Assembly (NCBI GenBank): GCA_012026795.1
Contig: VEPM01000018.1
Coordinates: 1 to 64,000 of the forward strand
DNA length: 64,000 nt
Source: Candidatus Methanoperedens sp.
GTDB taxonomy: Archaea; Halobacteriota; Methanosarcinia; Methanosarcinales; Methanoperedenaceae
Reading direction: 5' to 3'
Both the position numbers and the translations under genes were made by a program. How positions within the stretch are numbered: the stretch's first letter is position 1; each line of letters opens with the position of its first letter. Under the pieces are notes generated by a model. That model searched no databases. It was given only the letters and a program-made list of their open reading frames with translations, and was not told the DNA's origin. Positions 1-64,000 of the stretch are shown piece after piece.

Positions 1-2
1 AT

Positions 3-605
3 GTAAAAGAGATCCCAAAAGAGAAGGGGAAGCTTGTTATTTGTTTCAATGAAAAGTTGAAAGTCTCTATCAAAGAGCATCGTTATGATGAAGTGATAGA
101 AGCTATTGAAAAAAAGAAAAATGGGAAGCCAATCAAGGATGGCCTTAAAAAATATCTTTTAAAATATGGAAAAGAGTGGAAAATCGATTACGATAAACTT
201 GAAGAAGCAGAGAAATATGACGGAATTTATGTCATTTACTGTTCCGATACTTCCATGCCAAAAGAAAAGGCAGTAAAAGCATATTTCGAGAGAGACAGAA
301 TTGAAAAGGGCTTTCAAACAATGAAAAATGTTCTCAATGTTAAGCCATTAAGGTTTCAGTTAGACAAAAAAATAAGAGCTTTCGTGATGCTTTGCCATCT
401 TGCATATCTTGTGGCAACATATGTCGAAGCGGAACTCAAGGACAAAGAGCTGAATTATAGTTTTGATAAGATAAAAGAGCTTTTGGACAATGTCTATACC
501 GTAAAAATCCATCATGGAGATAAGCTGCTAAAAAGAACGAGTTCTATGACTGGAGAGCAGAAAAAAATTATGGATATTTTTGGCTGTTGTCATAACCAAG
601 GGTGA
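3..605 (+). CDS. IS4/IS1634-type transposase, C-terminal part (5' end outside window)
   Basis: The frame is open to the left edge of the window, so this is the C-terminal part of a longer protein. It carries the IS4-superfamily signature Y-x2-R-x3-E-x6-K (YFERDRIEKGFQTMK, about residues 94-108 of the visible part), which holds the catalytic Glu of the DDE triad. The tail after it (KIRAFVMLCHLAYLVATYVE) also matches the IS1634 and IS4 groups. The first catalytic Asp residues would lie before the window. Whether the element is intact cannot be told. A MITE-like inverted repeat begins 28 bases after the stop codon. Confidence 0.8.
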   Translation, partial: VKEIPKEKGKLVICFNEKLKVSIKEHRYDEVIEAIEKKKNGKPIKDGLKKYLLKYGKEWKIDYDKLEEAEKYDGIYVIYCSDTSMPKEKAVKAYFERDRIEKGFQTMKNVLNVKPLRFQLDKKIRAFVMLCHLAYLVATYVEAELKDKELNYSFDKIKELLDNVYTVKIHHGDKLLKRTSSMTGEQKKIMDIFGCCHNQG

Positions 606-632
606 AAGTTGGGTAAATATTGTAGTTATCCG

Positions 633-753
633 CTTAGAGCATGTCTGAATATTTATTCTGGACAGGATTTACAGGATGGACAGGATTAATTTCCATCCTG
701 TAAATCCTGTAATCCTGTCCAAATGTATACCAAATTTTCAGACAAGCTCTTAG
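633..753. repeat. MITE-like element with 22-bp imperfect terminal inverted repeats
   Basis: The left terminal repeat (633-654, starting CTTAGAGCATGTCTGAA) and the right one (732-753, ending TTCAGACAAGCTCTTAG) match at 19 of 22 positions as inverted copies. Between them is a strong hairpin: CAGGATTTACAGGATGGA at 663-680 pairs perfectly with 692-709. The GGACAGGAT word occurs several times. A second copy that keeps the left end and hairpin but not the right end lies at 13571-13660. The right repeat could also be the right end of the transposase-bearing element upstream. No coding capacity is seen. Confidence 0.8.
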
Positions 754-1349
754 TTAAGATAATTAAGATATGTTAAAATAATAACTGTAAGCTGCCCGTT
801 AAATCCGGTAAAAACCGGGATCAGGAGATTATCATCCAGCTTATTGGTAACTGTCTCGACGATCGTTGCCGTACCTGCCATCACAAGGGCAAGGACCAGG
901 TTTGGCAGGAACAACAATCCGATAATAATATCTACGATAAACTCTGCGGCGCAACCTTCATATGCCCTGTTTTTCAATCCCCTGATCCATGTCCGGCCGA
1001 ACACCTTCCCGAAGATAGCTGCCGACGCATCCCCGAATGTGGTCATAAGGATGGCAGCCGAAGCAATCTCTTTAGAAAAAACTGAAATTGCGATTATGCT
1101 GCCTATCGTGAAAAATACATGGCCTCCAAGCCTGTCTGCTTCTTTTATCCTGAAAAGGCTATGGAATACAGGTATTTTTTTTCCCCATTCTATCCTGAAA
1201 TACTCAAGTTCGAGGATTACGATCAAATAAACCGTGAGCAAAACAAGTACTGCTTCCTTGCCGAAAAAACGATAAGTCAGGACTATTATGATAGAGGTCA
1301 CATGTATTGCTTTTCGTATCAGTTCCTGGACAATATCTTCACGATGCAA
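750..1349 (-). CDS. Polyprenol (dolichol) kinase / CTP-transferase family membrane protein
   Basis: This 199-residue protein is almost entirely transmembrane. It matches the SEC59 / phosphatidate cytidylyltransferase-like family, whose archaeal members are thought to phosphorylate polyprenol carriers with CTP. Visible family motifs are RKAIHV near residue 12, GDASAAIFGKVFGR near 106-119, KNRAYEGCAAEF near 125, and the C-terminal ETVTNKLDDNLLIPV. Start is TTG with GGAAAG about 8 bases upstream; no in-frame ATG lies before the upstream stop. The stop codon (750-752) falls inside the right terminal repeat of the adjacent MITE-like element. A carrier-lipid role fits the glycan island later in the window. 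Confidence 0.75.
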   Translation of the reverse strand: MHREDIVQELIRKAIHVTSIIIVLTYRFFGKEAVLVLLTVYLIVILELEYFRIEWGKKIPVFHSLFRIKEADRLGGHVFFTIGSIIAISVFSKEIASAAILMTTFGDASAAIFGKVFGRTWIRGLKNRAYEGCAAEFIVDIIIGLLFLPNLVLALVMAGTATIVETVTNKLDDNLLIPVFTGFNGQLTVIILTYLNYLN

Positions 1350-1402
1350 ATTTTCACTTTCCTTTTTCGCGCAAATTATCTATATCAATGATACCTTGCA
1401 TA

Positions 1403-2449
1403 TCATCCTTTGCTCTGACCTATTTGCCCTATATGAAGCAATCGCATTATAAAGATGGCTGCATATGCTACAAAAATTACAAAAAACAAATAGATCACCC
1501 TGTCCATCAGGGAAACTATGACTGCAATGGTTATTGGTATTCCAACCATTGAATATATACTTATCATGACCAATTCTTTTATTCCCAGACCTCCCGGAAT
1601 CAGAAGAATAGAGCTCAACCAGAGTATCAGGGAAAGGGAAACGATGAGACCTGCAATGGTAATGCCATATCCCACACTTTGAAAGATCATGTAAGTTTTT
1701 AAATAAATAAATGCAAACATAAGAATAGAAAGACCAATATCCATTGAAAGGATTTTTCTGTCTTTCATGATCGATTTGTAGGTTTTCTCGAATTCAGCAA
1801 TACCTGTTGTTATAAGTTCTTCAAATATTTGATATGAATCAAACCTGTTCCTGATAAATTTGAACAGTGAAAAATAATATGCTCGCTTAAGGATCAAATA
1901 GAAGAATGAAATCCGGGCAGACCTGTTTATCTTATGTTTGGAAAGATATGCAAAAAATGCAAGCAAGAACAGTATGAGTGCTATTACTTCTAATAAAATG
2001 GATAACCAACCGGGTATGTCAAGGAACAGGAATACAAAAAGTAAAGAAAAGATCACAGGGACCGAAAAAACAAAGCTGTTTGTTGTCTGGTCCATGGCAA
2101 CAGTAGCATACCAGTTAGCATGGCGATAATCATTGGTTACATTCTTAAGGAACATCGCCCTTCCGAAACCTCCAAATGTTCTTGCGCGCGCTACATTGGT
2201 ATTGAGGACATTTCCTCCCATAAGCCCCAGGAAAAGTGTTGAAAATTTTACCGGCTTTAGCCTGTCCACAAGGAATTTCCATTTTAAGGTCCAAACCAGG
2301 AATCCGCACAGTTCAAGCAAAATTGCAAGAATTACCAGGCCTGGATCAATTGATCGAAGAATTATGACGAGCTGTTGATAATCGATAAGCTGGAGTATAA
2401 TAATTAATGTTAATAACCTGAATATGAAGATTATTTCGCCAGGCTTCAT
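1403..2449 (-). CDS. AglD/UPF0104-type flippase-like membrane protein
   Basis: The protein has 348 residues and multiple hydrophobic helices. It belongs to the lysylphosphatidylglycerol synthase transmembrane / UPF0104 family. The hallmark is PGGLGIKE near residue 286, in the loop before the last helices, and an N-terminal segment with an R-x-R-T-F-G-G-F-G motif near 90. Archaeal and bacterial relatives sit in lipid or glycan transfer pathways and are often fused to or adjacent to glycosyltransferases; the exact activity is not set by sequence. It lies 53 bases upstream of the polyprenol kinase on the same strand, suggesting one transcript. Confidence 0.75.
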   Translation of the reverse strand: MKPGEIIFIFRLLTLIIILQLIDYQQLVIILRSIDPGLVILAILLELCGFLVWTLKWKFLVDRLKPVKFSTLFLGLMGGNVLNTNVARARTFGGFGRAMFLKNVTNDYRHANWYATVAMDQTTNSFVFSVPVIFSLLFVFLFLDIPGWLSILLEVIALILFLLAFFAYLSKHKINRSARISFFYLILKRAYYFSLFKFIRNRFDSYQIFEELITTGIAEFEKTYKSIMKDRKILSMDIGLSILMFAFIYLKTYMIFQSVGYGITIAGLIVSLSLILWLSSILLIPGGLGIKELVMISIYSMVGIPITIAVIVSLMDRVIYLFFVIFVAYAAIFIMRLLHIGQIGQSKG

Positions 2450-2470
2450 TCTTCCTTAATCCACATTAAT

Positions 2471-2487
2471 AGATATATATATATTTA
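2471..2487 (+). promoter_or_regulatory. TATA-like promoter element for the Ig-repeat protein
   Basis: An uninterrupted AGATATATATATATTTA stretch sits about 25 bases before where transcription would start (about 2510). A strong Shine-Dalgarno-like GGAGGG follows at 2515-2520. The region is divergent, so it could also serve the minus-strand gene starting at 2449. Confidence 0.45.
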
Positions 2488-2560
2488 CCTTAATCACAAT
2501 TAAAATAGAATATCGGAGGGATAAATTATTCGAAGGTACGATGAAGAGAGAAAAACAAAA

Positions 2561-3940
2561 ATGTTTATTTTGATTGCATTGATCGGAGGACTGATACTAG
2601 GGTTTGTTTCTGACAGGTATATAACAGGTTGGTTGGAATCCTCACAATTATATATTATTGGAATTACACGCGAGGTTGATGTAGGAAAGGCTACCAATGT
2701 CACGTTCATAACTTTTGGCAATGATAAAGTAGTAAGTAATGCCAGTGTAAATCTCGATGGGTCTGCATCGGGCGCAGGATTAACAGATAAGAACGGGATG
2801 TTGACCTTGACTGTCAATGCCACGTCAGGCGGAAACATTAATATCACTGCGGGAAAAACTGGTTATTATAATGCAACGTCAACTATGATCGCCATACCAG
2901 GGCTTGTTATCAGCGCTACACCCACATTACTTACATCAAATACAGCATCTTTTGTGACATTTTCAGCGAGCAGTTTTGGAAAACCTGTTGGAGATGTTCT
3001 GGTAAACCTATCAGGTGCAGGAATCTCACTGGATGGGGTTACAAACAGCAATGGTGAAGTTGTCCTGCAACTAAATCCTCCCAAAACAGGCGCGATCCTG
3101 GCGATAGCAAGAAAACAGAATTATACTGAAGGTTCAACCACTATAACATCCACGAGCCAGCAGACTTTGAGTGTTTCTTCAAGCCACAGTGCAGTAACAG
3201 TAAATGCTCCGACATATGTCACATTTACGGTTACTGCCGCAGGTTCAGCCGTGAACGATGCCCTTGTAAGCTTAAGCGGCATGGCATCCGGAAGCGGGAT
3301 CACTAACCAGTATGGAAAAGCCATCCTGCTTGTGACACCCGGCGCAGCAGGCACAATTACTGTATCTGCGAGCAGGACTGGCTATGCTGGAGGTTCTACT
3401 ACTATCACATCGACAGGATTACAATCATTGTCCATAACATCAAATCCTGCAACAGTCACAGCAGGGATTCCTGTTTATGTCACTTTCACAGTAACAAGCG
3501 GTGGTAATGCTGTTGCCGAATCAGCAGTCACACTTACAGGTGCTGTTAGCGGGAGCGGGATCACCAACCAGAATGGCCAGGTAATATTATTTGTTAATTC
3601 AACAGGCACCGGTGGAATTACTGCTATTGCAACAAAGAATGGTTTCTCCACCGGAAGTATGAGTCTTGGGGTATCAGGCCAGCAATCGCTCACTATTACT
3701 GCAAACCCGTCCAGTCTGACCAACTGGGTAACCACCTATGTTATATTTACGGTTACAAGCGCAGGTTCTGCGGTAAGCGGGGCAACTGTTACTGCTTCGG
3801 GAGGCGGGGTCGGAGGTGAAGGCGTAACAGATTCAGAAGGCCACGTAACCTTGCAACTTAATGCGGCAGGACAGGGAACTATCAGTGTGACAGCCCGGAA
3901 AACCGGATACATTGACGGGCTTACAACAATAGCCCATTGA
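2561..3940 (+). CDS. Surface protein with five Ig-like (Big_1-type) repeats
   Basis: There is an N-terminal membrane anchor or signal (MFILIALIGGLILGFV) and then about five similar 85-90 residue beta-rich repeats. Each has the pattern T-x-V-T-F-x-V-T, G-x-V-x-LSG, GSGITNxxGxVxL and A-xKxGY. The last repeat ends at the C-terminus without a second anchor. Several N-x-S/T sequons suggest N-glycosylation. ATG 2561 is the first canonical start. However, the frame is open back to 2525, GGAGGG (2515-2520) is 7 bases before an in-frame ATT at 2528, and an ATT start would add a basic RRYDEERKTK segment before the helix. A structural or adhesive surface role is inferred. Confidence 0.8.
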   Translation: MFILIALIGGLILGFVSDRYITGWLESSQLYIIGITREVDVGKATNVTFITFGNDKVVSNASVNLDGSASGAGLTDKNGMLTLTVNATSGGNINITAGKTGYYNATSTMIAIPGLVISATPTLLTSNTASFVTFSASSFGKPVGDVLVNLSGAGISLDGVTNSNGEVVLQLNPPKTGAILAIARKQNYTEGSTTITSTSQQTLSVSSSHSAVTVNAPTYVTFTVTAAGSAVNDALVSLSGMASGSGITNQYGKAILLVTPGAAGTITVSASRTGYAGGSTTITSTGLQSLSITSNPATVTAGIPVYVTFTVTSGGNAVAESAVTLTGAVSGSGITNQNGQVILFVNSTGTGGITAIATKNGFSTGSMSLGVSGQQSLTITANPSSLTNWVTTYVIFTVTSAGSAVSGATVTASGGGVGGEGVTDSEGHVTLQLNAAGQGTISVTARKTGYIDGLTTIAH

Positions 3941-3946
3941 TTTTTT

Positions 3947-4564
3947 ATGCTTGACAATATTATGCGACTAATGGAAAAAGGAAATCCCGTAAGTATTCTT
4001 ATTTCCAATGAAAAGGGTATGGAAAGTCCACTTTTATATTGTGAACTGGTGCATAAAGCAAGATATGGCGAATCTTTTATAATCACGAGCCAGGGATGCA
4101 GGGTTTGTGAATATATTTTTTGCAATACGCAAAATTCACCCGGGGATTATTATAACAGCACTGGCAGGTACAAGAACCGGAAGGCGGCATCAAATGCTGT
4201 TTCTTCGTTAAAAAGGTTTGAAATTAATGGCCTCTCAATAAGAATTACTCCTTTTAAAGGAGATAAGGGAGAGAAATTCGATGTCCTGATCCTTTACCTG
4301 AAACCAGTCAGGGTGATGAGAATAATCCAGGCTTATGCATATCTTGAGGGTAAACAGGCCAGGATCAGGACCGGGGGTATAGCATCAATTTGCAGCGATT
4401 GTACGGTGAATCCATTGCAGGGAGAATTAAGTTTCTCCCTGGGATGTAAAGGTTCAAGGAAGCATAGCAAATATGGAGATGATGAGGTGGTTGTAGGAAT
4501 TCCTTTTGAATTAGCAAAAGATATCGACGAGGCTATCGGGAAAATCCCGGAGACCTTTTCATGA
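3947..4564 (+). CDS. DUF169 family protein
   Basis: This 205-residue soluble protein matches DUF169, a family common in methanogens and other anaerobes. Recognisable parts are the N-terminal RKAASNAVSSLKRFE region, LYLKPVRVMRIIQAYAYLEG near 125, and the C-terminal SLGCKGSRKHSKYGDDEVVVGIP near 165-188. Conserved Cys residues (GCRVCEYIFC near 50-59; ICSDC near 148; GCKGS near 167) could bind a metal or cluster, but no biochemical function is known. It begins 6 bases after the Ig-repeat gene, possibly in the same transcript. Confidence 0.8.
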   Translation: MLDNIMRLMEKGNPVSILISNEKGMESPLLYCELVHKARYGESFIITSQGCRVCEYIFCNTQNSPGDYYNSTGRYKNRKAASNAVSSLKRFEINGLSIRITPFKGDKGEKFDVLILYLKPVRVMRIIQAYAYLEGKQARIRTGGIASICSDCTVNPLQGELSFSLGCKGSRKHSKYGDDEVVVGIPFELAKDIDEAIGKIPETFS

Positions 4565-4639
4565 GTTTCTGAAAAGGCTCATCAAGCTGGCGTTGGTCAA
4601 TTTTTATGTCTAACCATACGATACACTCCTTTTTCCCAA

Positions 4640-4672
4640 GCAAAAAAATGGTGGGGAGCCACTCTCCCCAGA
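4640..4672 (-). terminator. Hairpin plus U-tract terminator after the TolB-like gene
   Basis: Read on the minus strand, TGGGGAG (4670-4664) and CTCCCCA (4658-4652) form a 7-bp GC-rich stem with a 5-base loop. A run of seven T follows (4648-4642). It lies 15 bases past the stop codon of the minus-strand gene ending at 4685. Archaeal terminators usually need only the T-run, so the hairpin is notable. Confidence 0.6.
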
Positions 4673-4684
4673 AAGTCCATGCTG

Positions 4685-6472
4685 CTATGTGAACTTGAAA
4701 TTTGCTACGTGTGTTGTTCCATCTACGAGTTTCACGTTAAGCTGGCGACAGGTGTTGCTCCAAGCCTTTTCGGTCTTCCAGACATAGATGTACTGATCTG
4801 CAATCACATCATAAGAGAGACCGCTTGAGCCTGCTGCTACCGTTTCATTTACTGGATCGACTATTGCATTTGAATCACAGCTTATTGGTGAAGATTTTGG
4901 AAAACCTGTAGCAATTATACCAAGACCCTGATCTCCATTCAGGCTAAACTTTACGGGTACTCCGCTCCCTGCTTTTACAGAATTCAGTATCAGATTGTTA
5001 TTGCTATCAAGATTATCAATAGGGCTGAAGAAGCCATTCCAATTGTAGATGATATCGTAGCTTTGGGTAGCTGAAGCGGTGTTCCCAACGTTATCCTGAG
5101 CATTGACAGTAAAGCTCTTAGAGCCTACCGTGCTGGTGTCAAAATTACTGCCTGATGATACGGGGCCATCACAGGTTGCCACGCCTGAACCGCTATCGGT
5201 GCAACTATAGTTTGCTGCCACAGCCTGATTAAGCGTGTAAGAGCCAGTTATGGGCGCGATTATTGATATACTTGGCTCTTTCTTGTCCACCATATTGCCG
5301 CTGATCGGTCCAGCCGTTGCGCAATTCCCGGCATTATCGCAGACATATCTGGTGTCGGTTGAAGCACTTGAAGTCTCCTCACCAGCTGCAACATTTGTGA
5401 ATAATGAGAAACTAGCATCATCCGGGTTGGCGAGGCCTGAATCACTATCAGTTGCGGTGCATGCGATGCTTACATCAGTTCCATGCCAGAGGCCATCTGC
5501 ACTGCCGCAATCAATTGTAGGTGGAGTGTTATCAATTCCTCCAAGTGTCATTTCATAAATATCCCAGTTAATATTATTATTGAAACCATGTGAAACGAAT
5601 GCTATTTTTTTCCCGTCAGAATTCCAATCAGGTTGTGCTCCATCTATTCCGTTATTTGTGAGTTGGGTTTGTTTCGTTCCATCTGCATTCATGACCCAAA
5701 TATTCCAAGGACCTTGGAGTGCAATGTCCTGTTTTTGATATGCTATGAACATACCATCTGGACTCCATGAAGGATTACCTTCAAACCCAGGACCAAATGT
5801 TAGTTGCACTTTGTTGTTCGGATTAGCGACTTCCATTACCCAAATATGAGCGTTAGGCCAAGCGCCAGATGAATAAACTATCTTGGTGCCGTCTGGACTC
5901 CACGAAGGGCCAGATTGATAATCTCTGTCATTAGTCAGTTGAACACTATTTTCACCGTTGGCATCCATTATCCATATATCACCTATATCGTATGGTTCAT
6001 GAATATGAGAAAAGTATACAATTTTACTTCCATCCGGGCTAAATTCCGGTCCACCAACATCAAAATTTTGATCAGTTGTTAGACAATTTTCATTCGAGCC
6101 ATCTATGTTTATAGTGCATATATCAGCTACTCCATTATAATAGGAATTGTACGCAATGGTATCGCCTAGCGGACTCCATTCTGTATATAAATAGTCTCTT
6201 CCTCCAGGCGTATTAATTCTGCTTACTTCTTTTGAAGTTAAATTTAAAATCCAGACAGAGCCTGAATTAAGGATTGGATCCCCAACAGAAAAAACAATTT
6301 TGCTTCCATCTGGATTGTAACTTGGATCATAATCACCCTCTATATCAATTAGTTTCTCAACGCCATTGTTTGTTATCGCACCTGCATCGCCAGCCAATAA
6401 TAAAAATGTCAGTATAGTTATTCCTAAAACTATTCTGAGGGCATGCCCTCCATATATTTTATTAACACTCAT
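4685..6472 (-). CDS. Secreted TolB-like beta-propeller protein with Ig-like and PxKF-like C-terminus
   Basis: The 595-residue protein has a signal peptide or anchor (about residues 11-32). It continues with about six PD40/WD40-like TolB blades (xPSWSPDGTKIVYxS, about residues 45-310) and Ig-like segments rich in Cys (DTRYVCDNAGNCA, SYTLNQAVAANYSCTDSGSGV). The end resembles the PxKF domain (GSGVPVKFSLNGDQGLGI, with ISCDS and NTCRQLNVKL). No C-terminal membrane helix is seen, so it is probably secreted or anchored by its N-terminus. TolB propellers mediate binding; there is no evidence here for a catalytic role. A hairpin terminator follows the gene. Confidence 0.8.
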   Translation of the reverse strand: MSVNKIYGGHALRIVLGITILTFLLLAGDAGAITNNGVEKLIDIEGDYDPSYNPDGSKIVFSVGDPILNSGSVWILNLTSKEVSRINTPGGRDYLYTEWSPLGDTIAYNSYYNGVADICTINIDGSNENCLTTDQNFDVGGPEFSPDGSKIVYFSHIHEPYDIGDIWIMDANGENSVQLTNDRDYQSGPSWSPDGTKIVYSSGAWPNAHIWVMEVANPNNKVQLTFGPGFEGNPSWSPDGMFIAYQKQDIALQGPWNIWVMNADGTKQTQLTNNGIDGAQPDWNSDGKKIAFVSHGFNNNINWDIYEMTLGGIDNTPPTIDCGSADGLWHGTDVSIACTATDSDSGLANPDDASFSLFTNVAAGEETSSASTDTRYVCDNAGNCATAGPISGNMVDKKEPSISIIAPITGSYTLNQAVAANYSCTDSGSGVATCDGPVSSGSNFDTSTVGSKSFTVNAQDNVGNTASATQSYDIIYNWNGFFSPIDNLDSNNNLILNSVKAGSGVPVKFSLNGDQGLGIIATGFPKSSPISCDSNAIVDPVNETVAAGSSGLSYDVIADQYIYVWKTEKAWSNTCRQLNVKLVDGTTHVANFKFT

Positions 6473-6603
6473 ATTTCATCACACACCATTCAACCTTGAA
6501 GACAAGATAGTACCTGTATTCGAGATACCACCTTTCTTATAGGAATGAACCTTGATTATCTAATACTTAAAACTTCTGTTTTCTCTCCATCATTTCCATA
6601 CTC

Positions 6604-6983
6604 ATCAAAATTTTCAAGATCAGTGGAGCGTATTATTTCAAGCATTTCTTCGATGATCAAGAGCTGTTCCGGGAGCTTGAGCCGTTCTATGAAAAATCTC
6701 GATACCGATTCAGGATGGCAACTGCGGGTGAAAGAAATAAAATCATGAAGCTTCTCGACATGAGAGGCTACGATCCCACCATTATTGACGATCCAGCGCT
6801 TATACAGTTGAGATCGGCAAGTATCAAAAATATTGCGAACTCCTTAAAAATTCCATTGAGAATTATCCCCTACGGGATAAGATGGTCTTTGTTATGAAGG
6901 ATATGGCCTGGGTCGAACAAGCGCTGGCAATGGGGGCGGTCATGAGCGCCTCGATGAAAAAAGAATCTCATCATATTGCTTAA
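6604..6983 (+). pseudogene. Frameshifted remnant of a conserved hypothetical protein
   Basis: Reading starts in one frame (FKISGAYYFKHFFDDQELF, then RFRMATAGERNKIMKLLDM, ending near DDPA at about 6795). It continues in another frame as AYTVEIGKYQKYCELLKNSI and KMVFVMKDMAWVEQALAMGA, to the stop at 6981-6983. The two halves join smoothly, so a single indel explains the break. No start codon or promoter is visible upstream. The 5' part recurs at 8544-8595 as a shorter fragment. I do not recognise the protein family. The stretch 6473-6603 before it shows nothing clear. Confidence 0.6.
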
Positions 6984-7000
6984 AAAATCCATAGGAATAG

Positions 7001-7011
7001 TTATATATAAA
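7001..7011 (+). promoter_or_regulatory. TATA box for the small basic ORF
   Basis: TTATATATAAA is a near-ideal archaeal TATA box. It lies about 35-40 bases before an AGGAGG Shine-Dalgarno sequence (7045-7050). This fits transcription starting near 7030 and a short leader before the ATG at 7061. Confidence 0.5.
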
Positions 7012-7060
7012 AAGTCATTATATTTATTTTCAGTTTTAAATATCAGGAGGGCAAAAACGG

Positions 7061-7117
7061 ATGGCAAAGAAAGGGACGAAAGGAAAACCAAAGCCGAAGA
7101 AACAACTAATACGCTGA
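7061..7117 (+). CDS. Putative 18-residue lysine-rich micropeptide
   Basis: ATG 7061 opens an 18-codon frame, MAKKGTKGKPKPKKQLIR, ending in TGA. It is supported by a perfect AGGAGG at 7045-7050 (10 bases upstream) and a strong TATA box at 7001-7011. Eight of 18 residues are Lys and one is Arg, so the product would be very basic and could bind nucleic acid. It is too short for family assignment. It may instead be the remaining 5' end of a longer, decayed gene, since the surrounding region is full of pseudogenes. Confidence 0.4.
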   Translation: MAKKGTKGKPKPKKQLIR

Positions 7118-7261
7118 AATATTTCTCTTCTTTCTTGGCGCATAGGATAGTATATTAGTATATTTTATCTTGCGACTGATTTTTTACTATTTTATTTTTG
7201 TTATTGACGGATAGAGTATTTCCATTGCGAATAATTACCAAGACCTTCCAATTCAGACCTG

Positions 7262-7744
7262 TTACTCAAAGATATCCCCTTTCCAATTCTTGAAAGTTCC
7301 AGAATGGGACTCATTCTGCCGAGCCTTTAGAACAGTGACGATTAAATCAATTATAGATTTTACAAGAATTATAGATGCTGTTCCTAACCCAAGATAAGCG
7401 ATAATCTCAGGCCCACTTTCATGGCATTCTAAAACAAGTTTCATTTTGTTTTTATCTAGTACGACAGCTCCTTCATTTTTTACTGGCCCATTTGGATAAA
7501 TATATTTATTAATGGTATCCCATGTTATAGACCAGTTATTGAGGCAGCAGCATCCTTCTTCAGTAGGTTTGATTTTGAAGGAAATATAGTCCTCATAATC
7601 AATAGGAGTATCCATCAAATCGATTGCTATGTCTATATTTCTTTTAAGATAGGTATGCATATTGTTCATTATTTCTCTCGGGATTTCAAATAACTGTTTA
7701 TATACAAAATCATCATCATATATGTTCGGGAATCGGATTAACAA
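7262..7744 (-). CDS. Hypothetical protein with C-terminal membrane helix, possibly 5'-truncated
   Basis: I do not recognise this 160-residue protein. Residues 1-110 look soluble, with a CCC triplet near 65-67. A hydrophobic helix (SGPEIIAYLGLGTASIILVK onward, about 110-140) is followed by a short polar tail. The first possible start is TTG 7744, exactly where a GC-rich dispersed repeat begins, and the reading frame continues into that repeat. The true 5' end may therefore have been replaced. An internal ATG (MNNMHTYLKRN) is another possible start. Confidence 0.5.
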   Translation of the reverse strand: MLIRFPNIYDDDFVYKQLFEIPREIMNNMHTYLKRNIDIAIDLMDTPIDYEDYISFKIKPTEEGCCCLNNWSITWDTINKYIYPNGPVKNEGAVVLDKNKMKLVLECHESGPEIIAYLGLGTASIILVKSIIDLIVTVLKARQNESHSGTFKNWKGDIFE

Positions 7745-7800
7745 TGAGTTAAACCCTCTCCCCTTCCCCGCACCCCCAACCTCTCACCCGGCGCTCCATG
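7745..7800 (+). repeat. GC-rich dispersed repeat, copy 1
   Basis: GAGTTAAACCC is followed by CTCTCCCCTTCCCCGCACCC and AACCTCTCACCCGG. It recurs at 13718-13772 with small differences, including a TTATA insertion. The run of C-rich triplets stands out from the AT-rich surroundings. It abuts the 5' end of the minus-strand gene at 7744. Confidence 0.6.
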
Positions 7801-7924
7801 CCGGCAGAAATCCTCCACAGATTCAGGGATTTGAAAAAAGAAGTATCTGCCTAAATGAACGGGAATCATTCAAATGAAAAGATATATATTAATACGAAAT
7901 AAACATGATATTAAGGCGATATAT

Positions 7925-8164
7925 ATGGTTCAGGCCATAATAAACATTAATGAACATACCAACAGGATATTGAATATTGTAAAAGCCAAATACGACTTGA
8001 ATGATAAGAGTGCTGCCATAGACCTTATGGCAATGCAATATGAAGAAGAAATACTCGATCCAGAGTTAAAACCGGCGTATATAGAAAAGGCGAAGAAAAT
8101 ACATCAGCAAAAGGCTGTCGATGTGGGAACGGTTGAAAATTTGAGGGATCGATTAGACCTTTGA
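7925..8164 (+). CDS. DUF2683 family antitoxin
   Basis: The product (about 79 residues from ATG 7925) matches archaeal DUF2683 proteins, small partners of RelE-type toxins. Typical features are the MVQAIININE start, LNIVKAKYDLNDKSAAIDLM (ribbon-helix-helix-like DNA-binding region) and the acidic YEEEILDPELKPAYIEKAKK. An upstream in-frame ATG at 7874 exists, but the family N-terminus begins at MVQA, so 7925 is preferred. The toxin gene follows 3 bases after the stop. Autoregulation by the antitoxin is expected from the family, not shown. Confidence 0.75.
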   Translation: MVQAIININEHTNRILNIVKAKYDLNDKSAAIDLMAMQYEEEILDPELKPAYIEKAKKIHQQKAVDVGTVENLRDRLDL

Positions 8165-8167
8165 TTC

Positions 8168-8434
8168 ATGTATACTTTGAAGATAAAGCCGGAACTTGAA
8201 AAGACCCTCAAAAAGTTGGCAAAAAAGAACAGAAAACAAGTTGAGATCATTCTAAAAAAGATAGATGAAATATTATTAAATCCTCACCGATATAAGAGTC
8301 TTCGAACGCCTTTGAATGATTGGAAAAGAGTTCATGTAGACAAACATTTTGTGCTAACTTTTTCTGTTGATGAGGATTCAAAAATAGTGACTCTGGAAGA
8401 TTATGATCATCACGACAATATCTATAAACATTAA
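8168..8434 (+). CDS. RelE/ParE-superfamily toxin
   Basis: The 88-residue basic protein begins MYTLKIKPELEKTLKKLAKK and contains the family core LRTPLNDWKRVHVDKHFVLTF. It ends in a strand with acidic and His residues (TLEDYDHHDNIYKH). RelE-type toxins cleave mRNA on the ribosome; the C-terminal DHHDNIY element matches archaeal and YafQ-like members. It is coupled to the upstream DUF2683 antitoxin, and together they form a type II module within a decayed accessory region. Confidence 0.8.
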   Translation: MYTLKIKPELEKTLKKLAKKNRKQVEIILKKIDEILLNPHRYKSLRTPLNDWKRVHVDKHFVLTFSVDEDSKIVTLEDYDHHDNIYKH

Positions 8435-8543
8435 TGTTTTCAAATAATGACGAATGATTCATGGTCTTACAGGCAAGACATAAACGACCCAACCCATATC
8501 CATGCCCTCCTTCGATGTGACAAACAAGCCCTCTCGCATTAAT

Positions 8544-8603
8544 ATCTTCAAGATCAGTGGGGCATGTTATTTCAAGCATTTCTTTGATGATCCATAGTTT
8601 TGA
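8544..8603 (+). pseudogene. Short second copy of the remnant seen at 6604
   Basis: The bases coding IFKISGACYFKHFFDDP, ending at TAG, are nearly identical to the start of the pseudogene at 6604-6655, with only a few substitutions. The frame stops after about 17 codons. This is a fragment of a duplicated gene. The stretch 8435-8543 before it holds no gene I can support. Confidence 0.55.
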
Positions 8604-8643
8604 ATTTGAAAAGCCCAGAATCGTGACTATACTTTTTTGAAGA

Positions 8644-8937
8644 GTGACGCAGCTTATGAACATGATCTCGCAGGTCAGAGAAGATCTGAATCCAGGCCTG
8701 AAAGTGGGCGCTGTTCTTCTGATTATGTATGATGAAAGGACAAACCTTACAAAGGATATCAAAGAAAAGGTACGGGAAGTACTCGGTGATATCGTCCTGA
8801 ATACGACCATTCCTCGAAGAGTAAAGCTGGCAGAAGCACCGAATCATAAGCAGACGATTTTGACTATGCTCTTGATTCAGCAGGGTCAGGGCATACATGG
8901 CTCTCTCAAATGAGTTGATCCATATTCCAATAATCTA
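8644..8937 (+). pseudogene. ParA/Soj ATPase C-terminal fragment, frameshifted
   Basis: The translation TQLMNMISQVREDLNPGLKV, followed by AVLLIMYDERTNL and VLNTTIPRRVKLAEAP, matches the C-terminal third of chromosome-partitioning ParA ATPases. The Walker A and B part is missing. Downstream the frame breaks twice: the expected YALDSAGSG and AYMALSNELI pieces lie in other frames (about 8868-8937). This is a non-functional remnant of a partitioning gene next to the KEOPS/prefoldin genes. Confidence 0.7.
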
Positions 8938-8963
8938 AATAACATCAAAACACTTAGCACATC

Positions 8964-9221
8964 ATGCAAGTTCTCGCAGAGTTTGAATTGAATGCCGGGA
9001 AAGATGCCCGCATAATTTATGAAGCATTACTACCGGAACTTGACCAGGATTACCAGCGTACTACAGCATCGCTTGAGCTTAAGGATGATGTGATTGTTTT
9101 AAAAGTTGAGGCAAATGATACAGTTTCCATGAGGGCTGCCTTGAATGGATGGCTGCGGCTCGTAAAAATCACACAAGAGATGTGTTCTTTAACCTTCGGT
9201 ATCCCGATACACAAGTTATAA
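8964..9221 (+). CDS. pcc1: KEOPS complex subunit Pcc1
   Basis: The 85-residue protein matches archaeal Pcc1, the small dimerising subunit of KEOPS, which makes N6-threonylcarbamoyladenosine at tRNA position 37. Visible family features are the alpha/beta fold pattern YEALLPELDQDYQRTTASLE (near 22-41) and the DTVSMRAALNGWLRLVKITQ helix (near 52-71). It precedes the prefoldin beta gene, a conserved archaeal neighbourhood. The ribosomal L37Ae and RpoP genes often found upstream are absent; a pseudogene patch sits there instead. Confidence 0.85.
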   Translation: MQVLAEFELNAGKDARIIYEALLPELDQDYQRTTASLELKDDVIVLKVEANDTVSMRAALNGWLRLVKITQEMCSLTFGIPIHKL

Positions 9222-9264
9222 ATTGGGGATATACAATACTACATCAGATTTACAGGTGTATTAA

Positions 9265-9621
9265 ATGAGTTCAGAATTACCCCCACAAATTCAAAACCAG
9301 CTTGCGCAGTTGCAGCAGATACAGCAGCAGGCTCAAGCCCTGGCAGCCCAGAAGAACCAGGTCGAGATCAATTTAAAAGAAACAGAACTGGCTTTAGCAG
9401 AACTTGAAAAACTTGATGATAATGCTGTGGTTTACAGGGCAATCGGAGATTTGCTTATTAAGACCGAGCGTGAAAAAACGAAAAATGCCCTCGTTGAGAA
9501 AAAAGATACTCTTGGACTGCGTGCAGAGACTATTACACGACAGGAAGAACGCATCCAGAAAAGATTCCAGCAATTACAGGAGCAGCTTAAACAGGCGATC
9601 GGTAATCCGGCCGCCAAGTAA
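9265..9621 (+). CDS. pfdB: Prefoldin subunit beta
   Basis: The protein is 118 residues with N- and C-terminal coiled coils (QIQNQLAQLQQIQQQAQALA and the RIQKRFQQLQEQLKQAIGN end). They flank the hairpin region ALAELEKLDDNAVVYRAIGD and LLIKTEREKTKNALVEKKDT, typical of archaeal prefoldin beta. The hexamer with the alpha subunit hands unfolded proteins to the thermosome. It sits 43 bases after pcc1, and the DHH gene follows 2 bases after its stop. Confidence 0.95.
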   Translation: MSSELPPQIQNQLAQLQQIQQQAQALAAQKNQVEINLKETELALAELEKLDDNAVVYRAIGDLLIKTEREKTKNALVEKKDTLGLRAETITRQEERIQKRFQQLQEQLKQAIGNPAAK

Positions 9622-9623
9622 TT

Positions 9624-10640
9624 ATGGAGTTAGACGAATCTGAATTCTATAATCAACTGCTGGACTACAACAACATTCTTTATTTATGTCACAGGAACGC
9701 GGATCCTGATGCATTAGGAAGCGCATTTGCGCTAAAAGAAGCAATCGGGGGAACGATTGGAGTTGTTGAGGGATGCGACAGGGTTGCCTCCCAGATCGCC
9801 GGCCAATTGAATATAGAATATGAACTTTCGCCAAAGGGGGATTATGACTTCGTGGTTGTTGTGGATACATCCACACCTGCCCAGCTGAATGGGTTTCCAT
9901 TAAAATCTTATGCTGTTATTGACCATCATTCGACCTCCTCACTTTCTGAGAATTCAGATTTTTATCTTCACCGCAATAAAAGTTCAACAGCCGAGATCGT
10001 TTTTGAAGTCTTAAAAAAAATGGACGCACCCATTATGCGGCGAACTGCTTTTGCACTGCTGTCAGGCATTATCACGGATACAGGCAACTTCAGGCATGCA
10101 TCATCAGATTCATTCAAAGCCGTAGCTGAACTTATGGATATCAGCGGTATAGAGTACAACGAAGTTATTGATCTTTTATCTTCAGTTCCGCAGGATGTCT
10201 CAATGAGAATTGCCTTTTTAAAAGCAGCCCAGCGCTCGGTCATAGAACGGGTGGATGACTGGATAATCGTTTCATCTCATGTGAATTCTTTCGGGGGCGC
10301 AGCAGCATCAAGCCTTGTCTCAATAGGCGCAGATGTTGCATTTGTTGGCGCAAAAAGGGATGATGTTGTCAAAGTGAGCGGCAGGGCAAGAAGGGAAATA
10401 CAGAACGCAGGCATAAACCTTGCAAAATTGATGGAAGATATCAGCGCCAGATTCAATGGTACCGGAGGCGGTCATGAAGGCGCAGCAGGAATGGATGCAT
10501 CGGGGGATGTAGAAACTATCCTTGCTTCCTGTGTTGGATATGCCAGAAATTCAATTACAAAGAAAGAGAGCAGTGGAAGTTTAAAGGGAAGTTTCAGGAC
10601 CAATGAAACAATCGGGGTAAATGGCCGTGCAGGATTGTAA
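9624..10640 (+). CDS. DHH/DHHA1 family phosphoesterase
   Basis: The 338-residue protein has the DHH metal-binding motifs HRNADPDALGSA (near 23), VVDTST (near 79) and IDHHS (near 98), then the DHHA1 domain with GTGGGHEGAAG (near 286). This architecture belongs to RecJ/NrnA-like phosphoesterases acting on oligonucleotides or cyclic dinucleotides. The archaeal member beside prefoldin beta is usually left without a specific function. About 30 polar residues after the GGGH motif form a non-conserved tail. It is translationally close to pfdB. Confidence 0.85.
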   Translation: MELDESEFYNQLLDYNNILYLCHRNADPDALGSAFALKEAIGGTIGVVEGCDRVASQIAGQLNIEYELSPKGDYDFVVVVDTSTPAQLNGFPLKSYAVIDHHSTSSLSENSDFYLHRNKSSTAEIVFEVLKKMDAPIMRRTAFALLSGIITDTGNFRHASSDSFKAVAELMDISGIEYNEVIDLLSSVPQDVSMRIAFLKAAQRSVIERVDDWIIVSSHVNSFGGAAASSLVSIGADVAFVGAKRDDVVKVSGRARREIQNAGINLAKLMEDISARFNGTGGGHEGAAGMDASGDVETILASCVGYARNSITKKESSGSLKGSFRTNETIGVNGRAGL

Positions 10641-10655
10641 GAAAATGACTAATTT

Positions 10656-12155
10656 TTATGCCTTCAATATTTCTGCATTTTCAGGATCAAGCCCGACCCA
10701 TTTAACTTTGTAACCGAGAACATCAAGCATCTGCTGGCTTTTTATTCCGTATTTCTCGAAAATTATGATGGCCTCACTGTGTTTTTTAATGCCATTCAGT
10801 TCGCTCTGAACTGTTTTAACAGTTTGATTATCTACAAGCTGGTCTCCGATGAGCAAATATCCGTTGATCTTCTGCTGTTGCTGTATCACGGTCTTTAAGG
10901 CATTCAGGCCGACATCATATTTTCTTGCTATTTCATTAAGATCAATAATACTCTCCTTCAAAACAATTTCAATGTTTTTAAGCTTTCCAACTTCTTCAGT
11001 AAGCTGTTTCTCCTCATATCTTCTCAAGATTTTCAATATTTCCAGATATGGTATTTTCCTATCATAGAAGATCAGGTTATCAACTTTGAATTCAGAACCT
11101 GAGCAAGCAAGATTATTATTCACCAGGAGTATCAGTTTATCTTTTTCTGTCAACAGGTTTATCTTCTGGATCTTATTCCTGAGATATTCAGGTGTCCAGA
11201 ACCCAATGATTTCAACGAATATCCGGGTACCGTTCCTCTCAAGGGAAAAATCAGGAATAAAGGCATACTGGCCTGCTTTAATCAATTCCGGTTCTCTCTT
11301 ACATGACCATTCATTGAAGTTCAGTAATGAGAACTCCTTTTCAATAGCACTATCAAAAGTCTCGATATCAGATGCTTCAATATTGAAAATCTGTCTGGTA
11401 TTATCCAGGGTAAAATCATAAACCTTTTTTCCCTGCATTGTTTTTTTCAGGATACTTGCCTTTAAACTCCATTTGCTGCATTTCATGATAACTGGCAGCA
11501 ACTTTGCCAGAGCTGTGCCATACCTTTCAGTCATTTTGAAAATGCTAACAGGACCATCGATGATTATTTTTCCATCCTGAATGAGATACATTAATCCAAG
11601 TTTCTTAATCTTCCAGAAGACATCCTGGTAATTCCCTTCTATCTGGATTTCCATACTCCATGCTTTAAAAAGAAGTGTTTGCGTCAGGGATAGATTATAT
11701 TGTCTGAGCAGGTTTTCAGGCGTTATTGTCTTGAATTCCTTTATTACGAGATTCTCTTCCATATCTGCCCACAGGGCCTTTTCAAGACCATTTGTTTCAA
11801 TAGACAGCTTCCTGGCGACCCTTTCAATAATCTCTTTTCGTTCCTTAATATCAGTAACTGCGCCATTGCATTCCTCAAAAACAATTCGTCTTGCAGTGAT
11901 CGGTTCTATGGGCGAATCCATCCCAATGATGCATCTTCTCTCAAGGATTTGAGTTAGTCCACGGATTAAGCGGTAATCTATCTCCTCAAAACCTTCGATT
12001 TCCCCAATAAGTTCCCCGTATGTTTTTCCGATATGTTCCTGGAACAGGTTAATAACCGATCTTGATATCTCCAGGTTCTTCTGGTCAAGCGTGGCGTAAA
12101 CAGGCTCTATTTTTCCTTTGTGGATTTTTGTAACAAGAAGGTCATTGGTGAGCAT
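10656..12155 (-). CDS. bax1: Bax1 nuclease, XPB partner (DUF790)
   Basis: The protein (499 residues) matches DUF790/Bax1, a structure-specific endonuclease that binds archaeal XPB helicase in nucleotide excision repair. The nuclease core shows the PD-(D/E)xK pattern: Asp302 in IPDFSLERNG, Glu315 in FVEIIGFWTPEYL and Lys328 in RNKIQ. The N-terminal region (MLTNDLLVTKIHKGKIEPVY) is typical. It lies 5 bases downstream of the XPB gene in the same direction, the classical operon arrangement. Confidence 0.9.
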   Translation of the reverse strand: MLTNDLLVTKIHKGKIEPVYATLDQKNLEISRSVINLFQEHIGKTYGELIGEIEGFEEIDYRLIRGLTQILERRCIIGMDSPIEPITARRIVFEECNGAVTDIKERKEIIERVARKLSIETNGLEKALWADMEENLVIKEFKTITPENLLRQYNLSLTQTLLFKAWSMEIQIEGNYQDVFWKIKKLGLMYLIQDGKIIIDGPVSIFKMTERYGTALAKLLPVIMKCSKWSLKASILKKTMQGKKVYDFTLDNTRQIFNIEASDIETFDSAIEKEFSLLNFNEWSCKREPELIKAGQYAFIPDFSLERNGTRIFVEIIGFWTPEYLRNKIQKINLLTEKDKLILLVNNNLACSGSEFKVDNLIFYDRKIPYLEILKILRRYEEKQLTEEVGKLKNIEIVLKESIIDLNEIARKYDVGLNALKTVIQQQQKINGYLLIGDQLVDNQTVKTVQSELNGIKKHSEAIIIFEKYGIKSQQMLDVLGYKVKWVGLDPENAEILKA

Positions 12156-12160
12156 TTTTC

Positions 12161-13498
12161 TTACCTTATAGCTTTATTTCTCCGTTTTGCCGTGTTAATT
12201 TCACTTGTTTCACCGGATACAATTTCATAAAGGATAGCTTCCTTCCCCTCTTTTCTTCTGAGTATCCTTCCCAGCCGCTGTATGAAAGCCCTTTCACTGC
12301 CTGTTCCACTCAAGACAACGCCAACATCAGCTTCGGGAACATCTATTCCCTCGTCAAGAACTCTCGATGTAACAACCGCTCTATATATTCCTGATCTGAA
12401 CCTGTCCAGAATGTAGCTCCTTTCCCTGGTTGTGGTCCTGTACGTAATGGCTGGTATCAGGAATTCCTTTGATATAATGTGAACCAGTTTATTATGTTCT
12501 GTGAAAACGAATAATCTATTTTCTTTATGCTTTTTCAGGATTTCTGAGAATTTTTCTATCTTCGAGACACTATTCAAAGAGATATCCTTTGCCTTATTCC
12601 TTGCAAGAAGCGCCTTCCTTGCGTCAGGATCTCTTCCGGTTCTTATTACAATCTTCTGAAAATCCAATGGAGTCCTGAGTATGATATTATTGTTTCTCAG
12701 GTAGTCCGCGAAAATTCCATGATTTATATCATACTCTTTTTGTTCTTCTGCGGTTAGTTCAACAACAATCTTTTGAATCCTGAAAGGTGATAAGTACTCC
12801 CCTTCAAGCTCTCTTACTTTTGTCTCAAATACCTTCCCGCTTATTAGCCTGTTAAGCTCCATATGAAGTCCGTCTTCTCTCTCATAAGTAGCAGTCAAAC
12901 CCATCCTGAACGGTGAAGCAAACATTTCAGCAATTTGTTTAAAGCTGTCGGCTGGAAGGTGATGGACTTCATCAAAGATTATAAGACCAAACTTATTGCC
13001 AAGTTTTTCGGCATATATGTAAGCAGAGTCATAGGTAGAAACAGTTAAGGCTTTGATATCATGCTCCCCGCCACCGAGCATCCCTACTTCGATTTTAAAC
13101 TCCTCCTTCAGCCTGGTGCGCCACTGGTCAAGGAGGTCAAGGGTCGGAACGATCACTATTGTTGGAGTGTTCAGTAAGAATATAGCCTTCATACCAATAA
13201 CTGTTTTACCGCTTCCTGTCGGTAATACAAGCACCCCCCGCTGGCCATTCAGAATCCATGCATCAAGGGCCTGTTTCTGGTAATCCCTCAATATAATGTT
13301 GCTATGAAAATCAGGACATGGCAAGAGATTAAGGACATTATCCGTATATTCGATCCCTGAATTTTTCAGGTAATCAATAATATCTTTATAGTGCAAAGCC
13401 ATTGCTTTGAATGTCCCGGAACGCTCATCCCATGTTGAATGCGGGATTCGCATATCCCCGCTAATTGTGATTGTTCCCCGATTAAAGGTAAGTTGCAT
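12161..13498 (-). CDS. xpb: XPB-type DNA helicase
   Basis: This 445-residue superfamily 2 helicase has motif I LPTGSGKT (92-99), motif II DEVHH (176-180), motif III LTATYERED (including the XPB-specific RED residues 207-209) and motif VI QRLGRILRR near 410. An N-terminal damage-recognition-like region precedes motif I. The eukaryotic C-terminal extension is absent, as in archaea. Together with Bax1, encoded downstream, it is expected to unwind and incise damaged DNA. Start is ATG with no strong Shine-Dalgarno sequence. Confidence 0.93.
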   Translation of the reverse strand: MQLTFNRGTITISGDMRIPHSTWDERSGTFKAMALHYKDIIDYLKNSGIEYTDNVLNLLPCPDFHSNIILRDYQKQALDAWILNGQRGVLVLPTGSGKTVIGMKAIFLLNTPTIVIVPTLDLLDQWRTRLKEEFKIEVGMLGGGEHDIKALTVSTYDSAYIYAEKLGNKFGLIIFDEVHHLPADSFKQIAEMFASPFRMGLTATYEREDGLHMELNRLISGKVFETKVRELEGEYLSPFRIQKIVVELTAEEQKEYDINHGIFADYLRNNNIILRTPLDFQKIVIRTGRDPDARKALLARNKAKDISLNSVSKIEKFSEILKKHKENRLFVFTEHNKLVHIISKEFLIPAITYRTTTRERSYILDRFRSGIYRAVVTSRVLDEGIDVPEADVGVVLSGTGSERAFIQRLGRILRRKEGKEAILYEIVSGETSEINTAKRRNKAIR

Positions 13499-13570
13499 GA
13501 TTTAATAGAAATCGTAATTATATGTTAATAAACATTGGTGAGGAATGTAAAACTAATTGAAATGTCCATC

Positions 13571-13660
13571 TTAGAGCATGTCTGAAAATTTATTCTGGAC
13601 AGGATTTACAGGATGGACAGGATTAATTTCCATCCTGTAAATCCTGTAATCCTGTCCAAA
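13571..13660. repeat. MITE-like element, second copy lacking its right terminal repeat
   Basis: TTAGAGCATGTCTGAAAATT and the following hairpin (GGACAGGAT units, the stem CAGGATTTACAGGATGGA and its complement) match 634-720 almost base for base. After CCTGTCC the similarity ends, and no TTCAGACAAGCTCT follows. Region 13499-13570 before it holds no gene. This places decayed mobile DNA in the gap between XPB and the next genes. Confidence 0.75.
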
Positions 13661-13717
13661 AATACATCTGGATACTCACTCATAACCACCGAATTAAAAC
13701 TGATTAAAATCAGGGAC

Positions 13718-13772
13718 GAGTTAAACCCTTATACCTCTCCCCCTTCCCCGCACCCTAACCCCCTCACCTGGA
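13718..13772 (+). repeat. GC-rich dispersed repeat, copy 2
   Basis: GAGTTAAACCCTTATACCTC is followed by TCCCCCTTCCCCGCACCCT and AACCCCCTCACCTGG, the same sequence as 7745-7800 with small changes. Further unusual C/G-rich DNA (about 13800-13855, with several CGCG words) follows. It lies about 60 bases after a MITE copy, suggesting a spot where repeats accumulate. Confidence 0.6.
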
Positions 13773-13883
13773 ATTTCGGCAACTCTCCACGATTCTGCTA
13801 CCGGGAACCTGCATCCCGATCTCGGCCCGCGCCCAGATGCGCGACGCGCAAACCCCCTTATGTTCGTATTTTCAAGCATATCT

Positions 13884-14015
13884 TTAGTCTTGCTTTACAG
13901 GCTGCCGAAATATCGTACCGCAGGACTGGCAGTAATAGCCACCCAGGCGGGTTCGTTTTTTGATACCTGTACTCCAGCAATTAGGACAACGATAGGCCCA
14001 TGAAGGATATGGCAT
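13884..14015 (-). CDS. Small zinc-ribbon protein or transposase N-terminal remnant
   Basis: A 43-codon frame starts at ATG 14015 and ends in TAA. It has two paired-Cys knuckles: YRCPNCWS (near 9-16) and YYCQSCGTIF (near 27-36), a complete four-Cys zinc ribbon. Small zinc ribbons of this type occur at the N-terminus of some transposases and as free archaeal proteins. The repeat-rich position favours a relic, but the frame itself is clean. No strong ribosome-binding site is visible. Confidence 0.45.
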   Translation of the reverse strand: MPYPSWAYRCPNCWSTGIKKRTRLGGYYCQSCGTIFRQPVKQD

Positions 14016-14081
14016 AATCACTATTCACTAACTAATTCAATTAAAAAAGGCTGGAAAGTTTTGGCGAAGACAGGATATATA

Positions 14082-14492
14082 TTATATTTTATCAAGAAAT
14101 GCCTCCACTTCTAAAACAAGCTCATCACCTTTTCGCTCAAATTCTCTTCTGCTTTCATCGTTATTAAGTTTTAAAGTTTTTGATAGTTTTATAATTTTAT
14201 TTCCAATATTATGAGTTTTATCTACAATATCATGAGGTAACAGGTTAATCTCTAAATCTTTTATTTCATCTCCTTTTTTATTTAGTTCTCTTATTTCGCT
14301 GCCAATGATTCGATTCTTATTCTTCCAAAAAGATACGAATTCTTTTAAATGATTTTTCAAAATTATTTTTTCACGTCTCTCCAATTTCTTTTTTTCCAGG
14401 ATACCAGGTCCAAATAAAAAAGTCAATGTTGCTACAAGTAATATAAGTGTGGTAATATAAATTTGTATGTCATTAACTGTCACAATATTCAT
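14082..14492 (-). CDS. Hypothetical membrane-anchored coiled-coil protein
   Basis: I do not recognise this 136-residue protein. It has one N-terminal transmembrane helix (IYITTLILLVATLTFLFGPG, about 11-30). A strongly charged, helix-forming, probably coiled-coil region (KKKLERREKIILKNHLKEF onward) fills the rest. No catalytic motif is seen. The coding sequence is more AT-rich than its neighbours, and the gene stands alone between repeats and leuA. It could be a small defence-associated or accessory membrane protein, but nothing in the sequence shows this. Confidence 0.55.
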   Translation of the reverse strand: MNIVTVNDIQIYITTLILLVATLTFLFGPGILEKKKLERREKIILKNHLKEFVSFWKNKNRIIGSEIRELNKKGDEIKDLEINLLPHDIVDKTHNIGNKIIKLSKTLKLNNDESRREFERKGDELVLEVEAFLDKI

Positions 14493-14739
14493 GGAATGTT
14501 TCTTCTCTTCATGTTTCTATTTCTATATCTCGAATAACTCTATGAGCATATAGATGATGGCAAAGCGGGGTGAAAGTAATACTAAAGTATGAATTCCAAT
14601 AGAAATTGCGCAGGAAAAAAGGAACAATAAAAAGGACATCAAAAAAAGAGTGTAACGGCATATATCCACAGGGATAAAATCCCACTACACGGGGTTGATA
14701 CTGCTTAAAGAGAACTGAAAGTGCAGCGTTTCAAAGCCA

Positions 14740-16245
14740 TCATCTCTTTCTCATCAACTGGTTGATTGCAGCCACGAGCGCTTCAACAGATGCCATTACA
14801 ATATCCTCATTCGTCGAGCGTGCTGAAACGATCCTGCCCTTTTCATCCTCGACCCCGATGAGAACCTCTGCAAGTGCGTCAGATCCGCCTGAAATGGCTT
14901 CTATCCTGAAATCGCGCAATTTGAATTTATACTCACCAAGGATGCTTGTTACTGTGTTTAGTGCAGCATCCACAGGCCCGACACCGATATGGGCGCCGAG
15001 ACGCTCCTGTCCGTTCACAATAGCCTTTACAGTCGCTGTCGGGGTTATAATGTTCCCTGTCATGACCGATACTTCTTTCAGGACGATAGCCTGCTCAGAC
15101 TTTGATATATTACCCATTATGGATTCTGCAATAGAATAGAGATCAGCATCCGTAACACGTTTGCCCTTATCGCCAATATCCTTGATGCGTTTCATTATTT
15201 CATTCAATTGCTCATCATGGGGATGCAGTCCGGCAAATTCAAGCGATTGTTTTACGGCATGCTTTCCTGCATGCTTCCCGAGCACGATGCGCCTTTTATG
15301 TCCCACCATTTCCGGGGTCATGACGCCAGGCTCAAAAGAATCTGACCGTACGAGAACTCCATGAGTATGTATGCCTGATTCATGGGCAAAAGCATTATCC
15401 CCCACAATAGGCATGGTCGGAGGCATCCTCACTTCGGTCAGTCTTTCCACAAGATGGGATGTCTCAACAATATATTTTGTTTTGATATTGGTCTTTGCTC
15501 CATATAATGCATGCAGTCCCATCACAGTCTCGGCAAGGTCTGCATTTCCTGCCCGCTCGCCAAGGCCATTGATCGTGACCTGTACCTGGCTTGCTCCTGC
15601 TTCCACAGCCGAGAGGCTGTTTGCTACTGCAAGCCCGAAATCATTATGGCAGTGCACATCGATGGGAATTTTGACGTTCTTTGCTATTTCACCTATCAGT
15701 CTATATATGGCTGAAGGAACTATCACGCCCACTGTATCTGGAACATTTATTATATCGCAGTGTGCAGATTCCACGCCTTTATAAATATTGATTAAATAAT
15801 CAGCATCCGTGCGGGTTGCATCCATGGCAGAGAACATGCATTTTGCCCCGTGGTCTTTTATATATTCCACTGCATCAATTGCCATGCTGTAGACTTCATC
15901 CCTGCTTTTCTTGATAGTTGATATCCTCTGGACATCAGAAGTTGAAACAAACGTATGTACCATATCTACGCCGCAATCAAGACAGGTATCGATATCGGAT
16001 TTTATGACCCTGGCCAGTCCGCATACCTTGAGGTTTAATCCTGCATCCACAATTTTCCTGACTGAAGCTTTTTCTCCCTCGGATGACATCGGGAAACCAG
16101 CTTCAATAATATCCACACCGAGTTTATCAAGCTGCTGGGCTATGAGAAGTTTTTCATCAAATGTAAGCGATACTCCCGGTGTCTGTTCCCCGTCACGCAG
16201 CGTGGTATCAAAAATGCTTATTTTCTTGTTCCTTAGCGATTCAAT
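14740..16245 (-). CDS. leuA: 2-isopropylmalate / citramalate synthase family (LeuA)
   Basis: The enzyme condenses acetyl-CoA with a 2-oxoacid in leucine or isoleucine synthesis. The catalytic motif FDTTLRDGEQTPG is encoded near 16175-16213. HCHNDFGLAVANSLSAVEAG and the GVGPVDAALN regulatory-domain region follow. The C-terminal LeuA dimer domain is complete, giving about 501 residues. No ATG, GTG or TTG lies in frame between the stop at 16270-16272 and the catalytic motif. ATT 16245 or ATA 16221 are candidate starts. The GTG at 16116 would remove the active site, so it is rejected. LeuA versus CimA cannot be decided by eye. Confidence 0.85.
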   Translation of the reverse strand: MESLRNKKISIFDTTLRDGEQTPGVSLTFDEKLLIAQQLDKLGVDIIEAGFPMSSEGEKASVRKIVDAGLNLKVCGLARVIKSDIDTCLDCGVDMVHTFVSTSDVQRISTIKKSRDEVYSMAIDAVEYIKDHGAKCMFSAMDATRTDADYLINIYKGVESAHCDIINVPDTVGVIVPSAIYRLIGEIAKNVKIPIDVHCHNDFGLAVANSLSAVEAGASQVQVTINGLGERAGNADLAETVMGLHALYGAKTNIKTKYIVETSHLVERLTEVRMPPTMPIVGDNAFAHESGIHTHGVLVRSDSFEPGVMTPEMVGHKRRIVLGKHAGKHAVKQSLEFAGLHPHDEQLNEIMKRIKDIGDKGKRVTDADLYSIAESIMGNISKSEQAIVLKEVSVMTGNIITPTATVKAIVNGQERLGAHIGVGPVDAALNTVTSILGEYKFKLRDFRIEAISGGSDALAEVLIGVEDEKGRIVSARSTNEDIVMASVEALVAAINQLMRKR

Positions 16246-16270
16246 GGTGTAAAAGACGATCCCTCGCGTT

Positions 16271-16335
16271 TATCATGGTTATCAAGCCTAAATATCGTTT
16301 TATGGTATAAAGGCTTTTTCTAATAAGCCATGATA
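16271..16335. promoter_or_regulatory. Inverted repeat in the leuA-vapBC divergent region
   Basis: TATCATGGTTAT (16271-16282) is matched as an inverted copy by ATAAGCCATGATA (16323-16335), with one extra base. They flank TATA-like stretches in the space between the leuA-family gene and vapB. Such a layout could be the operator of the VapBC complex or a leuA regulator site. Confidence 0.35.
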
Positions 16336-16369
16336 AAATATATGTCCTATGCAGTCTTACCGGTAAGAT

Positions 16370-16597
16370 ATGGAAACTATAACCATGAGCGCAAAGGGAC
16401 AGATAGTGATACCTGCGAATATCAGGAAGAAGTACAGGCTTGAGAAAGGTGAAAAGCTCATCATTGTCGAGGAGGATGGTTATATTAAAATTTTGCCTCC
16501 CACAGACCTTAGAACGCTTTGCGGATCATGGTCTGATCTTGACCTTAAATCTGTGAGGAAGCAAATTGAAGATATGCGTAAAGAAGATAGGTATTAG
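16370..16597 (+). CDS. vapB: VapB-type antitoxin (AbrB/SpoVT fold)
   Basis: The 75-residue protein begins METITMSAKGQIVIPANIRK, the swapped-hairpin AbrB DNA-binding motif with the typical KGQIVIP core. A C-terminal tail (SVRKQIEDMRKED) probably wraps the toxin. The vapC ATG follows directly after its TAG stop, so the two are coupled. The family represses its own promoter; an inverted repeat and a TATA-like AAAATATATG just upstream would suit this. Confidence 0.85.
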   Translation: METITMSAKGQIVIPANIRKKYRLEKGEKLIIVEEDGYIKILPPTDLRTLCGSWSDLDLKSVRKQIEDMRKEDRY

Positions 16598-17008
16598 ATG
16601 AATACGATCTTGATCGATACGATATATGTGGCCGGCTTGCTCATGGATGATTCATATTTTGAACTTGCACAATCCATACATAATAAAAAAATAACCGGAC
16701 TTGCTTCAGTGATCACCATAACAGAACTTATCAAGATACGCGGCATGAAAGAGAATGAACGGATGAATAGTGATCTTGACAAATTGGTGACCTCCAATCT
16801 TATTTTTGTGGATGTGGGTCGAGCAATTGCCAAACGTGCCGGAGAACTACGCCTGAAATATGATATACCAACAGTTGATTCGCTCATCGCAGCGACCGGA
16901 ATAGTTGAGAATGTCAAACATATCCTGACAGACGATGACCATTTTGATTCTGTAAAGAATCTTATAAAACCAATTGACCTGAAAACTGCATTAAAACTTA
17001 TCAAATAA
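16598..17008 (+). CDS. vapC: VapC-type PIN-domain toxin
   Basis: The 136-residue PIN nuclease has an acidic residue near the N-terminus (NTILIDTIYV), Glu in VITITELIKIR near 43, and Asp in PTVDSLIAATG near 94-104. A DDDHFD near the C-terminus completes the Mg-binding set. PIN toxins cleave tRNA or rRNA. It begins immediately after vapB and ends 3 bases before the HD hydrolase gene, so they may be co-transcribed. Confidence 0.85.
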   Translation: MNTILIDTIYVAGLLMDDSYFELAQSIHNKKITGLASVITITELIKIRGMKENERMNSDLDKLVTSNLIFVDVGRAIAKRAGELRLKYDIPTVDSLIAATGIVENVKHILTDDDHFDSVKNLIKPIDLKTALKLIK

Positions 17009-17011
17009 AAT

Positions 17012-18202
17012 ATGAAAGTAATTCGCGACCCGATACATGATTATATTGAACTCGACGACCTTGCGCTTTCTTTAATCGAAACGCCGCAGGTACAGAGACT
17101 TCGCAGGATAAGGCAGTTGGGCTTCTCCAATCTTGTTTATCCTGGCGCGAATCATACACGTTTTGAGCATTCACTTGGTGTATATCATCTTGCAAAACAA
17201 CTTATAAAACAGGTGGATGAAAAGCAGCGTAATGAACTCTTGGCAGCAGCGCTGCTCCATGACATCGGCCACGGGCCTTTTTCCCATGCTACTGAAGAAG
17301 TGATCTCTCACTATACAAGAAAAAGCCATGAAGATATAGAAGAATTATTACGAAAAGGAGAAATTTCCGATATACTCAGAGATTATTCCCTATCCCCTTC
17401 AGCAATTGCCCGGCATATCAGGGGAGAAACAAATCCGGGACAGATAATACACAGCGAAATCGATGTGGACAGGATGGATTATCTTGTACGGGACGCTCAT
17501 TATACAGGCGTGGCTTTTGGGCTTATTGACCATGTTAGATTAATCCATGAAATGAAATTCAATGAAAATAAGCTGGTTCTTAATATCGCAGGGTTACAGG
17601 CCGCAGAATCCCTGCTTGTATCAAGATTCCTGATGCATCCCACAGTATATTTCCATCATGTCAGCAGGATCGCGGAATCCATGTGCCATCATGCGGCGCA
17701 GTATATGATAGAGAACGGGCTTGATCCGAAATTATTGAGTAGGATGGATGATTATACTTTCATGATGGAAATGAAAAAGGCAGGAGGTTACGCATCCGAA
17801 ATAGCAAACAGGCTGGATGAAAGGCGGCTTTTTAAGCGGGCGCTATATACTGATTTTCATTCTGTGAATATTGATGTTGTAAAATTTCAAAAAAACAAAA
17901 ACACACAGAGGATCGAAAATGAAATAGCGCAAAGTGCAGGCATCGATCCTGGATACGTACTGGTGGACATTCCTGAAAAACCCGCGATTGCTGAAATGAA
18001 AGCCCAGGTTATTATAAATGGTAAAATGACCTCTATTGATAAAGCTTCAAATCTTGTAGCATCACTCGGAAAAGCGCAGCTTGACAACTGGCGTCTCGGT
18101 GTTTTCACACCCCCGGAATACAGGGAAAAAGTCGGAAATATTGCAAGAGAATTCTTTGAAGTCAAAAAAGAAACCAAGCAGTTCAAACTGACCGGGATTT
18201 AA
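17012..18202 (+). CDS. HD-domain phosphohydrolase (dNTPase/SAMHD1-like, COG1078)
   Basis: The 396-residue protein starts MKVIRDPIHDYIELDDLALS and contains the HD motif set: RFEHSLGVYHLA near 50, LLHDIGHGPFSH near 82-93, and IDVDRMDYLVRDAHYTGV near 150. These match the COG1078 branch of dNTP triphosphohydrolases. The substrate of archaeal members is not fixed by sequence. It directly follows vapC and converges on cofE, with a 20-base overlap of the 3' ends. Confidence 0.85.
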   Translation: MKVIRDPIHDYIELDDLALSLIETPQVQRLRRIRQLGFSNLVYPGANHTRFEHSLGVYHLAKQLIKQVDEKQRNELLAAALLHDIGHGPFSHATEEVISHYTRKSHEDIEELLRKGEISDILRDYSLSPSAIARHIRGETNPGQIIHSEIDVDRMDYLVRDAHYTGVAFGLIDHVRLIHEMKFNENKLVLNIAGLQAAESLLVSRFLMHPTVYFHHVSRIAESMCHHAAQYMIENGLDPKLLSRMDDYTFMMEMKKAGGYASEIANRLDERRLFKRALYTDFHSVNIDVVKFQKNKNTQRIENEIAQSAGIDPGYVLVDIPEKPAIAEMKAQVIINGKMTSIDKASNLVASLGKAQLDNWRLGVFTPPEYREKVGNIAREFFEVKKETKQFKLTGI

Positions 18203-18944
18203 GGATCGCCCTACGTATCACGTCTTCTTTTTCAGGCCTGTATATTTCGTTTATCCCATCAGATTCACTATAAAGGTCAAGACCCCTGGTAACGACTATG
18301 GGCATACCGCCATCGCCTTCACCCATCAATATGTTGGCAAAACCTGCTATTTCATCAACAATGCCTTCATTTTTTACTTCAAGCACCCTGCCGAACAGGT
18401 CTTTTGTCCCGCGCCAGTCCCGTGTTGGTTTAATCCCGGCGCATCCAATGGCTGCACCGGTCTGTCCTGTACGGAATGCCCTGCCGTTGGTATCTGTGAT
18501 AACTACACTGACATTCTTACCGGTGTAATTAAATAATGATTTTTTCAGGTCAGATGCGCTCTTATCAGGATTTTTCGGAAGCAGAAGGATATTGTCGCTG
18601 CCTTCTACATTAGAATGGTCAATTCCTGCATTAACGCAGATACTGCCGTTCTTTGTGCGGACAAGAAGAAAAGGGGATTCAAGCAATATTTCAACGCTTT
18701 CATCAAGCACAGCCTGGACAAACCGCGGATCGGTTTTATTCTTCATAGCTATAAGCTCTGCTCTCTCTGTAAACTTCATGTTTTTCAGGGAAATTATCCC
18801 TCCTTCGGATTTGGAAACAACAGTCGAAGAAATGACAATAATGTCATGTTCGCAAAGTTGTGCTCTTTGTGCCAGAATACGGGCTATGTCATCGCCTTTC
18901 TTGATGAGCGGAATATTTTCTACGGCAAATACTGCTGCATTCAA
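18183..18944 (-). CDS. cofE: Coenzyme F420-0:L-glutamate ligase
   Basis: CofE adds gamma-linked glutamates to coenzyme F420 using GTP, as needed in methanogens and ANME archaea. The 253-residue protein shows the family regions ISSTVVSKSEGG near 38, RTKNGSICVNAGIDHSNVEG near 96-115, DTNGRAFRTGQTGAAIG near 151, and the ending IYRPEKEDVIRRA. Start is TTG 18944, with AGGA about 8 bases upstream; the nearby ATG is out of frame. Its 3' end overlaps the HD hydrolase gene by 20 bases, tail to tail. Confidence 0.93.
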   Translation of the reverse strand: MNAAVFAVENIPLIKKGDDIARILAQRAQLCEHDIIVISSTVVSKSEGGIISLKNMKFTERAELIAMKNKTDPRFVQAVLDESVEILLESPFLLVRTKNGSICVNAGIDHSNVEGSDNILLLPKNPDKSASDLKKSLFNYTGKNVSVVITDTNGRAFRTGQTGAAIGCAGIKPTRDWRGTKDLFGRVLEVKNEGIVDEIAGFANILMGEGDGGMPIVVTRGLDLYSESDGINEIYRPEKEDVIRRAILKSRSV

Positions 18945-19086
18945 TAAGATTCCTCGCCCCTGTAAAAGCGGGCGGAATAATAATTGTTTCTAATGTTATG
19001 GGTTAAACATCAACAAACAACGAAATATTTTTAATGAATAAAACATATTAGTTTTTAAATCGAAGCAGCTTTTTAAGGGACTGAAC

Positions 19087-20127
19087 ATGAATAAAACAGC
19101 TTTAATAACTGGCATTACAGGACAGGATGGCGCATATCTTGCAGAGTTCCTTCTGAACAAGGGATACATCGTTCATGGAATAAAAAGAAGATCATCATCT
19201 TTTAATACGGAGCGGATAGATCATTTATACAAAGATCCGCATGAGAGGAACGTGAATTTCTTCATGCATTACGGAGATCTGACCGATTCCACAAACCTGA
19301 TAAGAATTGTCCAGGAGACCCGGCCTGACGAAATATACAATCTTGCAGCCCAGAGCCATGTGCAGGTTTCTTTCGAAACCCCTGAATACACTGCAAATTC
19401 TGATGCAGTCGGAACATTGAGGCTTCTTGAAGCTATAAGGATACTTGGGTTGGAAAAGAAAACAAGATTCTATCAGGCTTCAACCAGCGAACTCTATGGT
19501 AAGGTACAGGAAATCCCGCAAAAAGAGACAACACCATTCTATCCAAGAAGCCCTTATGCTGCTGCCAAGTTATATGCTTACTGGATAACCAGGAACTACA
19601 GGGAAGCGTATGGCATGTACGCATGCAATGGTATACTTTTCAATCATGAATCCCCAATCCGCGGCGAGACATTCGTTACCAGGAAGATCACGATGGCGGT
19701 AGCCAGAATAAAAAAAGGGCTACAGAAAAAATTATATCTTGGAAATCTGGATGCAAAAAGAGATTGGGGATTTGCCAGGGATTATGTGGAAGCCATGTGG
19801 CTAATGCTCCAGCAGGATGAGCCAGATGATTTTGTTATAGCAACGGGAAAGACGCATTCTGTGCGTGAGTTCGTGGAGTTTGCATTCAGGGAAGCTGGGA
19901 TTGAGCTTGAATGGAAAGGAACTGGTGTGGACGAGGTTGGTGTGGATTCGGCGAACGGGGATATTTTAATTGAGATAGATAGGCGTTATTTCAGGCCGAC
20001 TGAGGTGGATATATTGATTGGGGATCCGGCGAAGGCTAAAAAGAAGCTGGGGTGGGAAGCAAAAGTCCAATTTGAAGAATTGATAAAAATAATGATGACA
20101 GAGGATATGAAATCTTTGGCAGAATAA
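19087..20127 (+). CDS. gmd: GDP-mannose 4,6-dehydratase
   Basis: Gmd makes GDP-4-keto-6-deoxymannose, the first step to GDP-fucose, rhamnose or perosamine. The 346-residue protein has the NAD(P)-binding motif [17 protein letters not shown], the [16 protein letters not shown] region, the catalytic ASTSELYG with YAAAK (Y-x3-K), and [20 protein letters not shown]. It is full length. It is the first gene of the plus-strand glycan island; a GDP-fucose-synthase-like gene at 43586 could use its product. Confidence 0.95.
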
Positions 20128-20132
20128 TATAT

Positions 20133-20276
20133 GTGATAATAATAATCAGGACTGATAGAAAAATATATATTGACTTAAAGGATATTATGACGCATGCGAA
20201 TGTCATGGCCGATTTGGTAATGGTTGGAAAAGAAGGAACAATTATAGAGAGTTGGCCTGTGGAGTCGTGGAGATAA
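20133..20276 (+). CDS. Small unidentified 47-residue ORF after gmd
   Basis: A GTG-start frame opens 5 bases after the gmd stop. It encodes a product beginning MIIIIRTDRKIYIDLKDIMT and ending GTIIESWPVESWR. The composition is normal and the frame is uninterrupted, but the family is not recognised. It could be a fragment of a larger gene. The rest of the gap to 20490 shows only an AT-rich stretch with a TATA-like AAGTATATATTATTGG (about 20408-20423) upstream of the next gene. Confidence 0.3.
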   Translation: MIIIIRTDRKIYIDLKDIMTHANVMADLVMVGKEGTIIESWPVESWR

Positions 20277-20490
20277 TTTGTTTTTCCCAACTGGAAGAAA
20301 ATTATTGAAAAAAATTAGAAAACCCCTTTATAACAGAGGATTTAAATGGAATTGGATAGAGAAACATCGCTGAGGCTTTAAGATGAGTTTATGATTTACA
20401 TAAAATCAAGTATATATTATTGGTTCCCTCCATCCTCCCAGTGACCATCCATCTATTACTACAATAATCCGGATGTGAGGTAAAATAGCA

Positions 20491-20844
20491 ATGACTATGA
20501 AGAAAAAATTATCCGACCATGTCAGAGAGCATGGAACAAGGATGTGCATTGAATGCAAATCCTATGAAATTGATACTTTTCATAGAATATATATAACTGG
20601 AGAATTATTTTCATTTCCCTACTGCAGGCAATGTGGCCTGGTGCAGTGGCGAATCATGCCAGGCTATCATTTAACTCTCGAAAAGCTGTATGAATTGTAC
20701 TTAAAGCTTGCCGATGAATTTGGTCTGGCAAAGGAAAAAACATTATCAGGTCTTGAATATATAAAGAAGAGGAAAGGAGACGAAGGTTGCTCTAATGATG
20801 TGGAGATCTTGGAAGAAATCTTCGGAAAATCGTATGTTGAATAA
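20491..20844 (+). CDS. Hypothetical four-Cys protein
   Basis: This is a 117-residue soluble protein with two CxxC pairs, MCIECKSYE near 18 and PYCRQCGLVQW near 43. They probably bind zinc as a treble-clef-like or ribbon module. The C-terminal half is helical and charged (LEKLYELYLKLADEFGLAKE). A GAGGT about 10 bases before the ATG gives a fair ribosome-binding site. The function is unknown; its place between gmd and the flippase suggests a link to glycan synthesis, by position only. Confidence 0.6.
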   Translation: MTMKKKLSDHVREHGTRMCIECKSYEIDTFHRIYITGELFSFPYCRQCGLVQWRIMPGYHLTLEKLYELYLKLADEFGLAKEKTLSGLEYIKKRKGDEGCSNDVEILEEIFGKSYVE

Positions 20845-20888
20845 CAATCTCTTATAATCTCCTATCGATAATAAATCGCATACAAACT

Positions 20889-22343
20889 ATGTTCAAATTA
20901 AACACCTTCTTTTCACGCATTATGAGCATAGATGTAATCCAGAGACAGAGTATAGTATCGTTTATCGGGCAGATTGGACTTAAATTTATCGGTTTTTTAA
21001 GTACAATGTATGTTGCACATGCGGTGGGTCCAGGCGTTATAGGCGAATATTTCCTGTTTATTGCCTATCTTAGCATCGTTGGTCTTGTGACAGATGGCGG
21101 ATTTGGCGGAGCTGCAGTTAAACGTATCAGTGAGGGAGAAGAGCAGGATGAGTATTTCAGTGCTTTTGTCGTACTTCGTTTTGTTTTTGTGATGGTGGTA
21201 GTGGCTGTACTTATCGCTTTTCGCAGTTATTTTATTGATTTTAACAATAGTACATTTATCTGGTTTTTACTGGCACTGATAGCATCATTTTTTGGGGGGG
21301 CCTTTTCAAGCGGTATACAAGGATGTGGAAAAATAGGGATCAGTGCAACTGCCAGTTTCATTGAAAATGTTTCTCGTATTATTTTTCAGGTCATTTTGAT
21401 TTTCTTAGGTTATGGATTTGGAGGCCTTGCTGGTGGTTTTATTGCCGGGATAATTGTTGGATCTATAGTACTGCTACATTTTTTTGACTTGCATTTTGTG
21501 CATTTCGGATGGGAGCACATCAAAAGCCTTTCAAAATTTTCAATATGGATATTTTTGATCTCAGGTGGAATGATAGTATTTTCGACAACAGATACGGTTA
21601 TGATAGGCTATTATCTTAATAAAGCCGAGGTGGGTGTGTACAATATAGTACTGCAATTTGCATCATTGGCAGCATTTACAACAATCGCACTTAATTCGAC
21701 ATTATTTCCCAAGATTAGTCGGTGGGGAAAGATTGGTGAAACCGGATTGATAGAAAAATCGCTTTCGCGTGCATTTACTTATTCATTTATTCTGGCGATG
21801 CCAATGCTTGCAGGTGGTGTCTTACTGGGCGATAAACTTCTGTATTATTTATACGGAGCGGATTTTGGGCGCGGCTATATAACAATGGTGGTATTATTAA
21901 TTGTGCAGATAGTAAATATTTTCCAATATTCTTTCATATCATACCTGATAGCACTGGACCATCTGAAGGACCTGTTTAAGATCACTTTAGTGGCAATTGC
22001 TGTGAACATTGCATTGAATGCATTATTAATTCCTGCAATTGGTATTACCGGGGCTGCGGTTGCAACACTAGCTACAATGGTATTTAATGCAGTTCTTGCA
22101 ATGCGGTTATTGTCAAAGAAGATTATAATCAGGATGGAGATTGGTAGTTTGTTGAATATTTTAATGGCGGCTCTTGCGATGTCGCTTTTAGTGGGAGGCT
22201 TCCGGATGTTGGTGCCACTTTCAAATGTTTGGCTGGTACTGGTTCCGGTTGTGCTTGGAGCTGTTGTATATGTGAGTTTGGTGTTAAAATTTGATATGAA
22301 GATATTTAACGAATTAAAAAAAATAGTGACATTAAATAAATAA
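20889..22343 (+). CDS. Wzx/MATE-type polysaccharide flippase
   Basis: The 484-residue membrane protein has about 12-14 hydrophobic helices. It resembles the polysaccharide transport (PST/MviN-MATE) family that flips lipid-linked glycans across the membrane. Typical features are the N-terminal FIGQIGLKFIGFLSTMYVAH and GPGVIGEYFLF, NKAEVGVYNIVLQFASL near 240, and paired C-terminal helices (IPAIGITGAAVATLATMVFN). It heads the sugar-nucleotide genes and, with aglB, would supply the membrane steps of N-glycan assembly. Confidence 0.85.
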   Translation: MFKLNTFFSRIMSIDVIQRQSIVSFIGQIGLKFIGFLSTMYVAHAVGPGVIGEYFLFIAYLSIVGLVTDGGFGGAAVKRISEGEEQDEYFSAFVVLRFVFVMVVVAVLIAFRSYFIDFNNSTFIWFLLALIASFFGGAFSSGIQGCGKIGISATASFIENVSRIIFQVILIFLGYGFGGLAGGFIAGIIVGSIVLLHFFDLHFVHFGWEHIKSLSKFSIWIFLISGGMIVFSTTDTVMIGYYLNKAEVGVYNIVLQFASLAAFTTIALNSTLFPKISRWGKIGETGLIEKSLSRAFTYSFILAMPMLAGGVLLGDKLLYYLYGADFGRGYITMVVLLIVQIVNIFQYSFISYLIALDHLKDLFKITLVAIAVNIALNALLIPAIGITGAAVATLATMVFNAVLAMRLLSKKIIIRMEIGSLLNILMAALAMSLLVGGFRMLVPLSNVWLVLVPVVLGAVVYVSLVLKFDMKIFNELKKIVTLNK

Positions 22344-22371
22344 AGTTAAGAAATATATTATGTGAGGTAAA

Positions 22372-23607
22372 ATGGTAAATATGAAAAATAATCATGGGAA
22401 ATTTATCGGCAATGAGTTAAAGTATGTAAGGCAAGTTTTAGAATCTGATATGAAGTCGGCAACAAGTGGGGGGTGGAATCAGCGCCTGGAGAATATGTTT
22501 GCCAAAAGATTCAATAAACGTTTTGGAATTGCCCATAACTCCGGTACATCTGCTTTACATAGCTGCCTGTCCGCAATTGGGGTTGGGCCAGGTGATGAAG
22601 TAATTAGTCCTGCTCTAACTGTAATGATGGATGCTTTTGTAACTCTTCATCAAAATGCAGTCCCGGTTTTTGCAGATATAAATCCGGAAACTTTTAATGT
22701 TGATCCTGAAGATATTGAACGAAAAATAACTCCAAGAACAAAAGCAATAATAGTAGTAGATTTATATGGGCTTCCGGCTGATATGGATCCTGTAATGAAA
22801 ATCGCCAAAGAACAAAATATCCCGGTCATAGAAGATTGTGCACAATGCTATCTGGGAGAGTATAAAGGCCGCCTTGCAGGCTCTATAGGGGATTTTTCAT
22901 GTTTCAGTTTCGAGAATTCCAAACACATCTCGGTGGGAGAAGGCGGGATTGTTCTTACTGACGATGAAACAATGGCAGAAAAGGTAAGGAAATGCGGCGG
23001 GATCGGTTTTAAGAATTTGAGTGCGGATGGCGGACGAATACGGTTAAATGAGGATGTTTTCCAGGATCCAGATTATAAACGCCATGATACTCTGGGATGG
23101 AACTACAGGTTGCCTGAATTAAATGCTGCTGTTGCTGTAGCACAATTGGAACGATTGGAAGAAATTGTTGAAAAAAGGGTCACTATTGCTAAGTATTTTG
23201 AGGAAGCCATTGAAGGTTGTTCATGGTTGGTCCCGCAAAAAGTTCCTGAAGGCTATACAAGCTCTTATTGGACTTATGCTATTAAGTACGAGGGCGACGA
23301 ATCAATTGGAGTTTCATGGAGAGAATTCCGAAAAGCATATATCGAAAATGGGGGAGATGGCTTTTATGCAGCATGGAGCGTTCCATATCTGGAGCCGGTT
23401 ATGCAAAATGGATATTACTATGGGAAAGGGTGCCCGATAAACTGTCCCCAGTACAATGTAAATATATCTTATGAAAAAGGATTATGCCCGGTCGCAGAGT
23501 CAATACAGCCCAGGATCATGCAATTTAAAACGAATTATAGGGATATGGATCTGGCAAAATCCAAGGCGATGGCTTTGAAAAAAACAATAGATAAACTTGA
23601 AAAATAA
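22372..23607 (+). CDS. DegT/DnrJ/EryC1-family sugar aminotransferase
   Basis: This is a PLP-dependent enzyme of 411 residues that puts an amino group on a keto-sugar nucleotide. The PLP lysine is in FENSKHISVGEGG near 187. Cofactor-binding regions NSGTSALHSCLSAIGVGPGD (near 55) and VIEDCAQ (near 156) are clear. The start has an excellent GAGGTAAA just before the ATG. Its place before a radical SAM enzyme, an SpsF-type cytidylyltransferase and NeuB suggests that it makes the amino group of a nonulosonic acid precursor. The sugar identity is inferred. Confidence 0.88.
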   Translation: MVNMKNNHGKFIGNELKYVRQVLESDMKSATSGGWNQRLENMFAKRFNKRFGIAHNSGTSALHSCLSAIGVGPGDEVISPALTVMMDAFVTLHQNAVPVFADINPETFNVDPEDIERKITPRTKAIIVVDLYGLPADMDPVMKIAKEQNIPVIEDCAQCYLGEYKGRLAGSIGDFSCFSFENSKHISVGEGGIVLTDDETMAEKVRKCGGIGFKNLSADGGRIRLNEDVFQDPDYKRHDTLGWNYRLPELNAAVAVAQLERLEEIVEKRVTIAKYFEEAIEGCSWLVPQKVPEGYTSSYWTYAIKYEGDESIGVSWREFRKAYIENGGDGFYAAWSVPYLEPVMQNGYYYGKGCPINCPQYNVNISYEKGLCPVAESIQPRIMQFKTNYRDMDLAKSKAMALKKTIDKLEK

Positions 23608-23643
23608 TATATGGCTTAATTGTGTTTAAGATGTGATAAAGAA

Positions 23644-24714
23644 ATGTTCGATATATCATTTTATATGAAGGTGTTTGATCTAAAAAAGCAATTGATGGAC
23701 GGGGCGATAAAAGATAGAGATGAGGTATTTAACAAATTTGAGGAGTTTCGAAGCAGGGAACCTGTGATTTATAACATAGAAACTACGAACGCATGCAATA
23801 TGAAATGCGAAATGTGCCCGCGCACTACCAGGATGACACGGCCGATTGAAACATTGGATATGGAAACTTATGAAAAAATTATAGATCAGATTAAACCCTT
23901 TTCGGCCAGCCAGTGGAGTGAATGGGAGAATTTCGTAGAGAAAAATTACAAAATTTCAAGAAATGACATGAGTGAAAATCATTTTTTCCTGTATGTTATT
24001 CCGAAAGTTCTGGTTCTTCATGGATATGGGGACCCTTTGCTTGACAGGAATATGCCTGAACGGGTCCGCCTGTTGGAAAAAAGAAACATACCTTCTTATT
24101 TCAGCTGCAATCCGGCCAACATCAATATTGAAAGAACAGTAAAAATGTTTGAGAATGGATTGAATTACATCAAATTTTCACTGGAAAGCGTGGACGACAC
24201 CAGGCATAAAAAAGTTAGAGGAGAAGCTTCCAATTTTACGGAAAGCTATAAAAAAATTCTTCAATTATTCGAACTTAAACGTAAATATTCATACAAGACA
24301 ACAATTATTATTACGATGCTGAATCTAAATAAGCCCTGGCAGCAGGAAGAATTTAAAAAGCTTCAGGAATCTTTCAAAGGTCTGGATGCTTACGTTTATC
24401 TGAAAAGCCAGGATCAGCAATGGTATCAGGATAATAAAAATAAAACGAATTCTATTCACTGGATAGAGTTCTGTCAATTCCCCTGGTCATCAATGACGAT
24501 CAAATCCAATGGTGAATCTGTAGAATGTGTAGAAGATTTCAATAATGAGATAATCCTGGGGGATGCTAAAAAAGAATCCCTCTATGCTATCTGGAATGGG
24601 GAGAAGTATCGAAAATTCAGGGAAGATCATTTTAATTTAACACAAGGAATAAAATGCACTGAACAATGCGATATGACTCTTATCGGCAGGTTAGTTAAAA
24701 ATACCAACAATTAA
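23644..24714 (+). CDS. Radical SAM enzyme of the glycan cluster
   Basis: The CxxxCxxC cluster motif is in NACNMKCEMCPRT (near 53-61 from this start). The protein continues with HGYGDPLLD, FSCNPANINIERTVKMFENG and LKFSLES-like segments of the radical SAM barrel. A C-terminal Cys region (IEFCQFPWSSMTIKSNGESV, TEQCDMTL) resembles a SPASM-like module with too few Cys to be sure. ATG 23644 is chosen over TTG 23620. Lying between the aminotransferase and the cytidylyltransferase, it may modify a sugar, but the reaction is unknown. Confidence 0.8.
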   Translation: MFDISFYMKVFDLKKQLMDGAIKDRDEVFNKFEEFRSREPVIYNIETTNACNMKCEMCPRTTRMTRPIETLDMETYEKIIDQIKPFSASQWSEWENFVEKNYKISRNDMSENHFFLYVIPKVLVLHGYGDPLLDRNMPERVRLLEKRNIPSYFSCNPANINIERTVKMFENGLNYIKFSLESVDDTRHKKVRGEASNFTESYKKILQLFELKRKYSYKTTIIITMLNLNKPWQQEEFKKLQESFKGLDAYVYLKSQDQQWYQDNKNKTNSIHWIEFCQFPWSSMTIKSNGESVECVEDFNNEIILGDAKKESLYAIWNGEKYRKFREDHFNLTQGIKCTEQCDMTLIGRLVKNTNN

Positions 24715-24749
24715 ATATGCTTAACATTACATTTAATTCGGAATTTGAA

Positions 24750-25520
24750 ATGGAAAATACAGCCATTTTTTTAAGAGCTCGGCTTGGGTCATCACGTTTA
24801 CCTAAAAAGCATCTATTGAAATTAAAAGGTAAACCAGTGATACAACATTTGATTGAAAGGATTAAAGCCCATACTCAAATTAAAAATATTGTTCTATGTA
24901 CCACTACTGATAAGGAAGATGACAAATTGGAAGATATCGCAAATGAATGTAAAATCAATTGTTTCAGGGGCCATGCAGAATCTGTATTAAAGCGGTATTA
25001 TGATGCTGGAAAAAAGTACGGGGTGAAATCGATTGTAAATGTTGATTGTGATGATCTTCTTTTGGATTTTTCATTAATAGATAAAACAGGAGCATTAATG
25101 CAAATAATGCCGGAGGTTGATTATTTGACATGGGAGGGTTACCCGTTAGGTTGTGTTCCTTCAGGAATGAGCTATTCAGGAATAACCAAATTATATGATA
25201 GATACCCGGAGGACGTGGAACATGTATTTATGTATTTTGAAAAATATGAAGAAATAAATAAAACACATCTTCATGTAATAAATAAGACCCTATCCAGAAA
25301 ATATGTCAGGGATATACGGCTTACCCTGGACTATATGGATGATTTTAAACTTTTTGAAATTATTTACAATAATATCTATGATGAAGATAAATATGTAAGT
25401 TTTGATAATTTAATGGCTTTTTTAGATGAAAACCAGCATTTATTAAAAATCAACAATTATTTAAATGAAGCTTTTATAAAGCACCAGCAATCTGCAATAA
25501 CTGAAATTAAAAAACAATAA
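24750..25520 (+). CDS. SpsF/NeuA-type cytidylyltransferase family protein
   Basis: The nucleotide-binding start ENTAIFLRARLGSSRLPKKH with KGKPVIQHLIERI is typical of the SpsF branch of the CMP-sugar (NeuA/KdsB) cytidylyltransferases. IVNVDCDDLLLDFSLID supplies the metal-binding acidic residues. It probably activates the NeuB product with CMP. ATG 24750 aligns with homologue starts; an ATG at 24717, 2 bases after the previous stop, would add 11 residues without a good ribosome-binding site. neuB lies 38 bases downstream. Confidence 0.8.
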   Translation: MENTAIFLRARLGSSRLPKKHLLKLKGKPVIQHLIERIKAHTQIKNIVLCTTTDKEDDKLEDIANECKINCFRGHAESVLKRYYDAGKKYGVKSIVNVDCDDLLLDFSLIDKTGALMQIMPEVDYLTWEGYPLGCVPSGMSYSGITKLYDRYPEDVEHVFMYFEKYEEINKTHLHVINKTLSRKYVRDIRLTLDYMDDFKLFEIIYNNIYDEDKYVSFDNLMAFLDENQHLLKINNYLNEAFIKHQQSAITEIKKQ

Positions 25521-25558
25521 AGCCTGATAAGTAAGAAAATTTCATTTGACGGAGAATC

Positions 25559-26629
25559 ATGAACAAGGAAATATCAAAGAAAAAAGTGACAATTGGTAAT
25601 ATTCTGGTTGGAGATGGTTGTAAAACTTTTATAATTGCAGAAATAGGCATAAATCACCAGGGTGATGTTGAAATAGCTAAGAAAATGATTGACACGGCAA
25701 TCAGCTGCGGGGCAGATGCCGTAAAGTTCCAGAAACGAACGATCAACAAGATTTTAACAAAAGAGGCTCTTGAAAAACCATATTGTGGACCTCATAGTTT
25801 TGGGGCTACGTACGGCGAGCACAGAAAAGCGCTTGAATTATCCAGGGATAATTATTTTGAGCTTAAAAAATATTGTGATAATAAAAATATTATATTCCTG
25901 GCAAGTCCATGGGATGAAGAAAGTGCAGATTTTCTTGAAGAATTGAACGTTCCTGCTTATAAAATTGCATCTGCCGACTTGACTAACATACCTCTTCTGG
26001 AGCACATTGCGAAAAAAGGAAAACCCGTTATATTGGCAACAGGAATGGCGGATATTTCTGAAATTGATTATGCTGTGGAATTATTAAAGAATTATACACA
26101 TGATATTATACTGATGCAATGTACATCAACTTATCCATGTGCTATTTCTGATATAAATTTAAATGTTATACCAGTGCTTCGGAAACGGTATGGCTTGCTG
26201 GTAGGTTATTCCGGCCATGATGATGGAATTATTGCTCCTGTGATAGCAGCAGTCCTGGGCGCATGTGTAGTAGAAAAACACTTTACATTAAACAGAACCT
26301 GGAAAGGTGGAGATCATGCTGCATCACTTGAACCTTACGGTTTATCGAAAATGATACGTGATATCCATAATATTAAAGATTCTCTCGGGTCCGGTGAAAA
26401 GAAAATATTGGATTCGGAAATCCCGATAAGGCATAAGCTGGCAAAGAGTATTGTTTCTACATGCTTTATTGGTAAAGGAACGGTAATTGAGAGAAATATG
26501 CTGACAACAAAAAGTCCGGGAACTGGCATTCCGCCAAAAGAGATCGGGAAAATTGTTGGAAAAAAAGCATTAAATAATATTGATGAAGACGTGGTTATCA
26601 ATTATAAAGATGTGGATTTGAACCAATGA
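25559..26629 (+). CDS. neuB: Nonulosonic acid synthase (NeuB family)
   Basis: NeuB condenses an N-acyl hexosamine with phosphoenolpyruvate to make sialic-acid-like nine-carbon sugars. The 356-residue protein shows the NeuB barrel (IAEIGINHQGDVEIAKKMID near 24, DAVKFQKRT near 51, SPWDEESADFLEE near 115, GYSGHDDG near 219, VVEKHFTLNR near 238). It ends with a C-terminal SAF/antifreeze-like domain (SIVSTCFIGKGTVIERNML onward). A GGAGAAT precedes the ATG. The phosphatase gene overlaps its end by 4 bases. Sialic, legionaminic and pseudaminic synthases cannot be separated by eye. Confidence 0.92.
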   Translation: MNKEISKKKVTIGNILVGDGCKTFIIAEIGINHQGDVEIAKKMIDTAISCGADAVKFQKRTINKILTKEALEKPYCGPHSFGATYGEHRKALELSRDNYFELKKYCDNKNIIFLASPWDEESADFLEELNVPAYKIASADLTNIPLLEHIAKKGKPVILATGMADISEIDYAVELLKNYTHDIILMQCTSTYPCAISDINLNVIPVLRKRYGLLVGYSGHDDGIIAPVIAAVLGACVVEKHFTLNRTWKGGDHAASLEPYGLSKMIRDIHNIKDSLGSGEKKILDSEIPIRHKLAKSIVSTCFIGKGTVIERNMLTTKSPGTGIPPKEIGKIVGKKALNNIDEDVVINYKDVDLNQ

Positions 26630-27162
26630 AAGCAAAGCTGGGCCGGATAAAACTGCTGGCTATGGATGTTGATGGAGTGTTGACTGATGGCAGCATGTAT
26701 TACTCTGAAAATGGGGATGAACTAAAAAAATTTAATACACGCGATGGAATGGGAATACAACTTTTGAAGGAAAATGGCATTAAAATAGCAATCATTACAA
26801 AAGAAAAAACTAAACTTGTTGAGAGGCGAGCAAACAAACTTAGGGTGGATAATTTATATCAAGGGGTTGAAAACAAATTATTGGCACTTGAGGAACTAAA
26901 AAACAAATATAATCTGGATTATTCTGAAATAGCATATATCGGGGATGATATAAATGATATATGCGTTCTTAAAAAGGTAGGGATATCGATATGTCCTGCT
27001 GATGCAATCATTGATGTAAAAAAAGTATGCAGCTATATAGCAAAGAAAAAAGGCGGGGAAGGAGTTGTGAGGGAATTTTATGAACTATGGGAAAATAGAA
27101 TGATCCAGAATCATAGCTTGAAAATGGACAATTCACTGGCAGGAAAATCTTATGAAATGTAA
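26626..27162 (+). CDS. KdsC-type HAD phosphatase for nonulosonate-9-phosphate
   Basis: The 178-residue HAD-superfamily enzyme has motif I MDVDGVLTDGSMYY (near 13), the nucleophile and acid DVDGV, motif II IITKEKT near 53 with T as the phosphate ligand, Lys near 90, and motif IV YIGDDINDI near 104. The C-terminal GGEGVVREFYELW is typical of KdsC. KdsC relatives beside NeuB dephosphorylate sialic-acid-type 9-phosphates. Its presence suggests the NeuB substrate is phosphorylated, as in the N-acylneuraminate-9-phosphate pathway. It overlaps neuB by 4 bases and the next gene by 11. Confidence 0.85.
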   Translation: MKAKLGRIKLLAMDVDGVLTDGSMYYSENGDELKKFNTRDGMGIQLLKENGIKIAIITKEKTKLVERRANKLRVDNLYQGVENKLLALEELKNKYNLDYSEIAYIGDDINDICVLKKVGISICPADAIIDVKKVCSYIAKKKGGEGVVREFYELWENRMIQNHSLKMDNSLAGKSYEM

Positions 27163-28099
27163 TTTTTGTGAGTCACCGAATAATTCAATAATTTTTGATT
27201 GGACAAGACATGAGAAAAATAATATATTAAAATGTAATAATTGTGGTCTGGTTTTCAAAGAAATGGCAAGTACCAATAAAGAGATCGAGTCATTTTATAA
27301 AGAAAAGTACAGGAAAATAAAAACATTGCCTGTTCAAACTGCAGAGGAACACCATAATGATAAAGTTTCAATAAAGGATGCCAGAGATAGAACCCGGTTC
27401 ATTTCAGAAAATGTTGATCTCAAAGGTAAAAAAATCCTTGAAATAGGTTCTGCATCAGGTGGTTTAATGGAAAATTTGAGAGATGCAGGTGCCCAGATTG
27501 AGGGAATTGAATTGAATGATGAATACCGGGAGTATTCTAAAGAACTTGGATTTAATATTTTTAACAAGCCTGTTGAATATATGAATTTCAACGAAAGATA
27601 TGATATAATCGTATCTTTTCATACAATTGAACATTTTGTAGATGTAAAATCCGCAGTAAAATCAATATTTTCAGCATTAAAACCGAATGGGATTTTCCTC
27701 GGGGAAGTTCCCAATGAAAATGACTGGAGAATCTCAATATTTAATAATGAGATTATTAAACGATTTCATTATGAACCCAACCACTATTATTATTTTTCGC
27801 CCAAAGTATTAAAGAATTATCTTGAAACATGTGGTTTTAATGAAATCAGACTTGAAACGGTTGAGCGTTACAACAGTCTTTTGCAATTAAAAAATATACT
27901 TTGTAATACATATTCTGAGAATAATATTGAGGACATATTAGAAAAGTATATAATTCCCAAAAATGAAAAGGATGATGTCAGGTTACCTCATGTAGATGAC
28001 AAAATAGAAAGTGAATTTAATCGAATTTTCGAACAAGCTGTTAATTCTGAATTAAAGGGTAATTGTTTGAGATTTGTAGCATCTAAGGTTACACAATAG
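27152..28099 (+). CDS. Methyltransferase with N-terminal zinc-finger
   Basis: The 315-residue protein has an N-terminal zinc-binding pair (KCNFCESP near 2 and LKCNNCGLVFKE near 25). A class I SAM-dependent methyltransferase core follows (KILEIGSASGGLMENLRDAG near 97, EGIELNDEY near 118, FHTIEHFVDVK near 150). Similar two-domain enzymes occur in sugar and antibiotic pathways, where they methylate deoxysugars at carbon. It overlaps the phosphatase gene by 11 bases. The substrate is not determined. Confidence 0.8.
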   Translation: MKCNFCESPNNSIIFDWTRHEKNNILKCNNCGLVFKEMASTNKEIESFYKEKYRKIKTLPVQTAEEHHNDKVSIKDARDRTRFISENVDLKGKKILEIGSASGGLMENLRDAGAQIEGIELNDEYREYSKELGFNIFNKPVEYMNFNERYDIIVSFHTIEHFVDVKSAVKSIFSALKPNGIFLGEVPNENDWRISIFNNEIIKRFHYEPNHYYYFSPKVLKNYLETCGFNEIRLETVERYNSLLQLKNILCNTYSENNIEDILEKYIIPKNEKDDVRLPHVDDKIESEFNRIFEQAVNSELKGNCLRFVASKVTQ

Positions 28100-28119
28100 A
28101 AAATAGAAGATAAAGCCTC

Positions 28120-29310
28120 ATGAAAAACATCTACTACATATGCGGCCATTTCACTGACCTTGTAGAATATCATGAGTTATGTTCATTTTTCCAAAAGTTC
28201 TTTCCTGAAGTAAAACAGCATCTGATGTTAGTTGAACACCCCTATTTCTCGCTGGTAAATTATAGAAAGTTTTTGGAAGGTTTTGATTCTGTGATCAGGC
28301 TACCGGTTTGTGAATGTGCTTACACGAATCGTTGGTATTACGAGTTGTTGCCTTGGATTATTTTTAAACGATTTATTGATGTCAAAGCGTTTCTCAACGA
28401 AGAAAAGAAAATCAGCTTTCAAGACGATTCACTATGTATAATTTCTGAAATGACAGAAGCCACACTATCGGTGAGATTACTTTTAAGGAAATTTCGAACC
28501 GAAACAATACATTCTGTGATTTGCCGGATAGGCCCATGCTATCACAGAAGCCTTGAATGTGATACCAACAGCTGGCTATCCTGGCTACTGCATAATAAAT
28601 ATATATTAATTGGAGCATATCCGGTTTCAGTGTATTTATATGGATGGATGGTCGTTGAACGAAGATACTATCAGGAGAGAAATATCATCGATTGTTTCCT
28701 TGTATTCTCGAAAAAATTTGAAAAGCATGATGACTATATTGAAATCAAATATCCATTGATTGAAAATAAACAATTTGAAACCCAACAAAAAAGATTTGTT
28801 TTCTTTTTTGATGATGGATTGGGATGGACATCCCTGTTTTCTAATATCTCAAGAGAAAAGTGGATTGCTACAATGAATCAGATATTGCATGCCTTGACTG
28901 ATCTTTATAGGGATGAAAACGTAGTTCTGTTACTCAAAGCTCATCCTGCTGAAAATGGGAATATCCCTTATGACCTGGCGGGATTTGAAATATATAATAA
29001 AAATGAAACGTCAGAAATGATTTATTCGATGCGTAAAGAAGAGATTCGAGCAGTATACTCTGTCGCATCCACTTCATCACGTTCAGCCAGTTTGTATGGA
29101 ATAGACAGTTATGTTTTTTATGAGATGTTTGATTTCCCAGAAAAGGTGATGGCCAGGCATAAAAGGTATCTATTAGATTTTAGTAATGTAGTGAGTATCC
29201 GAAATCTTAATTTGCTACAAAAACCTGAACTAAAGAATTATTCACTACCAACGACAAACAAGGATTTAGAACAGCTGGCACAGCTTTTCCGGGAACTAAA
29301 TAAGAGATGA
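28120..29310 (+). CDS. Sialyltransferase-like protein
   Basis: No family match is certain over the 396 residues. The order of motifs is that of bacterial GT-B-type sialyltransferases (families such as GT38, GT52 and GT97): an acidic-acidic-Gly motif, FFDDGLGWT (DDG at 231-233); a His-Pro motif, KAHPAENG (HP at 275-276); and a Ser-rich stretch, ASTSSRSAS (316-324), that binds CMP. The position four genes after the cytidylyltransferase and just after NeuB and the phosphatase supports transfer of a CMP-nonulosonate. It could instead be an unrelated GT-B glycosyltransferase. Confidence 0.6.
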   Translation: MKNIYYICGHFTDLVEYHELCSFFQKFFPEVKQHLMLVEHPYFSLVNYRKFLEGFDSVIRLPVCECAYTNRWYYELLPWIIFKRFIDVKAFLNEEKKISFQDDSLCIISEMTEATLSVRLLLRKFRTETIHSVICRIGPCYHRSLECDTNSWLSWLLHNKYILIGAYPVSVYLYGWMVVERRYYQERNIIDCFLVFSKKFEKHDDYIEIKYPLIENKQFETQQKRFVFFFDDGLGWTSLFSNISREKWIATMNQILHALTDLYRDENVVLLLKAHPAENGNIPYDLAGFEIYNKNETSEMIYSMRKEEIRAVYSVASTSSRSASLYGIDSYVFYEMFDFPEKVMARHKRYLLDFSNVVSIRNLNLLQKPELKNYSLPTTNKDLEQLAQLFRELNKR

Positions 29311-29343
29311 AAACAATATATTATGCAACAATGAGGAAATAAA

Positions 29344-30141
29344 ATGCAAGTGATAATCCGAAAGTTGAAGAAACACTTTATAAAGGATCATAAAAAAGTG
29401 CAGATACCATCAAACATGGTGAATGAATTTACAAAGGGTTTTTATAATGACAGGGCTGCAAAGTGGCATGAATGTATAAGTTATCAGGCAGATGTCAGTA
29501 TACGTAAGTTATCAATAAATTCGTATTTGGAAAAAATTAAAAGAAACGATTTTAACTTTGGATATCCGGATATCACACGAAGAATTTATGAAATTATTTG
29601 TGAACTTGTTGAAACAGAGAATCTAAAGATAGGAGCGGATGTCGGTTGTGAAACGGGTGCATACCCGGCTATACAAATTGCAGCAGGAATCGAAATATGT
29701 AATGTTTTTGAGATAAGAGATATCGAGGTAGATAATGAGAAAGTAATTGTGCAACGCATTGACCTATGCAACAATTCAAACTTGCAACCAAAATATGATT
29801 TAATTACTTGTATCAGCACCATTGAACATATAGGATTAGGACGTTACAGTGATCCGCTTGACTCATTTGGTGATCTGAAAATGATGGATTCTATTCGCAA
29901 AATTATGAAGCCCGGAGGTTTTGCAATCATAGTCTTCCCATGTCATCCAGATTATGAGGGACATGTAGTTTTCAATGCTCATAGATTGTATACTCCATAT
30001 AGAATAGCACAATTGTTCGAAGGATTTGAGATTGTAGATATTCCGGGTGTAAAAGAAAGCGAATTAAATGTTGGTACATTTGGCGGTGTTCCATACATTC
30101 AACAAATTAGAATTATTAGAAAAAGAAAGAATTTGAATTGA
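29344..30141 (+). CDS. SAM-dependent methyltransferase-like protein
   Basis: The core of this 265-residue protein fits a class I methyltransferase: IGADVGCETGAYPAIQIAAG near 97 (glycine-rich SAM loop), CISTIEHIGLGRYSDPLDSF near 157, and MKPGGFAIIVFPCHPDYEG near 189. About 70 residues lead before it. The GCETG loop is intact, so it could be active. The substrate is unknown; one of several methyltransferases in the island, probably methylating sugars of the surface glycan. Confidence 0.65.
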   Translation: MQVIIRKLKKHFIKDHKKVQIPSNMVNEFTKGFYNDRAAKWHECISYQADVSIRKLSINSYLEKIKRNDFNFGYPDITRRIYEIICELVETENLKIGADVGCETGAYPAIQIAAGIEICNVFEIRDIEVDNEKVIVQRIDLCNNSNLQPKYDLITCISTIEHIGLGRYSDPLDSFGDLKMMDSIRKIMKPGGFAIIVFPCHPDYEGHVVFNAHRLYTPYRIAQLFEGFEIVDIPGVKESELNVGTFGGVPYIQQIRIIRKRKNLN

Positions 30142-30175
30142 AGGAAGATGATAGCAAAATTCTTTGGAGATTTAG

Positions 30176-30694
30176 ATGAAATTACATTTGGGTTGTGGAA
30201 ACATAAAATTGGAAAATTTTATAAATATTGATTCAAGAAAGACAATAGCAACAGATAAAATAATGGATATATCAAGTCTAAATGAATATGATAATAATTC
30301 AATAGAGTTAATATATTCTTGTCATTGTTTAGAACATTTTAGTTATACAGATGTAAAAAGAATATTAAATGAATGGAATAGGGTATTAGTTACAAATGGA
30401 GAATTGATTATAAGAGTACCTAATTTTGATATACTGGTAAATACATATTTATTAAGAATCAGCAAAAAAGGATTAAAATATCGAACATTAGATATAAACC
30501 TGTTGGGAGATTTTTTAGGTGGGCAGGACTATCCTGAGAATACTCATAAGGCTTTTTTCAATGAAAAACTTACCAGGAATATTTTACATGAATCGGGATT
30601 TATTAATATAAAAAAAATAGATTATGATTATTTCCCCGTAAATGATGCAAGCAGACATTATTCTACAATGGGATTTAGTTCTAAAAAAGGTTAA
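30176..30694 (+). CDS. Small SAM-dependent methyltransferase
   Basis: The product (172 residues) begins with the SAM motif directly: MKLHLGCGNIKLENFINIDS, then IYSCHCLEHFSYTDVKRILN and WNRVLVTNGELIIRVPNFDI. This short methyltransferase-11-type form is common in polysaccharide clusters. The DNA from about 30.15 to 32.6 kb is visibly more AT-rich than gmd or fcl, which may mean separate acquisition. The next gene starts 4 bases after its stop. Confidence 0.65.
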   Translation: MKLHLGCGNIKLENFINIDSRKTIATDKIMDISSLNEYDNNSIELIYSCHCLEHFSYTDVKRILNEWNRVLVTNGELIIRVPNFDILVNTYLLRISKKGLKYRTLDINLLGDFLGGQDYPENTHKAFFNEKLTRNILHESGFINIKKIDYDYFPVNDASRHYSTMGFSSKKG

Positions 30695-30698
30695 AAAT

Positions 30699-31580
30699 AT
30701 GAATAAACCAACTTGGCTTTTAGATCATAAACAAAATGTTTACTCACAATCAGGTGAGGATGGAATAATTGAGAATATCCTTGATATTATTACTCCACTC
30801 AACAAATGGTGCGTAGAATTTGGGGCGCACGATGGTAAAACGATGAGTAATACAAGGAATCTAATCGAAAATAAAAACTATTCATCAATTTTAATAGAGG
30901 GGGATAAAAGAAAATTCATAGAATTACAAAAGAATTACTTAAATAATAATAAAGTAATTACGATAAATCAATTCGTTGGATTTGAAGGAGAATATACTCT
31001 TGATAAGATTTTAAAGAAAACTTGTATTCCGGTAGATTTTGACTTTCTCAGTATTGATGTGGATGGAAATGATTATCATATATGGAGTGAGATGTTGACT
31101 TACAAACCGAAAGTAATCTGTGTTGAGTTCAATCCGACAATTCCTACAAATATTGAATTTGTACAATCAAAAGATATGTCAGTTAACCAGGGTTCAAGTT
31201 TATTATCGTTGATGAAACTTGGAGTTATAAAAGGATATGAATTAGTATCTGTCTTGGATTTTAATGCGTTTTTCATAAGGAAGGAATATTATCCATTGTT
31301 TCAGATTGAAAACAATACTCCAGAAGTAATGAGAACAAATTTAGATTCAATTACATACTTCTTCCAAGGCTTTGATGGAACGATTTTTCTACGAGGAAAT
31401 ATGAGATTATCCTGGCATGGTGTTGATTTGAAAGAATCAAAAATCCAGCATCTACCAAAATTTCTTCGTAAACGTAATCTTGGAACAATCGAATTGATGA
31501 TATTGCAGCTTTGGATATTATTTTTAAATCCTAATATTTTTATTATTAAACTGAAAAAAATAGTTTCCGGGATTAAATAG
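30699..31580 (+). CDS. FkbM-like methyltransferase-fold protein
   Basis: The N-terminus NVYSQSGEDGIIENILDIIT with CVEFGAHDGKTMSNTRNL, ILIEGDKRKFIEL and FLSIDVDGNDYHIW matches a methyltransferase-fold family often found in capsule and O-antigen clusters. The acidic and Gly residues in VEFGAHDG and SIDVDGND keep the FkbM-like pattern. A hydrophobic C-terminus (ELMILQLWILFLNPNIFIIK) may be a membrane contact. ATG 30699 is chosen over the upstream 30642, which lies inside the previous gene. Confidence 0.6.
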   Translation: MNKPTWLLDHKQNVYSQSGEDGIIENILDIITPLNKWCVEFGAHDGKTMSNTRNLIENKNYSSILIEGDKRKFIELQKNYLNNNKVITINQFVGFEGEYTLDKILKKTCIPVDFDFLSIDVDGNDYHIWSEMLTYKPKVICVEFNPTIPTNIEFVQSKDMSVNQGSSLLSLMKLGVIKGYELVSVLDFNAFFIRKEYYPLFQIENNTPEVMRTNLDSITYFFQGFDGTIFLRGNMRLSWHGVDLKESKIQHLPKFLRKRNLGTIELMILQLWILFLNPNIFIIKLKKIVSGIK

Positions 31581-31617
31581 CAAGAAAAAAATTTAGTCAA
31601 TGATGGAGTTACATAAT

Positions 31618-32643
31618 ATGAGTGTTGCAATCGCAATCAAGATAGGCAGTCCAAATAGTAAACTGAATCTTGTAAAAACTACAATAAGAAGTATAATGAC
31701 AAATATTGGGACTGATAAGTATAAAATAATTATTGAGATAGCCCCCTTCGTAAATGAGCAAATAAAAAAATACATCTATAATCTGAAAAGCGAGAATAGT
31801 GAACAAATCGATTTAATGCCCGAAAAACAATCTTATTGGGCTGATTTCATCAACAATTCAATTGATAGATCAAATGGGTACAAGTATTTCATTAAGTCTC
31901 ATGATGATATAGAATTGCTGACATCTAACTTTCTCCCCAATGTTGAAGATATATTAAGAAACATTCGTGAACCAGTCGGATGGGTGAGTTTCACAGACAA
32001 AGATTATTTGAACGGTCATTGGGCTCCGTCCACTAGGCCAGGACATCATAAAGATCATCTTTTTGAAAATGGTTGGAACAGAAGAAAACTATTTCAGTTT
32101 CATAGCCTACCGGATAAATGGGAGAATCCGTTTCTTTTCAATCATCGTGTACATTCAATTGATACCAAAATCAGAAGCATATTGCATATGGAATATCGTT
32201 TGCCTTCTGAACATTTGAGAGAATATTACGCGAACTTGCCATACGATTTTCCCAAAGCTCCGGTGAAATGTCATGCACCTTTTAATCACTTTGTACTTAT
32301 TGAAATGGATAAATTGAAGAAAATCGGAAAATGTGAAAATTGGGGGACATACAATGCCCTATTGGTAGATGAAGATTGGGGATTACGAGCACTTCAGTTA
32401 AATCTCAATAATATCTGGATTCCTAATATAGAATATAGCCACTATAGACCATATGGAGGAACGCGTTCTTGGACTCAAATCGAAAAAAATGCAGAGCGTG
32501 TGCATAAGCTATTTTTTGAGAAATGGGGTTTTCATTCCGAAGGCAGAACTAATGAATTAGATTTCATAAAAGATAAGTATGGTAATACGAATATACCTTG
32601 GTCAATTGACCGAAGAACATATGAATGGGAGTATATACAATGA
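31618..32643 (+). CDS. Putative GT-A fold glycosyltransferase
   Basis: The N-terminal MSVAIAIKIGSPNSKLNLVK with TTIRSIMTNIG looks like the start of a GT2-type fold. YFIKSHDDIELLTSNFLPNV supplies the acidic HDD expected at the nucleotide-sugar metal site. LLVDEDWGLRALQLNLN near 250 resembles the catalytic ED-x-G-L motif. About 340 residues; no clear membrane segment. The start is 31618, 12 bases after a GGAG, rather than 31600. Donor and acceptor are not known. Confidence 0.55.
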   Translation: MSVAIAIKIGSPNSKLNLVKTTIRSIMTNIGTDKYKIIIEIAPFVNEQIKKYIYNLKSENSEQIDLMPEKQSYWADFINNSIDRSNGYKYFIKSHDDIELLTSNFLPNVEDILRNIREPVGWVSFTDKDYLNGHWAPSTRPGHHKDHLFENGWNRRKLFQFHSLPDKWENPFLFNHRVHSIDTKIRSILHMEYRLPSEHLREYYANLPYDFPKAPVKCHAPFNHFVLIEMDKLKKIGKCENWGTYNALLVDEDWGLRALQLNLNNIWIPNIEYSHYRPYGGTRSWTQIEKNAERVHKLFFEKWGFHSEGRTNELDFIKDKYGNTNIPWSIDRRTYEWEYIQ

Positions 32644-33704
32644 GAGTTCTTATTACAGGAAGTAGTGGACTTATTGGATCTGAAGCAGTTGAGTACTATG
32701 ATCGCCATGGGCATACTGTATTTGGAGTAGACAATAATATGCGGATGGAGTTTTTTGGTTCCAATGGGGACACCACATGGAACCTGAAACGCCTATTGCA
32801 GGTAACTAAACATTTTACTCATTGTAATATAGACATCCGAAATCGAGAGCGTATTTTCGATCTTTTCAGGAATGAACATTTTGATTTGATTATTCATTGT
32901 GCTGCACAACCATCCCATGACAAGGCAAAAGAAATACCATTGATCGACTTTGAAGTGAATGCCATGGGCACGGTTAATTTGCTAGAAGCAACTCGACAGT
33001 TCTGTTCCGATGCAATATTCATATTCATGAGTACTAATAAGGTATATGGGGATGTTCCCAATGAAATCCCGCTTAAAGAACTCGAAACACGTTATGACTA
33101 TTTAAATCCAGAAGATTTTAATGGCATCTCAGTGGATTGCCGTATAGATCGATCGCTACATTCACTTTTTGGCGCATCAAAGCTGGCAGCAGATATCATG
33201 GTGCAAGAATATGGTCGTTATTTTGGCCTGAATACATGCGTATTCCGGGGTGGGTGCTTAACGGGCCCTTCACATTCTGGAGTGGAATTACATGGTTTTC
33301 TTTCATATCTGGTTAAAGTTGCAGTCACCGGGCAAACTTACCATATATTTGGTTATAATGGCAAACAAGTTCGCGATAACATACATAGCTATGATGTAAT
33401 TCAAGCATTTGAAGCCTTTCGCTGTAATCCTCGACCAGGTGAAGTGTATAATATAGGCGGTGGGAGAAATAATAGTGTATCAATTATTGAGGCCATTTAC
33501 AAGACTGAAAAAATAACAGGACAAAAAATAAATTACGATTATTCCAAGATCAACCGAAGAGGGGATCATATCTGTTATATTACTGACTTGAATAAACTGC
33601 AATCCCATTTTCCAAATTGGAACATCACTCATTCGTTAGATGATATTCTAAAAGAGTTATGTGAAACTGAAACGAAAAGATACACTCAAGACCTGAAACT
33701 TTAA
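32640..33704 (+). CDS. NAD-dependent sugar-nucleotide epimerase (CDP-paratose 2-epimerase-like)
   Basis: The product has 354 residues with the short-chain reductase features MRVLITGSSGLIGSEAVEYY, an insert FGSNGDTTWNLKRLL typical of CDP-tyvelose/CDP-paratose 2-epimerases, IIHCAAQPSHD, STNKVYGD and FGASKLAADIMVQEYG. The catalytic Tyr before the Lys is replaced: FGASK instead of Y-x3-K. This could alter the activity and deserves checking. The ATG overlaps the previous stop (ATGA). Confidence 0.75.
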   Translation: MRVLITGSSGLIGSEAVEYYDRHGHTVFGVDNNMRMEFFGSNGDTTWNLKRLLQVTKHFTHCNIDIRNRERIFDLFRNEHFDLIIHCAAQPSHDKAKEIPLIDFEVNAMGTVNLLEATRQFCSDAIFIFMSTNKVYGDVPNEIPLKELETRYDYLNPEDFNGISVDCRIDRSLHSLFGASKLAADIMVQEYGRYFGLNTCVFRGGCLTGPSHSGVELHGFLSYLVKVAVTGQTYHIFGYNGKQVRDNIHSYDVIQAFEAFRCNPRPGEVYNIGGGRNNSVSIIEAIYKTEKITGQKINYDYSKINRRGDHICYITDLNKLQSHFPNWNITHSLDDILKELCETETKRYTQDLKL

Positions 33705-33752
33705 GATTTTAATCGTATTGTATCAAATCAAAAAAATTAACAGTGTTTTTAA

Positions 33753-34628
33753 ATGATAACGATAGTCACAACACCAAGACCATTCACTGGTCATTATGAA
33801 ATTATTCAAAGAAATGCTATCCGTAGCTGGCTTGCTTTGAGTCCAAAATGTGAAATTATTCTGATTGGGAATGATGAAGGTACTGCTGATATTGCATCTG
33901 AATTTGGAATTAAACATGTGCCTGATGTCGCATGTAGTGAGTCTGGTTTGCCACTTATGAATTCCTTCCTGGAAATCGCACAGAATACCGGGGCCTCTGA
34001 CATTATTGTTTGGCTCAGCTCTGATATAATACTGATGAATGATTTTCTCCCTGCGATTGAATCCATTACAGAGACCTCTTTCTTGATGTCTGCCCAACGA
34101 TGGGATCTTGACGTGGTGGAGGAGATTAAGTTCACAAATGATGATTGGGAAGTTCAATTACGAGACCGTCTAAAAGAGTATGGAAATTTGCATGCACCTA
34201 CATCGGGAGACCTATTGGTTTTTCCCCGTGGATTTTGGACTGATGTCCCTCCTTTTATAATCGGACGTGCAGTTCATGATAATTGGCTTTTCTATCGAAC
34301 TCTTTCTCTGGGAGCACCCATAATAGATGCAACACCTGTCATTACCATTGTCCATCAAAATCATGGTTACTCCTCAGTTGGCTGGGATTGGAGAAAACCA
34401 GAAGCTATAAAACATCCGGAATTCCTAATAAATCTAGAACTGGCTGGCGGGTACAAACACGCATTTACGTTGCAGGATGCAACCCTGGTTCTTACTCCTA
34501 AAGGGCTAAAACGTCCTCGAATGACAATGCAACGTATTATACGCAGAGTTTATACTTTACAAGCACTCCATCCGCGCCTGAGTCCGATATTTGGTCTTAT
34601 GGAGTCCATATTATCTCGCTTACGATAG
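33753..34628 (+). CDS. Putative glycosyltransferase
   Basis: The 291-residue protein begins MITIVTTPRPFTGHYEIIQR, followed by NAIRSWLALSPKCEIILIGN, a pattern of GT-A enzymes that scan a nucleotide-sugar donor. IIVWLSSDIILMNDFLPAIE supplies a likely SSD metal-binding motif. APTSGDLLVFPRGFWTDVPP and GRAVHDNWLFY are seen further on. A short basic C-terminus follows. It starts without a clear ribosome-binding site. The sugar is unknown. Confidence 0.6.
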   Translation: MITIVTTPRPFTGHYEIIQRNAIRSWLALSPKCEIILIGNDEGTADIASEFGIKHVPDVACSESGLPLMNSFLEIAQNTGASDIIVWLSSDIILMNDFLPAIESITETSFLMSAQRWDLDVVEEIKFTNDDWEVQLRDRLKEYGNLHAPTSGDLLVFPRGFWTDVPPFIIGRAVHDNWLFYRTLSLGAPIIDATPVITIVHQNHGYSSVGWDWRKPEAIKHPEFLINLELAGGYKHAFTLQDATLVLTPKGLKRPRMTMQRIIRRVYTLQALHPRLSPIFGLMESILSRLR

Positions 34629-34717
34629 GGAGATATGACTATTATAAAGACCCAAACATCTAATACAAAGATAATCATATAATGAAATCATACATCGCAT
34701 ACAATATACTTCATATA

Positions 34718-34762
34718 TGATGGAATATTATATTATAAATTATAAAAAATAAAAAAGGTGTA
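34718..34762 (+). promoter_or_regulatory. Internal promoter before the epimerase gene
   Basis: The 139-base gap after 34628 has a very AT-rich run with ATATTATATTATAAATTATAA (about 34725-34745) that can act as a TATA box. AAAAAGGTGTAGATAA then precedes the ATG at 34768. This is one of the few breaks in the long co-directional array and may start a second transcript. Confidence 0.35.
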
Positions 34763-34767
34763 GATAA

Positions 34768-35745
34768 ATGTCTTTTTGGCAATCACGTAAAGTACTTGTA
34801 ACTGGTGGATGTGGCTTTATTGGGTCATATCTTGTTGAAGAACTTGTAGCTGCCGGCGCTCATGTCACTGTAGCAGATAATTTAAAGTATGGAAAGCTTG
34901 AGAACATCTCCAGTGTTATTGATTCAGTTCAATTTATTGAGTGTGACGTAAGCCAACTTGATACCTGCAAAGAAGTGACAACCGACACAGATGTTGTGAT
35001 GAATTTAGCGGCAAAGGCTTATGGTCTGGAATATAACATGCAACACCATGGAGAGATGCTGTATTATAATTCTATTTTACAACTGAACATGTTAGAAGCT
35101 GCCAGGCTAAATGATGTTGAGAAATTTTTAGTAGTTAGTTCTTCCTGTGTTTACCCGGATGATGCTTTTGTTCCCACGCCGGAACTCGACGTAGCAACTG
35201 GCAAACCAGAACATGGAAATGAAGGATATGGATGGGCAAAACGCATAGCAGAATTGCAGGCAACCTACTATTATCGGGAATATGGAATGGAGATTGCGAT
35301 TGTTCGACCTACAAACGCCTATGGGGGAAGATCCCCGTGGGACGAAAATATATCACATGTAATACCTGCATTGGTAAAAAAAGTACTTGATGGAGAAGAT
35401 CCAGTAATTGTATGGGGTAGTGGAAATCAGAAACGTAACTTTTTACATGCGACAGATGTTGGTAAGATAATGATGTTGATCACCGAGCATTATGCATGTG
35501 CACAACCGGTAAATATTGGTTATGAAGATGAGATTTCAATAGCTGATTTAATAAAATTGATTTGCGATGTGTCAGGAAAGCACCCCAGATTGATATTTGA
35601 CAAAACAAAACCAGAAGGTAGATTCCGCAAAGCTGTTGATGCAACGTTGCTAAATAAAGTAACGAATAATTATCAGCCCACTATCAGTTTACGCCAGGGT
35701 ATTGAAGAAATGATTGAATCGTATGAAAATACTTTTTGTAAATAA
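34768..35745 (+). CDS. NAD-dependent sugar-nucleotide epimerase/dehydratase
   Basis: The 325-residue enzyme has the Rossmann start VLVTGGCGFIGSYLVEELVA, DVVMNLAAKAYGLEYNM, VSSSCVYPDDAFVPTP and a YGWAKRIAELQATYYYREYG region holding the catalytic Y-x3-K. RPTNAYGGRSPWDENISHVI and RNFLHATDVGK are typical of the UDP-glucose-4-epimerase and GDP-sugar epimerase group. The exact sugar substrate cannot be read. The dehydrogenase gene follows 13 bases after the stop. Confidence 0.8.
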   Translation: MSFWQSRKVLVTGGCGFIGSYLVEELVAAGAHVTVADNLKYGKLENISSVIDSVQFIECDVSQLDTCKEVTTDTDVVMNLAAKAYGLEYNMQHHGEMLYYNSILQLNMLEAARLNDVEKFLVVSSSCVYPDDAFVPTPELDVATGKPEHGNEGYGWAKRIAELQATYYYREYGMEIAIVRPTNAYGGRSPWDENISHVIPALVKKVLDGEDPVIVWGSGNQKRNFLHATDVGKIMMLITEHYACAQPVNIGYEDEISIADLIKLICDVSGKHPRLIFDKTKPEGRFRKAVDATLLNKVTNNYQPTISLRQGIEEMIESYENTFCK

Positions 35746-35758
35746 AAAAGGTGCGAAA

Positions 35759-37066
35759 ATGTCCTTAATGAATAAAATAAAAGACAAAATCGCCAATGTC
35801 GCAATAATAGGACTGGGTTATGTAGGTCTTCCTCTTGCAGTAGAAGCTGGAAAAGCCGGATTCTCAGTAACCGGTATCGATATAAGTGAGCCGAAAATCA
35901 AATTGATAAATCAGGGCAGGAATTATATACCGGATATCCAGGACGAAGATATTAGGAAGCTTGTCAAAGAAAGAAAATTACAGGCAACAAATGATTTTAA
36001 GCAGATAGGACAGGCAGATATAATCATAATTTGCGTTCCAACTCCACTTGATAAGAACAAGCAACCATCCACTAAATATATAGAAGATGCTATAGAATCG
36101 GCATTGCCTTATATCAGAAAAGGACAGCTCATCATACTGGAAAGCACCACCTATCCCGGAACTACCGAAGAAATAATTCTTCCCCGTATTGGAAGTAAAG
36201 GATTAAAAGCCGGAAAGGACTTTTATCTTGTTTTTTCTCCTGAACGGATAGATCCCGGGAACACTAATTTTAAGACCTATAATATCCCCAAAGTCGTAGG
36301 CGGGGTCACAAAAGAATGCACAAAAAATGCCAGGGCATTTTATGAACAGATTACCAGCGGGGGGGTATTCGAAGTATCCTCCCCGAGAGTTGCCGAGATG
36401 GAAAAACTGCTGGAAAACATATTCAGGATAGTCAATATCTCTCTTGTCAATGAGATGGCAATGTTATGCGACAGAATGAATATTGACATATGGGAAGTCA
36501 TATCTGCTGCAAAAACCAAACCATTTGGTTATATGCCATTTTATCCCGGACCGGGTACGGGAGGCCATTGCATTCCCCTGGATCCTTTCTACCTCTCATG
36601 GAAAGCCAAAGAATTCGATTTTTCAACAAGGTTTATTGAACTTGCCGGGGAAATTAATGACAAGATGCCTGAATATATTATTGATAAAGTTGTGGATACA
36701 TTGAATAAGCACAAAAAGAGTATTAATGGGTCCCTGATATTTATTATAGGAATTGCCTACAAAAAAGACATAAATGATCTCAGGGAATCCCCGGCAATGA
36801 AAGTCGCAGAATTACTGTTGAAAAAAGGAGCAGATATTATATACCATGATCCTTTTATTTCCAGCGCAAAGATATCCGCAAAAGAATATTATTCGAAGGA
36901 ACTTACTCCGGACCTGATCCGAAAGAGTGATTTAGTTCTTGTTACTACCAATCATTCGAATATTGATTATGAGATGATATCAGGAAATGCTAAATTAATA
37001 TATGATTCCAGAAATGCAGTAAAAGATAAATATGATAATATATTTAAATTGGGAAATTGGAAATAG
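35759..37066 (+). CDS. UDP-sugar 6-dehydrogenase (WecC/WbpA/TviB type)
   Basis: The NAD-binding motif VAIIGLGYVGLPLAVEAGKA is near the start. SPERIDPGN near 160 and the catalytic cysteine in GPGTGGHCIPLDPFYL near 265 follow. The C-terminal domain has IIGIAYKKDINDLRESPAM. This is the UDP-N-acetylhexosamine dehydrogenase branch, which makes UDP-HexNAc uronic acids; uronic acids are common in archaeal N-glycans. The start at 35759 removes 15 residues overlapping the previous gene. Confidence 0.9.
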   Translation: MSLMNKIKDKIANVAIIGLGYVGLPLAVEAGKAGFSVTGIDISEPKIKLINQGRNYIPDIQDEDIRKLVKERKLQATNDFKQIGQADIIIICVPTPLDKNKQPSTKYIEDAIESALPYIRKGQLIILESTTYPGTTEEIILPRIGSKGLKAGKDFYLVFSPERIDPGNTNFKTYNIPKVVGGVTKECTKNARAFYEQITSGGVFEVSSPRVAEMEKLLENIFRIVNISLVNEMAMLCDRMNIDIWEVISAAKTKPFGYMPFYPGPGTGGHCIPLDPFYLSWKAKEFDFSTRFIELAGEINDKMPEYIIDKVVDTLNKHKKSINGSLIFIIGIAYKKDINDLRESPAMKVAELLLKKGADIIYHDPFISSAKISAKEYYSKELTPDLIRKSDLVLVTTNHSNIDYEMISGNAKLIYDSRNAVKDKYDNIFKLGNWK

Positions 37067-37072
37067 GACAGC

Positions 37073-38290
37073 ATGAAATTAGCCAGAATAACAACTTTAT
37101 ATCCCCGCAATCTGGAAGACTTTTATAGAAGGCATCAGGGCATCTCAAAACAATCTTTTCAGGAACAGAAAAAAATTCTGGAATATAATGCATTTGGCTG
37201 GTCTGATTTCTGGGATCATGCCCTGATACCGCTTGGATATGAAGTCATGGAAATTATATTAAATGCTGAATCCATGCAACGGGCATGGGCACGGGAAAAT
37301 TCAATCCCTGATTCTGGCGGAATGGACCTGAACGAGATTGCATTAGAGCAGATAAAATGGTTCCAACCGGATATTCTCTGGTTTGATGATTTAAGTGAAG
37401 ATCTATTAAAGCGAATCCGGTTTGAATTTCCTTCAATTCGTCTTGTATTGGGCTGGGTTGGGAGTGCAATACCCAAATCAAATATATGGCAGCATATGGA
37501 TTTGATATTAACCTGTGCACCCGAATCCCGGGACTATCTCCAGGCAGCCGGATTTCGCTGTAAGCAAATACATCACGGATTTGATCCGAGAATAAACTGC
37601 CGGCTTAATGATAATCCAAAAAAGAGTGACGCTTCCTTTATTGGACAAATAGTACTCAGAAGCCAGTTTCACCTGTATCGTGAGCATTTTCTTGAACAGC
37701 TTACATCGCATGTTGATATAGACATTTTTTCACCAAATGCGGATTTTGGATGGAAAGACGATTTAAAGACTTTATTGATGCAAATACTTTATGAGGGGTA
37801 CCAGATTACGAAGCATGTTGGTTTTTTAGAATCAACAATAAAGTCTTTACCTGTGATCGGTAAAGTTACTCAATGGACATCCAGACCGCGTTTTCCGATC
37901 AATCGCAAACTCCAGCAAAGTATGAAACCTGCTGTTTTTGGCATAGAAATGTTCCAGGTTTTACGAGATTCAAAGATATCTCTCAATATCCATGCAGATT
38001 CATCTCCAACTTATGCTTCCAATATACGTTTATTTGAAGCAACGGGTGTCGGAACATGCTTACTCACAGACTGGAAGGAAAATATACATGAACTTTTCGA
38101 ACCTGATAAGGAAGTTGTTGTCTACAAAACCGTCTCTGAGTGTATAGAGAAGATCAGATGGTTACTTGAGCATCCTGAAGAAAGAGAAGAGATAGCCCGG
38201 GCGGGTAAGGCACGTACTCTTAAAGAACATACCTTTTCACACAGGGCAAAACAATTAGATGAAATTATTAGAATTGAATTAGGACTATGA
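37073..38290 (+). CDS. CgeB-type glycosyltransferase
   Basis: The 405-residue GT-B-like protein is of the group that pairs an N-terminal domain (LARITTLYPRNLEDFYRRHQ, IRLVLGWVGSAIPKSN) with a C-terminal glycosyl-transferases-group-1 domain. In the C-terminal domain, ILNIHADSSPTYASNIRLFE-like text is followed by ATGVGTCLLTDWKENIHELF, LFEPDKEVVVYKT and CIEKIRWLLEHPEEREEIAR. It overlaps the next gene by 4 bases. Donor and acceptor are not determined. Confidence 0.8.
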   Translation: MKLARITTLYPRNLEDFYRRHQGISKQSFQEQKKILEYNAFGWSDFWDHALIPLGYEVMEIILNAESMQRAWARENSIPDSGGMDLNEIALEQIKWFQPDILWFDDLSEDLLKRIRFEFPSIRLVLGWVGSAIPKSNIWQHMDLILTCAPESRDYLQAAGFRCKQIHHGFDPRINCRLNDNPKKSDASFIGQIVLRSQFHLYREHFLEQLTSHVDIDIFSPNADFGWKDDLKTLLMQILYEGYQITKHVGFLESTIKSLPVIGKVTQWTSRPRFPINRKLQQSMKPAVFGIEMFQVLRDSKISLNIHADSSPTYASNIRLFEATGVGTCLLTDWKENIHELFEPDKEVVVYKTVSECIEKIRWLLEHPEEREEIARAGKARTLKEHTFSHRAKQLDEIIRIELGL

Positions 38291-39777
38291 TTAAAAAAGA
38301 AGCCAAAAAAATTGATGTACTATTTATTATTCCACCGGTTTTAAGATTCATGAATAGAAGTAGTACTAATTTTCCATTGGGTCTTGGGTATATTGCTGCA
38401 TATTTGAAAAATAAACAGAATATTCACGCTGAAATATATAATGCAGACATTTACCAAAGCCCAACAAAAATGAAAACTTTTCTTACATCTTTTTATAAAT
38501 TATTGAAAACGAAATTTCTTTCATATTCAGATAATGTAGATTTTGCTGAAAAATGGCCAGAATATTATAATATAGTTAATGATATAGATAACCCGATATG
38601 GGATGAGGTTAGGAGTATCTTAAAAAAAGCAAACCCAAAAATTGTGGGGATTGGATCTAAGGTAGTTGATATTCCTTCAACAATTGTTTTAGCAAAAATT
38701 GTGAAAGAAGTGTTACCTGAGGCAAAAGTCGTTGTCGGAGGGCCATCAGCGATAACTTGTTCTGAATATTTGATGAAAAACAGCCCGATTGATTATTTAG
38801 TTACCGGGGAGGGGGAAGAAACGATGATGGAACTTGTAAGCTTTATAATTAATAATATCAATAATTATCAAATACAAGATATAAAAGGGATTATTTATAG
38901 GGATGAATCCAATAAAATCATAAAAAATCCACCCCGGTTATTAATCCAGAACCTGGATGAAATACCGTTTCCTGAAAGGGAATCAATGTTCATCGTAGAA
39001 AAAAATAATGACATTAAATATATTGATGCATTCGGGGATATTCTAACAACAAGAGGCTGTCCTTTCCCATGCAGGTTTTGTGCTGCACATGAAGCATGGG
39101 GAACGAAAAAAACCAGATTTAGAAGCATCGATAATATTATTCAGGAATTGAAATATCTTGTAAATACTTTTGGCCAAAAAAATTTCATATTCTGGGATGA
39201 TTTGTTTACAATTGATAAGAATAGGACCATGGAATTATGCCAGAAAATAATAGATAATAAACTTGACATCAGGTGGTTATGTCTGGTAAGAATAGATAAA
39301 ATTGATGCTGAATTACTGGAAAAAATGAAAACGGCCGGTTGTTATGAGATTCAGATTGGAATTGAATCAGGAAATGACAGAATATTAAGTTACATTAGAA
39401 AAGGCATTAATTTAGAAATAATCCGGAAGCAAATATCAATAATACGGCAATCAGGTATAAATTGGAGAATTTTTTTAATAATTGGCTTTCCTACGGAAAC
39501 CAGAGAAGAAATCCGGGATACAATTAATTTAATCGCAGAAATAAAACCGACTTTTGTTGATTTAAGCATTTTTTGCCCGTATCCGGGTACAGATTTTTAT
39601 TATGACCTGCAAAAACAGGGACAGCTTGATAAGGATTTCATGAAAAGCGATATGTGGTATCCTTATATAACTTATACTGGTACTATGAATAATGAAGAAT
39701 TTAAAAAAATTGCCTTAGAAGCTTTAAAATATGTGGATAAATATAATTATAATAATGCATATAAGAAAATATTTTAG
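38287..39777 (+). CDS. B12-binding radical SAM protein
   Basis: The protein (496 residues) has an N-terminal cobalamin-binding fold (GIGSKVVDIPSTIVLAKIVK, VVVGGPSAITCSEYLM, YLVTGEGEETMMEL). A radical SAM domain follows with CxxxCxxC in RGCPFPCRFCAAHEAWG near 260, a GIESGNDRILSYIRKGI segment near 358, and FLIIGFPTETREEI. The type resembles BchE/HpnJ-like enzymes, which carry out methylation or rearrangement. Inside a glycan island it may methylate or remodel a sugar or polyprenol, but the substrate is unknown. It overlaps the upstream gene by 4 bases. Confidence 0.88.
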   Translation: MIKKEAKKIDVLFIIPPVLRFMNRSSTNFPLGLGYIAAYLKNKQNIHAEIYNADIYQSPTKMKTFLTSFYKLLKTKFLSYSDNVDFAEKWPEYYNIVNDIDNPIWDEVRSILKKANPKIVGIGSKVVDIPSTIVLAKIVKEVLPEAKVVVGGPSAITCSEYLMKNSPIDYLVTGEGEETMMELVSFIINNINNYQIQDIKGIIYRDESNKIIKNPPRLLIQNLDEIPFPERESMFIVEKNNDIKYIDAFGDILTTRGCPFPCRFCAAHEAWGTKKTRFRSIDNIIQELKYLVNTFGQKNFIFWDDLFTIDKNRTMELCQKIIDNKLDIRWLCLVRIDKIDAELLEKMKTAGCYEIQIGIESGNDRILSYIRKGINLEIIRKQISIIRQSGINWRIFLIIGFPTETREEIRDTINLIAEIKPTFVDLSIFCPYPGTDFYYDLQKQGQLDKDFMKSDMWYPYITYTGTMNNEEFKKIALEALKYVDKYNYNNAYKKIF

Positions 39778-39818
39778 AAAATATTGCTTAAAACTCTTAA
39801 TTCTATGAGATTGATATA

Positions 39819-40688
39819 ATGGCTCGAACACTTAAAATAATTAATTATTGCATAAACAGGTTTTCATTCTCCCTGACCATGCTCAGGTACTTACCAATGA
39901 GGATTTCAGCAGAGATTTCAAGATATCGAAAAAATCATATCCATAAACTCCATGGTTATTATATAGAAGCACCCGACCTATTATCGCTTTACATTGAAAA
40001 CAAGGATATTTTCTTAAAACAAATATATGGTTTCACTTCCCTTAAACCCGCTCCCAGGATTATCGATTGTGGCGGATTTATTGGAATGTCCACATTATAT
40101 TTCAGGAAAAAATATCCTGATGCAAAAATAATCACTTTTGAACCTGATCCGAAAATATTCCAGATACTGAAAAGAAACATGGAGCGAAATCATATTACAA
40201 ATGTCGAGCTAATAGATTCAGCAGTCTCAAAAGTCGATGGATACCTTATGTTTGATGCTGATGGTTCTGATGGCGGATCACTGGTCAATAAGAATTCAAC
40301 AAACATTAATCAAATCAAAGTAAAATCCTGCCGTTTATCTTCATACTTAAGCGAACCAGTGGATTTTCTCAAACTGAATATCGAAGGAGCCGAGTGGGAT
40401 GTTTTTCAAGAGATTGAACCGGTAATACATAACGTTGATCAACTGGTTCTGGAATATCACCATTTTCCCGGATATGAGCCACAATTACATAATATATTAA
40501 CATTGTTGCATAAAAATGGTTTCCGTTATATAATCAACCACTTTGACTATGAAACAAATCCTGCTGTCAGGACCCCATTAACAATATCCAGAGATACAAC
40601 CTATTTTTTAATTGTCTATGCCCGGAGATTAGATGAAAAAGATGATAGAATTATTCAAAAAGATTATAAAACTATTCAAAAAAGTTAA
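39819..40688 (+). CDS. FkbM family methyltransferase
   Basis: The 289-residue protein shows the FkbM pattern: IIDCGGFIGMSTLYFRKKYP near 84, ITFEPDPKIFQILKRNMERN near 105, VDFLKLNIEGAEWDVFQEIE near 186, and LVLEYHHFPG near 210. Such enzymes O-methylate sugars in glycolipids and capsules. Its end overlaps the next gene by 56 bases in another frame, with a tail rich in Lys and Asp. Confidence 0.85.
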   Translation: MARTLKIINYCINRFSFSLTMLRYLPMRISAEISRYRKNHIHKLHGYYIEAPDLLSLYIENKDIFLKQIYGFTSLKPAPRIIDCGGFIGMSTLYFRKKYPDAKIITFEPDPKIFQILKRNMERNHITNVELIDSAVSKVDGYLMFDADGSDGGSLVNKNSTNINQIKVKSCRLSSYLSEPVDFLKLNIEGAEWDVFQEIEPVIHNVDQLVLEYHHFPGYEPQLHNILTLLHKNGFRYIINHFDYETNPAVRTPLTISRDTTYFLIVYARRLDEKDDRIIQKDYKTIQKS

Positions 40689-41328
40689 CTGGTATAATCT
40701 CCGAACCACAAAACCTGTCAGTCGTATGTTTGGTCTTGATCGCGGACAACCAATAGATAGGTACTACATAGAGTCATTTCTGGAAAATAATTCAAGCAGC
40801 ATCAAAGGAAAAGTTCTTGAAATTGCAGACAATAAATATACAAAAAAATTCGGGGGAAAAAACGTCCTTGGATCAGAAGTCCTTCATGCTGTTGATGGAA
40901 ATCCGAAAGCTACCATTGTTGGGGACCTGGCTACAGGCCAGGGAATTCCTGAAAATACTTTCGATTGTTTTATCATGACACAAACACTGCAATTTATTTA
41001 TGAATTCCATTCTGCAGCCGAAAATGTGGTTAAATGTCTGAAGCCAGGGGGCGTTGCATTAATAACTGTCGCTGGTATCAGCCAGATATCCAGGTATGAT
41101 ATGAAAAGGTGGGGGGATTACTGGCGTTTTACAGACAAATCCCTTGCAATGCTTTTTGAACAATATGTACCTGAAGAAAATATTAAAATTAAAACGTATG
41201 GTAATGTTTTATCATCGGTTGCATTTCTTCATGGATTGGCTTGCGATGAATTGACCAGGGAAGAACTGGATTATGTTGACCAAGACTACCAGATGCTTAT
41301 AACAGCTGTAATTAACAAACCACTATGA
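40633..41328 (+). CDS. Class I SAM-dependent methyltransferase
   Basis: The 231-residue protein has VLEIADNKYTKKFGGKNVLG near 59, CFIMTQTLQFIYEFHSAAEN near 114 and CLKPGGVALITVAGISQISR near 136. This is a methyltransferase-11-like core whose glycine-rich SAM loop is changed to IADNKYTKKFGG, so the SAM site is unusual. Its start lies within the previous gene, an overlap of 56 bases, and it overlaps the deacetylase gene by 4 bases. Substrate unknown. Confidence 0.7.
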   Translation: MKKMIELFKKIIKLFKKVNWYNLRTTKPVSRMFGLDRGQPIDRYYIESFLENNSSSIKGKVLEIADNKYTKKFGGKNVLGSEVLHAVDGNPKATIVGDLATGQGIPENTFDCFIMTQTLQFIYEFHSAAENVVKCLKPGGVALITVAGISQISRYDMKRWGDYWRFTDKSLAMLFEQYVPEENIKIKTYGNVLSSVAFLHGLACDELTREELDYVDQDYQMLITAVINKPL

Positions 41329-42320
41329 GTTTAAAGGGCAAGATATACGAGACATACAAAGCAGCCTGTTCGCCAATACGCTTTGCTTGCAATCTCATTG
41401 ATTCGCCGGCTATCATTCTGATATACCACAGGGTAGCATTTCTGGAAAATGATCCTCAATTACTGGCGGTTAAACCTGATAATTTTTACAGGCAGGTCGA
41501 ATGGTTAAAAAACAAGTATAATATAATCACTCTTGAAGAACTTGGGAATCATTTGAAAAACGGAAGTATTCCAAAAAAATCCGTAGTAATAACTTTCGAT
41601 GATGGATATGCAGATAATTGCCTGGAGGCATTGCCTGTTCTGGAAGCCCTGTCAGCCCATGCTACATTTTTTATCACGACAGATTCAATTGGTTCTGAAA
41701 GGGAATTCTGGTGGGATGATCTTGAGCGGATTTTTTTAAATGATGTAATTCTACCTGTCTCCTTATCATTAGATATTTCCGGGAAAAAATATAACTTTGA
41801 TACATCCAATCCTGCATCAAAGTTGAAAACATATAAAAAATTACATCCTCTGCTTAAATTCCGAAAATCAGTTGACAGGGATGATTTAATCAAAAAGATT
41901 TTAGACTGGGGCGGTTTAAGTTATAAAGGCCGCAAGACATATAGGCCAATGAATATAAAAGAAGTGTCCAGGCTATCCAGTAGTGAATATGCAACCATTG
42001 GGGCCCATACCCAATCACATCCCCCATTATCAATATTGTCAAAAGATGAACAGAAAAATGAGATTATCCAATCCAGAATGCAATTAGAAGATTGGACGAA
42101 TACACGAATTAAACACTTTTCTTATCCGTTTGGCTCTATAATAGATTACAACAAAAATTCAGTTGCAATTTGCAAAGAAGAGGGTTTTAGCACAGCCTGC
42201 TCCAATTTCCATAGCCAGGTACATTCATGGTCTAACAGATACGAATTACCACGCTATTTAATTCGCGATTGGGATTTTGAGTTTTTCAAGAATCAGATAA
42301 ACAAGTTTTTTTGGTATTGA
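41325..42320 (+). CDS. Polysaccharide deacetylase (NodB family)
   Basis: The catalytic motifs are VVITFDDGYADN (near 90, metal-binding Asp pair) and IGAHTQSHPPLS (near 226, metal-binding His residues). HFSYPFGSI comes near 265. Such enzymes remove N-acetyl groups from hexosamine residues. The 331-residue protein has no clear signal peptide, so it may act in the cytoplasm on a lipid-linked glycan or sugar nucleotide. The next gene begins 3 bases after its stop. Confidence 0.88.
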   Translation: MSLKGKIYETYKAACSPIRFACNLIDSPAIILIYHRVAFLENDPQLLAVKPDNFYRQVEWLKNKYNIITLEELGNHLKNGSIPKKSVVITFDDGYADNCLEALPVLEALSAHATFFITTDSIGSEREFWWDDLERIFLNDVILPVSLSLDISGKKYNFDTSNPASKLKTYKKLHPLLKFRKSVDRDDLIKKILDWGGLSYKGRKTYRPMNIKEVSRLSSSEYATIGAHTQSHPPLSILSKDEQKNEIIQSRMQLEDWTNTRIKHFSYPFGSIIDYNKNSVAICKEEGFSTACSNFHSQVHSWSNRYELPRYLIRDWDFEFFKNQINKFFWY

Positions 42321-42323
42321 TAC

Positions 42324-43550
42324 GTGAACATCCTCCATATAAACACACTCGACAACACCGGTGGCGCAGCAAAAGTAGCCTGTCGCTTAAAAAACGGCTT
42401 GAAAAAAATTGGGTATAATTCATGGATGCTTGTAGGGTATAAATTTCGCAAAAGCCAGGATGTAAAGCAGATTTCCTGGAACAAATATATCCAGATGGGA
42501 TATTATGTATTCTCTGCCGCAATCCTGCGTCCCGGCCTGATCTTCCGGGGTACATTCCGAATAAAAAATCGAAGCGATGTCACAAATTCAGATATTATCC
42601 ATTTGCATAATCTTCATGGAGGATATTTTAATCTACTTGCGCTTCCTGAATTATCAAAACTAAAACCTACTATATATACATTGCATGATATGTGGGCCTT
42701 TACCGGACATTGTGCTCACTCGTTCGATTGTGATAAATGGCAGACAGGATGTGGAGATTGCCCCTATCTGAAGGTATATCCGGCATTATGGTATGATATT
42801 ACACACAATCTCTGGGAGATTAAAAAAAATATTTATAGCAAATCTGATTTTATCATAGTGACACCATCAAGATGGATGGAAAATAAACTTAAAAAAAGCA
42901 TTCTGTCAGATAAAAAGACATATGTGATATACAATGGGATCGATCCTGAAATCTTTCACCCGATGGACAAAATGAATGTCCGGAAAAAACTTAACTTACC
43001 GCCTGATAAAACCATATTGATGTTCAGCGCATATTCCGGACTCAAAAATGCCTGGAAGGGCGGGGATTATCTATTAAAAGCACTGGAACAGATAGATGGC
43101 GAAAAAATCTTTTTTTTAAATATTGGCTCAAAAGAAAATTTAGAAAAACGGGTAAAAAAATCGATTGAATGGATTTCAATCCCATATGTCGATAATGAAA
43201 CAACGATGGCAGAATATTATGCTGCCTCAGACCTGTTCCTGTATCCTTCACTTGCTGATAACTGCCCCCTGGTAGTTTTAGAATCAATGGCCTGTGGTAC
43301 TCCGGTAATAGCATTTGAGACTGGCGGTATTCCTGAACTTTTGACAAATATGAGAACCGGGTACATTGCACGATACAAAGATGTGGATGATTTCGTGAAA
43401 GGAATTAGGCTGTTCTTAGATAATGTCGAACTTAGAGAGAAAGCAGGTTTGTCTGCAAGAAAAGATGTTGAAAAACACTTTACATTAGACAAAATGGTTA
43501 TGTTATATGAGGAACTTTACCATATAATCAAAGAAAAACGATTGTCGTAA
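42324..43550 (+). CDS. Glycosyltransferase family 4
   Basis: The 408-residue GT-B enzyme begins at GTG (NILHINTLDNTGGAAKVACR). It contains the C-terminal nucleotide-sugar site DLFLYPSLADNCPLVVLESM with ACGTPVIAFETGGIPELL, the E-x7-E pattern of GT4. A Cys-rich HCAHSFDCDKWQTGCGDCPY segment near 130 is common in relatives from capsule clusters and may bind metal. GTG is the only start directly after the previous stop. Confidence 0.9.
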   Translation: MNILHINTLDNTGGAAKVACRLKNGLKKIGYNSWMLVGYKFRKSQDVKQISWNKYIQMGYYVFSAAILRPGLIFRGTFRIKNRSDVTNSDIIHLHNLHGGYFNLLALPELSKLKPTIYTLHDMWAFTGHCAHSFDCDKWQTGCGDCPYLKVYPALWYDITHNLWEIKKNIYSKSDFIIVTPSRWMENKLKKSILSDKKTYVIYNGIDPEIFHPMDKMNVRKKLNLPPDKTILMFSAYSGLKNAWKGGDYLLKALEQIDGEKIFFLNIGSKENLEKRVKKSIEWISIPYVDNETTMAEYYAASDLFLYPSLADNCPLVVLESMACGTPVIAFETGGIPELLTNMRTGYIARYKDVDDFVKGIRLFLDNVELREKAGLSARKDVEKHFTLDKMVMLYEELYHIIKEKRLS

Positions 43551-43585
43551 CTGGTGGAAAAGACAACTAAGAAAGAGAAGATATC

Positions 43586-44521
43586 ATGAATTACACATCC
43601 AAAATCTACATTCCGGGTCATCGGGGTATGGCCGGCTCAGCCATAAAACGAAACCTGGAATCAAAAGGCTACCGTAACCTCATAACCCGCAACCGCAGCG
43701 AGCTTGACCTCACCAACCAGCAGGCTGTCAGCAACTTCTTCGAAACAGAAATGCCGGAATACGTCTTCTTAGCAGCAGCAAAGGTGGGAGGTATCATGGC
43801 AAACAGTACGTATCCTGCGGATTTCATCTATGAAAATATCATGATCGAAGCCAATGTTATCCATGCAGCATACACCAGCGGCGTGAAAAAAATGCTATTC
43901 CTTGGCTCTTCATGTATATATCCCAGGCTTGCGCCGCAACCGCTGAAAGAGGAGTATCTGCTAACAGGCGAGCTTGAAGTCACCAATGAGGCGTATGCTA
44001 TTGCAAAGATTGCGGGAATACGAATGTGTAAACATTACAACCAGCAGTATGGGATGAACTTCATCTCGGTTATGCCAACCAACCTTTATGGACCCAATGA
44101 CAACTATGACCTTAAGACATCTCATGTCATGGCTGCGCTTATCCGCAAGTTCCATGAGGCGAAGATGAATAACGCGCCGCAGATCATTGTATGGGGCACA
44201 GGGATGCCCAGGCGGGAGTTCCTGCACGTGGATGATATGGCTGACGCATGTGTATATTTGATGGAAAACTATGATGCTCCGGCCATCGGGGAGTTTGTAA
44301 ACATAGGGGTTGGAGAGGATTTGACAATTCGTGAGCTTGCTGAACTGATAGGAGACATCGCAGGATATAAGGGAAAGATCGTGTACGACACCACAAAGCC
44401 TGACGGGACTCCGCAAAAGCTGCTGGATGTCAGCAGGTTGAACAGGCTTGGATGGAAAGCAAGTATATCCCTGAGGGATGGAATTAAACAAACATATGAG
44501 CTGTATGCAGGCAAACACTGA
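43586..44521 (+). CDS. fcl: GDP-L-fucose synthase (GDP-4-keto-6-deoxymannose epimerase/reductase)
   Basis: The protein is 311 residues. [20 protein letters not shown] is the Rossmann start (the family typically has GHRGMVGSA). [40 protein letters not shown] and [10 protein letters not shown] (Y-x3-K) follow. This is the standard signature of Fcl/WcaG, which turns the Gmd product into GDP-fucose. Gmd lies at the other end of the island, 24 kb away. Base composition is more GC-rich than the middle genes. Confidence 0.92.
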
Positions 44522-44530
44522 TGAAATAAA

Positions 44531-45397
44531 ATGACTTCAAACCCCCTGATCTCTGTTATTGTGGCTGTATATAACGGTGCCAAAACCTTACAACGTTGTA
44601 TCGATAGTGTATCAAATCAGACTTATCTTAATAAAGAGCTTATTATCATCGACGGGGGTTCTACAGATGGTACGATAGAAATCCTAAGATCCGGCCAGGA
44701 TAAAATCACTTACTGGCAATCAGAGCCTGATAACGGTATTTATGATGCATGGAATAAGGCACTGGGTCATGCCAGGGGAGACTGGATATGTTTCCTTGGA
44801 TCTGATGATTATCTCTGGAATAATAATGTATTTGAAGAGATAATACCGCATCTGGCCAGGGCTGAATCGCAGGGTATGCGGATGGTGTATGGGCAGGTTG
44901 CAAGGGTAACAGAAAATAATGAGATAAGTTGTCTTGATGGTAATTCGTGGGAGTACACACGAAGGGGCATTATTATAGATGGAATATGCACTTTTGCGCA
45001 TCAGGGGATGTTTCATCATCGAAGCCTCTTTGAACGCTACGGGAAGTTTGATGAATCGTTTCGAATTGCAGGAGATTATGAACTGCTAATCAGGGTCTTT
45101 AAGGATGGAGAGGATGCTTATTTTGTAAACGGTTTAATTGTTGCAGGGATGCAAATCGGAGGGATTACTGCCAACACCGTAAAGCTAATTAAGGAAACAG
45201 CCAGGGCACGCCGGAAAAATCAATTGAGGGCGATCACAATACCCTGGCTCATATCTTACGCCTGGGCTATTTGCTTTCCGTTTTTGAATTTTTTGATCGG
45301 AAGGAAGTATGTCAGGTATTTAGTTAACTCCGGGAAATATTCGATCACATATCTTTCTTACAAGAAGAAAGTTATCCTGAAGGGCAAGGATAATTAA
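44531..45397 (+). CDS. Glycosyltransferase family 2
   Basis: The 288-residue enzyme has the GT-A start LISVIVAVYNGAKTLQRCID, the donor-binding ELIIIDGGSTDGTIEI, and the metal site FLGSDDYLWNN near 93. A CTFAHQGMFHHRSLFERYGK segment and a GDYELLIRV follow. Two hydrophobic segments near the C-terminus (ITIPWLISYAWAICFPFLNF) suggest membrane contact. It is the last sugar-transfer gene before aglB and starts 9 bases after fcl. Confidence 0.9.
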   Translation: MTSNPLISVIVAVYNGAKTLQRCIDSVSNQTYLNKELIIIDGGSTDGTIEILRSGQDKITYWQSEPDNGIYDAWNKALGHARGDWICFLGSDDYLWNNNVFEEIIPHLARAESQGMRMVYGQVARVTENNEISCLDGNSWEYTRRGIIIDGICTFAHQGMFHHRSLFERYGKFDESFRIAGDYELLIRVFKDGEDAYFVNGLIVAGMQIGGITANTVKLIKETARARRKNQLRAITIPWLISYAWAICFPFLNFLIGRKYVRYLVNSGKYSITYLSYKKKVILKGKDN

Positions 45398-45513
45398 TGA
45401 GCCTGAATCTATGGCGAAAACGCAAAAACAATAAGAAAATAAGATAAATATACAATAATCCGTAAACTTTATAGTCTCCGAATTCCACTTATAAATCTGT
45501 TCCGAGGTGTACA

Positions 45514-48105
45514 TTGGCTAAAGCAAAAACTAAAAAACAATACAGGGAAAAACAGGGCAATAGTATAAATACAAAAGAAACGATGACGTCTTTGAAAGTC
45601 ACGTACCTTTCATATATACTTCTTATTGCGATATTCCTTTTCTCATTTTATATACGTGGCATAACCCCCATGGAAGTCGTCTTCCAGAAGGGACTTGTGG
45701 GTTTTGCGACGGATGATTCTGTATTCCATATGAGACTTGTAGAGAATACGATCCAATTTTTTCCTAACAGGATATTTTTCGATGCATTTACGATCTATCC
45801 ATATGGAAGCACCATTCACTGGGGGCCATTATTTGACCAGATGATAGCATTTTTTGCGATAGTTGCCGGTCTGCTCTTAAATGGTGGATTGCCGGCACAG
45901 TCCACGATAGATACTGTTGGTGTCTTCTTTCCTGCAGTATTGGGTGCTCTTGTTGTATTTCCGGTATACTTTATCGGTAAGGAATTATTCGGTAACAAAG
46001 CAGGACTTATCGGGGCATTTCTGATAGCTATTCTCCCGGGTCAATTCCTTGGAAGGTCTGTCCTGGGTTTTACGGATAATCATATAGCTGAGGTTTTGTT
46101 CACTACTTTGATGATGATGTTCTTCATAATTGCCATTAAAAAAGCTGAAAACATCACCCTGGATCACTGGCTTAAGAGAGATTGGGCTACCTTAAAGGTT
46201 CCTATAATTTATTCTCTTCTGGCCGGAATTTCATTTGGGGCATACCTGTTGACATGGACCACAGGCGTGTTTTTCGCGGTTGTATTTGGTATTTTTATAA
46301 TCACTCAATATATTATAGATCACTTAAGAGGAAAATCTACGGAATACCTTGGTATTGTGGGAATAATAGCTTATTTTGTTGCTATGATAATGGTACTGCC
46401 ATATGTTAGTTTAGATAATAGATTTGCTGTATTCAGGTATTCTGAATTGCATATTATAGTTACCGGAGGTATAGCAGTTATTTTTGCTATTTTGAGTCTT
46501 GTTTCCAGGGAAATGAATAAACGGGAATACAAAGGATATCATTATCTATTATTCGTTTTAGCTGCAATTACTGTTGGAATAATACTCCTGGAATTGATAT
46601 CTCCCGATCTTTATAACGCTACAATAGGTCAAATAGGAGTTCTTTTTGGAGGATTTGATGAAAGCGGTTTAACTATAGGAGAAGCCTGGCCCACAAGCTA
46701 CGCGGCTGCGCTGGGGAGTTTTGGATATAATTATATTCTGTCGTATATTGCAATTATCCTTCTTTGTTATTATGTTCTCAAGAAATCCAATGCAGAATAC
46801 TCATTAATGGTTGTCTGGAGTCTTTTCGTCCTGGGTATAATGCTTGCCCAGAACAGGTTTACATATTATTATGCTGTAAACGTAGCAATACTCTCAGGTA
46901 TAATTGGTTCCATATTCCTGGATTTTGCTGACTGGAAAAGTTTTAATTCCAACGATATTATCGAATGTGTAAAAAAGATAAGGGTACAGCACATTATTTC
47001 TCTTATCCTTGTAATCGCTGTTATCGGATTCTTGCCATCTGGTGCATCTCCTTATCAATTAACTATGGCAGATGCGCCGGGGGGCGCTGTTTCATCAGGA
47101 TTTTACGAATGGAATGAAGCATTGACCTGGATGAAAGATAATACTCCTGTACCTGATTTACCATATTATTCAATTTATCAAAAACCGGAGCCAGGCCAAC
47201 CATATAACTATTCCAGGAATGATTATGGTGTTATGAGCTGGTGGGATTATGGCCACATCATCACATACTGGGGACACCGGATCCCTAACGCGAATCCCTT
47301 CCAGTCAGGCATTGGCGGTGGCCTGACACATGAACCTGGTGCATCAACATTCCTGACCGCACAAACAGAAGAAGAGGCAAATGCTGTACTTGATAAATTG
47401 GGTATTAACGGAAAACCGGGAGCAAGATACGTTGTAAGCAATGCGTATATGGCGTATGCTATACAACCGATATTCGCCAGATGGAATAAAAGTGATGTTT
47501 ATGGGAGTGTATATGCTATCAATACCAGAGGAGGACAATTGATTGTCCCGGGCAAGAAATACTATGATACAATGGAAAGCCGGCTACATATTTTTGATAC
47601 CAACGGTATGAAGTATTACAGATTGGTTCACGAATCCCGGCCTAATCCTAATACACAGGGAGGATATTATGAAGTGGGAGTATATAATCAGGGTAACCAA
47701 ATTGCACCAGTCTGTGATCAGAATATATGTGTAGGTAAATACTGGTATAATTTTGCTTTTAAATCAGATATACCAGTTGAATATTCAGGATATGCAAAGG
47801 TATTCGAATATGTAAAAGGAGCAAGGATCACAGGAAGTGCTCCGACTGGTACTAATGTCACGCTGACCAACACGATAAAAACGAATATCGGAAGAACGAT
47901 CCAGTATAAACAGGTGACAACTTCGAATGGAGCTTATGCATTCACCGTTCCTTATTCAACGCTTGGCCCGATCCAGGGTGAGACGCGGTTTGACACAGCG
48001 CCTGTAGGTCCTTATTCCGTGACAGCAGGTAATGTCTCAAAGCAGGTTGATGTTGCTGAAAGGGATGTACTTGATGGAGGAACTATAACCATTGACATTG
48101 TCTGA
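45514..48105 (+). CDS. aglB: Oligosaccharyltransferase AglB (STT3 family)
   Basis: AglB moves a lipid-linked glycan onto Asn in N-x-S/T sequons outside the cell. The 863-residue protein has about 13 N-terminal membrane helices. The first external loop carries GFATDDSVFHMRL, the metal-binding acidic pair. The signature WWDYGHIITYWGHR lies near 578 in the soluble domain. A beta-rich carboxypeptidase-regulatory-like tail (ARITGSAPTGTNVTLTNT) ends it. The start is TTG 45514 with GAGGTG 3 bases upstream. A hairpin-plus-T-run terminator follows. Its place at the end of the island ties the glycan to N-glycosylation. Confidence 0.95.
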   Translation: MAKAKTKKQYREKQGNSINTKETMTSLKVTYLSYILLIAIFLFSFYIRGITPMEVVFQKGLVGFATDDSVFHMRLVENTIQFFPNRIFFDAFTIYPYGSTIHWGPLFDQMIAFFAIVAGLLLNGGLPAQSTIDTVGVFFPAVLGALVVFPVYFIGKELFGNKAGLIGAFLIAILPGQFLGRSVLGFTDNHIAEVLFTTLMMMFFIIAIKKAENITLDHWLKRDWATLKVPIIYSLLAGISFGAYLLTWTTGVFFAVVFGIFIITQYIIDHLRGKSTEYLGIVGIIAYFVAMIMVLPYVSLDNRFAVFRYSELHIIVTGGIAVIFAILSLVSREMNKREYKGYHYLLFVLAAITVGIILLELISPDLYNATIGQIGVLFGGFDESGLTIGEAWPTSYAAALGSFGYNYILSYIAIILLCYYVLKKSNAEYSLMVVWSLFVLGIMLAQNRFTYYYAVNVAILSGIIGSIFLDFADWKSFNSNDIIECVKKIRVQHIISLILVIAVIGFLPSGASPYQLTMADAPGGAVSSGFYEWNEALTWMKDNTPVPDLPYYSIYQKPEPGQPYNYSRNDYGVMSWWDYGHIITYWGHRIPNANPFQSGIGGGLTHEPGASTFLTAQTEEEANAVLDKLGINGKPGARYVVSNAYMAYAIQPIFARWNKSDVYGSVYAINTRGGQLIVPGKKYYDTMESRLHIFDTNGMKYYRLVHESRPNPNTQGGYYEVGVYNQGNQIAPVCDQNICVGKYWYNFAFKSDIPVEYSGYAKVFEYVKGARITGSAPTGTNVTLTNTIKTNIGRTIQYKQVTTSNGAYAFTVPYSTLGPIQGETRFDTAPVGPYSVTAGNVSKQVDVAERDVLDGGTITIDIV

Positions 48106-48126
48106 ATATTGAAGCAGCGGGAACAC

Positions 48127-48162
48127 GCATGGATACAAAAATAAATCCGTGCATATTTTTTT
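48127..48162 (+). terminator. Hairpin plus T-run terminator after aglB
   Basis: GCATGGAT (48127-48134) pairs with ATCCGTGC (48145-48152), with one T-G wobble, around a 10-base loop. A run of seven T begins at 48156. It lies 22 bases past the aglB stop and probably ends the glycan-island transcript. Confidence 0.55.
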
Positions 48163-48252
48163 AATTGAATTAAAGTATTCTTTGCCGATTGGAAATGAAA
48201 TTTAAAAAATGAGGATTATTGAAACCCTCTACTTAAAAAAGTTACTTAATAT

Positions 48253-48441
48253 TTAATATCTTGCTGGCTTATGTTTCTGGTAGCATTCCCTGCAATATAC
48301 CGGTCTGTCGCCTGATGGCACAAATGGTACTTCAGTTTCCTGCTTGCAGTCTGCACATGTTGCTTTATGCATTTCTCTTGGTCCGCTGGGTCTGAAGCCT
48401 CTGCCTCCACCACGTGAACCGCCTCTTCTATCGTTGTCCAT
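48253..48441 (-). CDS. Small RGG-rich zinc-binding protein
   Basis: This 62-residue protein has an N-terminal Arg/Gly-rich stretch (DNDRRGGSRGGGRGFRPSGP), typical of RNA-binding tails. A four-Cys zinc ribbon follows: KATCADCKQETEVPF and YCRECYQKHKP. Similar archaeal proteins (MHKATCADCGQETEVPF pattern) are small and conserved among Methanosarcinales, probably binding nucleic acid. It lies alone on the minus strand, convergent with aglB. Confidence 0.75.
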   Translation of the reverse strand: MDNDRRGGSRGGGRGFRPSGPREMHKATCADCKQETEVPFVPSGDRPVYCRECYQKHKPARY

Positions 48442-48641
48442 TTATTTCTTTCCTTTATATTTTAAACCAATTAACCTAAAAAAACAGCCTTAGATAATTC
48501 ATTTTATCTAATAGTTGCCATATATAAGCCAACCGATTAACACTGATTTGGTTATTCATGAATATATATCTTTGCATCATAAAATTATTATAATTTGATA
48601 TAGTAAACTATTTATTTCAAATTCATCATGATAATTATAAT

Positions 48642-50306
48642 ATGAAGTATAAGAAGAGATTCGTTGTCCTATTAATAATCATGTTGTTTGCCAGCTCTTT
48701 TCCGGTGGCAGCTTTCATAACAGATGAAATAGAATGGGCGCCTGCGGTAGAAGGTACTCTTTACAAAGGAAGCACTCTCACGAATGGACCGTATATGGTA
48801 AAAGCAGTACAATTCCCATCTCCTGTCAGGGGATTTAAGAACTTTAAAGGAGAGATAATTCCGGAAACTTCAGTTGATCCGATGGTATATCTCGAGGTAT
48901 ATAAGGATGGCACTTTCCTTAAAGAAGCTTTATTGACCATACAAAGCGGACCGGATTTAGACCCCGATTACGAGGTCAAGATTTCGGGAACGGGTTTTCT
49001 TCCGGGAAATTCAAAAGAATGGGTAATGGAATACTATAAGCCATGGGCAAAAGTTGCGGTCTCATTAAGAGGAAAGCCTGAACTTGATGTAACCGTTACA
49101 ACGGAAAAAAAATCATATACTTCAAGCCGTGACCAGGTCATAACAGCTAAAGTCACTGTTAAAAACAACGGTGATGCTATTGCTAAGAATGTGGATGTTC
49201 TCCTGAATCCGGATAAACTGGTTCTCAGGGGAGGCGGTACAGGACAGCTCCACCAATCATATATTGAATTGAAAAAAGATGAAAGTAAAAGTTATGAAGT
49301 CGTATTCCTGGTTCCTGAGGTACTGGATCAGGAAACCTATAATTTAAGCGCAGATACAAAAAGCTTCGATGTTAAAAATCTCGAATACAAATCAAACGGA
49401 TATGTTTCCATTACAATCTCCCCCAAACAGAGTTATTATTCAGTAAGCAAAACCCTCAGCAAAAGCCGCATATATCTCAATGATATGCTAATGGTCAGAT
49501 TAAATGTTGCAAATAATGGTGCAATGGATATGACAGATATTACCTTAACAGATAGCATAAACCCAAATTTCGAATTAAAATCCGATATACCGTTGACCTG
49601 GGATATACCTGTCATTAAACCTGGGGAGTGGAAGGAGATAGCGTATTCCATCAAACCTCTGGAAACAAACATCAATGGATTTACATTTCCGGCAGTTAAT
49701 GCCCAATTCAAAGTTAATAATAAACAATATAATATTTCCTCGAATACTTCTACGGTTATTGTAAATGGGCCAAAAATAATAATTAATAAAACAGTAGATA
49801 AACAGATTGTAAACATCAGTGATGATGTAACAGTGACAGTGAGCATTCAGAATATAGGAAATATTGCAACACGTATGGAAGTTAAAGATTTTCTTCCGGA
49901 GAATGTAAGCCTTGTCAGCGGTTCAACGTCTCTTGATTCGACATTCCTGGAGTTAAATACTCCTATAGGATTCAGCTATATAATCAGGATAAATACCAGA
50001 GAAAATATTGAACTACCTGCGGCTATGGCTAACTATACCGGCATAGAATACAGGGGAATGACACGCTCATCTGTAAAATCCGGACGCCCTGTCATCACAA
50101 TTTTTGATCCATCAGCGAATAGATCGATAAATCCAGACATTCCGACTCTTACTCCAAATGTCCAGATGAAATCAGTAGAAGCTATCCTGCCACAGGCAAC
50201 CTCATCACCCCCTTTAGAACCAACTCCCACTCCCATCACTCCGGGATTCGGTATCATGTTTGGGATCATTGTATTGATGCTTGCTTCAATTTCCAGGCAT
50301 AAATGA
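48642..50306 (+). CDS. COG1361-type surface protein with PGF-CTERM-like anchor
   Basis: The 554-residue protein begins with a signal peptide (MKYKKRFVVLLIIMLFASSF), has beta-sandwich COG1361/DUF11-like repeats, and ends with a Thr/Pro linker (SSPPLEPTPTPIT). The tail PGFGIMFGIIVLMLASISRHK-like segment is a PGF motif, a hydrophobic helix and basic residues. This is the archaeosortase A recognition signal, predicting cleavage and lipid attachment. Many N-x-S/T sequons fit AglB substrates. It is paralogous to the proteins at 50941 and 57620 (shared SKEWVMEYYKPWAKVAVSLR motif). Confidence 0.8.
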   Translation: MKYKKRFVVLLIIMLFASSFPVAAFITDEIEWAPAVEGTLYKGSTLTNGPYMVKAVQFPSPVRGFKNFKGEIIPETSVDPMVYLEVYKDGTFLKEALLTIQSGPDLDPDYEVKISGTGFLPGNSKEWVMEYYKPWAKVAVSLRGKPELDVTVTTEKKSYTSSRDQVITAKVTVKNNGDAIAKNVDVLLNPDKLVLRGGGTGQLHQSYIELKKDESKSYEVVFLVPEVLDQETYNLSADTKSFDVKNLEYKSNGYVSITISPKQSYYSVSKTLSKSRIYLNDMLMVRLNVANNGAMDMTDITLTDSINPNFELKSDIPLTWDIPVIKPGEWKEIAYSIKPLETNINGFTFPAVNAQFKVNNKQYNISSNTSTVIVNGPKIIINKTVDKQIVNISDDVTVTVSIQNIGNIATRMEVKDFLPENVSLVSGSTSLDSTFLELNTPIGFSYIIRINTRENIELPAAMANYTGIEYRGMTRSSVKSGRPVITIFDPSANRSINPDIPTLTPNVQMKSVEAILPQATSSPPLEPTPTPITPGFGIMFGIIVLMLASISRHK

Positions 50307-50349
50307 TCAAGAAGCATTTTTATATGACTTTGATAAATGCAGTTGGTAC

Positions 50350-50922
50350 ATGAAAGAGATAATTTTTGTAGGACGATCTAATGTTGGTAAATCCACTCTG
50401 ATCAGGGCGCTTACAGGAAAAAAAGTCCCTGTAGGAAAACTTCCGGGCGTAACAAGAAAGCCACTTCATTTACCTTACCAGAATATTCAAATTACCGATA
50501 TGCCGGGATTTGGATACATGAGCAGGATAACCAGGAAAGGCCAGGAAGCGATAAAGGATAATATTGTTCATTATATAGAAGATAATGCATCAAATATCCT
50601 TCTTGCAGTTCTGGTCGTAAATACAACATCGTTTGCAGAAATCGTGGACAGGTGGACCTGGAAAAATGAAATACCTGTGGAAGTTGAGCTTTTCGAGTTC
50701 TTCGGTGAACTGGACATAGATGTGATAGTAGCTGCTAATAAAATGGATAAAGTGAAGGATAGGGATTTAGCGCTTGATGAGATAGCACAACGGTTAGGCA
50801 TGTCACCTCCCTGGAGACAGTGGCTGGATAAGATCGTTCCTGTAAGCGCAAAAAAAGGAAATCTTGGCGAATTAAAACAACTGATACAAAAGAAAATGGA
50901 AAAAATCTCTAATTCAGTTTAG
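50350..50922 (+). CDS. engB: EngB/YihA-type GTPase
   Basis: The P-loop is IIFVGRSNVGKSTLIRALTG at the start. DMPGFGYM gives G3, ANKMDK gives G4, and PVSAKKGN gives G5. This is the EngB/YihA family, bound to ribosome assembly in bacteria. The start ATG 50350 (MKEIIFVGRSN) matches the family N-terminus; an upstream in-frame start at 50281 lies inside the previous gene. It converges with the minus-strand surface-protein gene. Confidence 0.9.
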   Translation: MKEIIFVGRSNVGKSTLIRALTGKKVPVGKLPGVTRKPLHLPYQNIQITDMPGFGYMSRITRKGQEAIKDNIVHYIEDNASNILLAVLVVNTTSFAEIVDRWTWKNEIPVEVELFEFFGELDIDVIVAANKMDKVKDRDLALDEIAQRLGMSPPWRQWLDKIVPVSAKKGNLGELKQLIQKKMEKISNSV

Positions 50923-50940
50923 TTTCGGTATCGAAGTTAA

Positions 50941-52656
50941 TTAGGGATTATTTCCTACAAGGGAGCAAATGTCAGTTGTCATATTGACTTGTGGAATACC
51001 ATCGTTATTACTCCCGCACCCGATAAGAAGATTCAAAACAGAATTTGCGTCACCAAAAGTTGGTGTGGGTTCTACAATAACAGGTGGTTGTTCAGGCTCC
51101 TGTCCGGGATCAACTACAGGTTCAGCCCCTTGCTGGTCAATGGGTACTTCCGTAGAATTATCCGATATTTCAAAAGCTGGATCAGGGGTGGGTTCCGGAG
51201 TTGGCTCGGGGGTTGGCGGCGGCCTGATGCTCAGGAGGAGTTCTTCGCTCATTGTAGTTAATTTTGAACCCTGGGAGCCTAATTCAAAATATTCTGCTTT
51301 AGCCGGAGGCAACAGAACAGGTTCTAAGGAATTTGTAGTGAGAGTATAGCTTATACTTGATTCCTTTCCGGCTTCAAGATACTCTCCAATGGTTGTAGTA
51401 CCGTTTATGAGCGTAGTATCCGGCTGTAGATCGTCTTTGATCATGACCATTGTGGGAGTGGTTCCGCTATTTTTAGCGATGACAGTAACGGTCACTTCAT
51501 CACCGCCAGGATTAATTTCTGATTTATCTGCCTGTTTACTCAGTTCAATCCTTGGCCCATATATTACGGTCTCCGGTCTGTTCGACTGGATCATGTAATA
51601 TTCATTCTTCATATCAAATTCCGCGGTAGTGGAGGGGAATATTACTTTCCCGGCTCCCGTTGGCTTCAAAAGATAGCGGAAATACCATTCTTTATTCGGA
51701 CCGACATTGACAACCCAGCGAAGCGTGCTATTGCTCACCTGTTTGAATCCTTTTGGAACGGAATCCACAATACTGATGTTCTTGAGTTCATAATCAGCAT
51801 TGTTCTTAAAAGAAATCGATACCATGATCAAGTCTTTTAAGTAAGCCTTTGAATTCGCATTCTTAGTCAGGGAAGGAGCTTGCTGGGGGGGTGGTGCGAT
51901 CAGGATAGTTTTTAGTTGTGTTTCTTTATAAGGAATATCCTTGGCATCAACTCCGCTGGAGTTCACGAATATATTAAATTTTTTTAGTTCCGTAATAGCT
52001 GGTGTTGAAAAAGTAACGCTCTCACTGATCTCCTTTCCTTTCGTGATCGTCTCATAATGATATTTTAATTTCCCTCTCAATGTAGGAAGTTCCGTACCTA
52101 AGTCCAGATCAACATCATTTATAGCGGCTGTTCCGGTATTTCTCAATGTGATCACTGCATTGATTTCAGTGTTCTGACTGGCTATATACTCATCATCAGT
52201 TTCTATTGATAGTTCTAATTGTGGTTTTCCTCTCTTGCTTAATTGTAATGTCGCCCATGGATTGTAACTTTCATATAACCAATCTTTGGATGAACCTGAC
52301 GGAAGTTGTACGACTTCAGCCCTAAATTCGCTATCAGCAGAGATAAATGACTCGCCTTGTGCGAGAAACGTTTCATTTAGAAAACTACCATTCCTGGAAA
52401 TATTTAATCCCACAAAAGGTTCGACCGGTTCAATTGGTATATTTTTATACTTTTCTGATTCTACAGGAGAGCTAAAAGCCACAACCTTTACAGAATAATC
52501 TCCAAACGAAATTACCTCGTTCCGTTTCAAGGTTCCGGATGTTCCGTTTTCCCATTCGAGCCCATCATAGGCAGCCGCAACACTGGCAAAATATAAAAAT
52601 ATAACACATATTATTATCCAATTTATTGGCCCTGAAATTTTCCTTCCTTCTGTCAT
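50941..52656 (-). CDS. COG1361-type surface protein with proline-rich tail
   Basis: The protein is a 571-residue paralogue of the 48642 product, with a signal or anchor helix near 13-30 and shared segments (SKDWLYESYNPWATLQLSKR, GKPQLELSIET). COG1361-like beta domains follow. The C-terminus is a PTPEPTPEPTPDP linker followed by VEPTPTFGDANSVLNLLIGC and a hydrophilic end. No PGF motif or final helix is present, unlike its paralogue, so anchoring must differ or the protein is secreted. Many N-x-S/T sequons are present. Confidence 0.75.
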   Translation of the reverse strand: MTEGRKISGPINWIIICVIFLYFASVAAAYDGLEWENGTSGTLKRNEVISFGDYSVKVVAFSSPVESEKYKNIPIEPVEPFVGLNISRNGSFLNETFLAQGESFISADSEFRAEVVQLPSGSSKDWLYESYNPWATLQLSKRGKPQLELSIETDDEYIASQNTEINAVITLRNTGTAAINDVDLDLGTELPTLRGKLKYHYETITKGKEISESVTFSTPAITELKKFNIFVNSSGVDAKDIPYKETQLKTILIAPPPQQAPSLTKNANSKAYLKDLIMVSISFKNNADYELKNISIVDSVPKGFKQVSNSTLRWVVNVGPNKEWYFRYLLKPTGAGKVIFPSTTAEFDMKNEYYMIQSNRPETVIYGPRIELSKQADKSEINPGGDEVTVTVIAKNSGTTPTMVMIKDDLQPDTTLINGTTTIGEYLEAGKESSISYTLTTNSLEPVLLPPAKAEYFELGSQGSKLTTMSEELLLSIRPPPTPEPTPEPTPDPAFEISDNSTEVPIDQQGAEPVVDPGQEPEQPPVIVEPTPTFGDANSVLNLLIGCGSNNDGIPQVNMTTDICSLVGNNP

Positions 52657-52727
52657 ATTACTAGTAAAATTATTTACAATAATCTTACAACCTCAGAGAT
52701 AATAAATCTTACATAGTACTTAAAGGC

Positions 52728-52774
52728 TATGTTCGTGGAATTGCGAACATACAAATAATCAGTATGATGATTAT
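52728..52774. promoter_or_regulatory. Two tandem perfect hairpins between lysS and the surface gene
   Basis: TATGTTCG (52728-52735) pairs with CGAACATA (52744-52751), and ATAATCA (52755-52761) pairs with TGATTAT (52768-52774). Both stems are perfect, with 8- and 6-base loops. They sit in the 123-base space past the LysRS stop on the minus strand. They may end the lysS transcript or act as a regulator site for the next gene. Confidence 0.35.
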
Positions 52775-52779
52775 GTTCT

Positions 52780-54288
52780 TTACAAACTTGCCTCTTTAAA
52801 CCTTTTTACAATGAAATCTTTCTCCAGGGACGCAAGGAAATGCCCTGCCCTGGGTCCGGACTTCAAACCAAGAAGTGCCAGATATACGGTCTCAAAAACC
52901 TGTTTTCCATCAAGACCTGTTTCCCTGGCAATCTTATACAGGTTATCATGTATCTCCTGTCCTGACATCCCATGCTCCAGTTCATCGGCAAGAATTGCGA
53001 GTGCAAGTTTCTGTTCTTTTGTGAAACTTTTTACCTGGGGAGGAATTGTCTCCTGGACTTTAAACTTAACAAACAGGGGAGCATATTTGGCAAGCCAGTT
53101 CCTTGCATTATTTGCTCTTTGCCTGATTGCTTCTACATCCGATGTATCGTAATCTGTTCGTTTCAGAACAGTAAGAAGATAGTCAAAACCCCTGTCACCA
53201 GCGATCTGTACCGCTGTAACCATGTGCCTGAAAGGGATCTTTGAAGGTTTTGTCCCTTCTGTCCTTGAAAGCTGGTAAGCTCTTTTATCGCCTTCAACCT
53301 GGTCATACTCGTCAATAAGATTAAGGAAGGAAAGACCCGGGTCAAATTCAATGTGTTTTTCGGGTTTTTGCCTGATGATAAGATAACGAAGGACCTCAGG
53401 CGGCACTATTTCAAGCATATCATTAATGGATATCGCAAGACCAGTAGATGAATGCATTGCACCTTTGCCTTTTAACATTATCCACTCATATACGATCGGA
53501 TAGGGAGGTTCGTAATCATATATTTCACGGGCGATACGTTTTCCCGTGTCATAAGAACCCCCGGCTGTAGCATGATCTTTGCCAAAAGGTTCAACAGTTG
53601 TACCAAACAGCGGCCAGCGCGCAGGCCAGTCAACGCGCCAGTTGAGTTTTCCACCGCCTTTCATGGAAACGGTTCCCGAAGAGCCGCATTTGCACACATA
53701 ATCAATAGTTTCCTTCTCTGCATCAAAACCCGTTACTTTCGTGGTGCTTAGCCGCCCGCATTCTTTGCATATCGTATTATATGGGCTCCAGTCAGGCTCA
53801 AGTTCGCGGCCTGCAACGTCTGACAATATCCGCGCGATTGCATCCCTGCTGGTGAGTGCTTTCTTAATTGATTCAATGTATTTTCCCTCTTTATAAAGCA
53901 CATCTGCCCTGTAAACTTCCGGTTTTATACCAAGAGTATGCAGCGCTTCAATAAAAGGCAGGAGGAAATGCTCTGCATAGCTCTTGTGGTTCCTGCAGGG
54001 GCATGGGATTTCAGAAAGCGGTTTTCCCACATGTGCTTCATAATCCTTTGAAAGGAACGGGTAAACTTTACGAAGAGGATCAAAAGTGTCAGCGATATAG
54101 ATCAGGCGTACATCTGCCCCTTTATCCAGAAGTGCTCTGTAAACCGCATCCGCAGTCACGACTTCTCTCATGTTCCCTATATGAATGGGGCCTGAAGGAG
54201 TAATTCCTGAGGCCACAGTATGCTTTTTTCCGCGCGAAAGCAGATTTTGCGCTATAACATCTGCCCAGTGTATTGTCTCTTCTGTCAT
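52780..54288 (-). CDS. lysS: Class I lysyl-tRNA synthetase
   Basis: The 502-residue enzyme charges tRNA-Lys. The class I HIGH motif appears as [11 protein letters not shown] near 33-43, and the KMSKS-like loop as [13 protein letters not shown] near 272. A zinc-binding pair is in [13 protein letters not shown] and [10 protein letters not shown]. The anticodon-binding helical C-terminal domain is complete. This archaeal-type enzyme (LysK form) is widespread in euryarchaea. Start is ATG. Confidence 0.93.
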
Positions 54289-54356
54289 ATTCCCCTAAAA
54301 TCGCACAAGAGATATTAAAAGATACTCTTATCGTTTAATTCTCCAATAATTAGTGC

Positions 54357-54821
54357 ATGGCGCGAGTAGCTGTTGGAGGAACTTTTGACCCTTTGCATGA
54401 CGGGCATAAGGCACTTTTGATGAAAGCTGTTGAACTGGGAAGGAATGGTGAGCTGCTGATAGGGTTGACATCGGATGAAATGGTGAAAAACAAGAAACAT
54501 GAAGTCGATGATTACCGGTCGCGCTATAATGCAGTAATGGAATTTATCCGTGACCAGGGTGTTGTCCCCAGGATTGTAAAGCTTGATGACCCCTGTGGAC
54601 CGACCATAATTGAGGATTTTGATTATCTTGTGGTATCTCCTGAAACGCATCCTATCGGACTTAAAATAAACAGGATACGCAGTGAAAAAAACATGAAACC
54701 ATTAAAGATCGTTCTTGTTGATTATGTTTTTGCCGAAGATGGTTTACCGATATCGAGCACTCGTATCAGGAACGGGGAGATAGATGAGCACGGGAAGGTA
54801 TTAAATATGAATTCGCAATAG
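54357..54821 (+). CDS. coaD: Phosphopantetheine adenylyltransferase, archaeal type
   Basis: The protein is 154 residues with the nucleotidyl-transferase motif VAVGGTFDPLHDGHKALLMK (the T/HxGH motif) and the C-terminal ISSTRIRNGEID. Archaeal CoaD makes dephospho-CoA from 4'-phosphopantetheine. The TSDEMVKNKKHEVDDYRSR segment near 41 is typical. The gene starts with ATG and is divergent from lysS. Confidence 0.9.
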   Translation: MARVAVGGTFDPLHDGHKALLMKAVELGRNGELLIGLTSDEMVKNKKHEVDDYRSRYNAVMEFIRDQGVVPRIVKLDDPCGPTIIEDFDYLVVSPETHPIGLKINRIRSEKNMKPLKIVLVDYVFAEDGLPISSTRIRNGEIDEHGKVLNMNSQ

Positions 54822-54823
54822 AC

Positions 54824-54868
54824 TCGATTATAATCGAAAGATTTAATTATATCACTCTACTATAGTAG
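54824..54868. promoter_or_regulatory. Two adjacent perfect palindromes before the ATPase gene
   Basis: TCGATTATAATCGA (54824-54837) and CTACTATAGTAG (54857-54868) are perfect inverted repeats, lying between coaD and the ATPase start at 54874. The second directly precedes the ATG. They could be operators, or the first a short terminator of coaD. Confidence 0.3.
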
Positions 54869-54873
54869 AATGT

Positions 54874-56175
54874 ATGAATAAAGAGATTCTGGTTGAATGG
54901 AATTCTCACTGGGAGGAAACGGCTGGATCTAAGCTGATCGAACGCGAATTAGTAGGAGACATCGAACCATGGCTTGAAAGAAAGGAGATATTAGGATTTC
55001 TCGGTGTCCGAAGATCTGGCAAGACGACTTTAATGAATATCCTCATAAGCCGATTAAGTTCAAATATCCCCCGGAAAAACATTCTTTTTATCAAATGCGA
55101 TGATGACAGGGTTCAAAAAGAAAATTTGATAGATGATGCAATAAAAAGCTACATGCAACTGGTAAATCCGCACGGCAAGATTTTTATTTTTATTGATGAA
55201 GTCCAGGAGATAGATAACTGGGAAAATACCCTGAAACGGATATATGATCTGGAAAAAGAAATTAAATTAATTATATCAGGTTCAAACTTCTCGATGCAAA
55301 AGGAGGATTTCAGCTTCAGACTCGCAGGCAGAATTGCGTACTTTGAAGTTTATCCTTTGAGTTTCAAAGAATTCCTCAAAATAAAGCTCACAATTAAAGA
55401 TAAGATCGAAGCTCTTTCTAAGAAAGATGAAATAAAGCATTATTTATTTGAATATATGGAATTTGGGGGATTTCCAGAAGTTGTCCTTGAAAAGGATCCC
55501 GGCATGAAAAAACAACTGCTTCAGTTTTACTTTGACACTATAATTTACAGGGACATAATAAAAAAACGGGACCTGAGAAGTGCAGCAAAGATGGAAAGAA
55601 TGATCAATATGTTTTTACAGAACATCTCAAATCCCATGAATTTCAGCAAAATCGGAAAGGATATTTTACTTTCTGTGGATACAGTTGGTGAGTATGTGAC
55701 ATATCTGAGGGATGCGTACCTTGTCTTTACTGTGCCAATATTTAGCTTTTCCGTTAAAGCGCAGGAGATAAATCCCAAGAAAGTATATTGCATAGATAAT
55801 GGCATACGGAATATCAAAGGATTTAGGTTTTCTCTGGATTACGGACGAATTGCTGAAAATATTGTATTCATAGAGTTAAAAAGAAGAACTTCTTCTAATC
55901 CCCTGTCCAGAATATTCTACTGGCATGACAAAAAGCAAAAAGAAACGGATTTCCTCCAGATGAGCGAAAACAAGGTAAGCAATGCTATTCAGGTATGCTG
56001 GGAAATTATTCAACCTGAAGTCAAAAAGCGCGAAGTTGAGGGTATGCTTTCGGTTTTGAATGAATTTGATCTTGAGAGTGGTCTTATATTAACAGAAGAC
56101 TACGAAGCTGAAGAAGTTATAGGGACTAAGAAGATAAGTTATATGCCTATGTGGCTATGGCTGTTGAGTATATGA
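54874..56175 (+). CDS. AAA-type ATPase with DUF4143-like C-terminus
   Basis: The 433-residue protein has Walker A LGVRRSGKTTLMNILISRL near 44-55 and Walker B IFIFIDEVQEIDNW near 104. LIISGSNFSMQ gives the sensor. YPLSFKEFLKIK with EYMEFGGFPEVV and a DUF4143-like C-terminal RIAENIVFIELKRR make up the rest. This group is common in archaea and linked to genome mobility or defence, but no function is established. Tandem palindromes precede the start. Confidence 0.85.
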   Translation: MNKEILVEWNSHWEETAGSKLIERELVGDIEPWLERKEILGFLGVRRSGKTTLMNILISRLSSNIPRKNILFIKCDDDRVQKENLIDDAIKSYMQLVNPHGKIFIFIDEVQEIDNWENTLKRIYDLEKEIKLIISGSNFSMQKEDFSFRLAGRIAYFEVYPLSFKEFLKIKLTIKDKIEALSKKDEIKHYLFEYMEFGGFPEVVLEKDPGMKKQLLQFYFDTIIYRDIIKKRDLRSAAKMERMINMFLQNISNPMNFSKIGKDILLSVDTVGEYVTYLRDAYLVFTVPIFSFSVKAQEINPKKVYCIDNGIRNIKGFRFSLDYGRIAENIVFIELKRRTSSNPLSRIFYWHDKKQKETDFLQMSENKVSNAIQVCWEIIQPEVKKREVEGMLSVLNEFDLESGLILTEDYEAEEVIGTKKISYMPMWLWLLSI

Positions 56176-56286
56176 TTTATTTATGTGGTGGCATGATCCA
56201 TATCAGAATATCAAATCATCTTCAAAACAAAAGACTATAATATCTCCTGAATAGAATTAAGGCTACAAAATTATTGAGGCGATAAC

Positions 56287-57525
56287 ATAAACATACGATT
56301 CCTTGGAGGAGCAGGAGAAGTTGGACGATCCGCCATCCTGTTAAACGATGAGCTTCTTCTTGATTACGGAATTAAACCTACTGATCCGCCATCATATCCT
56401 TCAAATGGTCTTCGTCCGAAAACCATGATAATTTCCCACGGACATCTTGACCATTGCGGACTTGCCCCGAATCTCATGGATCTTGAGCCTGAGGTATATT
56501 GCACATCCCTGACTGCAAAATTATCAGGGCTCCTGGCCAGGGATACTCTTAAAATAGCAGGTAAAAAAGGCCATATTATCCCTTATTATCATGAAGAGAT
56601 CCAGGAATTCGAACGAAAAGTCAGGCCGATAGGATACAAAAAAGAATTCAATACAAATGGGTATTCTGTGTCTTTTTACGATGCAGGCCATATTCCGGGT
56701 TCTTCCATGGTGCATCTTGAAAAGGATAAACAGACCCTGTTTTATACCGGAGATTTGAACACGATCAGGACAGAACTCCAGACTGGCGCAGATACAGATT
56801 TCCCGGATAGCGATATACTTCTTATTGAAAGTACATATTTCGGGAGGGATCATACTCCCAGGAAAATACTTGAGGAACGGTTCATCGCATCAATAAGAGA
56901 AACAATTGAAAGCGGAGGAAGAGCAATAATCCCGGCTTTTGGCATTGGAAGGACTCAGGAGATCATGCTGATACTTAAAAAACACGGGCTTTTTGCATAT
57001 GTTGACGGCATGGGGGTTGATGTATTCAACCTGATCAGGAAGTCCCCTGAAAATATATCTGATATAAAGAAACTTGAAAACGCGTTCACCAGCGCAAATA
57101 TCGTAAAAAGGGAAGACAGGGAAGCTATAATAAATGAACCTTCCATAATCGTAACAAGCGCTGGAATGTTAAACGGAGGACCTGTTTTATATTATATCGA
57201 TGAGATTTTCGATGATCCCAGATCCAAGATCCATCTTACAGGTTACCAGGCAGAAAACACAAATGGAAGAAAGGCTCTTGAAAGCAGGTACATAGAAAAC
57301 GGGAAACGTACTGTCAGGCTTAATTGCGGGCTTGAGCTGTATGATTTTTCAGCACATTGCGGGGATACACAATTAAAAGATGTTGTAAAGACTTTCTGCG
57401 ACAGAGGTACGGAAACCGTTATCGCAGTACATGGTGACAACACCGGGGGGTTCGCAAATTGGGTCAATGAAGAACTTGGTGTAAAATCCCTTGCTCCTGC
57501 CAATAAAGAAACAATATACATTTAA
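56287..57525 (+). CDS. Beta-CASP metallo-nuclease (RNase J-like)
   Basis: This is a metallo-beta-lactamase-fold ribonuclease. The N-terminus NIRFLGGAGEVGRSAILLND is followed by the HxHxDH motif ISHGHLDHCG (near 51-56). GHIPGSSMVHLE, YTGDLNTIRTELQ, LLIESTYFGRDH and the beta-CASP FGIGRTQEIML with MLNGGPVL come next. No ATG, GTG or TTG is in frame from the TGA at 56275 to ATG 56425. GAGGCGAT (56276-56283) sits 3 bases before an ATA at 56287, so ATA 56287 or 56293 is the likely start, giving about 412 residues. The internal ATG would cut off the conserved N-terminus. Confidence 0.85.
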   Translation: MNIRFLGGAGEVGRSAILLNDELLLDYGIKPTDPPSYPSNGLRPKTMIISHGHLDHCGLAPNLMDLEPEVYCTSLTAKLSGLLARDTLKIAGKKGHIIPYYHEEIQEFERKVRPIGYKKEFNTNGYSVSFYDAGHIPGSSMVHLEKDKQTLFYTGDLNTIRTELQTGADTDFPDSDILLIESTYFGRDHTPRKILEERFIASIRETIESGGRAIIPAFGIGRTQEIMLILKKHGLFAYVDGMGVDVFNLIRKSPENISDIKKLENAFTSANIVKREDREAIINEPSIIVTSAGMLNGGPVLYYIDEIFDDPRSKIHLTGYQAENTNGRKALESRYIENGKRTVRLNCGLELYDFSAHCGDTQLKDVVKTFCDRGTETVIAVHGDNTGGFANWVNEELGVKSLAPANKETIYI

Positions 57526-57581
57526 ACCAAGGAAATGTTCAAACCAATTGAATTCAAAATATAAGCTGTTAAACAATTAAT

Positions 57582-57591
57582 TATATATACA
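57582..57591 (+). promoter_or_regulatory. TATA-like element before the COG1361 gene
   Basis: AATTATATATAC is centred about 30 bases upstream of ATG 57620. The spacing allows transcription to start close to the ATG, giving a leaderless or near-leaderless message. Confidence 0.35.
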
Positions 57592-57619
57592 AGCATAAAT
57601 ATATAATGATATATTCAAT

Positions 57620-59311
57620 ATGAAGTCAAAAGAGGTATTAAACTTATTGAGTATTACAATTTATAATTCAATGAATATAAAAATTATAATATGTTTCATA
57701 ATAATAGTTTTTCTTCCTGTTGCCTCTCTCGGTGCAACCGAAAAGGTCTGGAGCGCAAAATCCTCAGGTTTTACTAAGGTCGATGAATCTATGGCTTTTG
57801 AAAATTATCTTGTGAAAGTTATTGCCCTGAATAATACAAATTCAACAATGATTGTTTACAAAGACAGGGGATTGGTAGAAACGAAAGAGTTTAGAGTAAA
57901 TGAATTTAAGAAATATGATGATATCGGAATAACTCTTCTGGGGATAACCGGGGACGATTCATGGATCGCCTTTAGCCGCCTTGAAAACAAAGATATCTGG
58001 ATACCTTCAGGAAGAATGACTTTAAAATGGGCAGATATATATTCGTTTGAAGATTATTCTATAGGAATTGAGGCCATTGGTAAAAATTCAGTAAATCTTA
58101 CTGTATCAAACAAAAAAACTGTTAATACAGATGTTTTCACAAAAAATGGTTCAAAAAATTATGATAACTTGCGAATAGTAGTCAGGGATATAAATAGAAC
58201 CGGTTTTATAGATATTGAACTTTTCAAATATAAGATCCCGACAATCAAAGCAGAAATAATTACTGATAAAGATGAATATTTTTCCGATGAAAACATTTCC
58301 ATATTAATAAATATCACGGCTGATGAAACTCTTAACATTGCAGGTTTGAGTCTTGATAGTAAAAGCCCGATAACATTCGAGCCAGATCTTTTTACCGGGG
58401 TTAATATTAATGGTACAAAATCCTTCAAATCCCGGATAAATAAACTTCCTCCAGATTTAAAGCTCACCATTAATGCAAAAATAGAAGGGCGCGACTACTT
58501 CAATAATACCTACATATCCACACAAAGCAAGGAAGTATCTGTTGCTCCTTATATATCCATTATAAAACGTGTTCCTGAAGAAACTGATGATGAAAAAGTC
58601 CTGGTTGAATTATTAGTATATAATTCCGGACCAAACAGGACATTCGTACGCATTCATGATAACGTAACCGAAGACTCATTAGAAAACCAGAGGGATTGGC
58701 GTATTGAAGTAGAGCCAAAGAAATCAGCGAACGTATCATATTATATAGCTCCTTCAAAACCCGGAGTATATCAGCTTACCAGCGCAACAGCGCAGTGGGA
58801 CAGAGAGAAAAGTACATCAAAGAATGTTAATATGACCGTTCACATGCCATACATAAACTTGGTCAAGAAGGCATTGAACAATGATGGCCTGACAGATGTA
58901 GAACTGGAAATTACCAATAGTGGAGACAGGCCCGCAATTGTTACGGTGAATGATAAAATACCTGATGGCTTTCCTCTGGAGAGCGGCTCAACAACCTGGT
59001 CGGGTTTTGTGGATGCCGGAAAGAGCGCAAGTTTCAAGTATTCATTGAAAGGCAATGTCATCTCTCTTCCTGAAGCTTATGCAACATATCGTGATATCCG
59101 GGGGACCATAAGGCAGGCACAATCAAACGCCATACAAAAGAACGAAATCCCCGGATCAACAAAACTCGATAATGTGGATACACATATAAATGCAGGTCGC
59201 TATGAGATAATAGCATTTATGATAGTGTCATTTATTGTGATATCCGGAATAATCGGAAGTATTGCATTCACAGCTTATTTAATAACAAAAATTAAGACGA
59301 GGTCGAATTAA
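57620..59311 (+). CDS. COG1361-type surface protein, third paralogue
   Basis: The 563-residue protein has a hydrophobic signal near residues 18-38 (MNIKIIICFIIIVFLPVASL, so an ATG at 57671 may be the true start). Repeated COG1361-like beta domains follow. A C-terminal membrane helix (IIAFMIVSFIVISGIIGSIA) has a basic end. No PGF motif is visible, so it is probably anchored by the helix. Many Asn sequons are present. The stop overlaps the ATG of the next gene, so they are co-translated. Confidence 0.75.
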   Translation: MKSKEVLNLLSITIYNSMNIKIIICFIIIVFLPVASLGATEKVWSAKSSGFTKVDESMAFENYLVKVIALNNTNSTMIVYKDRGLVETKEFRVNEFKKYDDIGITLLGITGDDSWIAFSRLENKDIWIPSGRMTLKWADIYSFEDYSIGIEAIGKNSVNLTVSNKKTVNTDVFTKNGSKNYDNLRIVVRDINRTGFIDIELFKYKIPTIKAEIITDKDEYFSDENISILINITADETLNIAGLSLDSKSPITFEPDLFTGVNINGTKSFKSRINKLPPDLKLTINAKIEGRDYFNNTYISTQSKEVSVAPYISIIKRVPEETDDEKVLVELLVYNSGPNRTFVRIHDNVTEDSLENQRDWRIEVEPKKSANVSYYIAPSKPGVYQLTSATAQWDREKSTSKNVNMTVHMPYINLVKKALNNDGLTDVELEITNSGDRPAIVTVNDKIPDGFPLESGSTTWSGFVDAGKSASFKYSLKGNVISLPEAYATYRDIRGTIRQAQSNAIQKNEIPGSTKLDNVDTHINAGRYEIIAFMIVSFIVISGIIGSIAFTAYLITKIKTRSN

Positions 59312-59754
59312 TGGATATTTTTTCAATATTGGTTTTTTTCATATATTCACTCCTGATTCTTGGAATTATGGTATTTGTATCGCCTTTACTTTCCGCTTTG
59401 ATCATGATACTTATTCCTGTGGTTTTTGTTTTTATTCTTCCGGATACGGCGGAGGCATTCGTTTCAATATTGCAGATCTCATATTCAGGGATACAGGTAT
59501 TTAACCTGCACATCCTTCTCCTTATATGGTCTGCTTTTATCGGGGTTATATCATATCATAAAGTACTGACATGGTACCTTTTAAAGGAATCTGCACCTGC
59601 TGTAAAGAAGGATGTACCTGTTGTTATGGATGGTACAACTGCTGCCACACCTCCTGTTGCTGACCAGCCGAAAACATTGATTTTCAAAGTAAAGGATTTT
59701 TTACAGAAACTATATAAAATACTTAAAGGGGAGAAAATAAAATTAAAATCATAA
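59311..59754 (+). CDS. Small membrane protein downstream of the COG1361 gene
   Basis: The 147-residue protein has about three hydrophobic segments (ILVFFIYSLLILGIMVFVSP, LIMILIPVVFVFILP, LHILLLIWSAFIGVI) and a basic, lysine-rich cytoplasmic end (LQKLYKILKGEKIKLKS). Its ATG uses the last A of the upstream stop. It may be a membrane partner of the surface protein; the family is not recognised. Confidence 0.6.
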   Translation: MDIFSILVFFIYSLLILGIMVFVSPLLSALIMILIPVVFVFILPDTAEAFVSILQISYSGIQVFNLHILLLIWSAFIGVISYHKVLTWYLLKESAPAVKKDVPVVMDGTTAATPPVADQPKTLIFKVKDFLQKLYKILKGEKIKLKS

Positions 59755-59835
59755 TCATGTTTTTTCAGAATTAAACCAGCAAGTTTAATAAACAATCCGT
59801 ACATACCTGTTATAGGTGATGCTATAACAAATAAT

Positions 59836-60165
59836 ATGGAAGATGGTGTGAAAACAAGGTTATTAAAATTTCTTGTCAGGGATAAAGTAGGCATAAGGAA
59901 ATCTCTTCTGAACCTGTTCTTGCAGACCAGGAATTATACAACCTGTGAAGTTTATGATTATCTCAAAAAACAGGGATTTGAAGTTAATTACAGGGGTGTC
60001 TCTGCTATGGTCGGGCAAATGCATACAAGGCTTGGAATATTGCGTATTTATCTGAAAAGGGAACATCGATGTTATTCCCTCAAGGAAGACCACAGGGACA
60101 TTGTGAAAATGATTTTATCAACTCCAACCAGATTTCCAGGAAAAACACTACATTCTATCCCTTAA
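59836..60165 (+). CDS. DUF2551 family protein
   Basis: This 109-residue protein matches DUF2551, a Methanosarcinales-type family. Visible parts are VKTRLLKFLVRDKVGIRKSL, TTCEVYDYLKKQGFEVNYRG, VSAMVGQMHTRLGILR and HRCYSLKEDHRDIVKM. The winged-helix-like pattern suggests DNA binding, but the function is unknown. GGTGAT lies 15 bases before the ATG; an in-frame ATA at 59824 is closer to that site. Confidence 0.8.
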   Translation: MEDGVKTRLLKFLVRDKVGIRKSLLNLFLQTRNYTTCEVYDYLKKQGFEVNYRGVSAMVGQMHTRLGILRIYLKREHRCYSLKEDHRDIVKMILSTPTRFPGKTLHSIP

Positions 60166-60195
60166 TTTTTTTTAACTGCCTTTAATTTCATCAGC

Positions 60196-60888
60196 CTATT
60201 TAGCACCTTTATCGGTCAGCATGAATTCACAGGAAACCCCCTCGCTTTTTGATCTGTGCTTTCGTAAAGTTGCTCTTCGTTTTGAAGGCCCGATCTTATC
60301 TAATAAAATAATAGTTTTTGAGAGATGTTCAAATGCATTTCCCCCCACAGGGCATAGTTCTCCTGTTGTCACATCTTTATAGACCTGGTTTGTGATCACG
60401 ACTGCTACACCATATTTTCTCGCGATTCCGTGAAGTATTCCTATCTGGTTCACAAGTTCACGCCTAATTGTCACGTTCTCTTCACCTGTGTCATCCTGAG
60501 TGAGTCCCAGCCTGTAAAAAAGCGCTGCAGAGTCAAGAATTATCAAACCGATCTTCTCATTCATGAGCTTTTCGATGTCGGTAATTGCAGAATACTGCTG
60601 CTCAAAGCTCACGGGTTCGTATATGATTATCTCTCCGGCGATTTTTTTTGCATCCTCGCCAGCTATCTGTTTGAACCGCTCGGCTGAGAAACCTTCGGTA
60701 TCTATGAATATGACTTTTTTTCCGCTCCTGACACATTCTACTGCCAGCTGTATGCATATATTGGTTTTTCCCGTACCTGAGCCCCCATATATTTGTGTGA
60801 CGATTCCGGTTTCAAAGCCGCCGCCCAGCATTTCATCAAGGGGTGCGCATCCGCTTGGGATCAGTTCAGGCTTTTTTATGGTTCTCAC
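60196..60888 (-). CDS. radB: DNA repair and recombination protein RadB
   Basis: The 230-residue RecA-family ATPase has Walker A YGGSGTGKTNICIQLAVE (35-42) and Walker B LIILDSAALFYRLGL near 115. VAVVITNQVYKDV and KIGPSKRRATLRKHRSKSEG are typical of euryarchaeal RadB, a RadA paralogue that helps recombination. No N-terminal helix-hairpin-helix domain is present, as in RadB. Its GTG start overlaps the CooC stop by 4 bases. Confidence 0.93.
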   Translation of the reverse strand: MRTIKKPELIPSGCAPLDEMLGGGFETGIVTQIYGGSGTGKTNICIQLAVECVRSGKKVIFIDTEGFSAERFKQIAGEDAKKIAGEIIIYEPVSFEQQYSAITDIEKLMNEKIGLIILDSAALFYRLGLTQDDTGEENVTIRRELVNQIGILHGIARKYGVAVVITNQVYKDVTTGELCPVGGNAFEHLSKTIILLDKIGPSKRRATLRKHRSKSEGVSCEFMLTDKGAK

Positions 60889-61643
60889 TCCATTTTATCA
60901 GATAATTTTTCAAAGATCCTTGTTATCGAAGAAATTGCTGCGCCACCTATTTCGATCGGCGAAATGCTATCAAGGTCGGCCCTGACAAGATCATTATCAA
61001 AGGGGATCGAACCAATAACAGGTAAATCGTATATTTTTAATTTTTTTTCGATATCCGGCACTTCATCACCCGCTTTATTTATGACAATGCCGAATTTGTC
61101 TATCCCGATCTGGCGACCGAGTTCCGCAATCCTGCCTGCTGTTTCAATTGACCTTGCGCCCGGTTCTACTACAATTACCATATAGTCTATTCCTTTTGTA
61201 GTGCCGCGCCCCAGGTGCTCTACACCTGCTTCCATATCAAGTATCACGACACTGTTCAATTTAAGGATCACATGGCGCATAAGGGCTTTAAGGAATGAGC
61301 TTGCAGGACACATGCATCCACTACCCCCTCTTTCAACAGTACCCATTACCAGCAGTTTCACATTATCAGGCCCTGTTACCCCGAATTTATCAACAATATC
61401 ATCCACTTTCGGGTTCAGCTTAAAAACACCTGCAGGGCCGCCGGCTCTTTCATCGATCAATTCTTTATATTGTGTAAGAGGTCCTGGCGGATTTTTTATT
61501 CCAAGCGCAGAGGCAAGGTTCATGCTGGGATCAGCGTCAATTGCAAGAACATCGTATCCTTTTCTTGCAAAAAGCCGCGCCAGTGTCCCTGCGAGTGTTG
61601 TTTTCCCTACGCCGCCTTTACCTGATATTGCTATTTTGGTCAT
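60885..61643 (-). CDS. CooC-type nickel-insertion ATPase (MinD/ParA superfamily)
   Basis: The 252-residue protein has the deviant Walker A KGGVGKTTLAGTLARLF near 9, the second Lys typical of MinD/ParA, and the CooC-type CxC at residues 110-112 (GSGCMCPAS) that binds nickel at the dimer interface. LDMEAGVEHLGRGTTKGIDY near 136 fits as well. CooC proteins insert Ni into CO dehydrogenase. No CODH gene lies in this window; here it is coupled to radB and a phosphoesterase. The ATG shares one base with the upstream stop. Confidence 0.88.
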   Translation of the reverse strand: MTKIAISGKGGVGKTTLAGTLARLFARKGYDVLAIDADPSMNLASALGIKNPPGPLTQYKELIDERAGGPAGVFKLNPKVDDIVDKFGVTGPDNVKLLVMGTVERGGSGCMCPASSFLKALMRHVILKLNSVVILDMEAGVEHLGRGTTKGIDYMVIVVEPGARSIETAGRIAELGRQIGIDKFGIVINKAGDEVPDIEKKLKIYDLPVIGSIPFDNDLVRADLDSISPIEIGGAAISSITRIFEKLSDKME

Positions 61644-62275
61644 TATGCATCAATAAATCCTATATCGATTTTTTCACCTATCGTAATCACAGCCCCCTGT
61701 CCCTTTGATGCCATCCCCGGATTTACGACCTGGGTACCATTAGCATTTACAATTCCCCGCGCTTCATGGATATGTCCGCAAACGATCAGGTCAAATATTC
61801 CCAGGTATCTTGCAAGTGAAGCACTTCCGACGTTCCCATGAGGTAATTTGTCCGTAGTATTTTTCGGGGGGGCATGGGATAATAAAACCAGTCTTCCTTT
61901 TGATCTGCCCAATAATGTTCCTACATATTCACCGATCTTTTTTTCTGATAATTCAAATGGTGTGTTAAAAGGAGTCGGGTTTGAGCCGCCAATCCCGATA
62001 AATGTCAAATCCCCAATTGTATGAGATGAATTATGCAGATTAATGGTATTTTTCTCCTTATCAAGGACCTTCAGTATTGAGGGCTTATCACAATTTCCGG
62101 GTACTGCAAGAACAGGAACCTTGAACATTCCCAGTACCTCAAGCGCCTTTTCATCAGGTCCGAAATCGGTTATATCGCCTGCTATCAGGACAGCATCAAT
62201 ATCCCCTGCCTTCTCAAGAATAGATGCTACGTGCGAATAATCGCCGTGAAGGTCTGATAAAGCGAGCAGTTTCAT
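61643..62275 (-). CDS. Calcineurin-like metallophosphoesterase
   Basis: The 210-residue protein has the metal motifs ALSDLHGDYSHV (near 5), LIAGDITDFGPDE (near 31), AVPGNCDKPS (near 57), LSHAPPKNT (near 132) and CGHIHEARG (near 165). This is the small archaeal YfcE-like phosphodiesterase group. The substrate is unknown. It overlaps the CooC-type gene by one base, forming an operon with it and radB. Confidence 0.9.
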   Translation of the reverse strand: MKLLALSDLHGDYSHVASILEKAGDIDAVLIAGDITDFGPDEKALEVLGMFKVPVLAVPGNCDKPSILKVLDKEKNTINLHNSSHTIGDLTFIGIGGSNPTPFNTPFELSEKKIGEYVGTLLGRSKGRLVLLSHAPPKNTTDKLPHGNVGSASLARYLGIFDLIVCGHIHEARGIVNANGTQVVNPGMASKGQGAVITIGEKIDIGFIDA

Positions 62276-62359
62276 ATTGTGTCATATTTAGTTTAATGTT
62301 TATAATGGTAATGTCAGTATGTGGTTTAAAAAAAGTTGAATTAGCCAATCGTAATTAGC

Positions 62360-62971
62360 CTATTCTAAATTAGTATGATCCTTAATCATTAACCAGTGTT
62401 CACCCTCGCTGTCATGCACGCATACATTGCCGCTGCTGCCAGGAATGAATCCATTGAATCTTTCAAGAAGAGCTATCGACTCCATTATCTCCTTAATATA
62501 TCTTTGTTTAAGGAGCACTGCCAGCATCAGGCTCTCTTCATCATTGATATTGCCTCCAAGCCCGATGCATTCTGAAACCTCAAGTTTCCCGTCAAGCAGG
62601 AAAAATGGATACGTCCTGCATATATGCGGCCTGCATTCGTATATTTCACACAGGTCATTTTCCAGGAAAATGCAATCGCCATTTTTCCTAAGGACCCATT
62701 CAAAGGTATGGATATTGCCTTTCGCATCCTTATCCACTGAAGGAGTGGGTATTACAAAATCATCACGGAAAAGCCCTGTTGTTTCACGAATACAATTTAT
62801 TTCCGAAGGAAAAACGGTCACGGTATTATCGCCAAATTCAGCCCTGCAGCACTGTGCGCATTTCCTGCACAGGAAACCTGTTGCTTTTATCTGCATAGCA
62901 AGCTCTTTTTCATCAATTTCCAGGGCTTTATGGAACGAATTCCTGAGGCGTGCCAGTTCAGCTTTTATCAT
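62360..62971 (-). CDS. YkgJ-type zinc/iron-chelating protein
   Basis: The 203-residue protein has the Cys clusters FLCRKCAQCCRAEFGD near 33, GDCIFLENDLCEIYECRPHI near 98-117 and a CRTYPFFL near 118. They give the CxxC-xxCC and C-x-IY-x2-RP-x2-C pattern of the UPF0153/YkgJ family. Members bind zinc or a cluster, with unknown activity. It lies 3 bases before the end of the next minus-strand gene upstream. Confidence 0.8.
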   Translation of the reverse strand: MIKAELARLRNSFHKALEIDEKELAMQIKATGFLCRKCAQCCRAEFGDNTVTVFPSEINCIRETTGLFRDDFVIPTPSVDKDAKGNIHTFEWVLRKNGDCIFLENDLCEIYECRPHICRTYPFFLLDGKLEVSECIGLGGNINDEESLMLAVLLKQRYIKEIMESIALLERFNGFIPGSSGNVCVHDSEGEHWLMIKDHTNLE

Positions 62972-62974
62972 TCT

Positions 62975-63382
62975 CTAATAATATATAATAAAATAAATGA
63001 TCAATATTATTAAAATAGCCATAAAAACTAATAAAAACTTATCAATCAATTTTATTCTCTTCTGTTTAAGTTCCATATCATGTTCCTTGACCGAAACTAT
63101 ATATTCATGTATCGGTCTCCAGACGTTTTCAGGTCTATTTATTTCAAAATCCCTTATACGATCACTACCTCTGGAAGTAAGGACAGCATATTGCAGATAT
63201 TTGATCGATCCTTCCTTGATCAATTTATAAAGTTGTCTATCCACAATAATATTTCTTATTTTCAATGCCTTTGTTATTTCCTTGTTTGTCTTGATATCGC
63301 AGGCTATCGCTTTTAAAATAGCATAATCCACTTCTTCCAGCCTGTCTTCTTTAGCCTGTCTTACACTGTTATCATCGAGCAT
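62975..63382 (-). CDS. Winged-helix-like protein with C-terminal membrane tail
   Basis: The 135-residue protein has an N-terminal helix-turn-helix region (LEEVDYAILKAIACDIKTNK, EITKALKIRNIIVDRQLYKL). A KYLQYAVLTSRGSDRIRDFE wing and a C-terminal helix (FLLVFMAILIILIIYFIIYY) follow, placing the DNA-binding part in the cytoplasm. It probably acts as a membrane-tethered regulator, but targets are unknown. It lies 3 bases upstream of the YkgJ gene. Confidence 0.6.
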   Translation of the reverse strand: MLDDNSVRQAKEDRLEEVDYAILKAIACDIKTNKEITKALKIRNIIVDRQLYKLIKEGSIKYLQYAVLTSRGSDRIRDFEINRPENVWRPIHEYIVSVKEHDMELKQKRIKLIDKFLLVFMAILIILIIYFIIYY

Positions 63383-63386
63383 GATA

Positions 63387-64000
63387 TCACTTATATCTCT
63401 TTTTTAGATATTTTCTCAAAATGTGGGTGCAAATAACAAGGATCGATAACCCAAGTATTATTGCAGCTTTCGGTTTATTTTCTTTTCTTGTCTCCTGTTC
63501 TGTAATAGCCTCAGGCGTGGTCACAGGTGTTCCCACGAAAAAGACCTTGCTGAGGTTTGATTGCGCGGTCGTTACCCTGTAAGCCCCAGCATCCTGCTTT
63601 TCAACCTCGAAAATTATTTCTTTAATTTCCGAATTTTTCAAATGTACCTGTCTTTCTTCCTCAAGGACATCATTAATGTATAATCCTATCTGTTGAGAGC
63701 CTTCTCCACCCTTGTTTTCCACTGTGATAGAGATATTGACCTTCACTGAAGGATCGACCTTTATCTTATCGGTCGTGATCTCCCTGTAAACGAAATTTGT
63801 CGGGGTCTCAACTTTTTGTAATGAACTGACTTCAAAAAATGCTATCGTTTTCAACGCGATAGTATTTTTCCCGGATGGGATTATTTCAACAGTGTGATGT
63901 CCTATGTGTTCAGTGGATAACGTGAAATTGACCTGGGCCGTCCCGCTTTCATTAACTTCCACCTTTGCGCTGTCTATCAGTTCATTATCTAATATCAGGT
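63387..64000 (-). CDS. CARDB-like surface protein, C-terminal part (5' end outside window)
   Basis: The minus-strand frame is open to the right edge, so the N-terminus is missing. The visible part has two beta-sandwich, CARDB-like segments (TAQVNFTLSTEHIGHHTVEI and KVNISITVENKGGEGSQQIG). A C-terminal membrane helix (KAAIILGLSILVICTHIL) is followed by basic residues. The pattern is that of a cell-surface protein with N-x-S/T sequons, related in style to the COG1361 proteins of the window. Function unknown. Confidence 0.7.
   Translation of the reverse strand, partial: LILDNELIDSAKVEVNESGTAQVNFTLSTEHIGHHTVEIIPSGKNTIALKTIAFFEVSSLQKVETPTNFVYREITTDKIKVDPSVKVNISITVENKGGEGSQQIGLYINDVLEEERQVHLKNSEIKEIIFEVEKQDAGAYRVTTAQSNLSKVFFVGTPVTTPEAITEQETRKENKPKAAIILGLSILVICTHILRKYLKKRYK

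Follow-up and report, generated by a model that had tools for sequence, protein, structure and literature searches.

Translation starts at AUA or AUU are known in a few bacterial genes. In Escherichia coli, infC, which encodes IF3, starts with AUU and regulates its own expression (Butler et al. 1987, as cited by PMC1780047 and PMC9845219); this feedback depends on the discrimination of AUU by IF3 itself. An AUU start is also given for pcnB, encoding poly(A) polymerase I, of the same organism (Binns and Masters 2002, cited in PMC1780047). In Staphylococcus aureus, ccpN (AUA) and cvfC1 (AUU) reach about 10% of the AUG output in reporters and possess an extended Shine-Dalgarno (SD) sequence (PMC13009471). 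With regard to the protein treated here, aCPSF2 of Sulfolobus is described as a 5'-3' exoribonuclease in mRNA decay, the loss of which changes 560 transcripts, and the accessible sections of that report discuss no unusual start for it (PMC3792030). A search of the open literature found no report of a conserved AUA/AUU start in archaea, aCPSF2 included.

The window, a stretch of 64,000 nucleotides, belongs to a Candidatus Methanoperedens genome of 3.59 Mb. The nearest named record, strain BLZ2, shares 94% identity in the nuclease protein. Between positions 56260 and 56300 the window reads ...attaTTGAGGCGATAACATAAACATACGATTC..., and the following features were assigned:

56233–56243, + strand: TATA-box-like element GACTATAATAT, putative from its sequence; a similar AT-rich element is present in aligned near relatives
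56275–56277, + strand: in-frame TGA, closing the nuclease frame upstream and overlapping the SD site (TGAGGCGAT), an arrangement common to many relatives
56276–56283, + strand: Shine-Dalgarno-like GAGGCGAT, 3 nt before ATA 56287, complementary to the 16S tail GGATCACCTCCT at 7 of 8 positions
56287–57525, + strand: gene of a predicted beta-CASP ribonuclease of the aCPSF2 type, with 412 codons and a stop codon
56287–56289, + strand: ATA, almost certainly the start; relatives have ATT or ATC here, and ATG occurs in neither of two families
56293–56295, + strand: second ATA (codon 3), the alternative start of the initial annotation, unconserved as a near-cognate start
56425–56427, + strand: ATG, the first canonical in-frame codon, internal; codon 47 if ATA 56287 is codon 1, its position unconserved

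The start stretch is single-copy in its genome. After the TGA, which closes the frame three codons upstream of ATA 56287, the nuclease frame continues as GGC GAT AAC ATA AAC ATA CGA TTC CTT GGA. The sequence confirms that no ATG, GTG or TTG lies between this TGA and ATG 56425, as had been pointed out in the initial annotation. From the TATA-box-like element, transcription would start near 56262, giving a short leader that carries the SD site. A scan for sigma-70 type promoters was set aside as meaningless in archaea.

The nuclease product of 412 residues contains Pfam Beta-Casp, RMMBL and Lactamase_B domains. Its structure, predicted with a mean pLDDT of 86, finds matches in archaeal CPSF, TTHA0252 and CPSF73. 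The Beta-Casp domain and the structure-model matches bear out the beta-CASP identity proposed at the outset. The protein has the core of some 420 residues, composed of metallo-beta-lactamase and beta-CASP parts, that is typical of the aCPSF2 type. N-terminal KH domains are absent, as seen from the TGA-closed frame and from the match to the aCPSF1 model, which covers only positions 175–629. Because this match begins only after the KH domains and stays below the cut-off, the nuclease is named aCPSF2-type; a separate aCPSF1 is encoded elsewhere in the source genome. By its sequence the gene product is an aCPSF2-type beta-CASP ribonuclease with predicted enzymatic activity. It is likened to Sulfolobus aCPSF2 by type, since the latter also consists of a beta-CASP core of this length and lacks KH domains (PMC3792030).

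Codons 2–46 exhibit a dN/dS of 0.052 in comparison to 0.073 for the remainder of the gene; they are thus strongly constrained as protein and are therefore translated. The claim of a conserved N-terminus upstream of ATG 56425 is substantiated by this ratio as well as by the homologues, and the stretch comprises the first strands of the beta-CASP ribonuclease. A start at ATG 56425 with the upstream stretch left untranslated would agree with the choice that a gene finder would make, this being the first canonical codon of the frame. However, among 40 sequences the first canonical codon after the start occupies 11 different positions, ranging from 12 to 64, and the low dN/dS of the preceding codons speaks against an untranslated stretch. 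In the structure model, strands 2–6, 16–19, 23–27 and most of 46–49 precede or include ATG 56425, residues 1–40 being the least certain, and a start there would delete three core strands plus most of a fourth. We consider translation from the downstream ATG extremely unlikely.

The start region of the nuclease gene was examined in 151 genomes of the phylum Halobacteriota, which were coded; family names other than Methanoperedenaceae are inferred. Family 1 (Methanoperedenaceae, 28 genomes) has ATT in 18, ATA in 9 and ATC in 1 case, family 2 (14 genomes) ATT in 7, ATA in 5 and ATC in 2, and ATG occurs in neither. The alignment of homologues from related genomes, which had been suggested for comparison, places one of the codons ATA, ATT and ATC at this position in all 42 genomes of these two families, nearly always 3–4 nt downstream of GAGGCGAT. 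This motif stays at a fixed distance and is almost unchanged across the aligned relatives. With the ATA/ATT/ATC codon and the SD site both retained throughout 42 genomes from two families, the pattern lies far beyond chance. Five further families contribute 10 genomes with an isoleucine start codon, a few of them ambiguous: family 14, probably Methanocella (ATT 3, ATA 1), family 27 (ATC 2), family 33 (ATA 2), family 31 (ATT 1) and family 12 (ATT 1). The assignment is less sure where a GTG is also present within the SD site, in family 12 and in one genome of family 33, and in family 31, where neighbouring near-cognates leave the exact start codon ambiguous. In total, an isoleucine codon occupies the start place in 52 of the 151 genomes. 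In homologues from other Halobacteriota, ATG, GTG, TTG or CTG stands at the aligned start or no more than two codons away from it. The Methanosarcina-like family 5 has ATG in 27, CTG in 9 (mainly in two genera), TTG in 7 and GTG in 1, families 9 and 10 have ATG in 33 and GTG in 6, and in family 3 an ATG is placed two codons earlier.

The loss of a canonical start through faulty sequencing or assembly could produce an ATA in a single genome, as in fen1 discussed below, but ATA, ATT or ATC recurs at this codon in genomes that different projects obtained independently. The probability of such an error is practically negligible, and the indel that might have hidden a canonical start is excluded by the many independent genomes. 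Of the two candidate ATAs named in the initial annotation, 56287 is preferred to 56293, because codon 3 varies among relatives (ATA, CTA, TTA, CTG, ATT, ATC) whereas codon 1 is always ATA, ATT or ATC in the two families. The second ATA is also reachable from the SD site, but many relatives have CTA or TTA as codon 3. Initiation further upstream in a different frame, followed by a frameshift, finds no conserved upstream ATG in any frame; either route is very unlikely. An upstream in-frame start was rejected, as many genomes have the TGA that closes the frame. Most family 1 sequences show a stop only a few codons before the start, and in family 2 upstream canonical codons appear only in L068 and L076, where they are unconserved. 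No canonical start is able to give the conserved N-terminus, the codon aligns with the canonical starts of homologues, and it is conserved with an SD site at proper distance, as is required of a natural AUA/AUU/AUC start. On these comparisons, the translation start of the nuclease gene is almost certainly AUA 56287.

The SD-like motif three bases before ATA 56287, already recognized in the initial annotation, is found again as the element conserved in relatives. Its one mismatch to the 16S tail, C for T, is itself conserved. In nearly all genomes of the two families, the SD of aCPSF2 is GAGGCGAT and not GAGGTGAT. The 16S tail is ordinary in the five relatives examined, and an altered anti-SD was rejected on this ground; the 16S gene of the source genome was not found in its assembly. 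With an odd initiator tRNA in mind, one tRNA-Met(CAT), elongator or initiator, was detected in a scan that covered a third of the genome. We propose that the SD site recruits the ribosome to AUA 56287, where the ordinary initiator tRNA presumably inserts methionine. The initiator Met-tRNA would read AUA, AUU and AUC with a third-position mismatch, and the output would amount to a fraction of the AUG-start level. A low level may be useful because the product degrades RNA, while the conserved SD site would keep initiation sufficient. Dose control is plausible because loss of aCPSF2 alters the above 560 transcripts in Sulfolobus.

The third base of the start codon has changed at least eight times within families 1 and 2, and none of these changes led to G. 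For comparison, 57 four-fold sites of the same gene were evaluated in 40 sequences. AUG occurs in 0 of 42 genomes and at least eight third-base changes avoid G; yet two of the 57 four-fold sites are also without G in all 40 sequences, and for this reason the statistics for an avoidance of AUG are only moderate. The case is strengthened in that AUG would be the favoured codon and that all 29 genomes read for aCPSF1, the control gene, have ATG as its start.

The locus resembles infC in its conserved non-AUG start of the AUH class. A feedback of the infC kind, in which the nuclease or the initiation stringency controls its own synthesis via a discriminated codon, would fit this shared codon class (AUU in infC), the deep conservation and a product that acts on RNA. 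The ribonuclease is, however, not an initiation factor, and in contrast to infC, no corresponding feedback logic is known for aCPSF2. Further, no conserved RNA structure was found at the start, folding being no better than for shuffled sequences, and the alignment of relatives revealed no extra conserved element near it. We regard such feedback as quite improbable. By analogy to infC, pcnB and ccpN, a weak start behind a good SD site is probably kept to limit output. Similar to pcnB, the gene encodes an enzyme of RNA metabolism with an isoleucine-codon start thought to limit production. The bacterial pcnB encodes another enzyme, whereas the present gene is archaeal, interchanges AUA, AUU and AUC and has a low output only by inference. 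With ccpN and cvfC1 it shares a conserved AUA/AUU start behind an extended SD site. Those bacterial starts were confirmed by ribosome profiling and reporters, whereas the aCPSF2 start is predicted from sequence and its SD has one conserved mismatch.

Other near-cognate starts were surveyed in 1.2 of 3.6 Mb (956 gene-like ORFs, about a third of one genome). Selected were ORFs in which a strong SD is followed by an in-frame ATA, no canonical start has an SD in front of it, and at least 46 coding-like codons come before the first canonical one. Three of the 956 ORFs qualified, the nuclease gene being one of them. ORFs with a strong SD and a canonical start use ATG in 98 of 110 cases; near-cognate starts are therefore rare. 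A dolichol-phosphate-mannosyltransferase-like (DPM1-like) glycosyltransferase (C7:80687–81406, minus strand; L369–L398) starts with ATA in 15 loci of Methanoperedens, while two others (L377, L381) have ATG at this codon. As the ATA aligns with the ATG of these two congeners, it stands in for ATG. The glycosyltransferase copies of families 2 and 3 seemingly also lack canonical starts. In purH (C8:17771; L185:17771–19369, + strand; L205–L230), CTG behind RAGGTGAT is found in 26 of 26 Methanoperedens, and related families show TTG at the corresponding place. For fen1 (C7:92187–93200, + strand; L335), ATA GGG GTT GAC occurs only in the source genome, with ATG in 27 relatives. This ATA is either a recent change or a sequencing error; an SD-like GAGGTG lies nearby. 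Judged by these alignments, a few genes of Methanoperedens combine a near-cognate start with a good SD site, and aCPSF2 is the most deeply conserved isoleucine-codon start among the survey cases.

Such starts in several unrelated genes (ATA in fen1 and the glycosyltransferase, CTG in purH) mean that initiation may simply be less stringent in this lineage, with no control specific to the nuclease gene. Near-cognate starts without a regulatory role would then persist by drift wherever the SD is strong enough. However, AUG is absent in 42 genomes of two families though a single transition from AUA restores it, aCPSF1 retains ATG in all 29 genomes, and the canonical ORFs with a strong SD predominantly use ATG as given above. 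Drift is possible, though on the unlikely side. We hold with good confidence that AUA 56287 is the SD-recruited start of an aCPSF2-type nuclease, a weak codon probably kept for low output, and the isoleucine-type start of these methane-oxidising archaea looks like an old, maintained means of keeping production low. A more far-reaching version, in which aCPSF2 dose follows initiation stringency, AUG is excluded by selection across several Halobacteriota families and Methanoperedens runs a small set of AUA/AUU/CUG-start genes as an archaeal counterpart to infC and pcnB, appears unlikely.

The initial annotation considered a single locus; beyond it, the non-AUG start turned out to be conserved, to switch among three isoleucine codons and to be common to a few genes of the genus. 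The 42 genomes with AUA, AUU or AUC and never AUG, along with the further families, provide a natural test of weak-start retention and of how archaeal initiation discriminates codons. In these archaea, such proteins are likely annotated short by about 10–60 residues, or missed, by standard gene finders.

Two further genes were noticed. In a truD-like gene (C6:60422–61780, + strand) the first 79 codons are without a canonical codon, pointing to a possible ATT/ATC start. A 2-isopropylmalate/citramalate-synthase-like gene in the window (14740–16310, minus strand; L235–L264) has the main frame GIVFYxxES...DTTLRDGEQ, often with TGA directly before GGG and without a canonical start; an in-frame ATG is present in some genomes, where the source genome has ACG. 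Synonymous changes fall in the main frame. An upstream start in one other phase, for example ATG ATA AAC GCG AGG GAT CGT CTT TTA CAC CAT TGA, with the stop at the identical place, was observed in 30 of 30 loci of three families, which makes this gene a candidate for a programmed +1 frameshift or an overlapping leader peptide.
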